DNA from: Pseudoduganella albidiflava
GTDB taxonomy: Bacteria; Pseudomonadota; Gammaproteobacteria; Burkholderiales; Burkholderiaceae_D
NCBI RefSeq assembly: GCF_004322755.1
Contig: NZ_CP036401.1
Location: forward strand, 5,518,001-5,582,000
Direction of reading: 5' to 3'
Length of the DNA stretch: 64,000 nt
Position numbers and translations under genes: made by a program. The notes below the pieces were generated by a model. It had not been told where the DNA came from. It was given only the letters and a program-made list of their open reading frames with translations, and made no database searches. This document shows, piece after piece, positions 1 to 64,000 of the stretch. Each line of letters starts with the position of its first letter. The first letter of the stretch is position 1.

Positions 1-2979
1 CAGCCATTCATCCACGTTCAGCGATTTCATGCTGACATTCAGCGCCATGCCGCTGTCCGGCTCCGGCGCGGGCGTGTGCACGCCGATGCCGCCGCGTACC
101 AGCTGCCAGGTGCCGCGTTCTTGCCCGCGGTTTTGCCGCTGGCGCTGGTAGTAGGCCGCCACCGTGTTGCCGAGCGAAATGCGAATCTCGTCGCGCGCCA
201 GCCCGGATTCATCCGTGGCGGCGCCGTTCAGCACGAAGTGCACCGGCAGCGCATCCGCCGCATTCTTCGCCAGCGGCGCCGGGAAATCCAGCGCGACGCC
301 GGTCAGCAGCGATTCGACCACGACCTGGTACTGGTGGTTGTGCGCCGTGATCAGGCCGTTATAGCGGGTACTGCCGTCGATGTGCCGGGCCAGCCGCTGC
401 ATCGCCGGCGATGGCCAGGTGCGGCGCAGGCCCTCGGCCGTGACGTTGCCGCCGATGCGCACGGCGATCGTGCCGTCGCGCTGGGTACCGCCGCCGACCG
501 CCAGCTGGCCGCCCAGCAGCGTGCCGTTCAGGCCGTTCAGGTTGACACCGTGTTCGTTGAACTCGATCTTGCCGGTGGCCAGCAGCACGGGCGGCATGTC
601 GTGCCACAGGGTCACGTCGTTGCCCTGCAATTGCAGCGTGCCGTTGACCTTGCTCTCGCGCAGCCGGTTCAGGGGCAGGTTCAGCTTGAGGGCCAGCTTC
701 GCATTGCCGGTGGCCGTGGTCTGGTCGGTGAAGTGGCCGATCCATGCCAGCACCGGGCTGTTGGCCACGTAGCGCAGGTAGTCGCTCATGGCGCCGGCCG
801 CGTTGCCGTCGATTTCCAGCACGCTGTCGTGGTGGATCAGGTCGGCGATGACGGCCTTCACGTTGGCCAGGTTGACATTGCCCGTCTTCGCGGTATCGCC
901 ACGGATCTCCATGCGCGCCCGCTCGAACACGAAGCTGCCCTGGATCTGCTCGGCCTGCGGCCACAGCGGCGACTTGCCGTCCGGCGCGAAGTGCGAGGGC
1001 TCGTAGTTCAGCTTGCCATCGCGGATGCGCCCGGCGATGCGGAATTCGCCCTTGCCGAAATCCGGCGTGTCGGCCGCGAACGGAAAATGCGCGAGGTCGC
1101 CGCCCAGCCGCACGGACACGTCGTGCGCGCTGCCCCCTTCCAGCGCGCCGGTGAGCCAGGTCTTCAGGTGCGGCGGCGTGGCGATCGGCAGGTAGCGGCC
1201 GATGCGGTTGATCGTGAAGCCATCGAGCTTGCCCCGGATGTCGGCGATGCCGGGGCCGGCCAGCTTGCCATCCTTCCCGGCCGGCACGCGGTGGTTGCCG
1301 GACAGCGCGCCCGTCAGGCCGTCCTGGTCGAATTCCAGCTGGCCCAGGTCGACACGCAGGCCGTCCGCATCGCGCGCCCACGACGCGTCCAGCAACAGCT
1401 TCTTGAACGGCATCCGGGCGGTCTCGAACCAGGCCGGCATGTCGAGCACCAGCCCCGGCGCATCGAGCACGACGCTGCCGCCATCGGCGCGGGCATCGAT
1501 CGTGCCGGACAGCTTGTCGAATCCAGGCAGGGCCGGGATGGCCGGCAGCGCCGGGGCCTTGCTGCTTGCCGCGACGGCCGCGCGTGCGGCCAGCGGCGCG
1601 ATGCCGAGCTCGCGCAAGTCCGCCTTGACACGCCATGCGGCCGGCGCCGACAACGGCCCCTGCCATTCGGCGCGCAGGTTCTCCACCCGCCCGCGCGGCG
1701 CCAGGTCGGCCAGCAAGCCGCGCTGCGCGGCCGGCAGCGGCAGCCGCGTGGCCAGCGAAGCCAGCGCCTGCAGGTCCAGCGCCGGCGCCGTGACCTCGGT
1801 GCGCGCCGGGCGCTTTTTCGTGGCCGGCGTGGTGCGCTCGGCCACCGTGGTGGGCGCCAGCGCGGCACCGTCGCGGGTGCGCAGCGTGAGGCCGGTGACG
1901 CTGGCGCGGTGGCCATAGGCGCCGAACGGCGCGTTGCGGTCGGCGCCGCGCGGCGCCTTGTCCTCGCTGAATTCGATCCGTCCGGCCAGGGCGGCCACGT
2001 CCAGCCGCGGCAGGTCGCGGCCCAGCGTGGCGACCACGTCCTCCAGCGCCACGTCGGCGGTCACGCCCGTCAGGCGGGCGCGGTCGATGTCGAACCAGGC
2101 GCGCAGGCTGCCGCGGCCGGATGCCACGTCATGCGGCGACGGCAGGTGCGGCTGCCACGCGGCCAGGTCGGCACCTTTCACGGCGGCATACAGCGTGCCG
2201 CGCCACCGCTTGACGTCGGCCGCGTGCTGCGTGAAGGCCCGCTGCCGGAAGTCGGCGCGCACGTCGAGCGTGCCGCCCAGCGCGCGCGGCGGCGTGGCCC
2301 TGATGGCGAAGCGATGCCGGCCCCAGCTGTTGTGCAGCACCACGTGCACGTCCTGCAATGCCAGCGGTTCGGTACCGCGCAGCGCGTCCGTCCAGGCCAG
2401 CCGGCCTTCGCGGATCACGATCTCGCGCTGCGACAGCAGCCAGTCGGCGCCCCGGCCATCGTCCTTGCGGCTGGGATCGAGCAGCACGCCGGCCACGTAG
2501 AGCTTGCCGTCGGCATCGCGCCGCACGTCCAGGTTGGGCCGGATCAGTTCCAGCGATTCGAAGCGCACGCCGAGCGACGCCAGGCTCCACCAGGAAAGCG
2601 TGGCGGCGACGCTGGGCAGCCGCAGTGCCTGCCGGCCGGTGCCGTCGCGCAATACCACGTCGCCCAGAAACAGCGTCGGGCGCAGGCCGGACCAGGAAGC
2701 ATAGATGCGTTCGATCGTGACGGGGTTGCCGGCGGCGCGGCTGGCCAGCCGTTCGATATCGTCCTTGTAGTGGTCGATATTGGGCAGCACGGCCCAGCGC
2801 ATCGCGAGGAACAGCAGCGCCAGCGCGAAATACACGACCAGCACCAGCTTGATCGTGAAGCCCAGCACATGGTGGGTGGCCAGGTTGCACAGGCGGTAAG
2901 CGGCCTGGAGACGGTGCCAGCGCGCCACCAGCGGCCCCTCGCCTGTCAGCTCTTTCTCTGCCGTTTGTTCCGTCAACAC
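1..2979 (-). CDS. yhdP: YhdP-family AsmA-like protein, 3' end outside window
   Basis: The gene reads leftwards and runs off the window at base 1, so about 993 codons are visible and the C-terminus is missing. The N-terminus has one membrane segment (about residues 27-47, rich in L, V and F) followed by a very long, mostly beta-type region. This is the layout of YhdP/TIGR02099 proteins, AsmA-like envelope proteins linked in Enterobacteria to phospholipid transport and outer-membrane integrity. The chosen start is GTG at 2979, with AGGG a few bases upstream; TTG at 2976 is an alternative, and an in-frame stop lies just before both. It is divergent from glnE, the usual neighbour in Burkholderiales. 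The family call is from general similarity and context. Confidence 0.85.
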   Translation of the reverse strand, partial: MLTEQTAEKELTGEGPLVARWHRLQAAYRLCNLATHHVLGFTIKLVLVVYFALALLFLAMRWAVLPNIDHYKDDIERLASRAAGNPVTIERIYASWSGLRPTLFLGDVVLRDGTGRQALRLPSVAATLSWWSLASLGVRFESLELIRPNLDVRRDADGKLYVAGVLLDPSRKDDGRGADWLLSQREIVIREGRLAWTDALRGTEPLALQDVHVVLHNSWGRHRFAIRATPPRALGGTLDVRADFRQRAFTQHAADVKRWRGTLYAAVKGADLAAWQPHLPSPHDVASGRGSLRAWFDIDRARLTGVTADVALEDVVATLGRDLPRLDVAALAGRIEFSEDKAPRGADRNAPFGAYGHRASVTGLTLRTRDGAALAPTTVAERTTPATKKRPARTEVTAPALDLQALASLATRLPLPAAQRGLLADLAPRGRVENLRAEWQGPLSAPAAWRVKADLRELGIAPLAARAAVAASSKAPALPAIPALPGFDKLSGTIDARADGGSVVLDAPGLVLDMPAWFETARMPFKKLLLDASWARDADGLRVDLGQLEFDQDGLTGALSGNHRVPAGKDGKLAGPGIADIRGKLDGFTINRIGRYLPIATPPHLKTWLTGALEGGSAHDVSVRLGGDLAHFPFAADTPDFGKGEFRIAGRIRDGKLNYEPSHFAPDGKSPLWPQAEQIQGSFVFERARMEIRGDTAKTGNVNLANVKAVIADLIHHDSVLEIDGNAAGAMSDYLRYVANSPVLAWIGHFTDQTTATGNAKLALKLNLPLNRLRESKVNGTLQLQGNDVTLWHDMPPVLLATGKIEFNEHGVNLNGLNGTLLGGQLAVGGGTQRDGTIAVRIGGNVTAEGLRRTWPSPAMQRLARHIDGSTRYNGLITAHNHQYQVVVESLLTGVALDFPAPLAKNAADALPVHFVLNGAATDESGLARDEIRISLGNTVAAYYQRQRQNRGQERGTWQLVRGGIGVHTPAPEPDSGMALNVSMKSLNVDEWL

Positions 2980-3270
2980 ACAATCCCTGGATCAGCCGCG
3001 GAAACAACGCCAACGGCAAAAATAAATGTCGGTTCCCGTGCCCCAGGCGGCTCCGGCAATGGCGCGACGCATGAAATGCCTGGTTTTTCACGCTTTCATG
3101 CCGCGATCCGCTGTCAACCAGTGGCGAATCGCTTGCTAATCGCTTGCCAATCGGTCGTCAATCGCTCGCCAGATACCCCTGAGGGCGCAAGGGGTGCCCA
3201 TTCTACCCCAAGGCCCGGTTAAACTAGCCCGCACGAAGCTGACCATTACACAACGTTACGAAGTCCTTTC

Positions 3271-6012
3271 ATGCCATCTCAAGTCTCTGAAGTCTCCAGC
3301 AGCCGTTTCTACCAGCGCTGGCTGGCCGCCGCGCCCGACCGCCAGGCGAAGATCGATTCATTGGTGCAGCAGCCGCTGGACAGCGCGGACCTGGCCGCCC
3401 TGCTGGCCGTGGAACGGGAAGGGGGCGCGCTGCCGGCGGTGCGCGGCATGCGCCGCCTGCGCAACCTGCTGATCGCCGGCCTGATCCGGCGCGACCTGGA
3501 GGGGCTGGCCGACCTGAACGAAGTGGTGACGGCGGTGACGCGGCTGGCCGATTTCGCGATCCGCACGCACCTGGCCGAACTCGATGCGGAGATGCGCGCG
3601 GCGCATGGCGTGCCGACGGGGGCCGAATCCGGCGTGGCCCAGGAACTGATCGTGCTGGCGATGGGCAAGCAGGGTGGCTTCGAGCTGAACGTGTCGTCCG
3701 ACATCGACCTGATCTTTGTCTATCCGGAAGACGGCGACACGGTGCCCACGGCGCCGGGCCAGCGCGTGCTGTCGAACCACGAGTATTTCGTCCGGCTGGG
3801 CAAGAAGCTGATCGCGGCGATCGCCGAGATCACCGAGGACGGCTTCACCTTCCGCGTCGACATGGCGCTGCGCCCGAACGGCGGCTCGGGCCCGCTGGCG
3901 GCCAGCCTGGGCATGGTCGAGCAATACCTGATCGTGCAGGGCCGCGAGTGGGAACGCTATGCGTGGGTGAAGGCGCGCGCCGTGACGGGCCGCGCCGAGG
4001 ACATCGCCGCGCTGGACGCGATCGTGCGGCCCTTCTGCTTCCGCCGCTACCTGGACTTCGGCGTGATCGACGCGATCCGCACCATGCACATGCAGATCCG
4101 CGCCGAGGTCAACCGGCAGGAACGGCTGCACCCGGAGCGCAGCCACAACGTCAAGCTGGGCCGCGGCGGCATCCGCGAGATCGAATTCCTGGCCCAGGTG
4201 TTCCAGCTGATCCGCGGCGGGCGCGACCCCAGCCTGCGCGACCGCTCCACCCGCGCCACGCTGCGGCAATTGCCCGACAAGGGTTTGCTGACGGCGGACA
4301 TCGTCGAACGCCTGCTGGCGTCGTACACCTTCCTGCGCAACCTGGAACACCGCCTGCAATACCTGGAAGACGCGCAGACCCACACGCTGCCGCCGAACGA
4401 GGCCGACCGCGAAACGGTGGCGCGCATGATGGGCCTGGCCGACGCGGCCACCCTGCTGGCCGAACTCGAAGGCCACCGGCGCTTCGTGGCCGAGCAGTTC
4501 GACGCGATGTTCGCCGACAAGGGCAGCGACGAGGAAATCGATCCCGCCACCAGCAACGAATGCGCCGACCCGGACAATTTCGAGGCGATCGAATCGCGCT
4601 TCGCCAGCCTGGGCTACGACAATCCATCCGCCGCGGCGCGCCGGCTGATCGCCACGTGGCAGGCGCCGCGCGTGCAGTCGATGCCGGAAGCGAGCCGCCA
4701 GCTGTTCGTGGCGCTGATCAACGCCGCCCTGCCCCGCATCGCCCGCGCGGCCGAGAACAACCCGGTGGGCACGCAGCTGGGCACGCTGGGCCGCCTGCTC
4801 GATTTCCTGGAAGCGATCGCGCGCCGTTCCTCGTACCTGTCGCTGCTGACCGAATATCCGCACACGCTGGCGCGCGTGATCGACATGATGCATGCCAGCG
4901 CCTGGGCGGCCACGTTCCTGACCCAGCACCCGATCCTGCTCGATGAATTGCTGGACGAACGCATCCGCACCGCCGTGTTCGACCCGGTGGCGCTGGCGCA
5001 GGACCTGGATGGCCAGCTGGCCGTCTACGAGGGCGATACGGAGCGCCAGCTCGACATCCTGCGCGAAGTGCACCATGCGCAGCTGTTCCACCTGCTGGCG
5101 CAAGACCTGGCCGGCGACCTGACGGTGGAAAAGCTGGCCGACCACCTGTCCGCGCTGGCCGACGTGATCGTGGCCGCGGTGATCCAGGCCGCGTGGCGCA
5201 CGGTCGCGAAACGCCACCGCGACGTGCCCCGCTTCGCCGTGATCGCCTACGGCAAGCTGGGCGGCAAGGAACTGGGCTATGTCTCCGACCTGGACGTGAT
5301 CTTCCTGTACGACGACGACGACCAGGAAGCCCCCGGCCTGTACGCCAAGCTGGCGCAGCGCTTCATCACGTGGATGACCACGCACACGCCGGCCGGCATC
5401 CTGTTCGACATCGACACGGCGCTGCGGCCCGATGGCGCCAGCGGCATGCTGGTGTCGTCGGTCGGCGCCTTCGAGCGCTACCAGAAGCAGTCGGCCTGGG
5501 TGTGGGAGCACCAGGCGCTGACCCGTGCCCGCTTCTGCGCCGGCGATGTCGGGATCGGCCAGCGTTTCGAGGAAATCCGCTGCGATGTGCTGCGGCAGCC
5601 GCGCGTGACAGGCGAAGAGCTCAGGCAGGAAGTGCTGGCGATGCGCCGCCGCATGCACGACGCCTACCCGAGCCGGCCGGCCAGCTTCGACCTGAAGCAG
5701 GATGCCGGCGGCATGATCGACATCGAATTCATCGTGCAGTACCTGGTGCTCCAGCATTCGGGCCAGCACCGCGAGCTGACGGCCAACCGGGGCAATATCG
5801 CGCTGCTGCGCATGTTTGCCGACCTGGGCCTGATCGATGGCGAACTGGCCGCGCAGGTGGGCGACGCCTACCGGGCGATGCGCAAGCTGCAGCACCAGAT
5901 CCGGCTGCAGGGCGGCGAGCAGTCGCATGTCGATCCGGCGCGCGTGGCGCTCCATGCGGAAAACGTGACGCGGCTGTGGCGGACGCTGTTCGGCGAGGGT
6001 GATATCGCGTAA
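3271..6012 (+). CDS. glnE: Glutamine synthetase adenylyltransferase / adenylyl-removing enzyme
   Basis: The 913-residue protein is the bifunctional enzyme that adenylylates glutamine synthetase when nitrogen is plentiful and removes the AMP by phosphorolysis when it is scarce, under control of PII proteins. Both nucleotidyltransferase domains are visible. The N-terminal adenylyl-removing domain has GKQGGFELNVSSDIDLIF at about residues 132-149. The C-terminal adenylyl-transferase domain has GKLGGKELGYVSDLDVIF at about residues 661-678. The paired aspartates of the SDxD motifs are intact in both. The length is normal. Its substrate, glnA, lies at 30676-32091 in the same window. No strong ribosome-binding site precedes the ATG, but the next conserved start is much further in. 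Confidence 0.97.
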   Translation: MPSQVSEVSSSRFYQRWLAAAPDRQAKIDSLVQQPLDSADLAALLAVEREGGALPAVRGMRRLRNLLIAGLIRRDLEGLADLNEVVTAVTRLADFAIRTHLAELDAEMRAAHGVPTGAESGVAQELIVLAMGKQGGFELNVSSDIDLIFVYPEDGDTVPTAPGQRVLSNHEYFVRLGKKLIAAIAEITEDGFTFRVDMALRPNGGSGPLAASLGMVEQYLIVQGREWERYAWVKARAVTGRAEDIAALDAIVRPFCFRRYLDFGVIDAIRTMHMQIRAEVNRQERLHPERSHNVKLGRGGIREIEFLAQVFQLIRGGRDPSLRDRSTRATLRQLPDKGLLTADIVERLLASYTFLRNLEHRLQYLEDAQTHTLPPNEADRETVARMMGLADAATLLAELEGHRRFVAEQFDAMFADKGSDEEIDPATSNECADPDNFEAIESRFASLGYDNPSAAARRLIATWQAPRVQSMPEASRQLFVALINAALPRIARAAENNPVGTQLGTLGRLLDFLEAIARRSSYLSLLTEYPHTLARVIDMMHASAWAATFLTQHPILLDELLDERIRTAVFDPVALAQDLDGQLAVYEGDTERQLDILREVHHAQLFHLLAQDLAGDLTVEKLADHLSALADVIVAAVIQAAWRTVAKRHRDVPRFAVIAYGKLGGKELGYVSDLDVIFLYDDDDQEAPGLYAKLAQRFITWMTTHTPAGILFDIDTALRPDGASGMLVSSVGAFERYQKQSAWVWEHQALTRARFCAGDVGIGQRFEEIRCDVLRQPRVTGEELRQEVLAMRRRMHDAYPSRPASFDLKQDAGGMIDIEFIVQYLVLQHSGQHRELTANRGNIALLRMFADLGLIDGELAAQVGDAYRAMRKLQHQIRLQGGEQSHVDPARVALHAENVTRLWRTLFGEGDIA

Positions 6013-6229
6013 ATGCGGGCGCGGATCAGGCCGGCCAGCATTGAAGCTTGCATCACGGCCTGTTCCGATGCCCTTGCCGAACAATTGCTGGCCTTCAAGA
6101 GGATCCGTTGTACATTCCACACATCGGTGCCTGTTGTATTGAAAGTTATTGGTAGTTTTTGCTTCCCTGGCTAAAGAATGTTTTATCGGCCCGCTGCGCC
6201 GACCTTCGACCAACCAGGGAGCAGAGAGC

Positions 6230-9187
6230 ATGAGAGAACGATCACTTTCGCAATCGGTCCGCCTGATGTGCCTCGGCGGCGTAATGGTGGGCATGACCGC
6301 ACAGGCGCAGGACCAGCAGGCGCCGCTCCAGGCGGCCCCCGCGCAAACCGCGCAGCAAGGGCCGATGCAGACGGTGCAGGTGACGGGTTCGCGCATCCGG
6401 GCGCCCGGTGCCGAAGCGGCGTCTCCGCTACAGGTGCTGACGGCGGCCGACATCGCCGCCTCCGGCGTCACGAACCTGCAGGAACTGCTGCTGAAGAACC
6501 CCACGCTGGGGACGCCCACGGTCAGCCGCACGAACTCGAATTTCCTGACATCGAGCGGCGGCGTATCGACCGTCGACCTGCGCTCGCTGGGCACGGCGCG
6601 CACGCTGGTGCTGCTCAATGGCCGCCGCTTCGTGGCCGGCATGCCGGGCGAGTCCGCCGTCGACCTGAACGTCATTCCCACCGATTTCATCGAGCGCGTC
6701 GACATGCTGACGGGCGGCGCGTCGTCCACCTACGGTTCCGATGCCGTGGCCGGCGTCGTCAACATCATCACCAAGCGCAATTTCAACGGCCTGATCCTCG
6801 ATGCCCAGGGCGGCCAGAGCACGAAGCACGACGACACGCGCAAGAAATTCTCGCTGACATGGGGCGTCAGCAATGGCGAAGGCACCAGCAACATCATGAC
6901 GCACTTCGGCTACAGCAAGCAGGGTGCGGTCTACTCGAAGGACCGGCCGGCCACCGCGGTGGACCAGAATTCGCAGAACGATCCCACCGACCTGTTCCTG
7001 GTGGACCGCCCGTTCTACTCCAGCTTCGCGCCGCAGGGCCGTTTCTTCCATGACGAAGGCAGCTACACGTATGACCGCGCCGGCAATGTGATCCCGTGGA
7101 ACACGAACGGCTCGGACACCGAAGCCGCCACCGGCTTCAACCGCTCGGAATACCGCTCGATCGCCGTGCCGACGGAACGCTACCTGCTGGCCACCACGGG
7201 CAACCTGGCGCTCGACGACAAGCATTCGCTGTTCTTCGAAGGGAATTACGCGGCTACCCGCGTGGCCACGCGGATCGAACCTTTCGCACTGGGCGCGGAA
7301 GACGTCTATCCCGCCACGGGCGGCGCGGTACCGGCCGAGTTCCTCGTCGACGGCACGCTGCGCCGCAATCCGATCGTGCCGCAATACCTGTACGACCGCA
7401 TCAGCGACACCGATGGCGATGGCCTGCGCGACTACTACTTCACGCGCCGCATGTCCGAGGTGGGCACGCGCAGCGCCCAGGCCAACCGCGACACCTTCCG
7501 CCTTGCCGGCGGCGTCAAGGGCAGCTTCAACCTGGTGCGCGAATGGAACTACGAAGCCTTCGTGGCCTACGGGCAGACCAAGGAAGCGCAAAGCTCGACG
7601 GGCCAGGTCAACGTGCTGAACTTCCGCAGCGCGCTGGAAGCCATCCAGGACGTGGACGACGACAACAACAACGGCAACCGCACCGAGACGATCTGCCGCG
7701 ACGCGAACGCCCGCCTGCAGGGCTGCGTGCCGATCAACGTGTTCGGCTACGGCACGATTTCGCCGGAAGCGCTGAAGTACGTGGGCGCGCCGGGCAGCCT
7801 GGAAACGCAGATCACGCAGAAACTGGCCGGCGGCTCCATCACCGGCGATATCTTCGACTTGCCGGCGGGTGCGGTGGGCTTCGCGGCCGGCTTCGAGTGG
7901 CGCGGCGAGGAATCCAGCGCCGTGCCCGATGCGCTGACCCAGGCCGGCCTGAATGGCGGCAACGAGCTGCCGCCGACGTTCGGCGACTTCAACGTGAAGG
8001 AACTGTTCGCCGAGATCCGCGTGCCGGTCCTGAAGGACAAGCCGTTCGCGCGCGCACTGGACTTTACCGGTGCCTTCCGCCGCGGGAACTATTCGACGGT
8101 CGGCTATGCCAGCAGCTGGAACGCGGGCGTGGAATGGTCGCCCGTCAGCGACCTGAAGTTCCGCGCCACGCGCGCGCTGTCGACCCGCGCACCGAACATC
8201 AACGAACTGTTCCAGCCACCACAACAGACCTTCCCCGGCGATATCGTGGACCCCTGCGAAGGCGTGACCGCGTCGTCGCAGGGCACGCGCGATGCCGCGT
8301 GCCGGGCCGCCCCCGGCGTGATGGAGAACATCGCGGCCAATGGCGCATTCACTCTGAACCAGTCCGACCTGCAGGGCATCAGCGGCTACGACCGCGGCAA
8401 TCCGAACCTGCAAGCCGAGAAAGGCTGGTCCACCACGCTCGGCTTCGTGTGGACGCCCCGCTCGATCCCCGCGATCCGGAACTTCGCGTTCACGGTGGAC
8501 TACTTCGACATCAAGATCGACGATGCGCTGGTGTTCATGCCGCGCCAGTTCGCGCTGGAGAACTGCTACGGCGGCGACGGCTCGCTGTGCAACGTGATCA
8601 TCCGCCGCCCCACGCAGGTCGGCGGCAACAGCGCCGGCTCGCTGGAGTACATCGATTCGCTGGTCAGCAACAGCGGCGGCGTGGCCACCGAAGGCGTCGA
8701 CGTGACGGTCTCGTGGGCCGACCGGGTGGGACCGGGGCGGCTCTCCAGCCGCTTTGCCTGGACGTGGCTGCGCGAAGGCTATGACGTGCCCACGCCGGGC
8801 GCGAAGCGGGACTACTGGGCTGGCGAAGTCGATTCCGCGGCGAAGAACCGGGCCACGCTGAACCTGGGCTATCAATGGGGCCCGTGGAGCATCAACGGCA
8901 CCACCACCTATATCGGCAAGGCGGCGCTGGACGACCAGTTCCTGGCCCAGTTCGAGATTCCCCGCAACGGCGTGCGGGTCGGTGCGAAGACTTACCAGGA
9001 CTTCCAGCTCTCGTACGAGTTCAGCAAGAAATGGGAGCTGTACCTCGGCATCGACAACGCCTTCGACACGAAGCCGCCGCCGATCGTCTCCGGCCTGCCC
9101 GGCAGCGACACCGGGGCTGAAACCGTCGCCGGCACCTACGACCCTATCGGCCGCCGCTACTACGCCGGCCTGCGCCTCAGCCTGTAA
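6230..9187 (+). CDS. TonB-dependent outer-membrane receptor (985 aa)
   Basis: The ATG at 6230 is preceded by GGGAG at good spacing and begins a signal peptide ending near AQAQ. A plug domain follows, with VQVTGSRIR, then LVLLNGRRF, GGASSTYGSDAVAGVVNIIT and other hallmarks of TonB-dependent receptors. The rest is a long beta-barrel. The ligand cannot be read from sequence; the closest-looking class is the large receptors of Proteobacteria that take up oligosaccharides, peptides or siderophores. An acidic loop DTDGDGLRD at about residue 393 resembles a calcium-binding loop, and a second acidic stretch (VDDDNNNGN) lies near residue 474. Four cysteines in extracellular-looking loops may pair. It is monocistronic and precedes a second receptor on the same strand. 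Confidence 0.93.
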   Translation: MRERSLSQSVRLMCLGGVMVGMTAQAQDQQAPLQAAPAQTAQQGPMQTVQVTGSRIRAPGAEAASPLQVLTAADIAASGVTNLQELLLKNPTLGTPTVSRTNSNFLTSSGGVSTVDLRSLGTARTLVLLNGRRFVAGMPGESAVDLNVIPTDFIERVDMLTGGASSTYGSDAVAGVVNIITKRNFNGLILDAQGGQSTKHDDTRKKFSLTWGVSNGEGTSNIMTHFGYSKQGAVYSKDRPATAVDQNSQNDPTDLFLVDRPFYSSFAPQGRFFHDEGSYTYDRAGNVIPWNTNGSDTEAATGFNRSEYRSIAVPTERYLLATTGNLALDDKHSLFFEGNYAATRVATRIEPFALGAEDVYPATGGAVPAEFLVDGTLRRNPIVPQYLYDRISDTDGDGLRDYYFTRRMSEVGTRSAQANRDTFRLAGGVKGSFNLVREWNYEAFVAYGQTKEAQSSTGQVNVLNFRSALEAIQDVDDDNNNGNRTETICRDANARLQGCVPINVFGYGTISPEALKYVGAPGSLETQITQKLAGGSITGDIFDLPAGAVGFAAGFEWRGEESSAVPDALTQAGLNGGNELPPTFGDFNVKELFAEIRVPVLKDKPFARALDFTGAFRRGNYSTVGYASSWNAGVEWSPVSDLKFRATRALSTRAPNINELFQPPQQTFPGDIVDPCEGVTASSQGTRDAACRAAPGVMENIAANGAFTLNQSDLQGISGYDRGNPNLQAEKGWSTTLGFVWTPRSIPAIRNFAFTVDYFDIKIDDALVFMPRQFALENCYGGDGSLCNVIIRRPTQVGGNSAGSLEYIDSLVSNSGGVATEGVDVTVSWADRVGPGRLSSRFAWTWLREGYDVPTPGAKRDYWAGEVDSAAKNRATLNLGYQWGPWSINGTTTYIGKAALDDQFLAQFEIPRNGVRVGAKTYQDFQLSYEFSKKWELYLGIDNAFDTKPPPIVSGLPGSDTGAETVAGTYDPIGRRYYAGLRLSL

Positions 9188-9357
9188 TTTGGCCCGGCCT
9201 TGAAGCGTTCCGCGGCGCTGCCGGGGAACGCTTTTTTCGTCACCGCCGGCTGCTTTCCGGCTGGCTGGCGACTTCCATGGTGCAGCGGCCGGCGAACGCA
9301 AAATGAGAGTACGGAAAATAATGTTCGGTCGCGGCAATCCTCTTACTACATTTCTGG

Positions 9358-9399
9358 ATGTTTCATATCAAAAATTTACAAGCATGTTGTATGAAACAT
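9358..9399. promoter_or_regulatory. Inverted repeat upstream of a receptor gene
   Basis: ATGTTTCATA at 9358-9367 is mirrored exactly by TATGAAACAT at 9390-9399 with 22 bases between. A related GTTTCATG lies at about 9451-9458. The region is AT-rich against a GC-rich background and sits 126 bases before the receptor start at 9525. This suits an operator or promoter region, but no regulator is known. Confidence 0.45.
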
Positions 9400-9524
9400 G
9401 AATATTGCGCTGGAAGTTGAATTATTGTTGACTCAAAGTAATGTGACAGTGTTTCATGTGCGATCGCGCCAACAGGGCACAACCCCGCGACGCGCGCGTG
9501 CGAACCATGACACTGGAACTTACA

Positions 9525-12233
9525 ATGATTAAAGAAACAACACTCTCCCATTCGATCAGGCTGATCTGCGCGGCAGGGCTCGCGGGCATGATCGCCGTGC
9601 CGGCATTGGCACAAACCACGGATCAGCCGATCCAGCGCGTACAGGTTACCGGCTCTGCGATCAAGCACATCGATGCCGAAACCGCCGTTCCCATCACCGT
9701 GGTCAAGATGGACCAGTTGAGGGCGGAAGGCATCACGACCGTGGAACAAGTGTTGTCCACCGTTTCCGCGATGCAGGCCACCCAGGGCACCAGCCAGGTC
9801 GTGGGCCTGGGCACCGGCGGCGCCTCGTTTGCCGACATGCGCGGTATCGGCCAGAACAAGACGCTGGTGCTGCTGAACGGCCGCCGCCTGGCCAACAATG
9901 CGTTCGACAGCTCGGCGCCGGACTTGAACATGATCCCGTTCGCGGCGATCGAGCGCGTGGAAGTGCTGCGCGACGGCGCATCGTCGCTGTACGGTTCGGA
10001 CGCGGTGGGTGGTGTCATCAACTTCATCACGAAGAAAGACTTTACCGGCGGCGTCGTGACCGTGGGTGGCGATTCGCCGCACCACCAGGGCGGCCAGGGC
10101 CTGAACAGCAATATCGGCCTGGGCTTCGGCGACCTGGACACGGATGGCTGGAACTTCTTCGCCATGGGCGACTTCCAGAAACAGCGCGCCATCGGCGGCC
10201 TGGACCGTGATTTCAACACGCGCTATGCCGGCGGCCTGTCCGGTTCCACCAGCCCGGCCAACTACTACCAGGAAGGCGATGCCGGCAACCCGGCCGCGCC
10301 GGACTGCACCAGCTCGCCGAACCTGGTAACGAATGGCACCAGCTGCAGGATGACGACGTCGAGCTTCGTCGACTACGTGCCGCGCTCGGAGCGCGCCACC
10401 GGCCTGTTCAAGGGCACGCTGAAGCTGCCGAACAACCATGAGCTGGGCCTGGAATACCTGATCAGCCGCAGCAAGGTGGAAAGCGCGATCGCGCCGGTGC
10501 CGTACGGCGGCCTGATCATGAACCGCACGCTGACCAATGGTGCGCTCAATCCTTACTACCCGGGCAACCCGGGCGGCGTGACGCCGAACATCCTGCTCGA
10601 TCCGGAATTCATCGGCGAATCCGGCCTGCCGGAAGGCGCCGAGCCCGGCTACATCAACGTGATGTGGCGTAACCTGCCGGGTGGCTCGCGCGCCGACGAA
10701 AACATCAACCGCCAGCAGCGCTTCGTCGCTTCGCTGTCCGGCAAGGTGGCTGGCTGGGACTACCAGACCGCCCTGTCGTACAACGAGAACAAGGTGAAGG
10801 TGAACCTGAATGGCTACAGCAACGGCGACATCATCACCAAGGGTGTGCTCGATGGCGTGATCAACCCGTTCGGCGAGCAGACCGCGGCCGGCCTGGACCT
10901 GATCCACTCCGCCGCCCTGAACGGCAACATCCAGAACGCCAAGGGCACCACCAAGACCTTCGACGTGAACGCCAGCCGCGAACTGGCCGACTGGCTGGGC
11001 GCGGGCCGTGCCGCCGCGCTGGCGATCGGCGCCGTGGCAAGCCGCGAGCACTTCGTGCAGGCATCGAACACCGAGTACGCCGAGAAAGTGGTGGCCAGCA
11101 CGGGTATCGACCCGACCGCCCACAACGAAGGTTCGCGCACCGTGTACGCCGCCTACGGCGAGTTGAACGTGCCGCTGCTGAAGACGCTGGACGTGACGGC
11201 CGCCGTGCGCTACGACAAGTACAGCGACTTCGGCAACAGCACCAATCCGAAGTTCAGCTTCCGCTGGCAACCGGCACCGGAAGTGCTGGTACGCGGTTCG
11301 TATTCGACCGGCTTCCGCGCGCCGTCGCTGTACGAGATCAACGCTTCGCAGACGTACACCAACACCTCCACCCAAAACGATCCGGTGAACTGCCCGAACG
11401 GCACGCCGATCCCGGGTAAAGGCTCGGCCACCAACTGCCGCGTGCAATTCCAGAAACTGGAGGGCGGTAACCAGAACCTGGATCCGGAAGAATCGAAGAA
11501 CGCCACGCTGGGCATCGTCTACGAAGGCGTCAAGAACCTGACGCTGTCGGCCGACCTGTGGGCCATCAAGCTGGAACACCAGATCGACGGCCTGTCCGAG
11601 GATGACGTGTTCGCCAACGGCGCCAAGTACGCGGCCCTGTACCACCGCAACGCGGCCGGCAACCTGTCGATCGACGGTTCGCAGTGCGTCACGCCGGCCA
11701 ACTGCGGCTACGTCGACCTGCGCACGCAGAACCTGGGCGACATCAAGACCCACGGCGTGGACCTGGCTGCCCAGTACCGCCTGCGCACGGGTGACTTCGG
11801 CACGTACAACTTCGCGCTGAACAGCACCTGGGTGCATGGCTTCAAGTACCAGACGTCGCAAGGCGGCGAATGGATCGACCGCCTGGGCGCCTACCGCGGC
11901 ATCGGCCCGGTGTTCCGCTGGCAGAACACCGCCAACGTGCGCTGGAACCTGCGCCAGCTGGGTGCCGGCCTGACCGCGAACCACAAGTCCGGCTACCTGG
12001 ACGCGGACAACGCCTTCGAAGAGAACCACCGCGTGGCGTCGTACACCACGATCGACGGCTACCTGTCGTGGACGCAGCCGAAAGGCTACGCCGTCACGTT
12101 CGGCGTGCGCAACATGTTCGACCGCGACCCGCCGCTGTCCTACCAGGAAGACACCTTCCAGGCCGGCTACGACCCGCGCTTCGCCTCGGCGATCGGCCGC
12201 ACGTTCTACCTGCGCGCTTCGTACAGCTTCTAA
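9525..12233 (+). CDS. TonB-dependent outer-membrane receptor (902 aa)
   Basis: The selected ATG begins MIKETTLSHSIRLICAAGLA, a good signal peptide ending at ALAQ, and has GGA seven bases upstream; an in-frame ATG 18 bases earlier is possible. The plug domain shows VQVTGSAIK, LVLLNGRRLANNAFD and the GASSLYGSDAVGGVINFITK motif. The barrel ends in RASYSF with a terminal phenylalanine, as expected for BAM-assembled proteins. The substrate is unknown. It differs enough from the receptor at 6230 to be a separate lineage and not a recent duplicate. A strong terminator follows directly. Confidence 0.93.
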   Translation: MIKETTLSHSIRLICAAGLAGMIAVPALAQTTDQPIQRVQVTGSAIKHIDAETAVPITVVKMDQLRAEGITTVEQVLSTVSAMQATQGTSQVVGLGTGGASFADMRGIGQNKTLVLLNGRRLANNAFDSSAPDLNMIPFAAIERVEVLRDGASSLYGSDAVGGVINFITKKDFTGGVVTVGGDSPHHQGGQGLNSNIGLGFGDLDTDGWNFFAMGDFQKQRAIGGLDRDFNTRYAGGLSGSTSPANYYQEGDAGNPAAPDCTSSPNLVTNGTSCRMTTSSFVDYVPRSERATGLFKGTLKLPNNHELGLEYLISRSKVESAIAPVPYGGLIMNRTLTNGALNPYYPGNPGGVTPNILLDPEFIGESGLPEGAEPGYINVMWRNLPGGSRADENINRQQRFVASLSGKVAGWDYQTALSYNENKVKVNLNGYSNGDIITKGVLDGVINPFGEQTAAGLDLIHSAALNGNIQNAKGTTKTFDVNASRELADWLGAGRAAALAIGAVASREHFVQASNTEYAEKVVASTGIDPTAHNEGSRTVYAAYGELNVPLLKTLDVTAAVRYDKYSDFGNSTNPKFSFRWQPAPEVLVRGSYSTGFRAPSLYEINASQTYTNTSTQNDPVNCPNGTPIPGKGSATNCRVQFQKLEGGNQNLDPEESKNATLGIVYEGVKNLTLSADLWAIKLEHQIDGLSEDDVFANGAKYAALYHRNAAGNLSIDGSQCVTPANCGYVDLRTQNLGDIKTHGVDLAAQYRLRTGDFGTYNFALNSTWVHGFKYQTSQGGEWIDRLGAYRGIGPVFRWQNTANVRWNLRQLGAGLTANHKSGYLDADNAFEENHRVASYTTIDGYLSWTQPKGYAVTFGVRNMFDRDPPLSYQEDTFQAGYDPRFASAIGRTFYLRASYSF

Positions 12234-12252
12234 GCTTTACGCCGCATGACAA

Positions 12253-12285
12253 AGCCCCGCCGGCTCGCGCCGGCGGGGCTTTTTT
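12253..12285 (+). terminator. Rho-independent terminator of the receptor at 9525
   Basis: A perfect 12-bp stem (AGCCCCGCCGGC paired with GCCGGCGGGGCT, loop TCGC) is followed directly by a run of Ts, 20 bases after the stop codon. Confidence 0.9.
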
Positions 12286-12294
12286 CATTGCTCA

Positions 12295-12352
12295 AAACCG
12301 GGGTCAGACCCCGGTTTCAGGAAACATTGCACAAATTCGGGGTCTGACCCCG
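12295..12352. repeat. Two GGGGTCAGACCCC-type palindromes
   Basis: The first palindrome (12295-12317) has 11-bp arms AAACCGGGGTC and GACCCCGGTTT around a single A. The second (12338-12352) has arms CGGGGTC and GACCCCG around a T. The two are in opposite sense at the centre (A or T) and together can also pair with each other. They belong to the GGGGTCAG family seen elsewhere in the window. Confidence 0.75.
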
Positions 12353-12364
12353 GTTTCGGGCAAC

Positions 12365-12391
12365 AAAAAAGGCGCTCGAGGCGCCTTTTTT
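12365..12391 (-). terminator. Terminator of gapA
   Basis: AAAAAAGGCGC and GCGCCTTTTTT flank the loop TCGAG, giving an 11-bp stem with T-runs on both strands. It lies 19 bases beyond the gapA stop and can act in both directions. Confidence 0.88.
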
Positions 12392-12410
12392 GCGGGTGCT
12401 GCGGGAGCGA

Positions 12411-13421
12411 TTACTTCGCGTTGAACAGCGCGACGGTGGTGTCCAGCATGCGGTTCGAGAAGCCCCACTCGTTGTCGTACCACGACGAGACCTTGACCAG
12501 GCGGCCGGAGACTTTCGTCAGCGTGGCGTCGAAGTTCGACGATGCCGGGTTGTGGTTGAAGTCCACCGAGACCAGCGGTTCGGTCTGGTAGGTCAGCACG
12601 CCTGCCAGCGCGCCTTCGGCGGCCGACTTCATGATCTGGTTGACTTCATCGACGGTGGTGTCGCGCTTGGCGATGAACGACAGGTCGACCAGCGACACGT
12701 TGATGGTCGGCACGCGGATGGCGAAGCCGTCCAGCTTGCCGTTCAGTTCCGGCAGCACCAGGCCAACGGCGGCGGCGGCGCCGGTCTTGGTCGGGATCAT
12801 CGACTGGGTGGCGGAACGGGCGCGGCGCAGGTCTTCATGCATCACGTCGGTCAGCACCTGGTCGTTGGTGTACGAGTGCACGGTGGTCATCAGGCCGGTT
12901 TCCACGCCGATCGCATCGTTCAGCGGCTTGACCAGCGGGGCCAGGCAGTTGGTGGTGCACGAAGCGTTCGAGATCACGGTGTCCGACGCTTTCAGCACGC
13001 CTTCGTTGACGCCGAAGACGATCGTCGCGTCGACATCCTTGCCGCCCGGTGCCGAGATGATGACTTTCTTGGCGCCGCCCTTCAGGTGGGCCGAAGCCTT
13101 TTCCTTGGTGGTGAAGAAGCCGGTGCATTCCAGCACGACGTCCACGCCCAGCTCGCCCCATGGAATTTCAGCAGGATTGCGCTGCGCGAACACGCGGATC
13201 TTGTCGCCGTTGACGATCATGAAATCGCCGTCGACTTCCACGGTGCCGTTGAACTTGCCATGGGCCGTGTCGTAACGGGTCAGGTGCGCGTTCGATTGCG
13301 CATTGCCCAGGTCGTTGATGGCCACGATCTGGATGTCCTGCTTCTTGCCGCCTTCGTAGAAAGCGCGCAGTACGTTGCGGCCGATACGGCCGTAGCCGTT
13401 GATTGCTACCTTGATCGTCAT
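12411..13421 (-). CDS. gapA: Glyceraldehyde-3-phosphate dehydrogenase, type I
   Basis: The 336-residue enzyme oxidises glyceraldehyde-3-phosphate to 1,3-bisphosphoglycerate in glycolysis. The Rossmann start [14 protein letters not shown], the acidic NAD-binding residue in AINDLGN (suggesting NAD preference), the catalytic Cys155 in SNASCTTNC and the C-terminal [13 protein letters not shown] motif are all present. Length is normal. It lies 89 bases downstream of tkt on the same strand; a hairpin without a T-run (CCCCACT/AGTGGGG, 13467-13485) sits in that gap. The tkt-gap order is common in Burkholderiales and joins the pentose phosphate pathway to glycolysis. Confidence 0.98.
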
Positions 13422-13510
13422 TACCTATGCTCCTGATAAAAGAAAAACGGTTCTTATTATGCAACACCCCACTACAGGAGTGGGGCGCGAGGTTCTTTAT
13501 GCAGCGAGGG

Positions 13511-15508
13511 TTATGCTTTAACTACAGCTTTGGCTTTCGCCACTACGTTCTCGACCGTGAAGCCGAAGTGCTTGAACAGCACGCTGGCCGGGGCGGATTC
13601 GCCGAAGGTGTCGATACCGACGACGGCGCCTTCCAGGCCCACGTACTTGTACCAGAAGTCGGTCACGCCGGCTTCCACCGCCACGCGCGGGATGCCCTTG
13701 CCCAGCACGCTGGCCTTGTAGGCCGCGTCCTGGCGGTCGAACACGTCGGTGGACGGCATCGACACCACGCGGGCCGGGATGCCTTCGCTCTTCAGCGCGG
13801 CGGCGGCGTTGACGGCCAGCTCCACTTCCGAGCCGGTGGCGATCAGCACGACTTTCGCATCGGCTTCGTCGGACAGGATATAGCCGCCCTTGGCGATGTC
13901 GGCGATGGCCTGCTCGGTGCGCTCATGGTACGGCAGGTTCTGGCGCGAGAAGATCAGCGTGCTCGGGCCGTTCTTGCGCTTGACCGCTTCGCCCCAGGCT
14001 ACCATCGATTCGACGGTGTCGGCCGGGCGCCAGTTGTCCAGGTTCGGGATCAGGCGCAGCGACGAGACGTGCTCGACGGACTGGTGGGTCGGGCCGTCTT
14101 CGCCCAGGCCGATCGAATCGTGCGTGAACACGAAGATCGAGCGCTGCTTCATCAGCGCGGCCATGCGCAGCGCGTTGCGGCTGTAGTCGGAGAACGTCAG
14201 GAAGGTAGCGCCGAACGGGATGTAGCCGCCGTGCAGGGCCACGCCGTTCATGATCGCGCTCATGCCGAATTCGCGCACGCCGTAGTTGACGTGGTTGCCC
14301 GGCTTGCCGGAACGGATGTTGGTCGACTCTTTCCAGTTGGTCAGGTTCGAGCTGGTCAGGTCGGCCGAGCCGCCCAGGAATTCCGGCAGCACCGCCGACA
14401 GGGCCTGGATCGCGTTCTGCGAAGCCTTGCGGGTGGCGATGGTTTCCTTCTTCTCGACGCAGGTGGCGATCGCGGCCTTCAGCGTTTCATCGAAGTTGGC
14501 CGGCAGGTCGCCGTTCATGCGGCGCTTCAGCTCGGCGGCTTCAGCCGGGAATGCGGCGGCGTACGCGTCGAACTTCGTGTTCCATTCGGTTTCGAACGAA
14601 GCGCCCTTGTCCTTGAAGTTCCAGGCGGTGGTGACTTCTTCCGGCAGGACGAACGGCTCGTGGCCCCAGCTGATGTATTCGCGGACGGCGGCGATTTCCT
14701 TGTCGCCCAGCGCGGCGCCGTGCACCTTGTCGCCACCCTGCAGGTTCGGCGAACCCTTGCCGATGACGGTCTTGCAGCAGATCAGCGTCGGCTTGTCGGC
14801 CTTCTTGGCCTGCTCGATGGCGGCATCGACGGCGGTCACGTCGTGGCCGTCCACGTCGCGGATCACGTTCCAGCCGTACGCTTCGAAGCGCTTCGGCGTA
14901 TCGTCGGTGAACCAGCCTTCGACCTTGCCGTCGATGGAGATGCCGTTGTCGTCATACAGCGCGATCAGCTTGCGCAGGCCGAGCGTGCCGGCCAGCGAGC
15001 ACACTTCGTGCGAGATGCCTTCCATCAGGCAGCCATCGCCGACGAACGCATACGTGTAGTGATCGACCACGTCGTGGCCCGGCTTGTTGAACTCGTTCGC
15101 CAGCAGCCACTCGGCCAGCGCCATGCCGACCGCGTTGGCCAGGCCCTGGCCCAGCGGGCCCGTGGTGGTTTCCACGCCCGGCGTGATGTCCACTTCCGGG
15201 TGGCCCGGCGTCTTCGAGTGCAGCTGGCGGAAGCCGCGGATGTCGTCCATCGACACGTCGTAGCCGGACAGGTGCAGCAGCGCGTAGTGCAGCATCGAGC
15301 CGTGGCCGTTGGAGAGCAGGAAGCGGTCGCGGTTGACCCAGTCCGGATTGGCCGGGTTGTGGCGGTGGTGCCCGCTCCACAGCGCGACGGCGATCTCGGC
15401 CATGCCCATCGGCATGCCTGGGTGGCCGGAGTTGGCTTTCTGGACGGCGTCCATCGCCAGCGCGCGGATCGCGTTGGCCATCTGGGTGTGGGGAAGCTTA
15501 GCGTTCAT
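13511..15508 (-). CDS. tkt: Transketolase
   Basis: The 665-residue thiamine-diphosphate enzyme moves two-carbon units in the pentose phosphate pathway. Visible motifs are [10 protein letters not shown] at about residues 28-37, the diphosphate-binding GDGCLMEG at 157-164, and the central pyrimidine-binding domain with [13 protein letters not shown]. The start MNAKLPHTQ at 15508 was chosen because it gives the family's usual N-terminus; an upstream in-frame ATG at 15580 would add 24 residues without similarity. No good ribosome-binding site is visible for either. It is probably transcribed with gapA. Confidence 0.97.
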
Positions 15509-15718
15509 AATCAGTTGGTGCGGGAGGTTTGGAATTCCGGGGGCTACAAGCCGTTTCGAGCTGGTAAGTGCGCTGATCAAAGCGCTGGTACGTACCCTAC
15601 CTGGTGGACTGCCGAACTGCCACCATGCTGAAACCGCCTTGGCTGCGTAGCCCGCTATTTTACCAGAGGCCGGCGGCGGCGCTTAAAATCAGTGCATTCT
15701 GGACTTATTCTTATAACG

Positions 15719-16444
15719 ATGCCACGTTTCTACATCGATGCCCCCCTCGCCACCGGCCAGTTGCTCGACCTGCCGGCCGAAGTCGCCCATCACATCCACG
15801 TCGTGCGGCTGGCGCCGGGCGATGCGCTGACCCTGTTCAATGGCACCGGCGGGCAATACGAGGCCGAGCTGGTCGAGGTCGGCAAGAAACGCGCGACGGC
15901 CGAGATCAAGGCATTCGATGGCCGCGAGGCCGAGCTGCCCTACCCTGTCACGCTGGCCCAGGCGCTGCCCGAGGGCACGAAAATGGACTGGATCATCGAG
16001 AAAGCCGTCGAACTGGGCGTCACGGCCGTGCAGCCGCTGGCCGCGCGGCGCTGCGTGGTGCGCCTGTCGGCCGAGCGGGCGCAGAAAAAGCTCGAGCACT
16101 GGCAGGGCGTCATCGTCGCCGCGGCCGAGCAGAGCGGGCGCAACCGGCTGGCCGCCCTGGACGGGCCGATGGACCTGAAGGAATGGCTGGCGCGCCCCGC
16201 CGACGGCCAGCGCATCCTGCTGAGCCCGCGCGCGACCGGGTCGCTGGCCGCCTGGAGCCGCGCCCAGGCGCCGCAGCCGGTCACGCTGCTGGTCGGCCCG
16301 GAAGGCGGCTTCACGGACGAGGAGGAAGCACTGGCGCGACAGTTCGGTGCGCTGGCGTTGTCCGCCGGGCCGCGCGTGCTGCGCACGGAAACGGCCGCGC
16401 TGGCGGTGCTTGCCGTGCTGAGCGCCGCCTGGGGCGGGATGTGA
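15719..16444 (+). CDS. rsmE: 16S rRNA (uracil-1498-N3)-methyltransferase
   Basis: The 241-residue SPOUT-fold enzyme methylates U1498 of 16S rRNA. Family features seen are MPRFYID at the start, the central EKAVELGVTAVQPL, EQSGRN, and the C-terminal knot LLVGPEGGFTDEE followed by LGPRVLRTETA-like SAGPRVLRTETA. The ATG at 15719 is chosen by homology; a start nine codons earlier has no support. It is divergent from tkt with about 210 bases between, and faces a receptor gene on the other strand. Confidence 0.96.
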   Translation: MPRFYIDAPLATGQLLDLPAEVAHHIHVVRLAPGDALTLFNGTGGQYEAELVEVGKKRATAEIKAFDGREAELPYPVTLAQALPEGTKMDWIIEKAVELGVTAVQPLAARRCVVRLSAERAQKKLEHWQGVIVAAAEQSGRNRLAALDGPMDLKEWLARPADGQRILLSPRATGSLAAWSRAQAPQPVTLLVGPEGGFTDEEEALARQFGALALSAGPRVLRTETAALAVLAVLSAAWGGM

Positions 16445-16453
16445 TGCGGCCAT

Positions 16454-16475
16454 GAAAAAAGGCGCCGCGGCGCCT
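16454..16475 (-). terminator. Terminator of the receptor at 16514
   Basis: AAGGCGCC and GGCGCCTT form an 8-bp stem around GC, followed on the minus strand by six Ts. It also lies just after the rsmE stop, so rsmE transcripts read through the same hairpin. Confidence 0.85.
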
Positions 16476-16513
16476 TCGGTGGGACATGGCGGCCAAGCCG
16501 CCATGGCTCCCGA

Positions 16514-19381
16514 TCAGAACGTATAGCTGGCGCCGAGCGAGAAGTAGCGGCCCACCGCGCCGGCCTGGTGCAGCGTTGCGTTGTACGCGGTCTGCGGCCC
16601 GGCATTGCCGTAGGTTGCCACGTCGATCGGCGGCTGGCGGTCGAAGGCGTTCAGGATCGAGGCCTTGATCGTCAGGTTCCGGTTCACCCGGAACACGGCG
16701 TTCAGGTCGGTCGACATGAACGAGCGGATCTTGCAGTATTCCGGCGGCGTGCCGTTCGGGTTGTTGTTGAAGTAGGCGCGGCCGCCCACGCTCCCGGCGA
16801 TGTCGGCGCAGTCGTTGACGCCCAGCGACGGGTCCAGGCCGCTATAGGAACCGGTCCAGTTGAAGGTGCTGGTCAGCGTGAGCGGCCCCTTCTCGTAGCC
16901 CAGGGTTAGCTGGGCGCGGTTCTTCGGATTGCCCGTGTTGCCGGAAACCACGGACGGGCCATGCGTGCCGGCCAGTTCGTATTCGACGCCCACCTGGTCC
17001 AGCTTGTAGCTGATCATGTGGTTAAGGCTCAGCTGTGTGCGGAAGTTGCCGATGTCGCCGGCGTTCCAGCGGTAGCTCAGGTCCAGTTCCACGCCGGTGG
17101 TTTTCACGCCGCCGGAGTTCACGTACGACGACTGGGCATAGGCGATCGTGCCGACCGGCGGCACGCCGGTGACCAGTCCGCCGTTGCCGTCGGCGATGTC
17201 GATCGGTACCGCCGGATTGCGCGCGTACACCGGCACGAAGTCGGGCAAGCCCGATTCCGTGTTGATCTGGTTCTTCACCTCGATGCTGTAGTAGTCCAGC
17301 GTGGCGCTCAGGTTGCGCACCGGCTCGACGATCAGGCCCAGCGTGAACGACTTCGACTTTTCCGGTTCCAGGTCGGGATTCGTCGTCTGCACGAACGCGG
17401 GCACGAAGCCGCACGCGGATGGCACGTTGCCGGCCGTGGTGCGGTCGCCGTCCGCGCACAGGATCGGATCGTCGATCGCGTTGAACGAGAAGGTGGACGA
17501 CGAGATGCCCGATTCGGCTGCGTTCGGGGCGCGGAAGCCGCGCGCGAAGGTGCCGCGCACCGTCAGGGCCGGGTGCGCCTTCCACTTGAATTTCGCGCCC
17601 GGCGTAAACGAGTTGCCGTACGTGTCGTAGTGGTCATAGCGGGCCGAAGCGCTCAGCTCCAGGTTCTGCAGCGGCAGCGCGTTCAGCTCGGCGAAGGCGG
17701 CCGTGTTGGTTTCGTCGCCGAATACATAGGCGGCGCCGTTGCCGACCACGCCCTGCGCCAGCAGGTCCGGCGGCGGCGCGTTCAGTTCCTTCTTGTACCA
17801 GCTGAGGCCGGCCGCGAATGTCAGCGGGCCGCCGCCCGGCAGGCGGGCCAGCTCGCGCTGCGCGTGCGCCTCGGCGAAGGTCAGCTCGGACTCTGCTTTG
17901 TCGCCGAAAGTCGGCACGATCGCCGCATTGTCCGCCGCGGAATTGCCGCCCAGCGGGTTGTACGGGTTGGTGGCGCGGCGCAGCGCGTTGTACAGCGCCA
18001 CGCGGTTCACGAAGCCGCTGTAGACCGACTCGGTCTTCACCTTCGAGTAGCCGGCGGCGGCGCCGATGTCCCAGCCGCCCCAGCTGCCGTTCAGGTCGGC
18101 CGCGAAGCGCGTCGCGGTCGATTCATTGTTCTGCTGCGCCGCCGAGCCCGCGCCGGGAATCAGCCCGTACAGCCGGGCCGGCGCGCCCAGCTGGTTGATG
18201 CCGCCCGCCGGAATCCGGGTATCGGGCACGCCGTTGACGATGCGCGGCGGCTGCCCGGGCACCAGCGCGGTATAGCCGCCAAAGGTATTGCTGGGCGTGA
18301 ATGCCACGGCATTCGTCAGGCCGCGGCCGTTGGTGCTTTCGCGCCGGAACATCGACGCTTTCAGCGCCAGCGTCCAGTCCTCGCCCAGCTTCTTCGTGAA
18401 GCCGGCCAGCACGCTCATCCGGTCCGACTCGGGCTGCAGGTTCGATACTTCGTCGCGCACCATGCACTGGCCGGCGCGGTATTTGACGAAGTTGCAGGTG
18501 GGGTCGAGGAACTGGTAGCTGGCCGGATTGTTGACGCCGGTGGCCGGGTTGTACAGGAAAGGACTGCTGGCGGCCGTCAGGAAACTGTTGCTCTCGTTGG
18601 GCACGCCGCGCAGCACGGACAGGCCGCCGCGCGTGGTCCAGTCGCCGCTGGCCCAGCCGTATTGTTCGCGCTGGTGCACCTTGATCGGGTCGGCATGGCG
18701 GTACTCCGCGCTGACATAGGCGTTGTAGCCATCCGTATCCAGGTCGCCGATGCCGCCGGTGGCCGTCACCTTGTGCATCTTGCCGCCGCCGTGCTGCGAA
18801 TTGCCGACCTCGGCGCTGGCACTGAAGCCCTTGAATTCCTTTTTCAGGATGATGTTGACCACGCCCGCGACAGCGTCGGACCCGTACAGCGCCGAGGCGC
18901 CCTCCTTCAGCACCTCGATGCGCTCGACGGCGTCGAAGGGAATCGACGACACATCGACGAACTGGCGCTGCGAATCGTCCGACAGCGGATACGGCGACAT
19001 GCGGTGGCCATCGACCAGCACCAGCGTCAGGCCGACGGACAGGCCGCGCAGCGACACGCCGGAGGCGCCGGCGGCGAAGGCGCCGGCGAAGCCCGAGCCC
19101 AGCGCGCCCTGGCCATTGGCCGACAGGTTGCTCAGCACTTCGGCGATCGACGTCTGGCCCGACCTGGCGATGTCGGCTGCCGTGAGCACCTGGATCGGGC
19201 TGGGCGTTTCCTTGTCGGCGCGGCTGATCAGCGAGCCGGTGACCGTGACGCGCTGCATCGGCTGCTGTTCAGCGGCAGCGGGGCCGGTCGTTTGTGCCAG
19301 TGCGGGGAATGCGGGAAGAGCGGCCACGGCGCCGAAAGCCAGCGCCAGCGACCGTACGAGAACGGTTTTGTTTGCCATCAT
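16514..19381 (-). CDS. TonB-dependent outer-membrane receptor (955 aa)
   Basis: GAGGA lies seven bases before the ATG at 19381. The product starts with a signal peptide ending PALAQ. The plug contains RVTVTGSLISRADKETPSPI, SLRGLSVGLTLVLVDGHRM and KEGASALYGSDAVAGVVNII, all TonB-dependent receptor hallmarks. The barrel ends SLGASYTF. The ligand is unknown. The nearest gene on the same strand is the receptor at 19776, but a terminator between them makes separate transcription likely. Confidence 0.93.
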   Translation of the reverse strand: MMANKTVLVRSLALAFGAVAALPAFPALAQTTGPAAAEQQPMQRVTVTGSLISRADKETPSPIQVLTAADIARSGQTSIAEVLSNLSANGQGALGSGFAGAFAAGASGVSLRGLSVGLTLVLVDGHRMSPYPLSDDSQRQFVDVSSIPFDAVERIEVLKEGASALYGSDAVAGVVNIILKKEFKGFSASAEVGNSQHGGGKMHKVTATGGIGDLDTDGYNAYVSAEYRHADPIKVHQREQYGWASGDWTTRGGLSVLRGVPNESNSFLTAASSPFLYNPATGVNNPASYQFLDPTCNFVKYRAGQCMVRDEVSNLQPESDRMSVLAGFTKKLGEDWTLALKASMFRRESTNGRGLTNAVAFTPSNTFGGYTALVPGQPPRIVNGVPDTRIPAGGINQLGAPARLYGLIPGAGSAAQQNNESTATRFAADLNGSWGGWDIGAAAGYSKVKTESVYSGFVNRVALYNALRRATNPYNPLGGNSAADNAAIVPTFGDKAESELTFAEAHAQRELARLPGGGPLTFAAGLSWYKKELNAPPPDLLAQGVVGNGAAYVFGDETNTAAFAELNALPLQNLELSASARYDHYDTYGNSFTPGAKFKWKAHPALTVRGTFARGFRAPNAAESGISSSTFSFNAIDDPILCADGDRTTAGNVPSACGFVPAFVQTTNPDLEPEKSKSFTLGLIVEPVRNLSATLDYYSIEVKNQINTESGLPDFVPVYARNPAVPIDIADGNGGLVTGVPPVGTIAYAQSSYVNSGGVKTTGVELDLSYRWNAGDIGNFRTQLSLNHMISYKLDQVGVEYELAGTHGPSVVSGNTGNPKNRAQLTLGYEKGPLTLTSTFNWTGSYSGLDPSLGVNDCADIAGSVGGRAYFNNNPNGTPPEYCKIRSFMSTDLNAVFRVNRNLTIKASILNAFDRQPPIDVATYGNAGPQTAYNATLHQAGAVGRYFSLGASYTF

Positions 19382-19775
19382 GGATTTCCTCTATGAGCCA
19401 GCGATGCCGGAAACAGCGATCCGTTCGGATCACGCTATCGGCAAGGCTGTATGGATCGCGCTCCCGCGCCATGCGCGGGAACGATTCGCTCGGAAGACCA
19501 GTGGCTGTTGTTATTTATTTCCGAATCCGACATGAGACCATGGGCGGAAATGGGGTGTCAATTTATAAACATTGGTATGCGGCAAACGTGCAACAAATGC
19601 ATGTATTTCGCCCTTGCCGGCAGTACCTGGGCTTGAAAGTGGTATGCCCGCCGGCTTGCGCGTCCCGCCGGGGCTGCCGTGCGCCGGCGGTCGCCTGGAG
19701 AGCGCCGCCAAATAAAAAACCCCGCACAAGGCGGGGTTCGGTCGAGCGGGGCCGGCGAGGCCGGCCCTGGCTTCA
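19382..19775. other. Gap between two receptor genes, with a terminator
   Basis: The gap holds the upstream region of the 16514 receptor and the terminator of the 19776 receptor. An 8-bp hairpin (TCCCGCGC/GCGCGGGA, loop CAT, 19462-19480) lies about 80 bases before the ATG at 19381. No open frame here looks real. Confidence 0.6.
19711..19738 (-). terminator. Terminator of the receptor at 19776
   Basis: AACCCCGC and GCGGGGTT pair around ACAAG, with a T-run on the minus strand, 38 bases past the stop codon. Confidence 0.9.
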
Positions 19776-22700
19776 TCAGAAGCGCTTGTTGTACTCGATC
19801 GTCAGGCGGGCCGAACGTGGTGCCGTGTAGCTGATCACGCGCTCGTAGATCGAATTGATCGTGGTGCCGGTCAGGTTGTACGTTTCGTCCACGTTCTGGG
19901 CGACCTGCTTGTTGGTGACGTTGAACACGTCGACCTTCACGGCCAGGCCAGGCGCGAAGGCCGGACGGTAGGCTACGTTGGCATCCAGGCGGATATCCCA
20001 CGGCAGGTTGCCGCGGCTGCCGCGCGGGGCTGCGCTGTCGCCGCACCAGAAGTACACGGAACCGTAGTCGGGCGCGTCGTCCGGCAGGTTCGGGTAGTTG
20101 CCGAAGCAGCTGCGCGGGCGGCCGGAGGCTGCCAGGAAGTTGCCGCCGACGCTCCACTCAGGCGTGACTTCGTAGTAGCCGAATGCCTTGACCTGGTGCT
20201 TGCGGTCGTTCGGCAGCGGGCCGTAGGCGCCGTACATCAGCTCCTGCGTATCCCAGGTGGACGTTGCCGCCACGTCGGTCTGCGCGTTGTCCGAACGGGT
20301 CTGGCCCTCGGTGTTGCCGCGGCTGCGCGACCACGTGTAGTTCACGCGGCCATACCAGCCGTTGCGCAGCGGGTGTTCGGCGAACAGGTCCAGCGCGGAG
20401 TACGTACGCTTGGCCTTTTCGAAGCCCAGCTCGGCGGCGCTCAGGTTGACCAGCGTGTACTGCTTGTTGCCTTCGAAGTCGACGCGGAACGTGTTGTCCT
20501 TGCCCGGATTGAACGTCACGCAGCCGAGGCCGTGGAAGTTGTCGAGGCTGACATTGTTGCGCTCAGCCCAGGCCACCACGGCGCGGTCGTCGCAGTAGTC
20601 GTCGATGGTTTCCTTCAGCTTGCGGTAGGTGACCTTGGCACCGACGTTCAGCGACGGGGTCAGCACTTTTTCCAGGCCCAGCGTGATTTCATCCTGGTAG
20701 GTCGGCTTGATGTCGACCGAGGTCAGCGTGTTGACGTCCTTGGCCTGGCCGTACTCGTTGTTGGTCGAGACCACCGGGGTCATGGCCACCAGGCCGGTCG
20801 GGTTGCCGTTGGCATCCGTGCCGGTGTAGCTGAAGTATTCACGCGTGTTCAGCGAGCGGCTGGCGCCGCGCACTGCCAGGTGGGTCGGGATCTGCAGCGC
20901 GTAGCGGCCGGCCGAACCGAAGACTTTCAGCGACGCGTCGCCGTTCACGTCCCACGTGGCGGCCAGGCGCGGCGACTTGAAGTTCTTCACTTCCAGGAAG
21001 GTCTCGCCATCGCCGTTCTTGTTCTTGAAGCCTTCGTTACGCAGGCCCACCGTGACCAGCACGTCCTTCGTGACTTGCCAGCGGTCTTCGATGTACTGCG
21101 CGGTCTGGTCGGAGTACGCGTTGGTCGACGAGTCGAACAGGCGGCGGCTGACGAAATAGCCCTGCTGCGCCAGGCCCGGGTAGCTGCCCAGCACGGTCGG
21201 GACACCGCCCAGCGAGACGGCCGTCGTGGTGTTGGCATTGAAGTCGTAGAACCAGACGCCGCCACCCGCGTTCACGTCGCCCGCGGCGATCGACTTCAGC
21301 TTGTTGTTGTCGAAGCCGGCGCGGATCTGGTGGTTGCCGATCTTGTATTCCAGGTCCATGCGGCCGGACGACGTATCGTTCTTCGCGTCGTTCGGGAAGA
21401 TCGTGCCGGAGAGCACCTGGCTGGTCGTGTAGTTCAGGCCAGGGTACTGGGCGCGGGACGCCGCGGTGATCTGGTACTGCGAGCTAAGGTCGCCGTCATA
21501 CGTGTTCTCGACCTTGGTCTTGCTCTGGCCGTACAGGGCGGTGATCGTCAGGTCTTCCGTGATGTTGCCCGTGTAGCGCAGGATCTGCGAGTCGGCGCCG
21601 ACCGGGGTGTAGTTCGAGTTGTTGCGGTAGTGCTCGGACGACGACTGCTGGGCCGATTTCTGGCCGGTCGCGTAGTTGTAGCCGTAGAGCTGGCGATCCT
21701 GCTTGTTGTCATCGCCGAGCAGGGTCAGCTCGAGGCGGTGGTTGTCCGTGATGTTCCAGTCGAACTTGGCGAGGTAGCGGTTCGAGCTGTCCTGGCGGTC
21801 TTCCCAGCCGGTACGGGCCAGCGACGGGCTGCTCGGGATGCCCAGCGTGCTGTTGTAGCGGTTGACGTTGCCGCGGTCGGTTTCCTTGCGCTCGATGGCC
21901 GCGAACATGAACAGCGTGTCCTTGATGATCGGACCGCCGACATAGGTGCTGTAGGTGCGGCCGGTTACCGTGCTGTTCGAATTGCGGCGGAAGATCGTGT
22001 TGTCGGTCGCCTTGTTTTCCGGCGCGCCGGTATTCGGGTAGTACACGTCCTTGGCTTCGGCGCGCAGGCGATTCGGCTCGTATTCCCACTTCGCGCCGGC
22101 TTCCCACGTGTTGGTACCGCTCTTGGTGGTGACGTTCAGCACACCGCCGACGGAACGGCCGAATTCGGCACCGAAGCCGCCGGTCAGCACCTGCGCCTGG
22201 GCGATCGCGCCGAACGGCAGTTCGGAACCGCCCAGCTGCGTCAGCGGATTGGTGACCGGGAAACCATTGATGTAGTAGGCGTTTTCGGAAGCGCCGCCGC
22301 CACCGAACGAAGCGCCCGCGGCATAGCGCGAGTCGGCACGGGTGGTGTTCGGTGCCAGCTGGATGATCGCGTCCACGTTGGTGGCGATCGGCAGCTTGGC
22401 CAGTTCCTTGGCGGTGAACGTCGCGCCATTGTTGGAGTTCGACACGTCGATACGGCTGCGGCGGCCGGTCACCTGCACGGCCTGGATGCCGGCGGCGACG
22501 AAGGAAGCGTCGGTACCCTGGCCAACCAGCACTTCGACTTCGGTCGTCTTCTCGACCTTGCCGTCACGCACCAGCTCGACCTTGTAGCGGCCCGGCGGCA
22601 TCGCGGTCGCGTTGTAGCGGCCGTTGTTGTCCAGCGTGATGGAACGGCGGTAGCCGGTCTCCACGTTGTTCAGCACCACGGTCGCACCAGCGGGCGCCTC

Positions 22701-22826
22701 GACACGGCCGAACACGTTACCTGCCGCGTTCGACTGCGCAAAGGCGGCAGGCGCAACCGCGACCGTCAACGCCGCCGCACTGAACGCGGCGGACAAAGCT
22801 CGTACCAGAATGGTTTTTTGAATCAT
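19776..22826 (-). CDS. Oar-like TonB-dependent receptor with carboxypeptidase-regulatory domain
   Basis: The 1016-residue protein has a signal peptide ending AFAQ, then an N-terminal beta-sandwich (about residues 35-110, GNVFGRVEAPAGATVVL ... YRRSITLDNNGRYNATAMPPGRYKVEL) typical of CarboxypepD_reg domains, then plug and barrel. The plug motif EFGRSVGGVLNVTTKSGTN is the form seen in Oar-type receptors, one of which in Myxococcus is tied to development and protein secretion. The C-terminus is IEYNKRF. It has no visible partner gene and its substrate is unknown. It differs from the other four receptors in the window by the extra N-terminal domain. Confidence 0.92.
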   Translation of the reverse strand: MIQKTILVRALSAAFSAAALTVAVAPAAFAQSNAAGNVFGRVEAPAGATVVLNNVETGYRRSITLDNNGRYNATAMPPGRYKVELVRDGKVEKTTEVEVLVGQGTDASFVAAGIQAVQVTGRRSRIDVSNSNNGATFTAKELAKLPIATNVDAIIQLAPNTTRADSRYAAGASFGGGGASENAYYINGFPVTNPLTQLGGSELPFGAIAQAQVLTGGFGAEFGRSVGGVLNVTTKSGTNTWEAGAKWEYEPNRLRAEAKDVYYPNTGAPENKATDNTIFRRNSNSTVTGRTYSTYVGGPIIKDTLFMFAAIERKETDRGNVNRYNSTLGIPSSPSLARTGWEDRQDSSNRYLAKFDWNITDNHRLELTLLGDDNKQDRQLYGYNYATGQKSAQQSSSEHYRNNSNYTPVGADSQILRYTGNITEDLTITALYGQSKTKVENTYDGDLSSQYQITAASRAQYPGLNYTTSQVLSGTIFPNDAKNDTSSGRMDLEYKIGNHQIRAGFDNNKLKSIAAGDVNAGGGVWFYDFNANTTTAVSLGGVPTVLGSYPGLAQQGYFVSRRLFDSSTNAYSDQTAQYIEDRWQVTKDVLVTVGLRNEGFKNKNGDGETFLEVKNFKSPRLAATWDVNGDASLKVFGSAGRYALQIPTHLAVRGASRSLNTREYFSYTGTDANGNPTGLVAMTPVVSTNNEYGQAKDVNTLTSVDIKPTYQDEITLGLEKVLTPSLNVGAKVTYRKLKETIDDYCDDRAVVAWAERNNVSLDNFHGLGCVTFNPGKDNTFRVDFEGNKQYTLVNLSAAELGFEKAKRTYSALDLFAEHPLRNGWYGRVNYTWSRSRGNTEGQTRSDNAQTDVAATSTWDTQELMYGAYGPLPNDRKHQVKAFGYYEVTPEWSVGGNFLAASGRPRSCFGNYPNLPDDAPDYGSVYFWCGDSAAPRGSRGNLPWDIRLDANVAYRPAFAPGLAVKVDVFNVTNKQVAQNVDETYNLTGTTINSIYERVISYTAPRSARLTIEYNKRF

Positions 22827-23259
22827 ATGATTTCCTAGTTATTTTATAACCTGTTAATAGGCCACCCGGCTGCCTTTATCTAGGCGATCCTGAGCTGCCT
22901 ACTTGTCCCGACTATTTGTGCGTAAATGTCGTCTGCCGCCTAGTTTTGTTAACTGGTCGACGTCTGGTCATCAAACCATATGCTCAGCAGCGCTGTCAAC
23001 GCTGCAACTTTTGCCGCTTGCCGTGCCGAGAAGCCTGTCACGGCGCTCGTGTGACTAGCATCCGTGCCCCTGCGAGGGCGCAAAATCTGCGCATTTACAG
23101 GGGCTTATCCCTGTGGCTCAGCCAAAGAAGATTTGGGCGAACCCGAAAAATGCCAAAAAAACTATCAATTCTCGTGGTGAAACAAAGTTGCGAAAACGCC
23201 ACATGCACTGCCATTCCGCTAAAAAAGCGGCATGCTCATAGCATGAATAGCGAATATAG
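22827..23259. other. 433-base gap upstream of the Oar-like receptor
   Basis: This gap is less GC-rich than its surroundings and must contain the promoter of the receptor at 19776. No clear promoter, hairpin or repeat could be assigned. A plus-strand open frame crossing it (22916-23410) overlaps the next gene and has no recognisable protein features. Confidence 0.5.
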
Positions 23260-24027
23260 TCATTTCCCTGATGGCAGATTGGCGCGGATATTCTGCTTAT
23301 CGCGCGTGATTCGCTCGAAATCGCGCATTAATACCTCTTTATCCGTTTTGGTTTTATCGGCGAACTGCACGGTTTTATCCGCCCACGATTTATTTTCAGC
23401 AGCCACCTGATCCGCGACGGCCTGCCCTTCCGCGGCAAGCCGTGCATAAACCGTTTCGATCGATGTCGAGGCGCGCTGGAATTCGTCGTTGTTCATCACA
23501 CTGATGATGTCGGGCGGGATCGTGTTGGTCACGGGCAGGGCCCCATTCAGCCGGGTGGCGAACGTTTCGTAGCACGCACGCCACTTGTTGATGGCCTCAT
23601 TGGTGCGCGCGATGTCGGCGTTGGTGCTGGAGAGTTCCGGGATGGATGGCCGCACACATCCGTAGCTGCCATAGGCCAGCTGCTGGCCCGTGAAGTTGTG
23701 CGTATAGGCAGCGATGTCGGCTTTCATGCGCTGGCGCTGCTGCACCAGGGCCAGCGAATTCTTCGCCTCCGCCTGCCCCGCGGCCAGCGCCTTGTTCAGC
23801 CAGAACTCGGCCTGCTTCGGATCCTCCGCCGTGCCCTCGCCGAAGCCGTACATTTCCCCCAGCTGCAGCTGCGCGGCACTTTCGCCGCCCTCGGCCAGTA
23901 CCTTGAAGTTGCGGAACGCCTCGCTGAACTGCTTGGCTTCCCATTGTTTTTGCGCGGTCGCCAGATCGGCGCCCAGCGCTGGCCCCGCGGATAGCACGAT
24001 GGCCAGCATTGCCCACTTATCACGCAT
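23260..24027 (-). CDS. Secreted Sel1/TPR-like repeat protein
   Basis: The 255-residue product has a signal peptide (AMLAIVLSAGPALGAD). A helical repeat region follows at about residues 22-95, with EAFRNFKVLAEGGESAAQLQLGEMYGFGEGT and DPKQAEFWLNKALAAGQAEAKNSLA, the pattern of Sel1-type repeats. The C-terminal half is helical, carries two cysteines (YGCVRP and WRACYETF) that may pair in the periplasm, and is not recognised. The role is unknown; Sel1 proteins usually mediate protein contacts. It stands alone, divergent from the oxidoreductase at 24249. Confidence 0.75.
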   Translation of the reverse strand: MRDKWAMLAIVLSAGPALGADLATAQKQWEAKQFSEAFRNFKVLAEGGESAAQLQLGEMYGFGEGTAEDPKQAEFWLNKALAAGQAEAKNSLALVQQRQRMKADIAAYTHNFTGQQLAYGSYGCVRPSIPELSSTNADIARTNEAINKWRACYETFATRLNGALPVTNTIPPDIISVMNNDEFQRASTSIETVYARLAAEGQAVADQVAAENKSWADKTVQFADKTKTDKEVLMRDFERITRDKQNIRANLPSGK

Positions 24028-24248
24028 GATGTCCCGCTTTCTCGAAAGTTAAGAAAAAACAACTATCAACAATCATGACATGGTGACCATGGAAAAATGT
24101 CGTCAAAGTGTGAACCCGAGGATAGTGACGTTTTGCCGCAACAACTTTCATGGGCTGCGCGGGCGTGCTTGCGGCGGGCCGGCCGGCTGGAACAGGTAAA
24201 ATGGAGGTTTTTCATGCCGCGCCGCGGTACCACAGGACACGATTAGAG

Positions 24249-25880
24249 ATGTTGCGACTGAACGAAGTGAAACTGCCACTCAACCACGATGCCGATGCCT
24301 TGCGCGCCGCCATTCTCGAGCGGCTGGGCATTCCTCCCGAGGCGCTGCTGGGCTTCACCGTGCACAAGCGCAGCTACGACGCGCGCAAGAAAGCACACAT
24401 CGTGCTGATCTACTCGGTGGACCTGGAAACCGTGGACGAGGCCGATGTGCTGGCCCGCAACGCGCGCGACGTGCACCTGATGCCGTCGCCGGACATGGCG
24501 TACAAATATGTTGCGCATGGCGTGAACCGCGATGGCCGCCAGCCGCGCCCCGTCATCATCGGCATGGGACCGTGCGGCCTGTTCGCCGCGCTGATCCTGG
24601 CGCAGATGGGCTTGAACCCGATCGTGCTGGAACGGGGCAAGACGGTACGCGAGCGCACCAAGGACACGTTCGGCTTCTGGCGCAAGCGCGCGCTCAACCC
24701 GGAATCGAACGTGCAGTACGGCGAAGGCGGCGCCGGCACCTTTTCCGACGGCAAGCTGTACAGCCAGATCAAGGATCCACGCCACCTGGGCCGCAAGGTG
24801 CTGACCGAGTTCGTCAAGGCCGGCGCGCCGGAAGAGATCATGTATGTCAGCAAGCCGCACATCGGTACCTTCCGCCTCGTGAAGATGGTGGAAGCGATGC
24901 GCGAGGAAATCATCGCGCTGGGCGGCGAGATCCGCTTCGAGCAGCGCGTGACCGATTTCGAGATCGAGGAACGGAACGGCGTGCGCCAGCTGCGCGGCCT
25001 GCAACTGGCTTCCGGCGAGCGCATCGCGACCAACCACGTGGTGCTGGCGATCGGCCACAGTTCGCGCGACACGTTCCAGACGCTGTATAACCGCGGCGTG
25101 TACGTGGAAGCCAAGCCGTTCTCGATCGGCTTCCGCGTCGAGCACCCGCAGTCGCTGATCGACACCTGCCGCTTCGGCCCGAACGCCGGCCACCCGATCC
25201 TGGGCGCGGCCGACTACAAGCTGGTGCACCACGCGAAGAATGGCCGGGCCGTGTACAGCTTCTGCATGTGCCCTGGCGGCACGGTGGTGGCGGCCGCTTC
25301 CGAGCCGGGCCGCGTGGTCACCAACGGCATGAGCCAGTACTCGCGCGCCGAACGCAATGCCAACAGCGCGATCGTGGTCTCGATCAGCCCGGAAGACTAT
25401 CCGGGGCACCCGCTGGCCGGCATCGAATTCCAGCGCAGGCTGGAAGAAGCGGCCTTCCGCCTGGGGGGCGAGGACTACAACGCACCGGGCCAGCTGATGG
25501 GCGATTTCGTGGCGGGCCGCCCTTCCACCGAGTTCGGCGCCGTGATCCCGTCCTACAAACCGGGCGTGCACCTGACGGACCTGGCGACGATCCTGCCGGA
25601 TTACGCCACGGAGGCGCTGCGCGAGGCATTCCCGGCATTCGACCGGCAGGTACGTGGCTACTTCAAGCACGATGCCGTGCTGACGGGCCTGGAGACCCGC
25701 ACCTCGTCGCCGATCCGCATCAAGCGCCGCGACGACGACCTGCAGAGCATGAACACGCGCGGCCTGTTCCCGGCTGGCGAGGGCGCCGGCTACGCGGGCG
25801 GCATCCTGTCGGCCGGCGTGGATGGCATCAAGGTGGCGGAGGCGGTCGCGCTGTCGATGGCGGCCGCGGACGTGGCTTGA
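24249..25880 (+). CDS. FAD-dependent oxidoreductase of the COG2509 type
   Basis: The 543-residue protein starts with a small domain of about 90 residues (LRLNEVKLPLNHDADAL ... KRSYDARKKAHI), followed by a flavin-binding domain with VIIGMGPCGLFAALILAQMG and an ERG-like acidic end of the second strand (VLERGKTVRERTKD). YGEGGAGTFSDGKLYSQIKD and the C-terminal GAGYAGGILSAGVDGIKVAEAV motif are typical of uncharacterised FAD-dependent dehydrogenases. The physiological substrate is not known. Start ATG at 24249 was chosen because upstream in-frame sequence lacks similarity. Confidence 0.88.
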   Translation: MLRLNEVKLPLNHDADALRAAILERLGIPPEALLGFTVHKRSYDARKKAHIVLIYSVDLETVDEADVLARNARDVHLMPSPDMAYKYVAHGVNRDGRQPRPVIIGMGPCGLFAALILAQMGLNPIVLERGKTVRERTKDTFGFWRKRALNPESNVQYGEGGAGTFSDGKLYSQIKDPRHLGRKVLTEFVKAGAPEEIMYVSKPHIGTFRLVKMVEAMREEIIALGGEIRFEQRVTDFEIEERNGVRQLRGLQLASGERIATNHVVLAIGHSSRDTFQTLYNRGVYVEAKPFSIGFRVEHPQSLIDTCRFGPNAGHPILGAADYKLVHHAKNGRAVYSFCMCPGGTVVAAASEPGRVVTNGMSQYSRAERNANSAIVVSISPEDYPGHPLAGIEFQRRLEEAAFRLGGEDYNAPGQLMGDFVAGRPSTEFGAVIPSYKPGVHLTDLATILPDYATEALREAFPAFDRQVRGYFKHDAVLTGLETRTSSPIRIKRRDDDLQSMNTRGLFPAGEGAGYAGGILSAGVDGIKVAEAVALSMAAADVA

Positions 25881-25932
25881 GCCTGGAAGCGAGCGTCACA
25901 GCGGCTATAGCCAGTAACGCCGCTTAGATAAA

Positions 25933-26175
25933 CCACCCCAAGTGCAAATTCCGGGGTCAGGGAGGAATGCTGGCATGCATGCCAGCATCGTTCCGCAGGC
26001 GCGAAGCATGCTTCGCGAAACCCCTGCTTCACCCCGGCGGGGCAGAGCAGGGGTTTCGAGGAGAATTGCTCCTAGCCTGCGTCGCGGTACCGGCATGCAT
26101 GCCGGTACTCCCTCCTGACCCCAGCCCTTCGCCGTTGGGGTGACTGCATGCGCCTTCAATGTGTCGGGTAGCGCT
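25933..26175. repeat. Long modular palindromic repeat, copy 1
   Basis: The left flank CCACCCCAAGTGCAAATTCC (25933-25952) is followed by GGGGTCAGGGAGG. Then come four self-complementary blocks: P1 25967-25988 (arm ATGCTGGCATG), P2 26001-26016 (arm GCGAAGCA), P3 26059-26073 (arm AGGAG), P4 26087-26108 (arm GTACCGGCATG). Between P2 and P3, CGAAACCCCTGCT pairs with AGCAGGGGTTTCG and encloses CCCC-GGC-GGGG. CGCAGGC before P2 pairs with GCCTGCG after P3. The right flank is CCTGACCCC, then GTTGGGGTGACTGCATGC and TCAATGTGTCGGGTAGCGC. The whole can fold as a long stem with side hairpins. Confidence 0.8.
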
Positions 26176-26192
26176 TATCTAAGCGGCATTAA

Positions 26193-27158
26193 TTACAGCC
26201 AGCGGGCTTTCTTGAAGCGGCGATACAGGTAGAAGCACACCGAGAACATCGCCGCCAGCGCCAGCGGATAGCCCCACTTCGACTTCAGCTCGGGCATGAA
26301 CTCGAAGTTCATGCCCCAGATGCCGGCAAATGCCGTCAGCACCCCGAAGATCGCGGCCCATGCCGCGAGGCGCTTGTTAACCTCGCCCTCATCGAGCGCG
26401 ATCATCGACAGGTTCACCTGGATCGCGGTGGCGATGGTGTCGCGGATCGAGTCGAGGATGCCGTTGATGCGGGCCAGGTGGTCGTGCACGTCGCGGAAGT
26501 ATTCCTGGCTGCTGGCGCACACGGCGGGCACGCGGCCGCCGTGCAGCTTGCCGATGGCATCGAGCAGCGGCGCCACGGCGTGGCGCATGGTCATCACCTT
26601 GCGCTTCAGGTCATACAGCCGCTCGATATTGTCGCGCTGCGAAGTGCCCGTGAAGATGCGGTCCTCGATGGCCTCGAGTTCGGACTCGAAGGCATCCACC
26701 ACCGGGAAGTAGCGGTCGACCACCGCATCCATCAGCGCATACAGCACGAAGCCGGCGCCATGCCGGAGCAGGTGCGGCTCGCGCTCGGCACGCGCGCGCA
26801 CGCCGAGGAAGCCGTGCGAGCTGTTCTGGCGCGACGACAGCACATAGTCATGGCCGACGAAGATGTCGATCTCGCCGAGCACGAGTTCATCTTCCCGCTG
26901 CTCGACCGTCTTGACGACGACGAACAGCGAATCGCCGTATTCCTCGATCTTGGGCCGCTGGTGGCCGCGCTGCGCATCTTCCACGGCCAGTTCGTGCAGG
27001 TTGAACTCATGCTGCATCTCGGCCAGCTCGCCCGGCTCCGCATCGCGCATCGCCACCCAGACGAACGTATCGTCGCGCGCGAGGTAGTCGCTGATATCGG
27101 CCGGCGGCAGGTCGGCCAGCTTGCGGCCGTGCTGGTAGGCGACGCAGTTGATCAGCAT
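26193..27158 (-). CDS. corA: Magnesium/cobalt transporter CorA
   Basis: The 321-residue protein has the CorA layout: a cytosolic alpha/beta domain, a long helix and two C-terminal membrane segments at about residues 265-283 and 295-312, joined by the selectivity motif GMN at 282-284 (GMNFEFMPEL). It is expected to form a pentameric Mg2+ channel in the inner membrane. It is isolated: palindromic repeats lie on both sides. Confidence 0.96.
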   Translation of the reverse strand: MLINCVAYQHGRKLADLPPADISDYLARDDTFVWVAMRDAEPGELAEMQHEFNLHELAVEDAQRGHQRPKIEEYGDSLFVVVKTVEQREDELVLGEIDIFVGHDYVLSSRQNSSHGFLGVRARAEREPHLLRHGAGFVLYALMDAVVDRYFPVVDAFESELEAIEDRIFTGTSQRDNIERLYDLKRKVMTMRHAVAPLLDAIGKLHGGRVPAVCASSQEYFRDVHDHLARINGILDSIRDTIATAIQVNLSMIALDEGEVNKRLAAWAAIFGVLTAFAGIWGMNFEFMPELKSKWGYPLALAAMFSVCFYLYRRFKKARWL

Positions 27159-27261
27159 GGAATACCGAGGGAAACGCGTTTCAAGGAAAACCTCCCGACA
27201 GTGACAGGGAGAGCTTAGCTGAAATTCGCTGAATGCCGAGCTTTGGTGTTGGCCGTGGAAA

Positions 27262-27318
27262 ACCGGTGTCAGACACCATTTCCGGGAGATTCATCCGGAA
27301 ATGGTGTCTGACACTGGT
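27262..27318. repeat. Inverted pair of GGTGTCAGACACC palindromes
   Basis: Two 24-base arms (27262-27285 and 27295-27318) pair with one G-T exchange around the loop GAGATTCAT. Each arm also holds its own palindrome around GTCAGAC or GTCTGAC. It lies between corA and ntrC, upstream of corA. Confidence 0.78.
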
Positions 27319-27382
27319 GTTCGCCAGCGTTTCGACTGATCGGCTGGGAATCAGCTGGATTAAGCCGCACTGCGAATTAGTT

Positions 27383-27409
27383 GGATTAAGCCGCACTGCG
27401 GCTTAATCC
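27383..27409. repeat. Hairpin across the ntrC stop codon
   Basis: GGATTAAGCCGC and GCGGCTTAATCC form a perfect 12-bp stem around ACT. The inner arm contains the ntrC stop codon (27403-27405). A second copy of TGGATTAAGCCGCACTGCG lies just upstream at 27356-27374. There is no T-run, so a role in mRNA 3'-end protection is more likely than termination. Confidence 0.6.
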
Positions 27410-28887
27410 TCCTTCGCCCCGTCGATCCCCAGCTCGGCGATCTTGCGCGTGATGGTGTTCCGGCCGATGCCCAGCCGCACGGCGGCATCGTTCTTGCGCC
27501 CGTGCGTGTACTTCAGGGCGGTGCGGATCAGCGCCGACTCGAACTGCCGGCCCAGCACGTCCATCACATCCTGCTGGCCGTCGGACAGCATGGTGGCGGC
27601 CTGCAATTCCAGCAGCGACAGCCAGCCATCCGGGCCCGGCGCGGCGGGAGCCATCACGGCGGCCACCGGCACGCCATGCGCGGCGTGATGCGGCAGCGCC
27701 GCCGCCAGCTCGGGCGCGGCCTGCATGGCGCTCTGCCCTTCGGACAATTCCAGCGGCAAGTCCTTCACTTCCACCGTCTGGCCGGGCGCCATCACGGTGA
27801 TCCAGTTGCACAGGTTTTCCAGCTGGCGCACATTGCCCGGCAAGTCCAGGCTTTGCAGGAAGGCCAGCGCGGCATCGCTCATGCGCTTGGTCTCCACGCC
27901 GAGTTGCCGGGCGCTCTGCACCAGGAAGTGGCGCACCAGGATGGGGATGTCCTCCCTGCGTTCGCGCAGGCTGGGCAGCCGCAGCCGGATCACGTTCAGG
28001 CGGTGGAACAAGTCTTCGCGGAACAGGCCGTCGCGCACGCGCTGTTCCAGGTTCTGGTGCGTGGCCGTGATCACACGCACGTTCGCCTTCAGCGGCTGGT
28101 GGCCGCCGACACGATAGAAGTGCCCGTCGGACAGCACGCGCAGCAGCCGCGTCTGCAGGTCGAACGGCATGTCGCCGATCTCGTCGAGGAACAGCGTGCC
28201 GTTCTCGGCCTGCTCGAAGCGGCCGCGCCGGGTGGCCTGGGCACCGGTGAAGGCGCCGCGCTCGTGGCCGAACAGTTCCGATTCCAGCAAGTCCTTCGGG
28301 ATCGCCGCCGTGTTCAGTGCGATGAACGGCTGCTGCGCGCGCGGGCTGTGCTTGTGCAGCGCGCGCGCCACGAGTTCCTTGCCCGAGCCCGATTCGCCGG
28401 TGATCAGCACCGTCACGTTCGATTGCGACAGCCGGCCGATGGCGCGGAATACTTCCTGCATCGCCGGCGCCTGGCCGAGGATCTCGGGGGTGTCTGCCGG
28501 GCCGGACTCCACGCTGGCTTCGCGCAGGCTTTCGTCCAGCGCGCGGCGGATCAGTTCCACGGCCTTGTCGATGTCGAACGGCTTGGCGAGGTATTCGAAG
28601 GCGCCGCCCTGGAAGGCCGCCACGGCCGAATCCAGGTCGGAAAACGCGGTGATGATGATGACGGGCAGGCCCGGCAGCCGCGACTTCACCAGCGACAGCA
28701 GGTCGAGCCCGGAGTCGCCCGGCATGCGGATATCGGAGACGAGCACCTGCGGCGTCTCGTACTCCAGCGCGGCGATCGCGTCGCGCGCATTGGCAAAACT
28801 CTTGGTGGCGAGGTTTTCCCTCGCTAGTGCTTTTTCCAGTACCCAGCGGATCGATTCGTCGTCATCGACAATCCAGATTGGCTTCAT
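27403..28887 (-). CDS. ntrC: Nitrogen regulation response regulator NtrC
   Basis: The 494-residue sigma-54 activator has a receiver domain with the acidic pocket at DDDE (residues 8-11) and the phosphorylation site Asp52 in VLVSDIRMPGDSG. The AAA+ domain has Walker A GESGSGKE at 164-171 and the sigma-54-contacting GAFTGA loop at 211-216. A Fis-type helix-turn-helix closes the protein (GIGRNTITRKIAELGI). It is expected to activate glnA and other nitrogen genes when phosphorylated by NtrB. The gene follows ntrB by 58 bases. Confidence 0.97.
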   Translation of the reverse strand: MKPIWIVDDDESIRWVLEKALARENLATKSFANARDAIAALEYETPQVLVSDIRMPGDSGLDLLSLVKSRLPGLPVIIITAFSDLDSAVAAFQGGAFEYLAKPFDIDKAVELIRRALDESLREASVESGPADTPEILGQAPAMQEVFRAIGRLSQSNVTVLITGESGSGKELVARALHKHSPRAQQPFIALNTAAIPKDLLESELFGHERGAFTGAQATRRGRFEQAENGTLFLDEIGDMPFDLQTRLLRVLSDGHFYRVGGHQPLKANVRVITATHQNLEQRVRDGLFREDLFHRLNVIRLRLPSLRERREDIPILVRHFLVQSARQLGVETKRMSDAALAFLQSLDLPGNVRQLENLCNWITVMAPGQTVEVKDLPLELSEGQSAMQAAPELAAALPHHAAHGVPVAAVMAPAAPGPDGWLSLLELQAATMLSDGQQDVMDVLGRQFESALIRTALKYTHGRKNDAAVRLGIGRNTITRKIAELGIDGAKED

Positions 28888-28945
28888 ATGTGATGTGCTT
28901 CCCGCAATTTGGATTCATCAGCGACTTCGGCTATCCCTCCCCCGC

Positions 28946-30067
28946 TTATGGCAGGGGCAGCAGGATGCGGAAGTCCGTAAAGCCGGGCCTGCTTTCGCAT
29001 TCGATGACGCCCATGTGCTGGTGCACGAAGGTTTGCGCCAACGTCAAACCCAGGCCGCTGCCGCCATCGCGCCCCGATACCAGGGGATAGAAGATGCGGT
29101 CGCGGATCTGGGGCGGAATGCCCGGTCCGTTGTCGATGATATGCAAATCTAATGCCAGGTTATAACGGACCTTGGCCAGCGTGACCTGGCGTGCCACGCG
29201 GGTGCGGAACGTGATCTGCGCATCGCCCGTTTCGATGCGTTCGGCCAGCGCCTGCGCCGCGTTGTGGACGATGTTCAGCACCGTCTGGATCAGCTGCTCC
29301 TTGTCGCCGCGGAATTCGGGCAGGGAAGCATCGTAGTCGCGCACGATCTGCAGGCCCGTGGGGAACTCGGCCAGGATCAGGCTGCGCACGCGCTCGAGCA
29401 CTTCGTGGATGTTGACGTCGCCCACGATGTGCGGACGGCGGTGCGGCGCCAGCAGGCGGTCGACCAGCGTCTGCAGCCGGTCCGCTTCCTTGATGATCAC
29501 CTGCGTGTACTCGCGCAGCTGCTGCAGGTGCAGCGGCGGCAATTCCATCTCGAGCAGCTGTGCCGCGCCGCGGATGCCGCCCAGCGGGTTCTTGATTTCA
29601 TGGGCCAGGTTGCGGATCAGTTCCTTGTTGACCTGGCTCTGGTCCAGCAGCCGCTCTTCGCGGTCCAGCTTCATCTGCTGCACGGTCTCGCGCAACTCCA
29701 GCAGCACGTTGCCATCCGGCTCATCCATCGCGCTGGCGATGGCATGCACGTGCAGCGGTTCGCGGGCCGGGCGCTCCAGCGTCAGCTCTTGCCGCAGGTC
29801 GGAAAACTTGTGGGCGCGCGCCTGCGTGATCACATGTTCGAATTCGGCCGGGTTGGAAAACAGGTCGCACAGCCGCTGTCGCGACAGGGCCTTCAGCGAG
29901 CTTTCCAGCATGTTCTCGGCCGCCGCGTTGGCAAAGGCGATGCGGCCGCCGGCATCCACGATCACCACGGCGGACGCCAGCAGGTCGAGGCCCGCGAGCG
30001 TGTGCGAACGCGGGATGGCGCCCGCCGCCGCAGCGGCGGCACGGGCGATATTGGTCACAATTTTCAT
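28946..30067 (-). CDS. glnL: Nitrogen regulation sensor kinase NtrB
   Basis: The 373-residue histidine kinase has an N-terminal PAS domain (about residues 25-130), the phospho-acceptor His156 in NLAHEIKNPLGG, and an ATPase domain with the N box (QTVLNIVHNAAQA), DNGPGIP, and GGSGLGLTLAQ. No membrane segment is present, in line with a cytosolic kinase controlled by PII. Its ATG overlaps the stop codon of the upstream DUF4124 gene by four bases, which suggests translational coupling. Confidence 0.96.
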   Translation of the reverse strand: MKIVTNIARAAAAAAGAIPRSHTLAGLDLLASAVVIVDAGGRIAFANAAAENMLESSLKALSRQRLCDLFSNPAEFEHVITQARAHKFSDLRQELTLERPAREPLHVHAIASAMDEPDGNVLLELRETVQQMKLDREERLLDQSQVNKELIRNLAHEIKNPLGGIRGAAQLLEMELPPLHLQQLREYTQVIIKEADRLQTLVDRLLAPHRRPHIVGDVNIHEVLERVRSLILAEFPTGLQIVRDYDASLPEFRGDKEQLIQTVLNIVHNAAQALAERIETGDAQITFRTRVARQVTLAKVRYNLALDLHIIDNGPGIPPQIRDRIFYPLVSGRDGGSGLGLTLAQTFVHQHMGVIECESRPGFTDFRILLPLP

Positions 30068-30597
30068 CGTATGTTGGCGATCTCGCGCTGTAGTGCTGCC
30101 ACGTTCTGTTCCGAGCGGGCGATGGCGTCGCGCAGGCTGGCCACCCGCTCCTGGTACTTGGCGTAGTTGCGCTCGTCACCGCGCCGTTCCGGCTCGCCGT
30201 TGTTGAATTCACGGCGCAACTCGCCCAGCTTCTGCATTTCGGCGTTCAGTTCGTCGGTCAGGATCTGGCGGCGGTCGGCATCGCGGGCCTTCTGTTCCGC
30301 CGTGTTCACGCGAGGAAACGCCACCGGGCCCGGGCTGGCGGCTCGCGGCGCCGGGCTGGCCGCCGGTGCGGGCGCCAGTGGACGTGGCCGTGTCGCCTCC
30401 CTTGGCGGCGGTGCCGGAATGGCCGCATTCGGCAAATCCAGCAGCACGCATTGCTTGCCGCGGATCTGGCGATCCGTGTATTCCTTGCGCCCTTCGGCAT
30501 CCGTGCAGCGGTAGATCTGGGCCGAAGCGCCAGCGGTGGCCGTGAGCAAAAACAGTAACAACGAGCAGCGTGCGATCATGCCCCGACTATACAACAA
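30064..30597 (-). CDS. DUF4124-type secreted protein
   Basis: The 177-residue product has a signal peptide (LLLFLLTATAGASAQ) followed at once by the DUF4124 pattern IYRCTDAEGRKEYTDRQIRGKQC. A proline/alanine-rich linker (about residues 58-95) and a coiled-coil-like, charged C-terminal region follow. Function is unknown. The gene stands between glnA and ntrB, an order frequent in Burkholderiales, and overlaps ntrB by four bases, so it is made with the two-component system. Confidence 0.85.
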   Translation of the reverse strand: MLYSRGMIARCSLLLFLLTATAGASAQIYRCTDAEGRKEYTDRQIRGKQCVLLDLPNAAIPAPPPREATRPRPLAPAPAASPAPRAASPGPVAFPRVNTAEQKARDADRRQILTDELNAEMQKLGELRREFNNGEPERRGDERNYAKYQERVASLRDAIARSEQNVAALQREIANIR

Positions 30598-30600
30598 CCG

Positions 30601-30636
30601 AAAAAAAACGCGAGGAAGGCTGCTGCCCTCCCCGCG
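30601..30636 (-). terminator. Terminator after glnA
   Basis: On the minus strand CGCGGGGAGGG pairs with CCTTCCTCGCG (two G-U pairs) and is followed by eight Ts, 39 bases past the glnA stop. It would separate glnA from the DUF4124-ntrB-ntrC genes, perhaps partially. Confidence 0.82.
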
Positions 30637-30675
30637 TCGATCGCTACCGGTCCAAGACGTCCGGCAGCTTCGCCA

Positions 30676-32091
30676 TTACAGCGAGTAGTACATGTCGAAC
30701 TCGACCGGGTGCGTGGTCTGGCGCATGCGGGTCACTTCCGTCATCTTCAGTTCGATGTAGGCATCGATCATCGAATCGGTGAACACGCCGCCGCGGGTCA
30801 GGAACTCGCGGTCCTTGTTCAGGTGATCCAGCGCTTCTTCCAGCGATGCGCAGACGGTCGGGATCAGCGCGTCTTCTTCCGGCGGCAGGTGGTACAGGTC
30901 TTTCGACGCTGCTTCGCCCGGGTGGATCTTGTTCTGCACGCCGTCCAGGCCGGCCATCATCAGCGCGGCGAAGCACAGGTACGGGTTGGCCAGCGGATCC
31001 GGGAAGCGCGTCTCGATGCGGCGGCCTTTCGGGTTCGCCACGTGCGGGATGCGGATCGATGCGGAACGGTTGCGTGCCGAGTAGGCCAGCTTCACCGGTG
31101 CTTCGTAGCCAGGTACCAGGCGCTTGTACGAGTTGGTGCCCGGGTTGGTGATCGCGTTCAGCGCCTTGGCGTGCTTGATGATGCCGCCGATGTAGTACAG
31201 CGCGAAGTCCGACAGGCCGGCATAGCCGTCGCCGGCGAACAGGTTCTTGCCGTCTTTCCAGATCGACTGGTGCACGTGCATGCCCGAGCCGTTGTCGCCC
31301 ACGACCGGCTTCGGCATGAAGGTGGCGGTCTTGCCGTAGCTGTGCGCCACGTTCCAGATCACGTACTTCATGTTCTGCGTCCAGTCGGCGCGCTCGACCA
31401 GGGTCGAGAACTTGGTGCCGATTTCATTCTGGCCGGCGCCGGCCACTTCGTGGTGGTGCACTTCGACCGGGATGCCCATCGATTCGAGGATCAGGCACAT
31501 TTCCGAGCGCATGTCCTGGAACGAATCGACCGGAGGCACCGGGAAGTAGCCGCCCTTGACGGTCGGACGGTGGCCGCTGTTGCCGCCTTCGATGTCCTTG
31601 TCGGTCGACCACGACGCTTCGTCGGAGTCGATCTTGACCATCGCGCCGGACATGTCGATCTTCCACTTCACGGAGTCGAAGATGAAGAATTCCGGTTCCG
31701 GGCCGAAGTAGGCGGTGTCGCCCAGGCCGGACGATTTCAGGTACGCCTCGGCGCGCTTGGCGATCGAACGCGGATCGCGGTCGTAGCCCTTGCCGTCCGA
31801 CGGTTCGATCACGTCGCACTGCATGAACAGCGTGGTTTCTTCGAAGAACGGATCGATGTTGGCGGTGCTCGGGTCCGGCATCAGGATCATGTCGGATGCT
31901 TCGATGCCTTTCCAGCCTGCAATGGAAGAACCGTCGAAAGCATGGCCGCTTTCGAACTTGTCGATATCGAAGTGGGACACAGGCACGGTCACGTGCTGCT
32001 CTTTACCACGGGTATCGGCGAAACGGAAGTCGACGAACTTGACTTCGTTGTCTTTGACCAATTGCAGGACTTCTTCGGCGGTACGTGCCAT
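30676..32091 (-). CDS. glnA: Glutamine synthetase, type I
   Basis: The 471-residue enzyme makes glutamine from glutamate and ammonia. It has the family signatures [10 protein letters not shown], the ATP-binding [16 protein letters not shown], and the adenylylation region DLYHLPPEE, in which Tyr400 is the expected target of GlnE. Length fits the dodecameric bacterial type I-beta enzyme. It has its own sigma-54 type promoter and is followed by a terminator and then the ntrB-ntrC operon. Confidence 0.98.
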
Positions 32092-32154
32092 TACTCATCT
32101 CCTAAGTGAAAAGGGCTGCCGTCACATTGTGCGGCGGTAACTCGCGTACTGTAA

Positions 32155-32170
32155 TGCACGAAGCGTGCCA
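32155..32170 (-). promoter_or_regulatory. Sigma-54 type promoter of glnA
   Basis: Read on the minus strand, TGGCACGCTTCGTGCA matches the -24/-12 consensus TGGCACG-N4-TTGCA with one mismatch and exact spacing. It lies 64 bases before the glnA start, which puts the transcription start near 32144. Confidence 0.8.
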
Positions 32171-32259
32171 GCATTAAGCTTCTATCCATATGCGGCGAGT
32201 TACATTGATCTTGCTCCCTACGGAAACTAAAATCATCCGTACGGAAACGTGCGGCGAAA

Positions 32260-32332
32260 TGCACCAGGATTGCGCATCCGAGAGTTCGCCCAACTTTGGT
32301 GCAGATAGACCATTTTGCACCAATTTCGACCA
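32260..32332. promoter_or_regulatory. Candidate NtrC enhancer sites
   Basis: TGCACCA half-sites, as in known NtrC operators, occur at 32260-32266, 32297-32303 (inverted) and 32316-32322. The first extends to a 17-base imperfect dyad (TGCACCA-GGA-TTGCGCA). They lie about 115-190 bases upstream of the predicted glnA start site, the distance typical for NtrC enhancers. Confidence 0.65.
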
Positions 32333-32427
32333 CCGCGCCCCAAAATGTGGCATACGTATCCAGGGCGAAATTTTCCTCGATACAAGCCCTTCGATGATAG
32401 AGACAGTTCCCAAGGATTTAACGCCAA

Positions 32428-32883
32428 ATGAGCACCAACGACATTCTCGAGCGCGCCCGCGAGCGCGGCAATGGCCTGCCCTATGCTGGCGCAGTCACGC
32501 CCCAGGAAGCGCACCAGCTGATCCAGGGCAACCCGACCGTACGCCTCATCGACGTGCGCACCAATGCCGAGCGCGACTGGGTGGGACGGGTGGCGATCGA
32601 TGACGCGCAGCATGGCGCCGTCCAGTGGAGCACCTATCCGGGCGGTGTACCGAACCCGGCGTTCGTCCAGCAGCTGAGCGCCATCGCCGGCAAGGACGAC
32701 GTGCTGCTGTTCCTGTGCCGTTCCGGCGTGCGCTCCCGGCATGCCGCGAAGCTGGCCACCGAAAACGGCTTTGCCAACAGCTTCGATATCCTGGAAGGCT
32801 TTGAAGGCGACAAGGATGCCGAGGGGCATCGCAAGAGCGTGGGCGGGTGGTGCAAGGCGGGGCTGCCCTGGGTGGGGGCCTGA
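32428..32883 (+). CDS. Rhodanese-like sulfurtransferase domain protein
   Basis: The 151-residue single-domain protein has the rhodanese fold, with RLIDVRTNAERDWVG and the active-site loop LCRSGVRS holding Cys97. Such proteins carry persulfide sulfur or act in redox control; the substrate cannot be told. It is divergent from glnA and shares the 336-base control region, so NtrC sites could in principle affect both. Confidence 0.9.
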   Translation: MSTNDILERARERGNGLPYAGAVTPQEAHQLIQGNPTVRLIDVRTNAERDWVGRVAIDDAQHGAVQWSTYPGGVPNPAFVQQLSAIAGKDDVLLFLCRSGVRSRHAAKLATENGFANSFDILEGFEGDKDAEGHRKSVGGWCKAGLPWVGA

Positions 32884-32898
32884 GCATCGCTGGAGGCG

Positions 32899-33110
32899 TT
32901 ACCCCCAACGGCAGAGGCCGGGGTCAGGGAGGAGTGCTCGCTGGCAGGCGAGCACTGCTAGGCCGGCAAGGAGCGATGCTCCTCGAAACCCCGGCTAGGC
33001 CCGCCGGGGTGCCACAGGGGTTTCGCGGAGCATGCTCCGCGCCTGCGGCACGGTGTGAGCCTGCAGGCTCACACTCCTCCCTGACCCCAGCGTTTGCTTT
33101 GGGGTTGAAT
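32899..33110. repeat. Long modular palindromic repeat, copy 2
   Basis: The same frame as the repeat at 25933 but with the inner part reversed. GGGGTCAGGGAGGAG at 32920-32934 pairs perfectly with CTCCTCCCTGACCCC at 33074-33088. Inside lie P1 32933-32956 (arm AGTGCTCGC), P2 32969-32983 (arm AGGAGC), P3 33025-33040 (arm GCGGAGCA) and P4 33052-33073 (arm GTGTGAGCCTG). CGAAACCCC and GGGGTTTCG frame the centre. The palindrome sequences differ from copy 1, yet each stays self-complementary. Confidence 0.8.
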
Positions 33111-33138
33111 CAACGTTACTGACTCGCCTGCAAAAGTA

Positions 33139-35625
33139 CTACAGCGCGTACGTCAACCGCGCATACACGAACCGGCCCGAGCGGCCGAACGGCGAGTAGT
33201 TCGTGAACGGGGCGTTGCCGGTCGTGTTCAGCGCGGCCGGGTAGGCGTCCGGATACTGGTCGAACAGGTTTTCGGCCCCCACGGCCAGCGACAGCGCCGG
33301 GTTGATCTTCCACCGCCCTTCCAGGTCCACCAGCGTCTTCGCGGACATCGTATGGTCCAGCGCCGGCGTGGTGCCCGGCGTCAGGATCTTGCCGTAGCGC
33401 GTGGCGCGCAGGGTGGCGCCCCACGGCCCCAGGTTCCACGTGCCGCTGGTGGTGAACTTGGTCTTCGGCGTGCCCTGCTCGAAGGTCAGCACGTTGACGC
33501 GGTCGAACAGCACCGGTGCCGGCGACAGCGCGGCCAGCTCGGCCGTTTGCGGCACCTTGTCCACGCTGGTCTTCGTGTAGTTGCCGGCCACGGTCAGGTC
33601 GAAGCGGCCCGCGGCGCCCAGGTTCCACGGATAGTTCAGCACCACGTCCACACCCTTCGTGGTCGTGTCGACGCCGTTGATGAAGAAGCGGCCGCCGCCC
33701 ACGCCGGGGAAGCCGTTCGCCGTCAGGTAATTGCGCACGTTGGCCTGCGTGAGGTTTTCCGACAGCACGATACGGTCGCGGATCTCGATGTGGAAGGCGT
33801 CGACCGTCAGGCTGCCGCGGCCCAGCTTGGTGACGGCGCCCAGCGAGAAGTTGGTGGACTTTTCGGCATCCAGCGGCTTGGCACCCAGCGCGATCGCCGC
33901 GGCGTCGGTCGGCTTGAACGTGGTGATGTCGAACGGCACGCCGTTGATGAAGTTGGTCGAGGTGGACGTGAAGTTCTGCTGCTGCATCGATGGCGCGCGG
34001 AAGCCGTTCTGCACCGAGCCGCGCAGCCCGAAGTTCGGCGTGAAGTCGTAGCGGCCGGCGAACTTGCCAGACCAGTTGCTGCCGAAGTCGGAGTAATGCT
34101 CGCCGCGCACGGCGAACGACGCCAGCAGCGACGGCAGCACGGTCGCCTCGACGTCGGCGAACACGCTGTAGGCGGTGCGGTGGCTGTCCGATTCGTCGGA
34201 CGGGCGGAAGCCCGGGAACACTTGCGAGCCGGATGCGGTGGGCAGGCCGGAAGCGAGCAGCACGCCGCCGTTGCGCCAGGAATCCGGTTCGCCCGCTTCC
34301 AGCTTGTAGCCTTCGCGCCGCGCTTCGCCGCCCAGCGCCACGTTCAGCGGCGACGCCAGGCCGACGTCGAACTGGCGCACGGCCGACAGGTTGTAGGTCA
34401 ACTGGTCATACGAGAAGCCGCCCGCCTCGAATTCGGTCTTGCTGGACGGGCCCAGCGAACGGTTCAGCGTGTTCTGGATGGTGAAGTCCATCTTGTTCTT
34501 GCCGTAGCTGAACGAGGAATCCATGTCCCAGCCACCGCTCGTCCACGTGAAGCCGGCCGCCGCGGAAAAATCGTCCACGTCCGGCGCGATGATCGGCAGG
34601 AAACCGTTCGGGTAGATCTCGATGGTGTTGTTGTCCTGCAGGGCGCGGCGGAAGAAGCCGCCCGATTCCGCCTCGCGCTTCTGGTAGCTGGCCCAGCCAT
34701 ACCACTTGAGCGTTTCGCTGACCTGGCCGCCGGCATTGGCGAACACGGTCGACTGCTTCATCTCGGGTTCGCCATACCAGGCGTTGAAGCGGTTGATGGT
34801 CGCCTCGCGCGGGTCGAACCCACCGTTCACGAGCGGATATTGCTGGCGCGTGTCGTAGCCGCTGCGTTCCGTGTGCTCCTGGTCCTTGTACTCGGCGGCG
34901 ATGGTCAGGAAGCCGGTCTCGCCCAGCGGCAAGCCCTTCCACAGGCTGACGGTGGCGACACCGCCATCGCGGCGCTCGCGTTCATCCTGCGTGCCCCAGT
35001 TCGCGCCGGCCGGCGGCGGCGCCACGGCGAATTCATATTCGGTGATGCGCTTGCCGTAACTGACGGTGGCCTCGCCGCCGCTCCGGTCGTTGCGCAGGCG
35101 GATGTTGACGACGCCCGCGATCGCATCGGAGCCGTATTGCGCCGATGCGCCGTCGCGCAGCACCTCGATATTCTTCACGATGCCGGTCGGGATCGTGTTC
35201 ATGTCCACGGCGGCCGAGCCGCGGCCGATCGTGCCGTTCAGGTTGACCAGCGACGCGGCATGGCGGCGCTTCGAATTCACCAGCACCAGCGTCTGGTCCG
35301 GCGCCAGGCCGCGCAGAGTCGCGGGGCGGATGGTGTCGGTGCCATCGGCCAGGCCCGGGCGCGGGAAGTTCAGCGACGGCAAGGCAACGGACAGGGCTTG
35401 CGTGATTTCCGGCACGCCCGAGTTCTTGATCGTGTCGGCCGAGATCACGTCGACCGGCGCGGCGGTGTCCAGCACGGTGCGGTTCGAAACGCGCGTGCCG
35501 GTCACCACCACGGTGGCCTGGTTGTCTTCGGTGGAAGTGGCTTGCTGGGCGGCGGTGTTGCCGGCAAACAGGGAGGCGATGGCGCCGGCAAGCAGCGCCC
35601 TGGCTGGTAAGGTATTGCGAAGCAT
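33139..35625 (-). CDS. TonB-dependent outer-membrane receptor (828 aa)
   Basis: A signal peptide (LLAGAIASLFAGNTAAQ) is followed by a plug domain with VVVTGTRVSNRTVLDTAAPV, LVLVNSKRRHA and RDGASAQYGSDAIAGVVNI. The barrel ends VYARLTYAL. It resembles the compact receptors often annotated for siderophores or other small ligands, but the ligand is unknown. It is shorter than the four receptors at 6230-22826 and not linked to transport genes. Confidence 0.92.
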   Translation of the reverse strand: MLRNTLPARALLAGAIASLFAGNTAAQQATSTEDNQATVVVTGTRVSNRTVLDTAAPVDVISADTIKNSGVPEITQALSVALPSLNFPRPGLADGTDTIRPATLRGLAPDQTLVLVNSKRRHAASLVNLNGTIGRGSAAVDMNTIPTGIVKNIEVLRDGASAQYGSDAIAGVVNIRLRNDRSGGEATVSYGKRITEYEFAVAPPPAGANWGTQDERERRDGGVATVSLWKGLPLGETGFLTIAAEYKDQEHTERSGYDTRQQYPLVNGGFDPREATINRFNAWYGEPEMKQSTVFANAGGQVSETLKWYGWASYQKREAESGGFFRRALQDNNTIEIYPNGFLPIIAPDVDDFSAAAGFTWTSGGWDMDSSFSYGKNKMDFTIQNTLNRSLGPSSKTEFEAGGFSYDQLTYNLSAVRQFDVGLASPLNVALGGEARREGYKLEAGEPDSWRNGGVLLASGLPTASGSQVFPGFRPSDESDSHRTAYSVFADVEATVLPSLLASFAVRGEHYSDFGSNWSGKFAGRYDFTPNFGLRGSVQNGFRAPSMQQQNFTSTSTNFINGVPFDITTFKPTDAAAIALGAKPLDAEKSTNFSLGAVTKLGRGSLTVDAFHIEIRDRIVLSENLTQANVRNYLTANGFPGVGGGRFFINGVDTTTKGVDVVLNYPWNLGAAGRFDLTVAGNYTKTSVDKVPQTAELAALSPAPVLFDRVNVLTFEQGTPKTKFTTSGTWNLGPWGATLRATRYGKILTPGTTPALDHTMSAKTLVDLEGRWKINPALSLAVGAENLFDQYPDAYPAALNTTGNAPFTNYSPFGRSGRFVYARLTYAL

Positions 35626-35771
35626 CCTGGTCCCTTATCTGGTGATGAAGTCAATGACGGACTCATCATCGGGGCCGGACTGCCGGGGTGTCAATTTTGT
35701 AACGCTACCGCCGGCTGAAAATGTCGCAATATTTACACGGTACTTCTACGTACCAGCGCCGAACAAAGTGC

Positions 35772-37127
35772 TTACGGGGCCGGTGCCGCGGTGCCCATCA
35801 GGCCTTCGATCCGTTGCCGCACGAAATGCACGTGGCTGCGCAAGCCATACAGGTCGTCGGCGAACGACAGCGGGATCGACAGGTGGTTGACGCGTTCCTC
35901 GATCTCGTTCAGGCGCACCAGCTGCTCCGCATAGATCGGCCCCCGCTCTTCCGGCGCTACTTCCACCGCATCCTCGATCGCCCCCTCCACGGTGCGCAGC
36001 TGCCCGTACCAGCGGTAGATGCGCGAACGCACGCGCCACACGTACAGCGGCGGCACGATCTTCGACAGCGGCAGGATCAGCGCGGACAGCGCCAGCAGCA
36101 GCACCCACATCCGGTCGAGGAAGTTCGCCAGCCAGAAGCTCATGTAGCGCTGCAGGAATGGCGCGCCATCCTTGTAGAACTTGGCTGCTTCGTCCGCCAC
36201 GGGGATTTCCGTGTACTTCGCGGACGGGAACTGCCCCTGCTGCTGGAACCAGCCGGCGCCGCCGTGGATCCTGGCCGCGGCCTGCACGAACAGTTCGACC
36301 AGCGCCGGATGCAGGTCTTCGCGCGCGACCAGGGTCGCGGTCGGCGCGATCAGGTGGTAATCGCGCGCCGGCAGGTCGCGGCCCAGGTCCACGATGCCGC
36401 GCGGCAGGGTCACGTGCGTGAGGAACGGCAGGCGGCGCGTGTAGGCCTCGGCCTGGGCAAAGTCGAACAGGTAGATGCCGGGCGTCTGCAACAGCATCTG
36501 GATCAGCGGGTCGTCCGGCGCGGCGGCGAACACCAGGCCATCGATGCGCCCTTCCAGCAATTCCACCGTGGCCGGCGTGTTGTCGAGCTGCGTGGTCTGC
36601 AGTTCTTCGCGCTCGACGCCGTTCACGGCCAGGATCTGCCGCACCAGGCGCGGCGTGCCGCTGCCGCGCGCGCCGATGTTGATCTTCAGGCCGCGCAACT
36701 GGGTCAGCTGCGCAAGCGGCGGCGCGCCCTCCTTCGCACGCAGGAACAGCCAGACCGGTTCCGTGAACAGGCTGCCCAGCGACACCAGGCCTTCGCGTTC
36801 CGGCGCCGCCTCGTCGGTCGTGCCGCTTTGCATGAAGGCGATGTCGACCTTCCCTTCCTTCAGCAGCTTGAGGTTGTCGCGCGACCCGTGCGAGCCTTGC
36901 GGCGTGACGGCGATGCCTTCCTTTTTCAGCAGCTCCTGGTACTTCTTGCCGAACACGTCATACGCGCTGTTGTCCTGGCCGGTGCCCAGCGTGACCTTGC
37001 GCGGCGGCGCCGGATCCACGATCAGGTAGGCGGCGATGCAGACGGCGGCAATGCCGAGGATGGTGGGGCCGGCCGAAGCGACCAGGTCGCGCAGCGAAAA
37101 GCTGGTGAACTTCTTCAGGCGGTTCAT
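35772..37127 (-). CDS. TAXI-family solute-binding protein, membrane-anchored
   Basis: The 451-residue product (from the ATG at 37127) has an N-terminal membrane segment (about residues 19-37), a periplasmic binding domain with LGTGQDNSAYDVFGKKYQELL and LRGLKINIGARGSGTPRLVRQIL, and a second membrane segment near residues 330-350 before a helical tail. The binding domain is of the TAXI type used by TRAP transporters, yet no TRAP membrane subunits are adjacent. A longer frame from GTG at 37160 exists, but that codon lies in a palindromic repeat. Neither start has a good ribosome-binding site. Confidence 0.82.
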   Translation of the reverse strand: MNRLKKFTSFSLRDLVASAGPTILGIAAVCIAAYLIVDPAPPRKVTLGTGQDNSAYDVFGKKYQELLKKEGIAVTPQGSHGSRDNLKLLKEGKVDIAFMQSGTTDEAAPEREGLVSLGSLFTEPVWLFLRAKEGAPPLAQLTQLRGLKINIGARGSGTPRLVRQILAVNGVEREELQTTQLDNTPATVELLEGRIDGLVFAAAPDDPLIQMLLQTPGIYLFDFAQAEAYTRRLPFLTHVTLPRGIVDLGRDLPARDYHLIAPTATLVAREDLHPALVELFVQAAARIHGGAGWFQQQGQFPSAKYTEIPVADEAAKFYKDGAPFLQRYMSFWLANFLDRMWVLLLALSALILPLSKIVPPLYVWRVRSRIYRWYGQLRTVEGAIEDAVEVAPEERGPIYAEQLVRLNEIEERVNHLSIPLSFADDLYGLRSHVHFVRQRIEGLMGTAAPAP

Positions 37128-37158
37128 CGTGGAGCGGAGTGGGTGACGCAGGGAATTC

Positions 37159-37209
37159 ACGGAGCATGCTCCGTGCCTGCGGAACGCTGCGGCCTTGCCA
37201 GGCCGCAGC
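37159..37209. repeat. Half copy of the modular palindromic repeat
   Basis: ACGGAGCATGCTCCGT (37159-37174), then GCCTGCGGAACG, then a 9-bp hairpin (arm GCTGCGGCC, 37186-37209). This matches the P3-spacer-P4 half of the copy at 32899 and the reverse complement of the P1-P2 half of the copy at 25933. It lies immediately before the TAXI gene. Confidence 0.75.
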
Positions 37210-37312
37210 CGGCACGACGGTTGAGTAGCAATTTCATCATAGGTGGCACGATGCCAACAAATGGTGAAAGGTGCAAGGGAAATGGCGGATGAAACGGGCT
37301 AGCGCATTCATT

Positions 37313-37409
37313 TACCCCAGAGGCAGATGCCGGGGTCAGACCCGGCGGGTCTGACCCCAGCTTTTCGCTGTTGGGGTGAATGCATGCATTTCAACGTGTC
37401 GGGTAACGC
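37313..37409. repeat. Short form of the GGGGTCAG repeat
   Basis: Left flank TACCCCAGAGGCAGATGCC, hairpin 37332-37358 (GGGGTCAGACCCG paired with CGGGTCTGACCCC around a single G), right flank GTTGGGGTGAATGCATGC followed by TTTCAACGTGTCGGGTAACGC. The right flank is shared with the long copy at 25933 and the short copy at 52551. Confidence 0.78.
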
Positions 37410-37413
37410 TTCA

Positions 37414-37457
37414 AAAACGGGTGTCAGACACCCTTCAGGGTGTTTGACACCGGTTTT
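37414..37457. repeat. GGGTGTCAGACACCC hairpin, possible terminator
   Basis: AAAACGGGTGTCAGACACCC pairs with the arm at 37438-37457 around TTCA, with two mismatches. The outer A and T runs would let it end transcription from the penicillin-binding protein gene, whose stop is at 37462. Confidence 0.6.
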
Positions 37458-37461
37458 CTTC

Positions 37462-40400
37462 TCACCCGCCGCAGGCCTTGACGGGCGCGCCCAGCGCGGC
37501 AGCGGCAGCCGCCACGGAGGAATTGGCGGGCAGCGCAGCCTGGTTCGGCTCGATCAGCGGCATCAGGCTGGGCGCCAGCACCGTCAGCAGCTGCACCGGC
37601 AGCGCGCTGGTGAAGTCGTAGTTCTTCGATTCCGGGCCGCGCACGTAGGCGGTCATGCTGCCGAAGAAGCGCTCGCCGATATTGAACACGAACGTGGCCG
37701 AGCGGTTCACGTAGCGCGATTCGATCAGGCGGCCGCCGCCGGCATACACGTCGAAGCGCTGGTCGCCGGTACCGGTCTTGCCGCCGACCGGGAGGTTGGT
37801 GCCGTCGGCCGCCACGAAGGCGGTCTTCGCGCGCTTCGCGGTACCGTCCGACACCACGCCGCGGATTTCATCGGCCACCACGCGCGCCACTTCCGGCGCC
37901 AGCACCCGTTCCGCGGCCACCTTCTCGGCGCGCGCCACTTTCGTGTCGTACGGCGTGCCGGCGGCGAAGTGCAGCGACTCGATGCGCTGGGTAGGCTTGC
38001 GCACGCCGCCGTTGACGATAATGCCCATCATCTCCGCCAGCGCGGCAGGCCGGTCGGCCGAGGCGCCCAGCGTGGTCGCATACGACGGCACCAGCGAGCC
38101 GAATGGATAACCCATCTTCTTCCACTGGTTGTGGATGCCGATGAAGGCTTCCATTTCCAGCAGACCAGCGATGCGGCGGTCCTGCGCGTGCTTGCGGTGC
38201 GTCTTGAACAGCCACTGGTAGACTTCCTGGCGCTCCTTGTCGGAGGCCGCCACCACCTGCGACAGCGTGGCGCCTTCGTGCTGGCGCAGGTAAGCCACCA
38301 GCCACAGTTCCAGCGGGTGCACGTTGGCCAGGTAGCCGCGGTCGGCCAGGCTCCACTTGTCCATCGCGTACTGCTCGAACATCTTCTCGAGCCGCTCCTG
38401 CGGCACTTCGTTCTGTTCGAGCAGGTTGCCGTTGACGAACATGGCGAACTCGCCCAGCGAAGCCTTGGGGAACAGCGTGCGGTGGATGTTGGCCAGGCGC
38501 AGCGGCGTGGGGCGGATGCTGTCGACCAGGATCTTGTCGAGCTCCGACTTCGGCTTGCCCTTGTATTTCGCGTAGAAGCGGTACAGGAATTCCTTGCCTT
38601 CCTTGTCGGCGAAGCGGGCCAGGTACTCGGCACGGCGCGGATCGTCGGCGTCGGCCAGCAGGCTGGCGGACGAACCGGGCATCTGGAACATGTAGTACTT
38701 GACCACGTCGCGCATCAGCCGCACGAACAGCAGGTTGGTCGAGCGGCGCAGGCCTTCGCGCACGGTCAGGATGCGGCCGTTGTCTTCCTTCGAGAAGTTG
38801 CCGAAGTAATGCAGGCCGCCGCCGGTGAAGAAGCCCTCGCCCGGATTGCCGGAATAGGTGCGCTCCATCGCCGCGTTCAGCATCGCCGTCAGGTCGCGCT
38901 TGTCCTGCGGCGTGATCGACAGCCACTCGATGGCCCACGCGGTCAGCCGGTCTTTCGGATCGAACTGCACCTTGCCCAGTTCATCGGCGCTCATGGCGCC
39001 GTATTTCTTGAACAGCTGGTCCATGATGTCGAGGTAGGTGACCAGCGTGCGCAGCTTCGCCGTGGAACCCAGGTCCAGCTTGGCGCCTTCGTTGATGTCC
39101 AGCGGCTGGTCGTAGTTATCCGTCTGCACGCGCAGGTAGTTGACCTTGTCGCCGCGCTCGAGCAGCGTGAAGCTGTACACGACGTTGGCCGGGTCGCCGT
39201 TGCCCAGCATGCCCTTGCCGGTCAGGCCGGCGGCCTGGGCCACGGTGGCATCCTTCAGGTCGCGCAGCATGGCGGCCACGGCGCGCTGGGCGTCCGCGTC
39301 CAGCGTGCTGACCACCGACAGGTCCAGCCGGTCGAGGTTGTACATGCGGTTGTCGCCCAGCAGGTTGGCCAGGTGCACGCGCACCGTGTTGGCGGCCTTC
39401 TTCGTCACGTAGCTGACCGGCGGCGCGGCCTGCAGGCCGTTGCCCTTGGCCGGGCGCAGCCGTTCCTTCAGCGCGGCATCGCGCAGCGACGGCGTGATGA
39501 TGCCCACTTGCGCCAGCAGGCGCAGGTGGCTGTTGGCCAGGGTTTCCAGGTCCTGGTCGCCGTCGCCCAGGTAGTAGCTGGGGCGGCGCTGCGCGATCAG
39601 CAGCGACAGCGCTTCCTTGAACACGAGCGCGCTGCCCGGCTGGTCCATGCGGCCGGCCAGCAGGCGGTTCACTTCGTTGAAGTCGCGGCCATACCAGACC
39701 CACATGCCGTCGCCGATGCCGTTCACCTCGCCATAACCGGGCTTGGCCGACAGCGGCACCGTGTTCAGGTAATCGGTCACGATCTGGCGGCGCACCGCGG
39801 TCGTGTCCTCGCCCTGCTGGTAGGCGCGCAGCGTGGCCGACACCATCTGCTGCAGCTTGTCCTTCATCGAACCGGTGCGCCCTTCCGGCGAATGGCGGTA
39901 TTTCTCGATCTGCGTGGCCAGCGTGCTGCCGCCGGCGGCGCGGCTGCTGGCCAGGCCCACGGCGCTGGCCGATTTTTCCAGGATCGCTTTCGACAGGCGA
40001 TCCCATTCCACGGCGGGATTGCGTTTCGGGTAAGTGTTGTCCAGCAGCTCGCGGTTCTCGATGAACAGCAGGCTGTGCACCAGTGCCGCCGGGGTCTGGT
40101 CGAAGCCCGGGTAGATGCGTTCCGGGTAGCTGGCCGAGAACAGCGGCTGGGCGCGGCAATCGTAGATCGTCAGGCCGGTGCGGGTCTTTTCACGGAACGT
40201 GGTGAACACTCCCATGTCGGCCAGCTGCACCATCTTCGGCGAGAAGCGCGATTGCGCCAGCACCTGGTAGTCGCGCTGCTTCAGGCGTGCCAGGTAGTCC
40301 GGGATGTTGGCATAGCCGAGCCGCTCGTCATACGGGCTGTCCTGCGGGAAGCGGATCGCATTGCTGGGACCTGGCTCGACCTTGTAACTGAGCTGCTTGA

Positions 40401-40599
40401 CGACGCCGGTGAAGTATTTCGCCTGCATCGTCGAGGTGCGCGATTCGTGGACCATCCACCAGATGACCAGCGACAGCAATACCAGCATCAGCAGGATGAA
40501 TGCGTTACGGGAGCGACGGCTTTTGGGCTCGGACGGCGGCGGCGTGGCCGTCTGTTCGTCGTCCAGGCCTTGCCTTTCTTGATCGTATTGGGAAGACAT
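37462..40599 (-). CDS. Bifunctional transglycosylase/transpeptidase (class A penicillin-binding protein)
   Basis: The 1045-residue protein has a cytosolic tail, one membrane anchor at about residues 33-50, a GT51 glycosyltransferase domain (IENRELL and GGSTLATQIEKY) and a transpeptidase domain with Ser512 in STAK, Ser620 in STN and Lys941 in KTGTG. It should polymerise and cross-link peptidoglycan. Compared with PBP1a the GT51 motif EDxxFxxH is altered (ENRELLDN) and there is a long insertion between STN and KTG. This divergent subfamily is usual in Burkholderiales as a second, specialised synthase. No operon partner is evident. Confidence 0.88.
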   Translation of the reverse strand: MSSQYDQERQGLDDEQTATPPPSEPKSRRSRNAFILLMLVLLSLVIWWMVHESRTSTMQAKYFTGVVKQLSYKVEPGPSNAIRFPQDSPYDERLGYANIPDYLARLKQRDYQVLAQSRFSPKMVQLADMGVFTTFREKTRTGLTIYDCRAQPLFSASYPERIYPGFDQTPAALVHSLLFIENRELLDNTYPKRNPAVEWDRLSKAILEKSASAVGLASSRAAGGSTLATQIEKYRHSPEGRTGSMKDKLQQMVSATLRAYQQGEDTTAVRRQIVTDYLNTVPLSAKPGYGEVNGIGDGMWVWYGRDFNEVNRLLAGRMDQPGSALVFKEALSLLIAQRRPSYYLGDGDQDLETLANSHLRLLAQVGIITPSLRDAALKERLRPAKGNGLQAAPPVSYVTKKAANTVRVHLANLLGDNRMYNLDRLDLSVVSTLDADAQRAVAAMLRDLKDATVAQAAGLTGKGMLGNGDPANVVYSFTLLERGDKVNYLRVQTDNYDQPLDINEGAKLDLGSTAKLRTLVTYLDIMDQLFKKYGAMSADELGKVQFDPKDRLTAWAIEWLSITPQDKRDLTAMLNAAMERTYSGNPGEGFFTGGGLHYFGNFSKEDNGRILTVREGLRRSTNLLFVRLMRDVVKYYMFQMPGSSASLLADADDPRRAEYLARFADKEGKEFLYRFYAKYKGKPKSELDKILVDSIRPTPLRLANIHRTLFPKASLGEFAMFVNGNLLEQNEVPQERLEKMFEQYAMDKWSLADRGYLANVHPLELWLVAYLRQHEGATLSQVVAASDKERQEVYQWLFKTHRKHAQDRRIAGLLEMEAFIGIHNQWKKMGYPFGSLVPSYATTLGASADRPAALAEMMGIIVNGGVRKPTQRIESLHFAAGTPYDTKVARAEKVAAERVLAPEVARVVADEIRGVVSDGTAKRAKTAFVAADGTNLPVGGKTGTGDQRFDVYAGGGRLIESRYVNRSATFVFNIGERFFGSMTAYVRGPESKNYDFTSALPVQLLTVLAPSLMPLIEPNQAALPANSSVAAAAAALGAPVKACGG

Positions 40600-40886
40600 G
40601 ATTGCGAGTGAAACTACGTTCTGCTACTGGTTCTGCTACGGGTTCTGCTACGAGTTGTTTGCTGTAGGGGCCTTGCCGCGCACTGCGCACGGCTTATTGC
40701 CATTGCACCACATCGCATGGATGCGCACGGGTTAACTGGCCGAAAACAGGCCGAATATTTAGGGCGGTACGGGTATTTTCGCAAAAAAACAACGACCCTG
40801 ATCTGCAAGCAACAGTACCTGCCCGGCGGCGGCCCTGGCCTGTCATGCCGCCGTCACACGGCGGTCACGCTTTGGTCACGCTTTGG
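40600..40886. other. Gap with a short tandem repeat
   Basis: About 287 bases between the penicillin-binding protein and the CinA-domain gene. GGTTCTGCTAC-like units of 12 bases occur three times at 40618-40653, just upstream of the 40599 start. TCACGCTTTGG also repeats near 40867-40888. No gene is seen. Confidence 0.55.
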
Positions 40887-41690
40887 TCACGGGATGCGCT
40901 GGTACTCGGCGCCTTGCGCATCGAGCCCCGCGCACAGCCGCACGAAGGCGGCCGCCACCTGCGCCGGATCGCCCTTCACACCGAGTTCGATGTGCCGCCG
41001 CGTGCGCGCATCGCCCACGCTGGGCAGGCTGAACACCTTGATGCCAGGCCAGGTGGCTTCGATCTCTTCCATCAGCGGCGTAAGCGCCGCCTCGGCGCCG
41101 TCGAACACGAGCACCGCCTGCTCGGCACGCGCCTGCTGGTTGAACAGGTGCGCATGGTGCGTATCGAGCACCCATTCGATCATCGGCCAGGCCATCACGG
41201 GAAAGCCCGGCACGAAATAATGGGTACCGAGCGCGAAGCCGGCCACGTTGTTGTACGGGTTCGGGATCAGTTCCGCGCCCTCGGCGAATTCGGCCATCTT
41301 CAGCCGCTGCAGGTTCTCCGGCGCCTCCAGGTCCACCTCGCGCCCTTCTTCCTGCGCCACCTGCCGCACGCGCTGGCGGATGTTCTCGGCGCCCTGCGGA
41401 TGCAGCACCAGCGGTCGGCCCAGCGCGGCCGCGGCGGCCTGGCGCGTATGGTCGTCCGGCGTGGCGCCGATGCCGCCGGTGGAGAACACGATGTCATCCG
41501 TGGCAAAGGTGCGTTTCAGCGTGGCCGTGATGCGCTCCGGCTCATCGCCGATGTACTCGGCCCAGCCCAGTTGCAGGCCGCGCGCGGCCAGCAGCTGCAC
41601 GACTTTCGGCAGGTGCGCATCGACGCGCTTGCCCGACAGGATTTCATCGCCGATCACGATCAGGCCGATGGTGGTGACCTTGTTGCTCAT
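40887..41690 (-). CDS. CinA-type molybdopterin-binding domain protein
   Basis: The 267-residue protein has the MoCF-biosynthesis/CinA N-terminal fold: GLIVIGDEILSGKRVD, VFSTGGIGATPDDHT and the PGFPVMAWPM region. It lacks the C-terminal nicotinamide-mononucleotide amidase domain of full CinA and is the type annotated as competence/damage-inducible protein A. The reaction in this organism is not known. The ATG at 41690 overlaps the stop of the EI24 gene by four bases, so the two are translationally coupled. Confidence 0.88.
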   Translation of the reverse strand: MSNKVTTIGLIVIGDEILSGKRVDAHLPKVVQLLAARGLQLGWAEYIGDEPERITATLKRTFATDDIVFSTGGIGATPDDHTRQAAAAALGRPLVLHPQGAENIRQRVRQVAQEEGREVDLEAPENLQRLKMAEFAEGAELIPNPYNNVAGFALGTHYFVPGFPVMAWPMIEWVLDTHHAHLFNQQARAEQAVLVFDGAEAALTPLMEEIEATWPGIKVFSLPSVGDARTRRHIELGVKGDPAQVAAAFVRLCAGLDAQGAEYQRIP

Positions 41691-42523
41691 ATCTGCTCCA
41701 GGTTTTCGGTGGGGGCGGTGGGGGCGCTGCGGGCACGCAGCTGCGATAGCGCTTCCAGGCAATAATATTCAAACCACAAGCCGGTGAAGATGAAGACCAG
41801 CACATACAGCCACAGGGCCGCGGCCAGCAGCAAGGGCAGCAGGGCCATCATCGCCACGGCGCCGCCGATCCACGCGATCGCCGGCAGCGAACCGGCCGCG
41901 CCGGAGGCCACGCCGATCGCCAGAAGCGGCCATTTCTTTTCGCGCTGGATGATCTCGATCTCCTCGGCGCTGGCATGTTCGGACAGCGCGTCGTAGCTCA
42001 TCACGCGCGACGTGAGCCAGCCCCACAGCAGCGCCGACGCCACCACCGCCAGCGGCGGCACCACATACAGCGGCAGCAGGCAAAGCCAGACCACGATAAA
42101 CACGAGGAACAGCGCGATCGCCTTGCCGACGCCTTTCACCAGGCTGCCGCCCTGCTTCCTCTCCAGGTGCGGGAAATGGCGGTCGCCCACGTGCTTCACG
42201 ATCGCCGGCATCGCCGCCACGCCGATGAACACCAGCGCCGTGAGGATCATCAGCGGCAACAGCAGCAGCAGGGAAACCAGCACCGGAATCACGGTCTTCA
42301 GGAACGTCATGCCGATGGTTTCCAGCCACGGGGTCGAATACGTGTACAGCTCGAGCCGGAAGAAATGGCTTTCTATCCAGTTCACCAGCGGCTGCAGCGT
42401 GAAGTACAGCACCACACCCCATACGACGAGGGAGAGCAGGAACGGCACCGCGGACAGGATCAGCATGCGGCCATGCAGTTGCGACAATACCGCGCGGCCA
42501 TAGGCATTCAGGACGCCGCGCAT
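41687..42523 (-). CDS. EI24/CysZ-like membrane protein
   Basis: The 278-residue protein has several hydrophobic segments (about residues 22-44, 70-105, 130-165 and 200-250) and the EI24-domain pattern with LSYDALS-like MSYDALSEHASAEE. CysZ of Enterobacteria, a member of this family, carries sulfate; whether this one does is unknown. It lies directly upstream of, and overlaps, the CinA-domain gene. Confidence 0.82.
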   Translation of the reverse strand: MRGVLNAYGRAVLSQLHGRMLILSAVPFLLSLVVWGVVLYFTLQPLVNWIESHFFRLELYTYSTPWLETIGMTFLKTVIPVLVSLLLLLPLMILTALVFIGVAAMPAIVKHVGDRHFPHLERKQGGSLVKGVGKAIALFLVFIVVWLCLLPLYVVPPLAVVASALLWGWLTSRVMSYDALSEHASAEEIEIIQREKKWPLLAIGVASGAAGSLPAIAWIGGAVAMMALLPLLLAAALWLYVLVFIFTGLWFEYYCLEALSQLRARSAPTAPTENLEQI

Positions 42524-42816
42524 CAGTGCGCCCTCCCGCCGCGCCGGCCGGCCAGGGACCGTGCGGTTCCGTCGAACGCATCGAACGCATCGTCCGCAAG
42601 GTTGCCAGGGCCGGCAGGGTGGATACCGGAATCATCAGGGACACGGCGGGTATGGCGAAACATGGGAACTCGCGACTGGGAAGGCAAAGCCGTATTCTAC
42701 GGCCAATGCCCGGCCTGGCCGCAAGGCCCGCAGGCCGGCGCCCGCCGCTCCTACTAGCCCCCCATCCCGCGTTGCACTACAATCGTCAGCCCGAACCAAC
42801 ATGTAAAGGAACGCCC

Positions 42817-43173
42817 ATGTCCATCACCACCACCCCATCCGGCCTGCAGTACGACGAAATCCAGGTCGGCGACGGCGCCGAGGCGAAAGCAGGCCAGAAT
42901 GTCACCGTGCACTACACCGGCTGGCTGCAGAACGCCGACGGCAGCAAGGGCGCGAAATTCGATTCCAGCAAGGACCGCAACGACCCGTTCGAATTCGCAC
43001 TGGGCGCCGGCATGGTCATCCGCGGTTGGGACGAAGGCGTGCAGGGCATGAAAGTGGGCGGCACCCGCCAGCTGATCATCCCGGCCGACCTGGGCTACGG
43101 CGCGCGCGGCGCGGGCGGTGTGATCCCGCCGAACGCCACGCTGATCTTCGACGTAGAACTGCTGGGCGTGTGA
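42817..43173 (+). CDS. FKBP-type peptidyl-prolyl isomerase
   Basis: The 118-residue single FKBP domain shows VTVHYTGWL, FDSSKDRNDPFEFALG, VIRGWDEGVQGMKVGGTR and the C-terminal IPPNATLIFDVELL, with normal active-site residues. No signal peptide is present, so it is cytosolic. The ATG at 42817 has AAGGA six bases upstream; the longer open frame before it is not coding. It shares one base with the start of the lipoprotein gene downstream. Confidence 0.95.
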   Translation: MSITTTPSGLQYDEIQVGDGAEAKAGQNVTVHYTGWLQNADGSKGAKFDSSKDRNDPFEFALGAGMVIRGWDEGVQGMKVGGTRQLIIPADLGYGARGAGGVIPPNATLIFDVELLGV

Positions 43174-43397
43174 TGCGCTTGCCGGCATTGACGCGCCTGG
43201 CGGCCGCCCTGCTCGCGACGGCGGCCCTGTCCGGCTGCGCCGTCGTCACGGTCGGCGCGGCCGTGGTGGGTGCGGGGGTCAGCGTCGCATCGACCGCGGT
43301 CGACGTGGGCGTCGCTGCCGGCAAGGGCGTCGTCTACGTGGGCAAGGCTGCCCTGTCGGACGACGACGAGGAAGACGAGGACGAGAAGAAGAAGTAG
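43173..43397 (+). CDS. Small lipoprotein with acidic tail
   Basis: The 74-residue product begins with a lipoprotein signal peptide ending in the lipobox LSGC (Cys22). A glycine/valine/alanine-rich segment follows (VGAAVVGAGVSVASTAVDVGV) and then a tail of aspartate, glutamate and lysine (SDDDEEDEDEKKK). It overlaps the FKBP stop codon as TGATG, so it is probably translated by reinitiation. The function is not known. The gene is too regular in structure to be a chance frame. Confidence 0.78.
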   Translation: MRLPALTRLAAALLATAALSGCAVVTVGAAVVGAGVSVASTAVDVGVAAGKGVVYVGKAALSDDDEEDEDEKKK

Positions 43398-43470
43398 CAG
43401 AAGCCGGACTGGCGGGAAAAACCGGGTCAAACCCGGAACACGCTGCGGATCACTTCGGCCTCCCCTGGTG

Positions 43471-43580
43471 ATCACATCATGAACACATGATGATCACATC
43501 GGGAACCCATCGGGAACCCATCGGGATCACGTCGGAAGCACATCGAAATCACCTGGGAATTACATCGGAACCACGTCGGC
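43471..43580. repeat. Ten tandem 11-bp units
   Basis: The block divides into ten consecutive 11-base units with the rough consensus ATCACATCGGA. Two units (43504-43514 and 43515-43525) are identical; the others differ at one to four positions. GATCAC palindromic bits follow at 43583-43610. It lies between two convergent genes. Confidence 0.7.
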
Positions 43581-43655
43581 GGATCACCGCCGCGATCACA
43601 TGGTGATCACCCCGGGCGCCCTTGCGGCGCCTTTTTCTTGCCTGCCTTTTGTGCG

Positions 43656-44459
43656 CTAGCGCTGCCAGGCGCGCTGCATGGCGTCCTGTTCCGCCTTTGC
43701 ATCCAGCGGCTCGCCGGAGATGCGCTGTTCGATCGCCGCCTTGACCGGTGGCGAGAGCTCGGTGGCGGCGGCCGCGTCGGCGTTCCTTGCCGGCGACGGA
43801 CGCGGGTTCTGCATCACCAGCGGCAGGCGCCATTCCTGCCCTGTCTTGCAGGCCAGGCCTTCGATCTCGAAGGTGCCGCTGCCGCTGGCGAAGCTGCGGC
43901 AGTAGCTGCCATCGGTGGAGACGAACGACATGCCGATGCGCACCGCGCCGGCGGCCCGCGCCGCCGCGTTGGTGGCCACGCCCGCAGCGCCCGGCGGTGC
44001 GGACAGCTGCTGCTCGAGTGCGGCGACGAGGCGGCCCTCGGCCGCCAGCGTGCCCTCGTGGCTGGCGACCAGGTCGACCCGCGGTTCATCGGCCTGGAAG
44101 TACGTGAGGCCGAACGTGCCGGCCAGCACGCCCACCACCAGCACACCACCCAGCGCCATCCATTCCGGCCACGACCAGCGCCGCTCGCGCGTGGCCTTGC
44201 GGGCCGCCAGCTGGCTGGCTTCGCGCCGCGCGCGCACCGCGTCGAGACTGACCACGGTGGCCTGCCGCGCCGGGCGCATGCGCTGCCCGTCGTCGGCCGG
44301 CGCGAAGCCGGCGAAGACGTTGCTGCGCCGCGTCTTGTAATGGGCGACACGCCGGGCCAGCGCCAGGTCGGTGGAACAGGCCTGCTCCACGGCGCGGCGG
44401 GTGGCCATGTCCAGTTCGCCGTCGGCATATGCCATCAGGGTTTCGTCGGAAAAGCTCAT
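43656..44459 (-). CDS. Anti-sigma-factor-like membrane protein
   Basis: The 267-residue protein begins SDETLMAYADGELD, the N-terminal pattern of anti-sigma factors of the ECF type. It lacks the zinc-binding HxxxCxxC motif and has one membrane segment at about residues 100-121, with a periplasmic C-terminal half. Normally a sigma factor gene lies directly upstream. Here the upstream neighbour is HU, divergent, and no sigma factor is visible anywhere in the window. The role is therefore inferred from the N-terminus only. Confidence 0.65.
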   Translation of the reverse strand: MSFSDETLMAYADGELDMATRRAVEQACSTDLALARRVAHYKTRRSNVFAGFAPADDGQRMRPARQATVVSLDAVRARREASQLAARKATRERRWSWPEWMALGGVLVVGVLAGTFGLTYFQADEPRVDLVASHEGTLAAEGRLVAALEQQLSAPPGAAGVATNAAARAAGAVRIGMSFVSTDGSYCRSFASGSGTFEIEGLACKTGQEWRLPLVMQNPRPSPARNADAAAATELSPPVKAAIEQRISGEPLDAKAEQDAMQRAWQR

Positions 44460-44673
44460 GATGTGGCCCGCCTGTGTTCAAGGGACGATGCTTCATATTA
44501 GCACCGCGCCGCACTGGTCAGGCGTCCGGCTGCGCCGGGCCGGCGCGCACCGGCCCGCCAGACCATGCCGCACCGCAGCAGCCCAGCAGCCATAAGGGTT
44601 TCTGTTGGTTCAAAGGATTACTTTCCGCAAATATTGTGCTAATCTGCGGCCTCTATTAACCACGGAGGTAGTA

Positions 44674-44961
44674 ATGAAAAAAGGCGAACTGATTGCAGAA
44701 TTTGCGAAGCGTACCGAAATGTCCGGTGCCGCCGCCAACGACGCAGTGAATACCCTGATTGCCATCGTTACCGAGCGCCTGAAAAAAGGCGATACGGTCG
44801 GCATCACCGGCTTCGGCACCTTCTCGGTTGCCAAGCGCGCTGCTCGCAAAGGCCGCAATCCTGCAACCGGCGAAGCGATCAAGATCGCCGCGTCGAAGAC
44901 GCCGAAGTTCTCGGCCGGCGCCACGCTGAAGGCGGCTGTGAACCCGACCAAGAAAAAGTAA
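44674..44961 (+). CDS. HU-family DNA-binding protein
   Basis: The 95-residue histone-like protein has the HU/IHF fold: MKKGELIAEFAKRTEMSG, GDTVGITGFGTFSVAKRAARKGRNPATGE and the lysine-rich end. GGAGG lies at ideal spacing before the ATG. The C-terminal TKKK extension is usual for this class in Burkholderiales. It packs and bends DNA. Confidence 0.95.
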   Translation: MKKGELIAEFAKRTEMSGAAANDAVNTLIAIVTERLKKGDTVGITGFGTFSVAKRAARKGRNPATGEAIKIAASKTPKFSAGATLKAAVNPTKKK

Positions 44962-45135
44962 TCCCGCTGTCGAGATTAAACGGCGGTCAGGCCCCGGTCG
45001 CCTCGGGTCCTGGCCGCCGTGTTCATTTGGCGGGCCATTTCGAGGGCTTGCTCTACAGTTTCCCGCTCCGGCCGCCGCGCGGGTTTTGTATGATGCGCCG
45101 AACATCCTGCAACCCTGCAACCCCAAGAGGACCCT

Positions 45136-45390
45136 ATGAGCCTGCAACAACAGTTCGACCAGGCAGTCGCCGATTCGAAGACCCTGCCGGAACGCCCGGA
45201 CAACATGACGCTGCTGAAGATGTACGCGCTGTACAAGCAGGGCTCGTCCGGCGACGCCACCGGCGAGCGCCCCGGCATGACCGATTTCGTCAACCGTGCC
45301 AAGTACGACGCCTGGGCCGCCCTGCAAGGCACGCCGCAGGAAGACGCGCAGCAGCAGTACATCGACCTGATCGCCGACCTGAAGGCCTGA
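45136..45390 (+). CDS. Acyl-CoA-binding protein
   Basis: The 84-residue protein matches the four-helix acyl-CoA-binding family, with LLKMYALYKQGSSGD, RPGMTDFVNRAKYDAWAAL and the closing YIDLIADLK. It binds long-chain acyl-CoA esters in the cytosol. AAGAGGA precedes the ATG. The neighbouring PHA-system gene (convergent) also fits acyl-CoA metabolism. Confidence 0.92.
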   Translation: MSLQQQFDQAVADSKTLPERPDNMTLLKMYALYKQGSSGDATGERPGMTDFVNRAKYDAWAALQGTPQEDAQQQYIDLIADLKA

Positions 45391-45432
45391 CCTTCCAGCG
45401 CGTGCCGGCCCGGCCTGGCACGCGCCGCCCCA

Positions 45433-45708
45433 TCATTCCGGCGCGAACACCTTGCGCATCTTCTCGGCGACCTTGCTCTGGATCGCCGGCGCGAAAGCGC
45501 CATACAGGAATCCCAGCCTGATTTCCATCTGCGCCTGCTTGTCCAGCAGCGTCAGCGTGCCTTCCACGCCGCTTTTTCCGAAACGCAGCACGTCGCCCTG
45601 CCATTGGCAGGAAAGGTCCAGTTCGCGCGCCAGTTTGTCGGCCACTTGCTGGGCGGCGGCACGCGCCGCGTCGGGAGCGAGGTTATGGGGTTGGATGATG
45701 TTGATCAT
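45433..45708 (-). CDS. Polyhydroxyalkanoic acid system family protein
   Basis: The 91-residue protein resembles the short PHA_gran_rgn family: HNLAPDAARAAAQQVADKLARELDL, then FGKSGVEGTLTLLDKQAQMEIRLGFLYGAFAPAIQSKVAEKMRKVF. These occur with polyhydroxyalkanoate genes, but their molecular role is not settled. The start MINIIQPH at 45708 is chosen over an ATG five codons upstream by family length. PhaZ lies 5.5 kb away. Confidence 0.82.
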   Translation of the reverse strand: MINIIQPHNLAPDAARAAAQQVADKLARELDLSCQWQGDVLRFGKSGVEGTLTLLDKQAQMEIRLGFLYGAFAPAIQSKVAEKMRKVFAPE

Positions 45709-45768
45709 GCTTGGGGTCGGCAAAAAAAGGCGCCATCATGCCATAACGGCAGCCTTTCCAGCAGGCGG

Positions 45769-47028
45769 CTACAGCAAACGGAAGGCGGCGATCGCCACCG
45801 CCGTCGGCGGCAGCGCGGCCAGCAGCAGGTGCAGCGCCGATACCGTCTCCAGCGCGAAGTGCCCTTTCAGGATCGACATGCCGGCCGGGTTCGGCGCATT
45901 GGCGATCACGGTCAGGCCGCCACCCGCCACCGCGCCCGTCACCAGCGCGTACTTGAATTCGTCGCTCAAGCCTTCCACCAGCGAACCCAGGTAAGTCAGC
46001 GCGGCATTGTCGGTGACCGCTGTCAGCGCCGTCGCGCCATAGAACACGGCATCGCTGCTCATGCTCATCAGCACCGGCTGCAGCCACCACTGCTGCTGTC
46101 CGCCCAGCACCACCAGGCCGGCCAGGAAGAATGCCACCAGCAAGCCCTCGCGCAGGATCAGCCGGTCCTGGAAGCGCTCGTAGGAATGTGCCACGCCCAG
46201 GAAGAACAGGAACAGGCCCATGAACACGGCCGGATGGTGCGCGAACAGCACCACGCCGGCCAGGAATGCCAGGTGCGCCAGCACGAGTGGCAGCGGCACG
46301 GCGGTATCCTTCCCGGCCGTGGCGGCGGGGCGCAGCGCGGCCAGTTCGCGGGCGAACAGCGCCGTGACGCCGGCCGCGTTGACAACCACCGCCAGCGCCG
46401 CCTTCCAGCCGATGTGCGACAGCATGAACGGCAAGTCCCAGCCCCACTTGGCGGCCACCATCAGCACCGGCGGCGCGGCATACGGGGTCAGCGTGCCGCC
46501 GATCGACACGTTGACGAACAGGACGCCCAGCGTGGCGTACTTCAGCCGTTCCGAGATGCCGCTGGCGAAGATGCGCTCGGAGAGGATGAGCGCGGCCAGC
46601 GTCATCGCGGCCGGTTCCGTGATGAACGAGCCCAGCAGCGGCACGCCGGCCAGCACGATGAAACAGGTCACCACGCCATCCGGCAGCGGTATGGCGCGGG
46701 CCAGCAATGCCACGGCCGATTTCATCGTTTGCAGGATCGGCCGCGTGGCGGCGATCACCATGATCACGAACACGAACATGGGCTCGGTGAAGTTGCGGCT
46801 GTCCACGTAGGCTACCGCGTCGCCCGTGCCGCCCGTGATGGCGATGAACGCCACCAGCACCATGGCCCAGAAGCCGAACACCACCTCGACCTCGCCCAGC
46901 AGGTGCCAGATGCCGGCATGCGCGGGAAAGCGTTGCGCGAGGCGCTCGAACACCTGGGCGGAAAAGGTATGCAGGATGGCGACGGCAAACAGTACCGCGC
47001 CGGCACTTTCGATGATGCTGGGCGTCAT
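45769..47028 (-). CDS. Putative Na+/H+ antiporter
   Basis: The 419-residue membrane protein has about ten hydrophobic segments across its length and the conserved stretches LLGSFITEPAAMTLAALIL, VSIGGTLTPYAAPPVLMVA and ALTAVTDNAALTYLGSL found in the putative Na+/H+ antiporter family (PF07399). GGAGGAG precedes the ATG at 47028; upstream in-frame sequence is not coding. Transport activity is inferred from the family only. Confidence 0.82.
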   Translation of the reverse strand: MTPSIIESAGAVLFAVAILHTFSAQVFERLAQRFPAHAGIWHLLGEVEVVFGFWAMVLVAFIAITGGTGDAVAYVDSRNFTEPMFVFVIMVIAATRPILQTMKSAVALLARAIPLPDGVVTCFIVLAGVPLLGSFITEPAAMTLAALILSERIFASGISERLKYATLGVLFVNVSIGGTLTPYAAPPVLMVAAKWGWDLPFMLSHIGWKAALAVVVNAAGVTALFARELAALRPAATAGKDTAVPLPLVLAHLAFLAGVVLFAHHPAVFMGLFLFFLGVAHSYERFQDRLILREGLLVAFFLAGLVVLGGQQQWWLQPVLMSMSSDAVFYGATALTAVTDNAALTYLGSLVEGLSDEFKYALVTGAVAGGGLTVIANAPNPAGMSILKGHFALETVSALHLLLAALPPTAVAIAAFRLL

Positions 47029-47216
47029 GCGCTCCTCCAGGCTATGCAGACAGGAATTGTAAGTCAGCAATAGTGAAAGGGCATATATCAATGCATGCGC
47101 GTGCGAAGTTTGACGCGGATCAAACTTCCGTAGTTGGCCCGGGATGACCATCGTTCCTCGGGGTGCGGAACTGCCAAGTGCCCTGCAACGCACGTGTCGA
47201 TACCGAGGAGATAGCC

Positions 47217-48695
47217 ATGGACCAGAAAGTGATCGTGCCGGGACTGGAAGCCGTGCTGGCGACCCGCCCTGAATTGCCGGTGGGATTCGTGCCGACCCCG
47301 TCCGCCCCCTACCGGACCCACCGCAAGGTGGCCAAGCTGACCGAGCAGCCGGGCTACCCGCGGCTGAGGTCAGCGCCCGGCGTGCCGCAACCGGTACCGG
47401 CGACCTCGGCCGGCGCACGCGTGCTGATGTGGAAGCAGGACCCTTCCGTCAGCGACGTGGGCACCCGCAAGGCCTTCCTGCACGGCGTGATCCTGGAAGG
47501 TCCGCGCGATGCCCGCATCACGTCCGGCCAGCCCGGCATCGCGCCGGTCAGCCCGAACGCGTTCGGCGATTTCATCGTGCCGCCGGACACCGAACAGTTC
47601 GATGCCGTGCACACCTTCACGGTGGTGCGCCAGACGCTGACGATGTACCAGCGCGTGCTGGCGGCGGACGACAGCGGCGCCCTGCTGCCGTGGGCCTGGA
47701 ACAGCGGCAACAACACGGCGCCGCTGCAGGTTTTTCCACACGGCTTGCCGGATGTGATGAACGCCTACTACAGCCGCACCGAACGGGCCCTGAAATTCGG
47801 CCATTTCATTCCCAGCGGCGCGCCGGAGCGCATGTTCACCTGCCGCTCGTTCGACATTGTTGCCCATGAAACGGCCCACGCCGTGCTCGACGGGCTGAAG
47901 CCGAAGTGGATCCTGTCTTCCGCGCCGCCGCAAACGGGCGGCCTGCACGAATCGTTCGGCGACCTGACCGCGATCTTCCTGGCGCTGTCGCAGATGGACC
48001 AGGTGGAAGCCGTCATCGCGCAGACCAGGGCCGACCTGCACGACAAGACCTTCCTGGCCGACATGGCCGAACAGTTCGGCCTGGCGCTGGGCCGCAGCAA
48101 TGGCTTGCGCAACGCCGACAACGACCTGACGCTGGCGGAAACGAGCAACCAGGTGCACGCGATCTCGCAGGTGTTCACCGGGGCCGTCTACGATATCCTG
48201 GCCGACATTTTTTCGTACGAACGCCAGCCTGGGCTGGAAGACGACGCCGCCGTGCTGCACCGGGTGGGCGGCTACCTGTGCAGCCTGACGCTGCGCGCGC
48301 TGGTGGCCGCGCCGGACGCGGGCGCCACCTATGCGGACGTGGCGAACCACATGCTGCGCCTGGCCGAGGCGGACGGCAAGCCGGTCGAGTACCGCAACTT
48401 CATCCGCAACCGCTTCACGCTGCGCGAAGTGGTCGTGTCCGACACGCCGCTGTCGGACGACGTGCCGCCCCATGCGACACTGGCGGCCGCGATCGTCGAC
48501 CAGCCGCAGGCGATGCAGGACCGCCGCGCCTGCTGCGGTACCATGAACAATGCGCAGTATTTCGACCTGGAAGACGTGCTGGAAGCGGAGCGGCAGGCGC
48601 TGGCGCGCTGGTGCCAGGGGTATGCCGCGCGGCACCAGCACAAGGATGCCGCCGCGGCATCCGCCGGTAGCGGCGAGCGGGCCGTGAACAAGTAG
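47217..48695 (+). CDS. Gluzincin metalloprotease, protealysin-inhibitor linked
   Basis: The 492-residue protein carries the zinc motif HETAH (His217, Glu218, His221) and 23 residues later GGLHESFGD, where Glu245 is the likely third zinc ligand as in thermolysin-like M4 enzymes. No signal peptide is seen, so it may be cytosolic or exported by another route. GAGGAG stands at good spacing before the ATG at 47217. The downstream gene encodes an emfourin-type inhibitor, the arrangement of the protealysin operon of Serratia, which supports a protealysin-like role. The rest of the protein is longer than protealysin and not fully recognised. Confidence 0.8.
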   Translation: MDQKVIVPGLEAVLATRPELPVGFVPTPSAPYRTHRKVAKLTEQPGYPRLRSAPGVPQPVPATSAGARVLMWKQDPSVSDVGTRKAFLHGVILEGPRDARITSGQPGIAPVSPNAFGDFIVPPDTEQFDAVHTFTVVRQTLTMYQRVLAADDSGALLPWAWNSGNNTAPLQVFPHGLPDVMNAYYSRTERALKFGHFIPSGAPERMFTCRSFDIVAHETAHAVLDGLKPKWILSSAPPQTGGLHESFGDLTAIFLALSQMDQVEAVIAQTRADLHDKTFLADMAEQFGLALGRSNGLRNADNDLTLAETSNQVHAISQVFTGAVYDILADIFSYERQPGLEDDAAVLHRVGGYLCSLTLRALVAAPDAGATYADVANHMLRLAEADGKPVEYRNFIRNRFTLREVVVSDTPLSDDVPPHATLAAAIVDQPQAMQDRRACCGTMNNAQYFDLEDVLEAERQALARWCQGYAARHQHKDAAAASAGSGERAVNK

Positions 48696-48792
48696 CCTGC
48701 TTGCCGGTCGATGGCGCCGATCGCCGGTCGTTGGCGGCCGGACACCGGCGCTGGCCGCCGCGGCGGACCGGCCGGTTCTGTTCGGCCAGCGG

Positions 48793-48890
48793 CTGGTTCG
48801 TACTGCCGGTTCGTACTTCAACGGCTGGTTCGTACTGCCGGTTCGTACTGCCGGTTCGTACTGCCGGTTCGTACTTCAACGGCTGGTCCG
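48793..48890. repeat. Tandem GGTTCGTACT units
   Basis: Six copies of GGTTCGTACT and one degenerate copy stand in a row. They are followed alternately by GCC or by TTCAACGGCT, giving units of 13 to 20 bases. They lie between the protease stop and the inhibitor start. Confidence 0.75.
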
Positions 48891-48917
48891 CACCTCACCT
48901 GTTCACCGGAGAACCCC

Positions 48918-49205
48918 ATGAAAATCAGCGCTACCAGCAGCGGCGGCTTCGCCGGCATCACCCGCCAGCATGAAGTCGATACGGCCACCAGTCCGGCCGG
49001 CCAGGCACTGGAAGCCGAGCTGGCTTCCCGCGCTTTCTTCGCCAACCCGCGCGGCGCGGCCGAGGAACCGGTCGGCGCCGACATTCCCCGCTGGACCATC
49101 ACGGTCGATGCGGACGGCGAGCGCCACAGCGTGAGTTTCGCCGAGGATGGCAACCCGGCGAACGCGCGCTGGCGCGAATTACTGGACCGTATCCTGGCGG
49201 CCTGA
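48918..49205 (+). CDS. Emfourin-type protease inhibitor
   Basis: The 95-residue protein has the emfourin pattern: MKISATSSGGFAGITRQHEVDT near the N-terminus, then a predicted beta-strand core with PRWTITVDADGERHSVSFAED. Emfourin of Serratia blocks protealysin, its operon partner, in the slow-tight mode; by analogy this protein should inhibit the protease encoded just upstream. CCGGAGAA precedes the ATG. It is cytosolic by sequence. Confidence 0.85.
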   Translation: MKISATSSGGFAGITRQHEVDTATSPAGQALEAELASRAFFANPRGAAEEPVGADIPRWTITVDADGERHSVSFAEDGNPANARWRELLDRILAA

Positions 49206-49309
49206 CGCCTTTTTCACGGCGGCATCCACGCGGCTGGCGACCCGCTGGCGCCCCGCACCGGCAACGGCGCGCGGCGCATTTGCTTATATGTATTGTGTCT
49301 AAGCCTGAA

Positions 49310-49338
49310 TTGTGAGAAAGGGAGAATTGCCCTAAAAT
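49310..49338 (+). promoter_or_regulatory. Sigma-70 type promoter of fdxA
   Basis: TTGTGA (49310-49315) and TAAAAT (49333-49338) with a 17-base spacer, 65 bases before the fdxA start. Confidence 0.65.
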
Positions 49339-49403
49339 ACAGTGCTTTGCTGAAGTTGGGATTGTGTTATCGACCGCTTCGCACCAACATTGATAGGACT
49401 GCT

Positions 49404-49727
49404 ATGACCCACGTTGTCACCGAATCTTGCATCGCCTGCCGGTATACGGACTGCGTCGATGTTTGCCCGGTAGATTGTTTCCGCGAAGGCCCGAATTTCC
49501 TGGCAATTGACCCCGACGAATGCATCGACTGCGCCGTGTGCGTGGCGGAATGCCCGGTCAACGCCATTTTCGCGGAAGAAGATGTGCCGTCCGACCAGCA
49601 GCAATACATCAAGCTCAATGCGGACCTGTCCCGCAACTGGCCTTCGATCACGAAGACCAAGGCAGCCCTGCCGGAAGCCGAGCAGTTCAAGGACGTCAAG
49701 GAAAAACTCCACCTGCTGGCCCGCTAA
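49404..49727 (+). CDS. fdxA: Seven-iron ferredoxin FdxA
   Basis: The 107-residue protein has the two-cluster pattern of [3Fe-4S][4Fe-4S] ferredoxins: cysteines 9, 12, 17, 21 and 25 ([18 protein letters not shown]) and 40, 43, 46 and 50 ([13 protein letters not shown]). The C-terminal helical extension is normal for FdxA. It is a small electron carrier and is followed 128 bases later by a ferredoxin-NADP reductase, its likely partner. Confidence 0.96.
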
Positions 49728-49855
49728 CGGCAGTTTCCCGGCAGTCGCGCCGCGCGCCCACGCCCGCGCTTATTGGCTTTGTCATTGACTCTGTAATTGA
49801 TTCTTTCATTGTCATGCGCGCCTGCCGCCATTGAATACACAGGATAGAAATCGTC

Positions 49856-50923
49856 ATGAATATCGTCAGCACCCCTCCAGGTGGCTTCCATGAAACGGAT
49901 GCCGTCATCATCGGCGCCGGTCCCGTCGGCCTGTTCCAGGTCTTCGAACTGGGCCTGCTGGAAATCAAGGCCCACGTGATCGACTCGCTGGCCGCCGTCG
50001 GTGGCCAGTGCGTGGAACTGTATCCGGACAAGCCGATCTACGATATTCCCGCGATTCCTTCCTGCACCGGCCAGGAATTGACCGATGGCTTGCTCAAGCA
50101 GATCGAGCCGTTCGGCGCCACCTTCCACCTGGGCCAGGAAGTCACCGTCGTGCACAAGCGTGAAGACGGCCGCTTCGACGTCGAAACCAGCCTGGGCACC
50201 AAGTTCATCACCAAGACCATCTTCATCGCCGCCGGCGTCGGTTCGTTCCAGCCGCGCACGATGAAGACCGAAGGCCTCGAAGCGTTCGAAGGTTCGCAGG
50301 TGTTCTACCGCGTCAAGGATCCGTCGCAATTCGAAGGCAAGAACCTGGTCATCTGCGGCGGCGGAGACTCCGCGCTGGACTGGGCGCTGAACTTCGTCGG
50401 CAAGGCCGAGTCCGTGGTGCTGCTGCACCGCCGCGAGGATTTCCGCGCCGCGCCCGCTTCCGTGGCAAAGATGAAGCAGCTGTGCGAAGACTATGAAATG
50501 CAGCTGATCATCGGCCAGGTGTCCGGCATCGAGCAAAAGGACGGCAAGCTGTCCGAACTGCGCGTCACGGGCGCCGACGGCGTGACCCGCCGCGTGCCGC
50601 TGGACATGCTGCTGGTGTTCTACGGCCTGTCGCCAAAGCTGGGCCCGATCGCCGAGTGGGGCCTGGACATCGAGCGCAAGCAGCTGAAGGTGACTTCCAC
50701 GGAGAAATTCGAAACGAACGTGCCGGGCATTTTCGCCGTGGGCGACATCAACACGTATCCGGGCAAGAAGAAACTGATCCTGTCGGGCTTCCACGAAGCC
50801 GCGCTGGCCGCCTTCGGCGCCGCGCCGTATATCTTCCCGGACAAGAAAATCCACATGCAGTACACCACGACGTCGCCAAAACTCCACAAAGTGCTGGGTG
50901 TCGAATCGCCAGTCTTCGACTGA
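49856..50923 (+). CDS. Ferredoxin--NADP reductase, thioredoxin-reductase type
   Basis: The 355-residue flavoprotein has the FAD site [33 protein letters not shown], the NADPH site [13 protein letters not shown] and the C-terminal [27 protein letters not shown]. It lacks the CxxC redox pair of thioredoxin reductase (GGQC is followed by no second cysteine), which marks the type-2 ferredoxin-NADP reductase family. It moves electrons between NADPH and ferredoxin, probably FdxA upstream. Confidence 0.95.
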
Positions 50924-50971
50924 TCCCGGGGTGCAACCATGAGTCTGACCAAGTGTTCAGACCTGTCCTAC

Positions 50972-51000
50972 AAAAAAGCAGCGGAAACGCTGCTTTTTTT
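50972..51000 (+). terminator. Terminator after the ferredoxin reductase
   Basis: AGCAGCG and CGCTGCT close a GAAA tetraloop, with A and T runs extending the stem, about 50 bases past the stop codon. Confidence 0.93.
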
Positions 51001-51090
51001 GTTTCAGCGGCACTATTATCGTAGGAACTACAGGCATCTTTGGCTAATTTGTTGCTTTTGTACACCTTTCTCGCAACACCTTGAAAATGC

Positions 51091-51118
51091 TTTACGTTAA
51101 TAAGAAACGGCCTATAAT
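51091..51118 (+). promoter_or_regulatory. Sigma-70 type promoter of phaZ
   Basis: A perfect -10 box TATAAT (51113-51118) lies 60 bases before the phaZ start. TTTACG (51091-51096) is a weak -35 with a 16-base spacer. Confidence 0.6.
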
Positions 51119-51178
51119 GGGCTTATGATTTCCGCGCTGCATCTTATTTCAGCAGCGCATTATGACCCGGGAACACCT

Positions 51179-52402
51179 ATGCTTTACCAACTCCATGAGA
51201 TGCAACGGACCTTCCTGAACCCGCTGATGCAGTGGGCCGAAGCGTCCTCGAAACTGTTCAGCAACCCGGTGTCGCCACTGGCGCACACGCCGTTCGCGCA
51301 GCGTATCGCTGCCGGCTATGAACTGCTGTACCGCCTGGGCAAGGATTACGAAAAGCCGCCATTCGGCATCGATACCACCACCGTCGACGGCAAGCCTGTC
51401 TCGATCATCGAGCACGCCGCCGTCACCAAGCCATTCTGCCGCCTGCTGCACTTCCGCAAGGATACGCGGGAGGCACTGAAGCAGCCGACCGTACTGCTGG
51501 TCGCGCCGCTGTCCGGCCACCATTCCACGCTGCTGCGCGACACCGTGCGCGGCCTGCTGCCGGAACACGATGTGTTCATCACCGACTGGACCGACGCGCG
51601 CATGGTGCCGCTGAGCGAAGGCCCGTTCCACCTCGACGACTACATCTACTACGTGCAGGACTTCATCCGCCACCTGGGGCCGGACGTGCACGTGATTTCC
51701 GTGTGCCAGCCGACGGTGCCGGTACTGGCCGCGATCTCGCTGATGGCGTCCAACAACGATCCGAAGCTGCCGAAGACGATGACGATGATGGGCGGCCCGA
51801 TCGACCCGCGCAAGTCGCCGACCGCCGTCAACAACCTGGCCACCGAGAAGCCGTTCTCGTGGTTCGAGAACACGGTGATCTATCCGGTGCCGCCGAACTA
51901 TCCGGGCTTCGGCCGCAAGGTCTACCCGGGCTTCCTGCAGCATGCCGGCTTCATCGCGATGAACCCGGGCCGCCATGCGCAATCGCACCGCGAGTTCTAC
52001 ATGCAACTGGTGCGCGGCGACGATGAATCGGCGGAAAGCCACCGCAAGTTCTACGACGAATACAACGCCGTGCTCGACATGCCGGCCGAGTATTACCTCG
52101 ACACCATCAAGACCGTGTTCCAGGAACACCGCCTGCCGAACGGCACGTGGGAAGTGGGTGGCCAGCTGGTGCGCCCGCAGGACATCAAGAACGTGGCGCT
52201 GCTGACCGTCGAAGGCGAGCTGGACGACATTTCCGGCGCCGGCCAGACGCAGGCTGCCCACGAACTGTGCAGCGGCATCCCGGCCGGCATGCAGGAAGAC
52301 TTCGTGGTGCCGCAGGCCGGCCACTACGGCATCTTCTCCGGCCGCCGCTGGCGCGAACTGGTGTGCCCGAAGATCACCTCGTTCATCCGGCAGCACGCCT
52401 GA
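51179..52402 (+). CDS. phaZ: Intracellular polyhydroxybutyrate depolymerase
   Basis: The 407-residue protein degrades stored polyhydroxybutyrate granules. The nucleophile is a cysteine, Cys176 in VISVCQPTVP, as in PhaZ1 of Cupriavidus, in place of the usual serine. Asp349 or Asp350 (EGELDDISGAG) and His382 (AGHYGIF) complete the triad. The start at 51179 (MLYQLHEMQRTFLNPL) has GGGA upstream and fits family length; an earlier in-frame ATG at 51125 adds residues without similarity. It has its own promoter and terminator. Confidence 0.95.
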   Translation: MLYQLHEMQRTFLNPLMQWAEASSKLFSNPVSPLAHTPFAQRIAAGYELLYRLGKDYEKPPFGIDTTTVDGKPVSIIEHAAVTKPFCRLLHFRKDTREALKQPTVLLVAPLSGHHSTLLRDTVRGLLPEHDVFITDWTDARMVPLSEGPFHLDDYIYYVQDFIRHLGPDVHVISVCQPTVPVLAAISLMASNNDPKLPKTMTMMGGPIDPRKSPTAVNNLATEKPFSWFENTVIYPVPPNYPGFGRKVYPGFLQHAGFIAMNPGRHAQSHREFYMQLVRGDDESAESHRKFYDEYNAVLDMPAEYYLDTIKTVFQEHRLPNGTWEVGGQLVRPQDIKNVALLTVEGELDDISGAGQTQAAHELCSGIPAGMQEDFVVPQAGHYGIFSGRRWRELVCPKITSFIRQHA

Positions 52403-52421
52403 TCCGTCTCCTCGAAGACCG

Positions 52422-52447
52422 GCCGCCCTACGGGGCGGCTTTTTTTT
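52422..52447 (+). terminator. Terminator of phaZ
   Basis: GCCGCCC and GGGCGGC pair around TACG, followed by eight Ts, about 20 bases past the stop codon. Confidence 0.93.
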
Positions 52448-52522
52448 GCTCCGGCGACTTCCGCGCACGCTGGCGGCTGCCTGGCGACAGGCATGATTTC
52501 CGGGGAAAAGTTTCAAAAAAAT

Positions 52523-52749
52523 GGTGACAGTCACCAATGCCGTTAAGTTACGCGTTACGCGACACATTGAAAGTGCATGCATTCACCCCAACAGCGAAGG
52601 ACTGGGGTCAGACCCGGCGGGTCTGACCCCGGAATTTGCACTTGGGGTGGCCTGTCTCAAAAAAATGGTGACAGTCACCATTTTCTGCTTCTGCTGGTGC
52701 GGCTCCAGGCACAAGTCCCGGGGGAATGTTTCCAAAAAAACGGTGACAG
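52523..52749. repeat. Cluster of three palindromic repeats before the IS
   Basis: GGTGACAGTCACC occurs at 52523-52535 and 52667-52679, and its first eight bases at 52742-52749 where the IS begins. The copies at 52523 and 52742 share a longer upstream part (CCGGGGAAAAGTTTC and CCGGGGGAATGTTTC followed by seven As). Between the first two lies a short GGGGTCAG element, described separately. No gene is seen in 52403-52749. Confidence 0.75.
52551..52652. repeat. Short form of the GGGGTCAG repeat, reversed
   Basis: In reverse orientation to the copy at 37313. CGCGTTACGCGACACATTGA and TGCATGCATTCACCCCAAC lead to the hairpin 52604-52630 (GGGGTCAGACCCG with CGGGTCTGACCCC), then GGAATTTGCACTTGGGGTGG. 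The last block is the exact reverse complement of the left flank of the long copy at 25933. Confidence 0.78.
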
Positions 52750-52793
52750 TGAACTGAACCCTAAAAGTTGGACACCAACTTTTGGGGTTTTTC

Positions 52794-53327
52794 ATGGCGA
52801 AATACAGTGTGCAGTTCAAGCAAGAGGTGGTCGATCGATATCGGGCCGGCCCGTTAGGATGCGTTCGTCTGGGCAACGAGATGGGCGTGGATCCTAGCCT
52901 GGTCTATTTGTGGGTCAGGCTATACGACGCTCATGGCGTGGGGGGCCTGGAGAAGAAGCAACATAGGCACAGCGCTGAGGGCAAGCTGTCGATATTGCAG
53001 CACATGTGGAAACATGAGTTGTCATGTTTCGAGACGGCCGTGATTTTCAACGTGCGCCACACCGGCAGCATCGGCCAGTGGGAGCGCTGCTATCATAGCG
53101 GCGGTATAGATGCGCTCAGTCCCCGACCGCGCCAGAGACCGAAGAAAATGCCCACATCCCAGCCGCCCGCGCCGCAAACGCCTCTCGATGAAGAGGCCAA
53201 GACCCTTGAAGAGCTTCTCAAAGAAGTGAACTACTTGCGGATGGAGAACGCCTACCTAAAAAAGCTGGATGCCTTGGTTCAGGAAGAGAAGCAGCAGCGT
53301 GCGATAGCGCGCAAAAAGCGAAAGTAA
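52794..53327 (+). CDS. IS150-group transposase OrfA
   Basis: The 177-residue protein has the helix-turn-helix start MAKYSVQFKQEVVDRYRAG with LGNEMGVDPSLVYLWVRLYDAHG, a second helix-turn-helix-like unit, and a C-terminal leucine-zipper-like helix (LEELLKEVNYLRMENAYLKKLDALV). It binds the IS ends. The sequence CAAAAAG at 53312-53318, just before the stop, may allow a -1 ribosomal shift into OrfB. Confidence 0.92.
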   Translation: MAKYSVQFKQEVVDRYRAGPLGCVRLGNEMGVDPSLVYLWVRLYDAHGVGGLEKKQHRHSAEGKLSILQHMWKHELSCFETAVIFNVRHTGSIGQWERCYHSGGIDALSPRPRQRPKKMPTSQPPAPQTPLDEEAKTLEELLKEVNYLRMENAYLKKLDALVQEEKQQRAIARKKRK

Positions 53328-53353
53328 TCACTGAACTGAGGCAGCGTTTCCCT

Positions 53354-54163
53354 TTGGATGGCTTGCTGGAAGTAGCAGGCCTGGCGCGCAGCACTTACTA
53401 CTATCAGCAGCAAGTGGCCAAGCTAGGCGATCGTGACGAGGCCTTAAAAAATCGTGTTCAGGGCGTCTTCGACGGCAACCACGGGCGCTATGGCTATCGC
53501 CGTGTGGCCGCTGAGATCCGCAAGGACGGGCATAAGGTTAACCACAAACGTGTACAGCGTTTGATGAGCGAGCTCGGCTTGAAATCGCTGGTGCGGCCGA
53601 AGAAGTATCGTTCTTACAAAGGCGAAGTGGGCGAAGCTGCAGATAACCTCTTGGACCGCGATTTTGAAGCTGCGGCCATGCACGAGAAGTGGGTAACTGA
53701 TGTCACGGAGTTCAATGTCGCTGGCAAAAAACTGTATCTCTCGCCGGTGATGGATCTGTGCAACGGCGAGATCATCGCCTTCGAGACGAACACCCGGCCA
53801 GTGCTGAGCTTGGTTACCAACATGGTTAAAAAAGCCCTGCGAAAGCTCGGCAAAGACGACAAGCCAATCCTTCACTCAGACCAGGGATGGCACTATCGGA
53901 AGCCCGCTTACCGGAAGGCGCTGGAGGATAAAAATGTCGTGCAGAGCATGTCTCGCAAAGGAAATTGCCTCGATAACGCTGCCATGGAGAGCTTCTTCGC
54001 CGTACTCAAGACTGAGTACTTCCATCTGCAGAAATTTGCCAGTATCGAGGAGCTGAAGAAAGGCCTGGTGAAGTACATCCGCTACTACAATCACAAGCGC
54101 ATCAAGCTTAGGTTGAACGGGCTGAGTCCTGTGCAGTACAGAACTCAGCTCCAAGTAGCATAG
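53354..54163 (+). CDS. IS150-group transposase OrfB (DDE integrase core)
   Basis: The open frame (269 residues from a TTG at 53354) holds an HTH_21-like part (YGYRRVAAEIRKDG) and an rve integrase core with the catalytic D, D and E in WVTDVTEF, LHSDQGWHY and NAAMESFFAVLKTE. The frame is open further upstream, through at least 53300, so the true product is probably an OrfAB fusion made by -1 frameshifting. No internal stop is present. Confidence 0.92.
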   Translation: MDGLLEVAGLARSTYYYQQQVAKLGDRDEALKNRVQGVFDGNHGRYGYRRVAAEIRKDGHKVNHKRVQRLMSELGLKSLVRPKKYRSYKGEVGEAADNLLDRDFEAAAMHEKWVTDVTEFNVAGKKLYLSPVMDLCNGEIIAFETNTRPVLSLVTNMVKKALRKLGKDDKPILHSDQGWHYRKPAYRKALEDKNVVQSMSRKGNCLDNAAMESFFAVLKTEYFHLQKFASIEELKKGLVKYIRYYNHKRIKLRLNGLSPVQYRTQLQVA

Positions 54164-54197
54164 CTAACAAACCGTCCAACTTCCTGGGGTCACTTCA

Positions 54198-54237
54198 CAG
54201 TCACCATTTTTTTAATGGTGACTGTCACCGTTTTTTT
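54198..54237. repeat. Palindromes interrupted by the IS
   Basis: CAGTCACC (54198-54205) is the second half of the GGTGACAGTCACC palindrome split by the IS. ATTTTTTTAAT follows, and then an intact GGTGACTGTCACC (54217-54229) and a T-run. Before insertion this was one long inverted repeat, which may also serve as a terminator for the gene at 54261. Confidence 0.72.
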
Positions 54238-54260
54238 GCTTGCGCCGCTTTGCCTCCGCG

Positions 54261-55115
54261 TCAGTCCCCCGCCACGCCCACCTCGCCGATCCTGCGCCAG
54301 TAGTCCTTTTCCACCTGGCCGAAATCGACCGTCTTCGCCGCGTCGTTGAAGGCCCGCTGCTGCACCAGCCCCGCCTGCGTGCGCTTGAAGCACACATGCA
54401 CCGGCCGCTCCCTGAACAGGCGCTCGTTGAGGGCGATGCGGCCCCGCTCTGCCGCGGGGAAGCGCGTGGTCAGCAGGTGGCGCAGCACGCGCCGCTCGAT
54501 CAGGATGGCCGGATAGCGCCGCGCCAGCAGCTTGCGCAAATTGGTCTCGTCGTTGACGCCCTCTTCCACGTCGAGCAGGCCCTGGCGGACCAGCGCATCG
54601 AACTGTTCGCCATTGGCAAACCCGCCCACGGTGCCGATGCGCGTGCCGCGCAGGTCGGCCAACTGGGCGGCGCGCACGGGCTTGTCCCTCAGGTAGGCCA
54701 GCACCGTCAGGGTATTGCCGACCGGGCTGGAGAAATGGCACAGCCTTTCCCGTTCCGGCGTGCGCCAGACAGCAAGGAAGCCGGCATAGCGGCTGTCGTT
54801 CAAGCCCAGGTCCATCGCGCGCTTCCACGGGAAGTAATCGATCCGGGCCGTGTAGCCGAGGCGGTCGAGGGTGGCGCGCAGGATCGCGCCGGACAGGCCG
54901 TCGTCGGGCAAGGCATCGCTGACGAACGGCGGCCATTCCTCGGCGGCGAAGCGGATGGTCTGGGGCGTTTGCGCCGCGGCCGAAGTGAACACGGCGGCAG
55001 CCGCGCCGCCGAGCACGCAATGCAGCATGCGGCCCGGCGCGGCGGACCGTGCAGAGGCCAGCACGGCGGCCAGCATCCGGGCCGCGGTGTGAGCCAGCGC
55101 TCGGCGCACGCTCAT
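54261..55115 (-). CDS. Periplasmic solute-binding (SBP_bac_3-type) protein
   Basis: The product of up to 284 residues has the layout of family 3 binding proteins: IRFAAEEWPPFVSDALPDDGLSGAIL near the start of the mature part, then IDYFPWKRAMDLG and LRGTRIGTVGGFANGEQFDAL. The ligand is not known, and no ABC transporter genes are adjacent. Two starts are possible: ATG at 55115 or ATG at 55028, the second giving a cleaner signal peptide (MLHCVLGGAAAAVFTSAAAQ). The earlier one is given here. Codon use is like its neighbours. Confidence 0.75.
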   Translation of the reverse strand: MSVRRALAHTAARMLAAVLASARSAAPGRMLHCVLGGAAAAVFTSAAAQTPQTIRFAAEEWPPFVSDALPDDGLSGAILRATLDRLGYTARIDYFPWKRAMDLGLNDSRYAGFLAVWRTPERERLCHFSSPVGNTLTVLAYLRDKPVRAAQLADLRGTRIGTVGGFANGEQFDALVRQGLLDVEEGVNDETNLRKLLARRYPAILIERRVLRHLLTTRFPAAERGRIALNERLFRERPVHVCFKRTQAGLVQQRAFNDAAKTVDFGQVEKDYWRRIGEVGVAGD

Positions 55116-55286
55116 GCGCGGATCGTTTTCATGACGGGCGGTGTTGCTTGTTCCATGTTCGCATGCTCCCACAAGGCGGCGGCAAAGCCAAGCGGAGCCT
55201 GCGCGCACGTCCCGGCCCGCTGCACGATGCGGCGCGAATGAAGGATAATGCGTCTTTGCTGTTGTTAGCGCATCCTGGCTGCCATC

Positions 55287-55991
55287 GTGACCCAACCGAC
55301 TTCCCTTGCCGACCGTATCGAAGACGTCTTGCCGCAGACGCAGTGCACGAAATGCGGCTATGCCGGCTGCCGGCCGTACGCGGAAGCGATCGCGGCGGGC
55401 GAGGCGCGCATCAACCAGTGCCCGCCGGGCGGCGCCGAAGGCGTCGTGCGGCTGTCGGCCGTTACCGGGCTTCCCGTCATCCCGCTCAATCTCGAGAACG
55501 GGCTGGAACGGCCGCGTGCCGTCGCCTTCATCGACGAAGCCCTGTGCATCGGCTGCACGCTGTGCATCCAGGCATGCCCGGTCGACGCGATCATGGGCGC
55601 GGCCAAGCAGATGCACACGATCATCCCCGAACTGTGCACGGGTTGCGACCTGTGCGTGAAGCCGTGCCCGGTCGACTGCATCGTGATGTACCCGGTGACC
55701 GAGGCCACCGGCTGGGATGCCTGGTCGCAGTCCGCCGCGGACGCCGCGCGCGACCGCCACGATTTCCGCATCGCCCGCCTGAAGCGCGAGCGCGAGGAAA
55801 ACGATGCGCGGCTGGCTGCCAAGGCCCAGGCCAAGATGGCGGCGGTCGACAACCTGGCCCCAGAAAACGCCGCCGAACTGGCCGAGAAAGAGCGCAAGCG
55901 GGCCATCATCGCCGCCGCGATGGAACGCGCCCGCCTGAAGGCCGAAGCGGCCAGGGCCGCCGCGGCGCAGGAAAACAAACCGGAACAATGA
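55287..55991 (+). CDS. rsxB: RsxB/RnfB-like ferredoxin
   Basis: The 234-residue protein has an N-terminal Fe-S domain ([19 protein letters not shown] ... QCPPGG) and two [4Fe-4S] motifs ([16 protein letters not shown] and [16 protein letters not shown]). An alanine/lysine/glutamate-rich helical tail follows. It lacks the N-terminal membrane anchor of Rnf-complex RnfB and stands without the other rnf genes, so it may act as a soluble ferredoxin. The start is GTG at 55287. Its stop overlaps the ATG of nth by four bases, a pairing usual in Burkholderiales; it may supply the Fe-S protein Nth or an unrelated partner. Confidence 0.88.
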
Positions 55992-56635
55992 ACGCAGCCA
56001 AACGCCACGAAATCTTTCGCCGCCTGCGCGAAGCCACCCCCCACCCCACCACCGAGCTCGAATACACGACCCCGTTCGAACTGCTGATCGCCGTGCTGCT
56101 GTCGGCGCAGGCGACGGACGTGGGCGTCAACAAGGCGACCCGCAAGCTGTACCCGGTGGCGAACACGCCGCAGGCGATCCTCGACCTGGGCCTCGACGGA
56201 CTGGTGCCGTACATCCAGACCATCGGCCTGTTCAACACCAAGGCCAAGAACGTGATGGCCACCTGCAAGATCCTCGTCGAGCAGCATGGCGGCGAGGTGC
56301 CGCGCGACCGCGAGGCGCTGGAGGCGCTGCCCGGCGTGGGCCGCAAGACCGCCAACGTGGTGCTGAACACCGCGTTCGGCGAGCCGACGATCGCCGTCGA
56401 CACGCACATCTTCCGGGTAGCGAACCGCACCAATCTCGCGCCGGGCAAGACAGTGGACATCGTCGAGCAGAAGCTGCTGAAGTTCGTGCCGAAGGAATTT
56501 TTGCAGGATGCCCACCACTGGCTGATCCTGCATGGCCGCTACACGTGCGTGGCGCGCAAGCCGCAGTGCTGGAATTGCATGATCGTGGATCTGTGCGAGT
56601 ACAAGCCGAAGACGGCGGCACCGGCGGTGGTTTGA
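55988..56635 (+). CDS. nth: Endonuclease III
   Basis: The 215-residue DNA glycosylase/AP lyase removes oxidised pyrimidines. The helix-hairpin-helix motif [13 protein letters not shown] contains the catalytic Lys120, followed by Asp138 in AVDTHIFRV. The C-terminal [4Fe-4S] motif has the expected spacing C-x6-C-x2-C-x5-C. Length is normal. It overlaps rsxB by four bases. Confidence 0.97.
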
Positions 56636-56650
56636 TTTTGAGGGGAATGG

Positions 56651-56907
56651 CGGAGTGCCGTACCGTCCCGTCAGTCGTTGGCAGTGGAGCACTGGGGTCT
56701 GTCCCCGACAGTCGTTGCCTTGAACGTAACCGCGAGCGTTGATCAAGGGGACTGACCCCGGTTTTTGCCAGTGTTGCGATGACGCCGGCAAACACCGGGG
56801 TCAGTCCCCTCGATAGAAGCCGCGTACAAAGCTTTCGGCCAACGACTGGCGGGGACAGACCCCAGCGGCTCGACCGTCAGCGACTGGCGGGGCGGTACGG
56901 CGCTCCG
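56651..56907. repeat. Nested 257-base inverted repeat
   Basis: Outer arms CGGAGTGCCGTACCGTCCCG (56651-56670) and its near-complement (56888-56907, 18 of 20) enclose CAGTCGTTGG/CCAACGACTG. They also enclose CTGGGGTCTGTCCCC/GGGGACAGACCCCAG, and an inner pair around GGGGACTGACCCCGG (about 56743-56769 and 56787-56814). The centre is about 17 bases. The small repeats GGGGTCTGTCCCC and GGGGACTGACCCC are themselves palindromic. It fills the gap between nth and proB. Confidence 0.8.
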
Positions 56908-56956
56908 GCAGACCCCTTGGCCGCGGGCCAGCGAAGTCCGACACCAGCGCTCATCC

Positions 56957-58090
56957 CTACAGCAGCACCAGATTATCCCGATGAATCAGCTCCCGACCTT
57001 CGAGGAAGCCGAGGATGCTCTCGATCTCCGCCGACGGCTTGCGCAGGATGCGCCGTGCTTCGCCGCTCGTGTAGTTGGTGATGCCGCGGGCGATGGGAAC
57101 ACCCTTTTCGCTGATGCAGGTGATGACGGCGCCGCGCCCGAATTCGCCGCGCACTTCCAGCACGCCGATCGGCAGCAGCGACTTGCCTTCGCGTGACAGC
57201 TTCTCGACGGCGCCGGCATCGATGACGACCTGGCCCAGCGTGTGCAGGTGATCGGCCATCCACTGCTTGCGCGCGGTGAGGTGGCCGGTCTGCGCCTGCA
57301 GTTCGGTGCCGATCGCCTCGCCGGAAGCCAGGCGCGTCAGCACGCCTTCCTCGCGGCCGAAGGCGATCACCGTGTGCGCGCCGGACTTGGCGGCGCGTTT
57401 CGCGGCGAGGATCTTGGTCAGCATGCCGCCGCGGCCCAGGCTCGACCCGGCGCCGCCGGCCATCGCTTCCAGCTGCGCATCGCCGGCGATGCCGTTGGTG
57501 ATCAGGAAGGCTGCCGGGTCCTTGCGCGGGTCCGCCGAGAACAGGCCGCGCTGGTCGGTCAGGATGATCAGCACATCGGCCTCGATCAGGTTGGCGACCA
57601 GCGCGCCCAGCGTGTCGTTGTCGCCGAACTTGATCTCGTCGGTGACGACCGTGTCGTTCTCGTTGATGATCGGCACCACGCCCAGCGACAGCAGGGTGGT
57701 CAGCGTGGAGCGCGCGTTCAGGTAGCGTTCGCGGTCGGCCAGGTCGGCATGTGTCAGCAGCACCTGCGCGGTGCCGATGCCATGCGCGCGGAAGCTCGTT
57801 TCATAGATTTGCGCGAGGCCCATCTGGCCCACGGCGGCGCAGGCCTGCAACTCGTGGACATCGGTGGGGCGGTGCTCGAAGCCCAGGCGCAGCATGCCTT
57901 CGGCGATCGCGCCGGAGCTGACCAGCACGACCTGCTTGCCCAGCGCGCGCAGCGCGGAAATCTGCGCGGCCCAACGGGCGATGGCGGCCTGGTCGAGGCC
58001 ACGGCCATCGTTGGTGACGAGCGACGAACCGACCTTGACGATGATGCGGCCGGCTTTCTGGACGACGGATTGTGTGGTGCGCGAATTCAT
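56957..58090 (-). CDS. proB: Glutamate 5-kinase
   Basis: The 377-residue enzyme catalyses the first step of proline synthesis, glutamate to glutamyl-5-phosphate. The amino-acid-kinase domain has [54 protein letters not shown] and [15 protein letters not shown]-terminal PUA domain follows (about residues 285-370), as in the long form. It stands in the usual obg-proB order on the minus strand. Confidence 0.97.
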
Positions 58091-58251
58091 TGGGCGGCAA
58101 ATCTCTTGTTGGAAGTGGACTGCATGTCGCCGGGCCGGTCGCCCCGCTTTGCCGCTGACGCCGCGCGCTTCGCGGATCGCGAACCGTGCAGGTAACAGGT
58201 AAAGAGAATTTTAACCGGTAACGTCCTTCTTTACCGAAGGAGATAAGGAAA

Positions 58252-58270
58252 AGGCCCGTTAAACGGGCCT
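58252..58270 (-). terminator. Hairpin after obg, weak terminator
   Basis: AGGCCCGT and ACGGGCCT pair around TAA, followed on the minus strand by only four Ts, 21 bases past the obg stop. Partial read-through into proB is likely. Confidence 0.6.
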
Positions 58271-58290
58271 CTTGTTCATGTCACCGGTGT

Positions 58291-59499
<1,209 letters not shown>

Positions 59500-59516
59500 T
59501 CACCGTTTGGGCTGGA

Positions 59517-59780
59517 TTACTGAGCAGCCGGAACGACGGTGACGAACTTGTTGCTGCCAGCGCCCTTGGTCACGAACTTGACCACGCCGTCGACCAGTGC
59601 GAACAGGGTGTGGTCCTTGCCGGTGCCCACGCCTTCGCCGGCGCGAACCGGGGTGCCACGCTGGCGGATGATGATGCCGCCGGCATTGATCGTTTGACCG
59701 CCGTAAACCTTAACGCCCAGGCGCTTTGATTCGGAATCGCGGCCGTTGCGGGTAGTACCGCCACCTTTTTTGTGTGCCAT
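59517..59780 (-). CDS. rpmA: 50S ribosomal protein L27
   Basis: The 87-residue protein starts [20 protein letters not shown] and contains [37 protein letters not shown] conserved L27 sequence. The N-terminus reaches the peptidyl-transferase centre. It follows rplU by 37 bases. Confidence 0.99.
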
Positions 59781-59817
59781 TTATTGCTCCTTGATTGACT
59801 AATTCAGATAACAGCGA

Positions 59818-60129
59818 TTAGCCGTTGATCGAAACGATTTGGATTTCGGTGTAGTTCTGGCGATGGCCCTGGTGCTTCTGGTAGTGCTTACGACGGCGCA
59901 TCTTGAAGATCTTGACCTTGTCGTGACGACCTTGGGAAACCACTTTCACCAGAACCTTTGCACCTTCAACCAGCGGAGCACCAAACTTGATGCTGTCGCC
60001 CGCGCCAACGGCGAGCACTTGATCGATGGTGAGTTCGGAACCAATGTCAGCAGGTATCTGTTCTACTTTGAGTTTTTCGCCAGCGACAACTTTGTATTGC
60101 TTGCCACCGGTTTTTATGACCGCGTACAT
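59818..60129 (-). CDS. rplU: 50S ribosomal protein L21
   Basis: The 103-residue protein starts [20 protein letters not shown] and ends with the RNA-binding region [24 protein letters not shown]. The start at 60129 was chosen by family length over an in-frame ATG 90 bases upstream. It is first in the rplU-rpmA-obgE unit and is driven by the consensus promoter at 60222-60250. Confidence 0.98.
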
Positions 60130-60221
60130 GATTGAAACCTCATCAAATGTTAAGAAAATTCCCTCCCTCGACGACCCGCTGCGGTACTGCAAACAGCTGG
60201 GCGGAGGCCAGAGAACCAACG

Positions 60222-60250
60222 ATTATACATGCAAGGCAAATTGACGTCAA
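60222..60250 (-). promoter_or_regulatory. Consensus sigma-70 promoter of rplU-rpmA
   Basis: On the minus strand TTGACG (60250-60245) and TATAAT (60227-60222) stand 17 bases apart. The -35 lies in the 10-base palindrome TTGACGTCAA (60241-60250). The leader is about 85 bases. Confidence 0.88.
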
Positions 60251-60309
60251 AAACTTATTCACAAAGCTCCGTGCTCGTGGTATGTCGGCAACGGCAAGCG
60301 TGCATGTCG

Positions 60310-60315
60310 TATAAT
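60310..60315 (+). promoter_or_regulatory. -10 box for ispB
   Basis: A perfect TATAAT lies 36 bases before the TTG start. No good -35 box is seen at the right distance. Confidence 0.5.
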
Positions 60316-60350
60316 CGCGGCACTTCAAACCCGACCGCAGCAGGCTCGCC

Positions 60351-61334
60351 TTGTCCACCCAACCCACCAGCCAGAACCACATCATCAGCACCATCGCGGC
60401 CGACATGGACGCCGTCAACGGCGTGATCCGCCAGCGACTGCATTCCGAGGTGGCACTGGTCAACCAGATCGCTGAATACATCATCAGCGCCGGCGGCAAG
60501 CGGATCCGCCCGGTACTGGTGCTGCTGGTGGCGAACGCCTATCAGTATGAAGGCGCCGCGCATCACGAGCTGGCGGCGGTGGTCGAATTCATCCACACCG
60601 CCACGCTGCTGCACGATGACGTGGTCGACGAATCGTCGCTGCGCCGCGGCCGCGCCACGGCCAATGCGCTGTTCGGCAACGCCGCCTCGGTGCTGGTGGG
60701 CGACTTCCTGTATTCGCGTTCGTTCCAGATGATGGTTTCGCTCGACAATATGCGCGTGATGCGGATCCTGTCGGATGCCACCAACGTGATCGCCGAGGGC
60801 GAAGTGCTGCAGCTGCTGAACATGCACGACCCGGATGTCAGCGAGGAGAGCTACCTGAAGGTGATCCGCTCGAAGACGGCCAAGCTGTTCGAGGCGGCCG
60901 CCGAACTGGGTGCGCTGGTGGCCGGCGCGAACGACGCGCAGATCGCCGCCGCCGGCGAATATGGCCGCTCGCTGGGCACCGCGTTCCAGCTGATCGACGA
61001 CGTGCTCGATTACGCCGGCGACGCCAGCGAGATCGGCAAGAACGTCGGCGACGACCTGCGCGAAGGCAAACCGACACTGCCGCTGATCTACCTGATGGAA
61101 CATGGCAGCGAGGAACAGCGCCAGCTGGTGCGTTCCTGCATCGAAACGGGCGACGAGCAGCATTTCGATGCCGTGCTGGCCGCCATCACCAGCAGCGGCG
61201 CGCTCGACTACACGCGCCGCGCCGCCGAAGTGCAGGCCGACCGCGCCACCGCGGCGCTGGCCTCCATGCCGGAAAGCCGCTACAAGGATTCGCTGCTGCA
61301 GCTGGCCCGTTTCGCCGTGGAGCGCACGCACTGA
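60351..61334 (+). CDS. ispB: Polyprenyl (octaprenyl) diphosphate synthase
   Basis: The 327-residue all-helical enzyme adds isopentenyl units to make the ubiquinone side chain. The first aspartate-rich motif is LLHDDVVDESSLRRG (Asp89, Asp90, Asp93), the second LIDDVLDYAGD (Asp216, Asp217, Asp220). The start is TTG at 60351, the usual N-terminus for this gene in Burkholderiales. It is divergent from rplU. Confidence 0.96.
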   Translation: MSTQPTSQNHIISTIAADMDAVNGVIRQRLHSEVALVNQIAEYIISAGGKRIRPVLVLLVANAYQYEGAAHHELAAVVEFIHTATLLHDDVVDESSLRRGRATANALFGNAASVLVGDFLYSRSFQMMVSLDNMRVMRILSDATNVIAEGEVLQLLNMHDPDVSEESYLKVIRSKTAKLFEAAAELGALVAGANDAQIAAAGEYGRSLGTAFQLIDDVLDYAGDASEIGKNVGDDLREGKPTLPLIYLMEHGSEEQRQLVRSCIETGDEQHFDAVLAAITSSGALDYTRRAAEVQADRATAALASMPESRYKDSLLQLARFAVERTH

Positions 61335-61455
61335 ACGCCGCTCCGGCCGGGGCTGGCCACGCAAGATGGTGATCGTTTCCACCCGGCCCCGGATTTACCC
61401 CCGAATGCGCCCCAAATAAGCCGCGGCCCCCTGCACGCATTGGCTGGAACACAAC

Positions 61456-61461
61456 TATAAT
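61456..61461 (+). promoter_or_regulatory. -10 box for the GntR gene
   Basis: TATAAT lies 25 bases before the ATG at 61487 and is followed by AAGGGA at ribosome-binding distance. No convincing -35 was found. Confidence 0.45.
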
Positions 61462-61486
61462 CGGCGTTCCACAAGGGAATCCATTC

Positions 61487-62182
61487 ATGAAAAAGAACTC
61501 CGCAAACGGCGAGACCCCCACCGCAGAACCGCGGCTCTACCGCGTCGTTGCCGATCGCGTCCAGCAGATGATCCAGGACGACAAGATCGCCCCCGGCGCA
61601 CGGCTGCCCGCCGAACGCGACCTGGCCGCGCGGCTCTCCGTCAGCCGGGCTTCGCTGCGTGAGGCCCTGATCGCGCTGGAACTGGGCGGCGTCGTCGAAG
61701 TGCGCGGAGGTTCCGGCGTCTATGTCTGCGAGCAGCCGCTGCCGGCGGACGTGCCGGAAACCGGCCCGGGCCCGTTCGAGGTGCTGGCCGCGCGCCGCAT
61801 GATCGAATCCGAGATCGCCGCCATCGCCGCCAAGGCCGCCACCGGCGCCGCCGTCGACGCGATCCTCAAAGCCGTCGAACAGATGGAACGGCACCACGAA
61901 GACCGCGCCAGCAACGAACTGGCCGACCGCAACTTCCACCTGGCCATCGCCCGCGCCACCGGCAACACGGCCCTAGTCGGCGTGGTCGAATACCTGTGGA
62001 ACAACCGCGGCTCACTGTGGCACAAGCTGAAGGAACACTACCAGACCGAGGAACTGCGGCTGCAAACGCTGCCCGACCACCGGAAAATCCTCGAAGCCAT
62101 CGCCGCGCACGACCCCGCCGGCGCCCGCCACGCCATGCGCTCGCACCTCGAGCGCGTCACGCGCACCTTCTCGCGCGGCTAG
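61487..62182 (+). CDS. FadR-type GntR transcription regulator
   Basis: The 231-residue protein has an N-terminal winged helix (LYRVVADRVQQMIQDDKIAPGARLPAERDLAARLSVSRASLREAL) and a C-terminal FCD ligand-binding domain with metal-site-type residues (ERHHEDRASNELADRNFHLAIA and DHRKILEAI). FadR-group regulators with FCD domains often sense sugar acids such as galacturonate. Its neighbour is a GH105 hydrolase, which fits that role, and two matching operator-like boxes stand in front of that gene. Confidence 0.9.
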   Translation: MKKNSANGETPTAEPRLYRVVADRVQQMIQDDKIAPGARLPAERDLAARLSVSRASLREALIALELGGVVEVRGGSGVYVCEQPLPADVPETGPGPFEVLAARRMIESEIAAIAAKAATGAAVDAILKAVEQMERHHEDRASNELADRNFHLAIARATGNTALVGVVEYLWNNRGSLWHKLKEHYQTEELRLQTLPDHRKILEAIAAHDPAGARHAMRSHLERVTRTFSRG

Positions 62183-62212
62183 CAGCCCGCCTACCAATCC
62201 GCTCGGCCTCCT

Positions 62213-62466
62213 GCCGAGCCCGTGTCAGGGGGTCAGGCACTATGACACGGGCTCGGCTATAACTTATCGCTCGAGCCCGTGTCAGGGGGTCAGGCACTGT
62301 GACACGAGCTCGGCCATAGCTCGGACTACTTACGCCCTATGCGCAGTCGGAAAACAAGCGTAACTCTTGCTGAGTTCGTGTCAGGGGGTCAGGCACCATT
62401 ACACGAACTCAACCATAGCGCTGTAGCTCAGCTCGTGTCACAGGGTCAGGCACCATGACACGGGCT
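62213..62466. repeat. Four hairpins with a shared loop
   Basis: Hairpins at 62213-62257, 62272-62312, 62371-62411 and 62430-62466 each have a stem ending in CGTGTCA/TGACACG and a loop like GGGGGTCAGGCAC. The first stem is 15 bp and perfect. The third has GAGTTCGTGT paired with ACACGAACTC, where two bases have changed on both sides compared with the first. No T-runs follow. They fill most of the 390-base gap. Confidence 0.8.
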
Positions 62467-62512
62467 CGGCTGCAACTCTCTGCCGTCATCGTGGTCGCCC
62501 ACCTTGCTTAAC

Positions 62513-62542
62513 TGGCCAGACCAATCTAGAATGGCCTGACCA
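62513..62542. promoter_or_regulatory. Two FadR/GntR-type operator boxes
   Basis: TGGCCAGACCA (62513-62523) and TGGCCTGACCA (62532-62542) are 11-base dyads with centres 19 bases apart. They match the FadR-group pattern TGGYC-N-GACCA and end 30 bases before the GH105 start. Confidence 0.7.
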
Positions 62543-62572
62543 AAAAGCCACGCCAACCCTGACGGAGACAAG

Positions 62573-63976
62573 GTGAAGAACTCGACCAAACTGCTGGCCG
62601 CCCTGGCCTGCTGCACGCTGCTGGGCACCGCCCATGCCGAAGGCCCCTTCCGCAACACGGACAACAAGAATCTGAAGGACGTGTCCGAGGGCACGTATCC
62701 GGTGCCGTACAAGATGCCGGTGGTGGCCGAGATCACCGAACAGCTGAACCGCATCCGCGCCTACATGGACCACGCCACGCCGACCCGCGTGGTCAACAAG
62801 AAGACCGGCGCGCCGATCACCGATTTCAAGACGCCGGTGGCGGATGCCGCCTTTGCCGAAGCGGCGGGCGACTACGGCATCATGGTCTATGAAATGGGCG
62901 TGGTGCATGCCGGCCTGCTGCGCGCGGCCGAAGCCACGGGCGACAAGAACTTCACCGCGATGACGAAGCGCCACTTCGACTTCTTCGGCCAGACGCTGCC
63001 CTACTTCCGCGCCCAGGAAGCCAAGTTCCACCTGGAGCGCCAGAACAGCTTCGCGCGCTTCATCGATCCGCGCTCGCTGGACGACACCGGTTCCATGTGC
63101 GCCGCGCTGATGCGGGCGAAGGCCGCGAAGATCGGCCCGGACCTGAAGTGGATGATCGACAGCTGCAACGACTGGGTGGCCAACAAGCAGTTCCGCCTGG
63201 CCGACGGCACCATGGCGCGCAAGCGCCCGCAAGCCGTCTCGCTGTGGGGCGATGACATGTACATGAGCATTCCCGCGCTGGCCGAGGCAGGCCGCATGAC
63301 GGGTGAGCGCAAGTACTTCGACCTGGCCGTGGCCAATGTGCTGGGCATGTCCGAGCGCCTGTACAACCCGCAGCTGAACATCTTCACGCACGGCTGGCAC
63401 GAGCACGTGCCGAACTCGCCGCGCTTCTACTGGGCGCGCGCGAACGGCTGGGCGGTACTGGCGATGAGCGACCTGCTCGACGTGCTGCCGAAAGACCATC
63501 CCGGCTACGACAAGGTGCTGAACCAGCTGCGCGGCGCCATCAAGGGCATCTCCGAGCTGCAGTCCGGCACCGGCCTGTGGCACCAGATGATCGACCGTAA
63601 CGACTCCTACCTGGAGACGTCCGCGTCGGCCATGTTCACCTACGTGATCGCCCACGCGATCAACCAGGGCTGGATCAGCCCCACCACGTACGGCTCGATC
63701 GCGCAGGCCGGCTGGGTGGGCCTGACGACGAAGATCAACGACAAGGGCCAGGTCGAAGGCACCTGCGTGGGCACCACGCTGGCATCGGACCAGGTGTATT
63801 ACTACAACCGCCCGACCAGCGTGCACGCGCTGCACGGCTACGGCCCGGTGCTGCTGGCCGGCGCGGAGATGATCAAGCTGCTGAAGAACCCGAACGTGAG
63901 CGTCGAGTACAAGCTGCGCACCTACCATTACCAGCCGAAGGATGGCGGCAAGACCGACTACCGCGAACACCAGTAA
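62573..63976 (+). CDS. GH105 unsaturated glucuronyl/rhamnogalacturonyl hydrolase
   Basis: The 467-residue protein has a signal peptide (LLAALACCTLLGTAHAE) and a six-hairpin (alpha/alpha)6 barrel of the GH88/GH105 class. The motif SLWGDDMYMSIPAL holds Asp227 and Asp228, the region of the catalytic acid, and FYWARANGWAVLAM is also typical. It removes unsaturated uronic acid from pectin or related oligosaccharides made by lyases. The start is GTG at 62573 with GGAG upstream. The substrate within the class is not certain. Confidence 0.87.
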   Translation: MKNSTKLLAALACCTLLGTAHAEGPFRNTDNKNLKDVSEGTYPVPYKMPVVAEITEQLNRIRAYMDHATPTRVVNKKTGAPITDFKTPVADAAFAEAAGDYGIMVYEMGVVHAGLLRAAEATGDKNFTAMTKRHFDFFGQTLPYFRAQEAKFHLERQNSFARFIDPRSLDDTGSMCAALMRAKAAKIGPDLKWMIDSCNDWVANKQFRLADGTMARKRPQAVSLWGDDMYMSIPALAEAGRMTGERKYFDLAVANVLGMSERLYNPQLNIFTHGWHEHVPNSPRFYWARANGWAVLAMSDLLDVLPKDHPGYDKVLNQLRGAIKGISELQSGTGLWHQMIDRNDSYLETSASAMFTYVIAHAINQGWISPTTYGSIAQAGWVGLTTKINDKGQVEGTCVGTTLASDQVYYYNRPTSVHALHGYGPVLLAGAEMIKLLKNPNVSVEYKLRTYHYQPKDGGKTDYREHQ

Positions 63977-63985
63977 AGGACGACG

Positions 63986-64000
63986 ATGACTTCCCGCTAT
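63986..64000 (+). CDS. Start of an unknown gene, cut by window end
   Basis: An ATG ten bases after the GH105 stop, preceded by AAAGGA, begins MTSRY before the window ends. The short spacing and same strand suggest an operon with the GH105 gene. Nothing can be said about the product. Confidence 0.55.

Follow-up and report, generated by a model that had tools for sequence, protein, structure and literature searches.

Double-hairpin units of about 70 nucleotides in REPIN-type repeats of Pseudoduganella albidiflava: a possible non-autonomous mobile DNA element

The ends of IS200/IS605-type elements are formed by the LE and RE hairpins. REPINs and BIMEs are inverted REP doublets linked to RAYT. 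In REPINs both ends carry a conserved 16-mer and the spacer holds a hairpin (PMC3116915), and ERIC, NEMIS and other bacterial MITEs are non-autonomous repeats of 70-300 bp (PMC3733652). Dimers of REPs of the GTAG and CGTC families, which are 20-40 bp long and carry GTAG or CGTC tags, lie within larger palindromes in A. variabilis, T. roseum and H. neapolitanus (PMC3733652), and TnpA-REP proteins cut at a CT or CA dinucleotide next to the REP (PMC8266576). The double-hairpin elements of fungal and sponge mitochondria are short, scattered intergenic hairpin repeats, in Allomyces without flanking duplications (PMC2800124).

The feature described here, found in a window of 64,000 nucleotides of P. 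albidiflava (the whole stretch analysed), is a composite of two layers. We show that one layer is a REPIN-type repeat of two inverted GGGGTCAG palindromes that exists with and without insertions, and that the other is a family of double-hairpin units of about 70 nt, whose mobility is suggested by comparisons of sequences. A first-pass annotation had claimed two copies, at 25933-26175 and 32899-33110, with four varying palindromes each, and this is borne out in the sequence (Table 1). The four palindromes are present in each copy, but the plan divides into two natural units: in each copy two GGGGTCAG palindromes stand as an inverted, REPIN-like pair with one double-hairpin unit of about 70 nt per arm, and four palindromes thus arise from two inverted units of two. 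What had been taken for an inversion of the inner part is a reversed order of the A-type and B-type units within a nearly symmetric frame. The cores, both bounded by GGGGTCAG and CTGACCCC, measure 170 bp (25953-26122) and 169 bp (32920-33088). Single strands fold much more stably than shuffled sequences: z is -9.8 as DNA and -11.8 as RNA for composite 1, and -9.4 as RNA for composite 2.

Table 1. Positions of the composites, units and unit-free frames in the window
Feature	Position	Strand	Basis
Composite 1, REPIN-type frame CACCCCAA...TTGGGGTG with two inserted double-hairpin units	25934..26142		sequence, fold, unit-free frames
Left-arm REP core GGGGTCAG of composite 1; unit starts directly after CAG	25953..25960	+	sequence
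Unit A of composite 1, 70 nt	25961..26030	+	covariance model R1, 92.2 bits at 25961-26028; 3' end set by comparison with unit-free copies
Palindrome H1 of unit A, ATGCTGGCATGCATGCCAGCAT, loopless	25967..25988	+	sequence; structure counted
Palindrome H2 of unit A, GCGAAGCATGCTTCGC, inside stem S GCAGG/CCTGC	26001..26016	+	sequence, pair counts
Unit B of composite 1 (H2 26058-26074, H1 26087-26108)	26043..26114	-	R1, 85.1 bits at 26046-26114
Right-arm REP core GGGGTCAG of composite 1	26115..26122	-	sequence
Composite 2, plan as composite 1, unit order opposite, other palindromes	32902..33107		sequence, fold
B-type unit of composite 2 (H1 32934-32955, H2 32968-32984)	32928..32999	+	R1, 83.4 bits at 32928-32996
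A-type unit of composite 2, palindromes GTGTGAGC.. and GCGGAGCATGCTCCGC	33010..33080	-	R1, 84.5 bits at 33013-33080
Third, isolated unit, without GGAG leader, GAATTC variant, outside any REP	37147..37214	-	R1, 65.2 bits
Unit-free REPIN-type frame, empty comparison, GGGGTCAGACCCGGCGGGTCTGACCCC	37313..37378		sequence comparison
Second unit-free REPIN-type frame	52584..52649		sequence comparison

The frame around the units is a repeat in its own right and is also found empty, twice in the window itself. Like REPINs and BIMEs it has two inverted REPs (the GGGGTCAG palindromes), a short spacer, as in GGGGTCAGACCCGGCGGGTCTGACCCC, and a high copy number, and it is intergenic; it differs in the separate double-hairpin insert of each arm, which the parts consulted of the REPIN description do not mention (PMC3116915). 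With at most one mismatch GGGGTCAGGGAGG occurs 87 times in the genome, versus 5 times for the reversed control, and unit-free arms of one type number 157 with at most 3 mismatches (some being the free arm of one-unit copies), versus none for the reversed control. Both outer motifs were found at 28 loci of this genome (L006-L033, L006 being composite 1 itself), where they span exactly 170 bp in 25 cases and 169, 171 and 179 bp in the remaining three. CAG lies directly 5' of the unit in 109 of the 156 own-genome unit rows.

The unit comprises, over about 70 nt, G(G/A)AGGA, the palindrome H1, a stem S enclosing the palindrome H2, and GAAAC, its ends resting on alignment. Outside the stems GGAG, CGTT and GAAAC are conserved. 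Like the GTAG/CGTC REP dimers it is a small palindromic repeat placed within other palindromes, but where those dimers bear their own tags (PMC3733652), the tetranucleotide 5' of the hairpin is here GGAG and not GTAG, followed by H1 and the stem-enclosed H2. The variety of palindromes among units is mostly a matter of paired substitution. An exchange of palindromes between copies, as had been proposed, is weakly favored by a few mosaic units, such as L206 with a B-type H1 and an A-type S/H2, but most H1 and H2 types travel together.

The earlier view that the fold is what is conserved agrees with genome-wide paired changes far exceeding those in shuffled and slid controls: covariation scores were 0.38-0.69, versus 0.14-0.18 after shuffling and at most 0.12 with partners slid, and two-sided changes were seen in 14-17 of 20 pairs. 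One alignment (A1) was made by MAFFT and its structure assigned after reading the sequences, while A2-A5 were fitted to the model and therefore lean towards its structure; A3 retains two weak matches that overlap, and A4 some nested units that are incomplete; within an alignment each distinct row was counted once, and composite 1 is in both A3 and A4. Only 28 of 4110 pair cells (0.7%) are G·T, a count omitting the innermost H1 pair and, in A2 and A5, also the innermost H2 pair, compared with 9 of 90 pairs (10%) in four tRNAs from these genomes, a small yardstick; because of this scarcity near-perfect DNA palindromes seem to be maintained in the unit. The outer eight pairs of H1 are wholly Watson-Crick in most rows (117 of 158).

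Could the unit instead be a structured RNA, such as a 3'-UTR stabilizer, terminator or small RNA, under selection on the transcript? The residues conserved outside the stems and the strong covariation would fit, as would a placement at gene 3' ends (30 convergent, 23 tandem and 1 divergent among the 54 of 108 loci resolved by a coding-frame heuristic, the other 54 being unclear) and the excess of A·C over G·T cells, 70 to 28, which wobble on the opposite strand would give. Yet A·C and G·T together stay below 3% of cells, against 10% G·T in the small set of four tRNAs, copy number varies from 0 to at least 150 within one genus, and no Rfam family reached its gathering score in 10 loci. An RNA, one of the options first listed, is thus disfavored by the scarcity of G·T pairs, and we regard it as improbable. 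In that Rfam covariance search (10 loci, 13.4 kb) six weak matches appeared, the best being to a microRNA-precursor hairpin family (E 6e-4, far under its cut-off). The opinion that no named element has this plan therefore has to be divided: the frame is a REPIN-type inverted pair of REPs, while the 70-nt unit was found neither in Rfam, for these 10 loci, nor in the literature searched.

A covariance-model search gave at least 150 own-genome matches for the unit, a floor since all 150 scored candidates matched, and one further unit was seen later. Counting the own genome, the unit was matched in 37 of 60 genomes of the genus and in 66 of 116 genomes (28 of 44 genera) of the family, and in the rest of the class in 1 of 273 other sampled genomes. 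A central-stem pattern scan of genome contigs returned at least 120 stretches that are attributable to chance, none of the 80 loci listed (608 kb) matching the unit model, and a loose regular expression for units was discarded because noise was mixed in. BLAST with a relative's unit found no match among plasmids and phages; with an own-genome unit it matched two Cupriavidus metallidurans records, and the match in strain CH34, where there is no annotated feature, was confirmed by the unit model at 66 bits.

It could also be that the whole is a REPIN/BIME family that has acquired additional hairpins in its spacer, with the 70-nt part copied only together with its REP. In favor of this, 108 of the 156 own-genome unit rows lie in one REP type, the two-unit composites look amplified as a block, and compensatory changes are known in REPIN spacers (PMC3116915). 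Since the composites were amplified, many own-genome copies are not independent insertions. The idea is hard to reconcile with units found in several REP types and, in other genera, outside any evident REP, with tandem units of period 70-72 (L237, L247), with units nested in units (L001, L259, L048, L316) and with a precise indel: at L219, compared with the relative G134, exactly 72 nt are present or absent inside an otherwise aligned REP palindrome. We consider it unlikely. The 5' contexts of units fall into at least four classes.

The L219/G134 pair is the single clean unit-level site; the palindrome arms at L219 have diverged in their own genome, and G134 may have lost the 72 nt by a precise deletion. 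Neither terminal inverted repeats nor a target duplication were seen there, the two signs of a DDE-type MITE; the unit resembles ERIC, NEMIS and other MITEs as a short non-autonomous repeat and differs from them, on the evidence of this one site, in these features. G134 has no unit at any of 13 comparable orthologous sites (16 own loci were tried; L007 and L252, with one flank only, and L023, with flanks more than 4 kb apart, were dropped, and a later-found own-genome unit was left out). The third unit of the window is also not at the same place in G134, where the orthologous gap holds a different unit elsewhere (L405:10968), and composite 1 is wholly absent from G151, G142 and G169, which carry units elsewhere. 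The flanks of relatives' units reach a complementarity score of at least 10 at 7 of 66 loci, versus 1.0% of mismatched pairs, and stay at 7 or below at 53; the high scores at L055, L065 and L275 reflect at least partly a palindromic repeat on both sides, not one unit-spanning palindrome. These 66 loci come from 90 model matches in relatives, after removal by hand of double-fetched places, near-identical neighbors and a contig-end locus. By architecture alone, the mitochondrial double-hairpin elements are similar as short scattered intergenic repeats with hairpins or double hairpins; they differ in being mitochondrial, whereas here many copies sit in palindrome centers.

As to the enzyme, C(A/T) is enriched at the 5' junction. 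After 5 window rows had been dropped and the rest de-duplicated, 20 of 40 flanks in the own genome show it at -3, against an average of about 4 at other offsets, and 21 of 55 flanks in relatives show it at -2, against an average of about 6. Part of the CA signal in relatives comes from a conserved CTTGCA, perhaps a piece of the unit itself, and offset -6 also reaches 18 of 55. A RAYT as the unit's own mobilizer gains no support from gene neighborhoods: among 53 PF01797 matches in 22 relatives, 30 loci were fetched, 24 of them from unit-bearing genomes, and none carries a unit, some of these loci being perhaps IS200-type rather than RAYT and some lying near contig ends. In the own genome two of five PF01797 loci carry units (L001, L005), there inside other REPs, and the RAYT-like gene L002 has one unit-free frame copy on one side, possibly a chance neighbor given the copy number and five genes. 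With IS200/IS605 elements the unit shares two hairpins and a possible single-stranded DNA substrate; it differs in having no internal gene, no single target tetranucleotide common to all its contexts and no fork-strand bias (37 of 82, with ori and ter roughly placed from coarse GC skew). A DDE or IS110-type transposase favoring REP loops might insert a mobile unit in place of an HUH enzyme. Several IS insert specifically into REPs (PMC1525189), and the missing fork-strand bias would fit as well; the lack of terminal inverted repeats and target duplication at the one clean site speaks against it. We see this as a possibility, if not a strong one, and as it concerns the enzyme only, its chances overlap with those of the mobile element we favor.

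That favored explanation, which we hold to be reasonably probable, is a non-autonomous mobile DNA element, so far undescribed, that settles in palindromes and in this genome is also carried by REPIN-type repeats; among the roles first considered, a non-autonomous REP-like mobile element best accounts for the several contexts, the tandem and nested units and the 72-nt presence/absence. Its usual site would be a palindrome's center or loop, in this genome mostly directly 3' of C(A/T)G, and since each REPIN arm takes at most one unit, the number per REPIN ranges from zero to two. The composites of this genome would have spread mainly as REPIN passengers; elsewhere in the family the unit stands in other repeats or alone. 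The likeliest insertion step would employ a candidate Y1 HUH nuclease of the RAYT/TnpA-REP type, processing single-stranded H1 at a CA or CT dinucleotide adjoining the G-rich tetranucleotide. Palindromes probably diverge by paired changes because the Watson-Crick symmetry of the DNA is maintained, either by selection on a single-stranded or cruciform fold or by templated correction from arm to arm. Quite tentatively, one may imagine a distinct class of mobile DNA of about 70 nt that is recognized by its fold and inserts where suitable hairpins, its own kind among them, have their loops; its palindromes would change through single-stranded copying of one arm onto the other, so that sequence drifts freely while Watson-Crick symmetry is enforced.

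Should the favored explanation hold, the genomes of a large bacterial family would harbor a mobile element of about 70 nt not described before, for which REPs are one home and which is plentiful in some lineages but was not found in other lineages of the same genus. Such an element would serve as a natural experiment for studying how symmetry persists in palindromes whose sequence changes, and it would provide a fold-defined substrate with which to find the enzyme. It would also account for the long, complex palindromes that lie at the 3' ends of genes in this genome, and would caution against taking their covariation as proof of RNA function.

The unit is ordered as G(G/A)AGGA, palindrome H1, CG, stem S (..GCAGG), C, palindrome H2, GAAAC, stem S′ (CCTGC..) and CCCC, where H1 is 22 nt long with a small loop or none and H2 measures 16-17 nt. 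Stem S, which is an addition to the description in the first-pass annotation, has pairs that covary (GCAGG/CCTGC, GCCGG/CCGGC, GTCGG/CCGAC). The four palindromes per copy which that annotation had placed in a common frame are indeed present in both copy 1 and copy 2, the two composites of the window, and both fold much more strongly than dinucleotide shuffles. From one-unit, two-unit and unit-free copies, the base repeat can be written as GGGGTCAG^ACCCCGGCGGGGT^CTGACCCC within the frame CACCCCAAGTGCAAATTCC...AGCCCTTCGCCGTTGGGGTG, in which the carets mark the place of the ~70-nt piece, on a single strand or both. As a query against its own genome, copy 1 gave at least 88 matching stretches at 40 places (the best 40 of 295 candidates). 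Both outer motifs occur at 28 of these 40 fetched places, copy 1 included, and are spaced by exactly 170 bp in 25; a 29th two-unit place (L042) has a degenerate left end, and the remaining 11 carry a one-unit version, accompanied in one case (L034) by another, separate unit. Copy 2 came from its own separate search. Unit-free arms of one type number 157 in the genome (at most three mismatches; none in the reversed control), some of them being free arms of one-unit copies.

Composite cores and unit-free frames in the window
Feature	Position	Ends
Copy 1 core	25953-26122	GGGGTCAG and CTGACCCC
Copy 2 core	32920-33088	GGGGTCAG and CTGACCCC
Unit-free frame 1	37313-37378	
Unit-free frame 2	52584-52649	

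The earlier proposal that it is the fold which is conserved was borne out, with 14-17 of 20 pairs changed on both sides and covariation scores above those of shuffled and slid controls. When 20 chosen units were aligned with MAFFT, standard pairs made up 98.3% of 400 cells, two-sided changes were seen in 14 of the 20 pairs, and the score was 0.512, versus 0.177 after shuffling and at most 0.10 with slid partners. The covariance model of the unit, R1, served to gather units for later alignments, and the sets from relatives and from the own genome were fitted to it. The relatives' sets (38 and 40 distinct rows) had two-sided changes in 16/20 pairs with scores of 0.686 and 0.631, and the own-genome sets in 14/20 (65 distinct rows, score 0.384) and 17/20 (79 distinct rows, score 0.447). 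An exchange of whole palindromes, also envisaged initially, does occur, but is minor relative to paired substitution: 158 rows, partial ones counted, hold 82 different H1 and 56 different H2 strings, whose arm types are mostly linked, and few units (L206 and L245 among them) are recombinant.

In the model-fitted alignments (A2-A5), 3981 of 4110 pair cells are Watson-Crick, 28 are G·T, 70 are A·C and 31 are mismatches of other kinds. The count skips the innermost H1 pair in all sets and the innermost H2 pair in the two sets from relatives. Nearly all changes thus replace one Watson-Crick pair by another, a pattern indicative of DNA symmetry rather than of a G·U-tolerant RNA. The role as a structured RNA that had been entertained is accordingly disfavoured, since four tRNAs from the same genomes, a small yardstick, have G·T at 9 of 90 pairs. 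The symmetry is high yet incomplete: of 158 rows, 117 have Watson-Crick pairing throughout the outer eight pairs of H1, and 121 throughout the outer six of H2. Among non-Watson-Crick cells, A·C is more than twice as frequent as G·T in each of A2-A5 (70 versus 28 overall), hinting that the opposite-strand fold is perhaps the relevant one, with the proviso that the rows share ancestry.

In the own genome, the 5′ flank is the GGGGTCAG REP in 108 of 156 unit rows, GTG(C/T)C(T/A)G in 11, GGGGAC(A/T)G in seven and GGAGCCTG in one, the other 29 being different, shifted, tandem or nested. Tandem units number three in L237 (period 70) and two in L247 (period 72), and L001 and L259 hold units nested within another unit. 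In relatives, L048 and L316 have a unit lodged within H2 of an older one, the younger unit of L316 being flanked by the older stem GATGGG/CCCATC and H2 GGACGG/CCGTCC. Flank complementarity of at least 10 was found at 7 of 66 relatives' loci, versus 1.0% of mismatched pairings, and of at least 8 at 13 of 66, versus 6.9%; three of the high-complementarity loci (L055, L065, L275) have a palindromic repeat on either side of the unit. Judging from these contexts and flank scores, units of the own genome clearly have a palindromic setting, and those elsewhere have it in part. A coding-frame heuristic, which left 54 of 108 loci unclear, gave convergent neighbouring genes at 30 loci, tandem ones at 23 and divergent ones at one. 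The window also holds an array of another REP type at 62209-62480 (CGTGTCA...GGGGTCAGGCAC...TGACACG) without units, a type that bears units elsewhere in the genome (L233, L247, L252). At three relatives' loci (L049, L056, L065) units alternate with a direct repeat, e.g. CATGGGGAAATTCGTGAATAA, as R-U-R or R-U-R-U-R arrays.

In the own genome R1 matches at no fewer than 150 places (every scored candidate), beyond which one more unit came to light; it matches at none of 80 unrelated loci. It matches in 66 of 116 genomes and 28 of 44 genera of the family, own included, where per-genome unit counts are lower bounds, and in 37 of 60 genomes of the genus, own included, with none in 23; the own genome has at least 84 there, five others 45 to 75, and many one to five. 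Cupriavidus metallidurans CH34 carries an R1-confirmed unit. In a class sample scanned at E ≤1e-5 with stricter filters, and with few same-order genomes among the rows listed, 1 of 273 other genomes matched, at 42 bits. A locus from a different family of the same class (L356, genome G266) has two weak 42-bit matches of identical aligned sequence 149 bp apart, in which only the S/H2 half, and not the H1 half, is well conserved. Related features have been described, namely compensatory changes in the spacer of REPINs (PMC3116915), REP dimers within larger palindromes (PMC3733652), IS elements targeting REPs (PMC1525189) and mitochondrial double-hairpin and hairpin-forming elements (PMC2800124). 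A description of the unit was found neither in the passages of PMC2817692, PMC6006769 and PMC2267715 that matched a few terms nor in the titles and abstract openings of the papers listed by literature searches, a coverage from which subscription journals are mostly absent.

In the simplest view, a composite would spread together with its REPIN. Five Y1 transposase (RAYT-like) genes (L001-L005), surrounded by differing repeats, are present in the own genome; one has a unit-free frame on one side, which by itself is no proof of a link, and two (L001, L005) are neighboured by double-hairpin units. The outer frame's tie to a RAYT is weak, which slightly lowers our confidence in the main reading. 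We consider it probable that the unit is a non-autonomous mobile DNA element lodging in palindromes and riding REPIN-type repeats. The unit itself could be inserted by an HUH route. TnpA-REP proteins cleave CT or CA adjoining a GTAG-bearing hairpin (PMC8266576), and C(A/T) stands at -3 of the 5′ junction in 20 of 40 de-duplicated own-genome flanks (against a mean of about 4 for the other offsets) and at -2 in 21 of 55 relatives' flanks (mean about 6), where it is also found at -6 in 18 of 55, within a conserved CTTGCA. The unit has GGAG in place of GTAG. The route is weakened by the lack of units at all 30 fetched PF01797 loci of relatives, 24 of them from unit-bearing genomes, and of any fork-strand bias (37/82), so that we regard it as possible but rather doubtful.

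The convergent genes flanking copy 1 adjoin directly in three other genomes (G151, G142, G169) and enclose a different repeat in a fourth, G134, 680 kb of which, in synteny with the window's surroundings, was compared. Flanks matched on both sides for 13 of 16 own unit loci tried (copy 1, copy 2, L201, L202, L205, L206, L212, L219, L222, L237, L242, L243 and L256), and none of the 13 corresponding G134 gaps contains a unit. The gaps mostly contain other REPs or little; at L202 and L205 they include a repeat with the same frame but no unit, its orthology being uncertain. At the L219 site, where the comparison reaches the level of the single unit, G134 has the palindrome GGGGACAGG-CCCGCAGGG-CCTGTCCCC, at which the own genome has exactly 72 extra nt, the unit, without duplication and with diverged palindrome arms; a tandem duplication of ~150 bp immediately left of the unit (L219:104-401) is also absent from G134. 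A third window unit (37147-37214) is missing at its G134 place, a different unit lying further along that gap. Any single difference could possibly be a deletion in G134. Entire composites come and go. At the 13 sites, REP content in the orthologous gaps is almost wholly different between the two genomes. With the flanking DNA of the two species roughly 85-95% identical, REP turnover between them is very fast.
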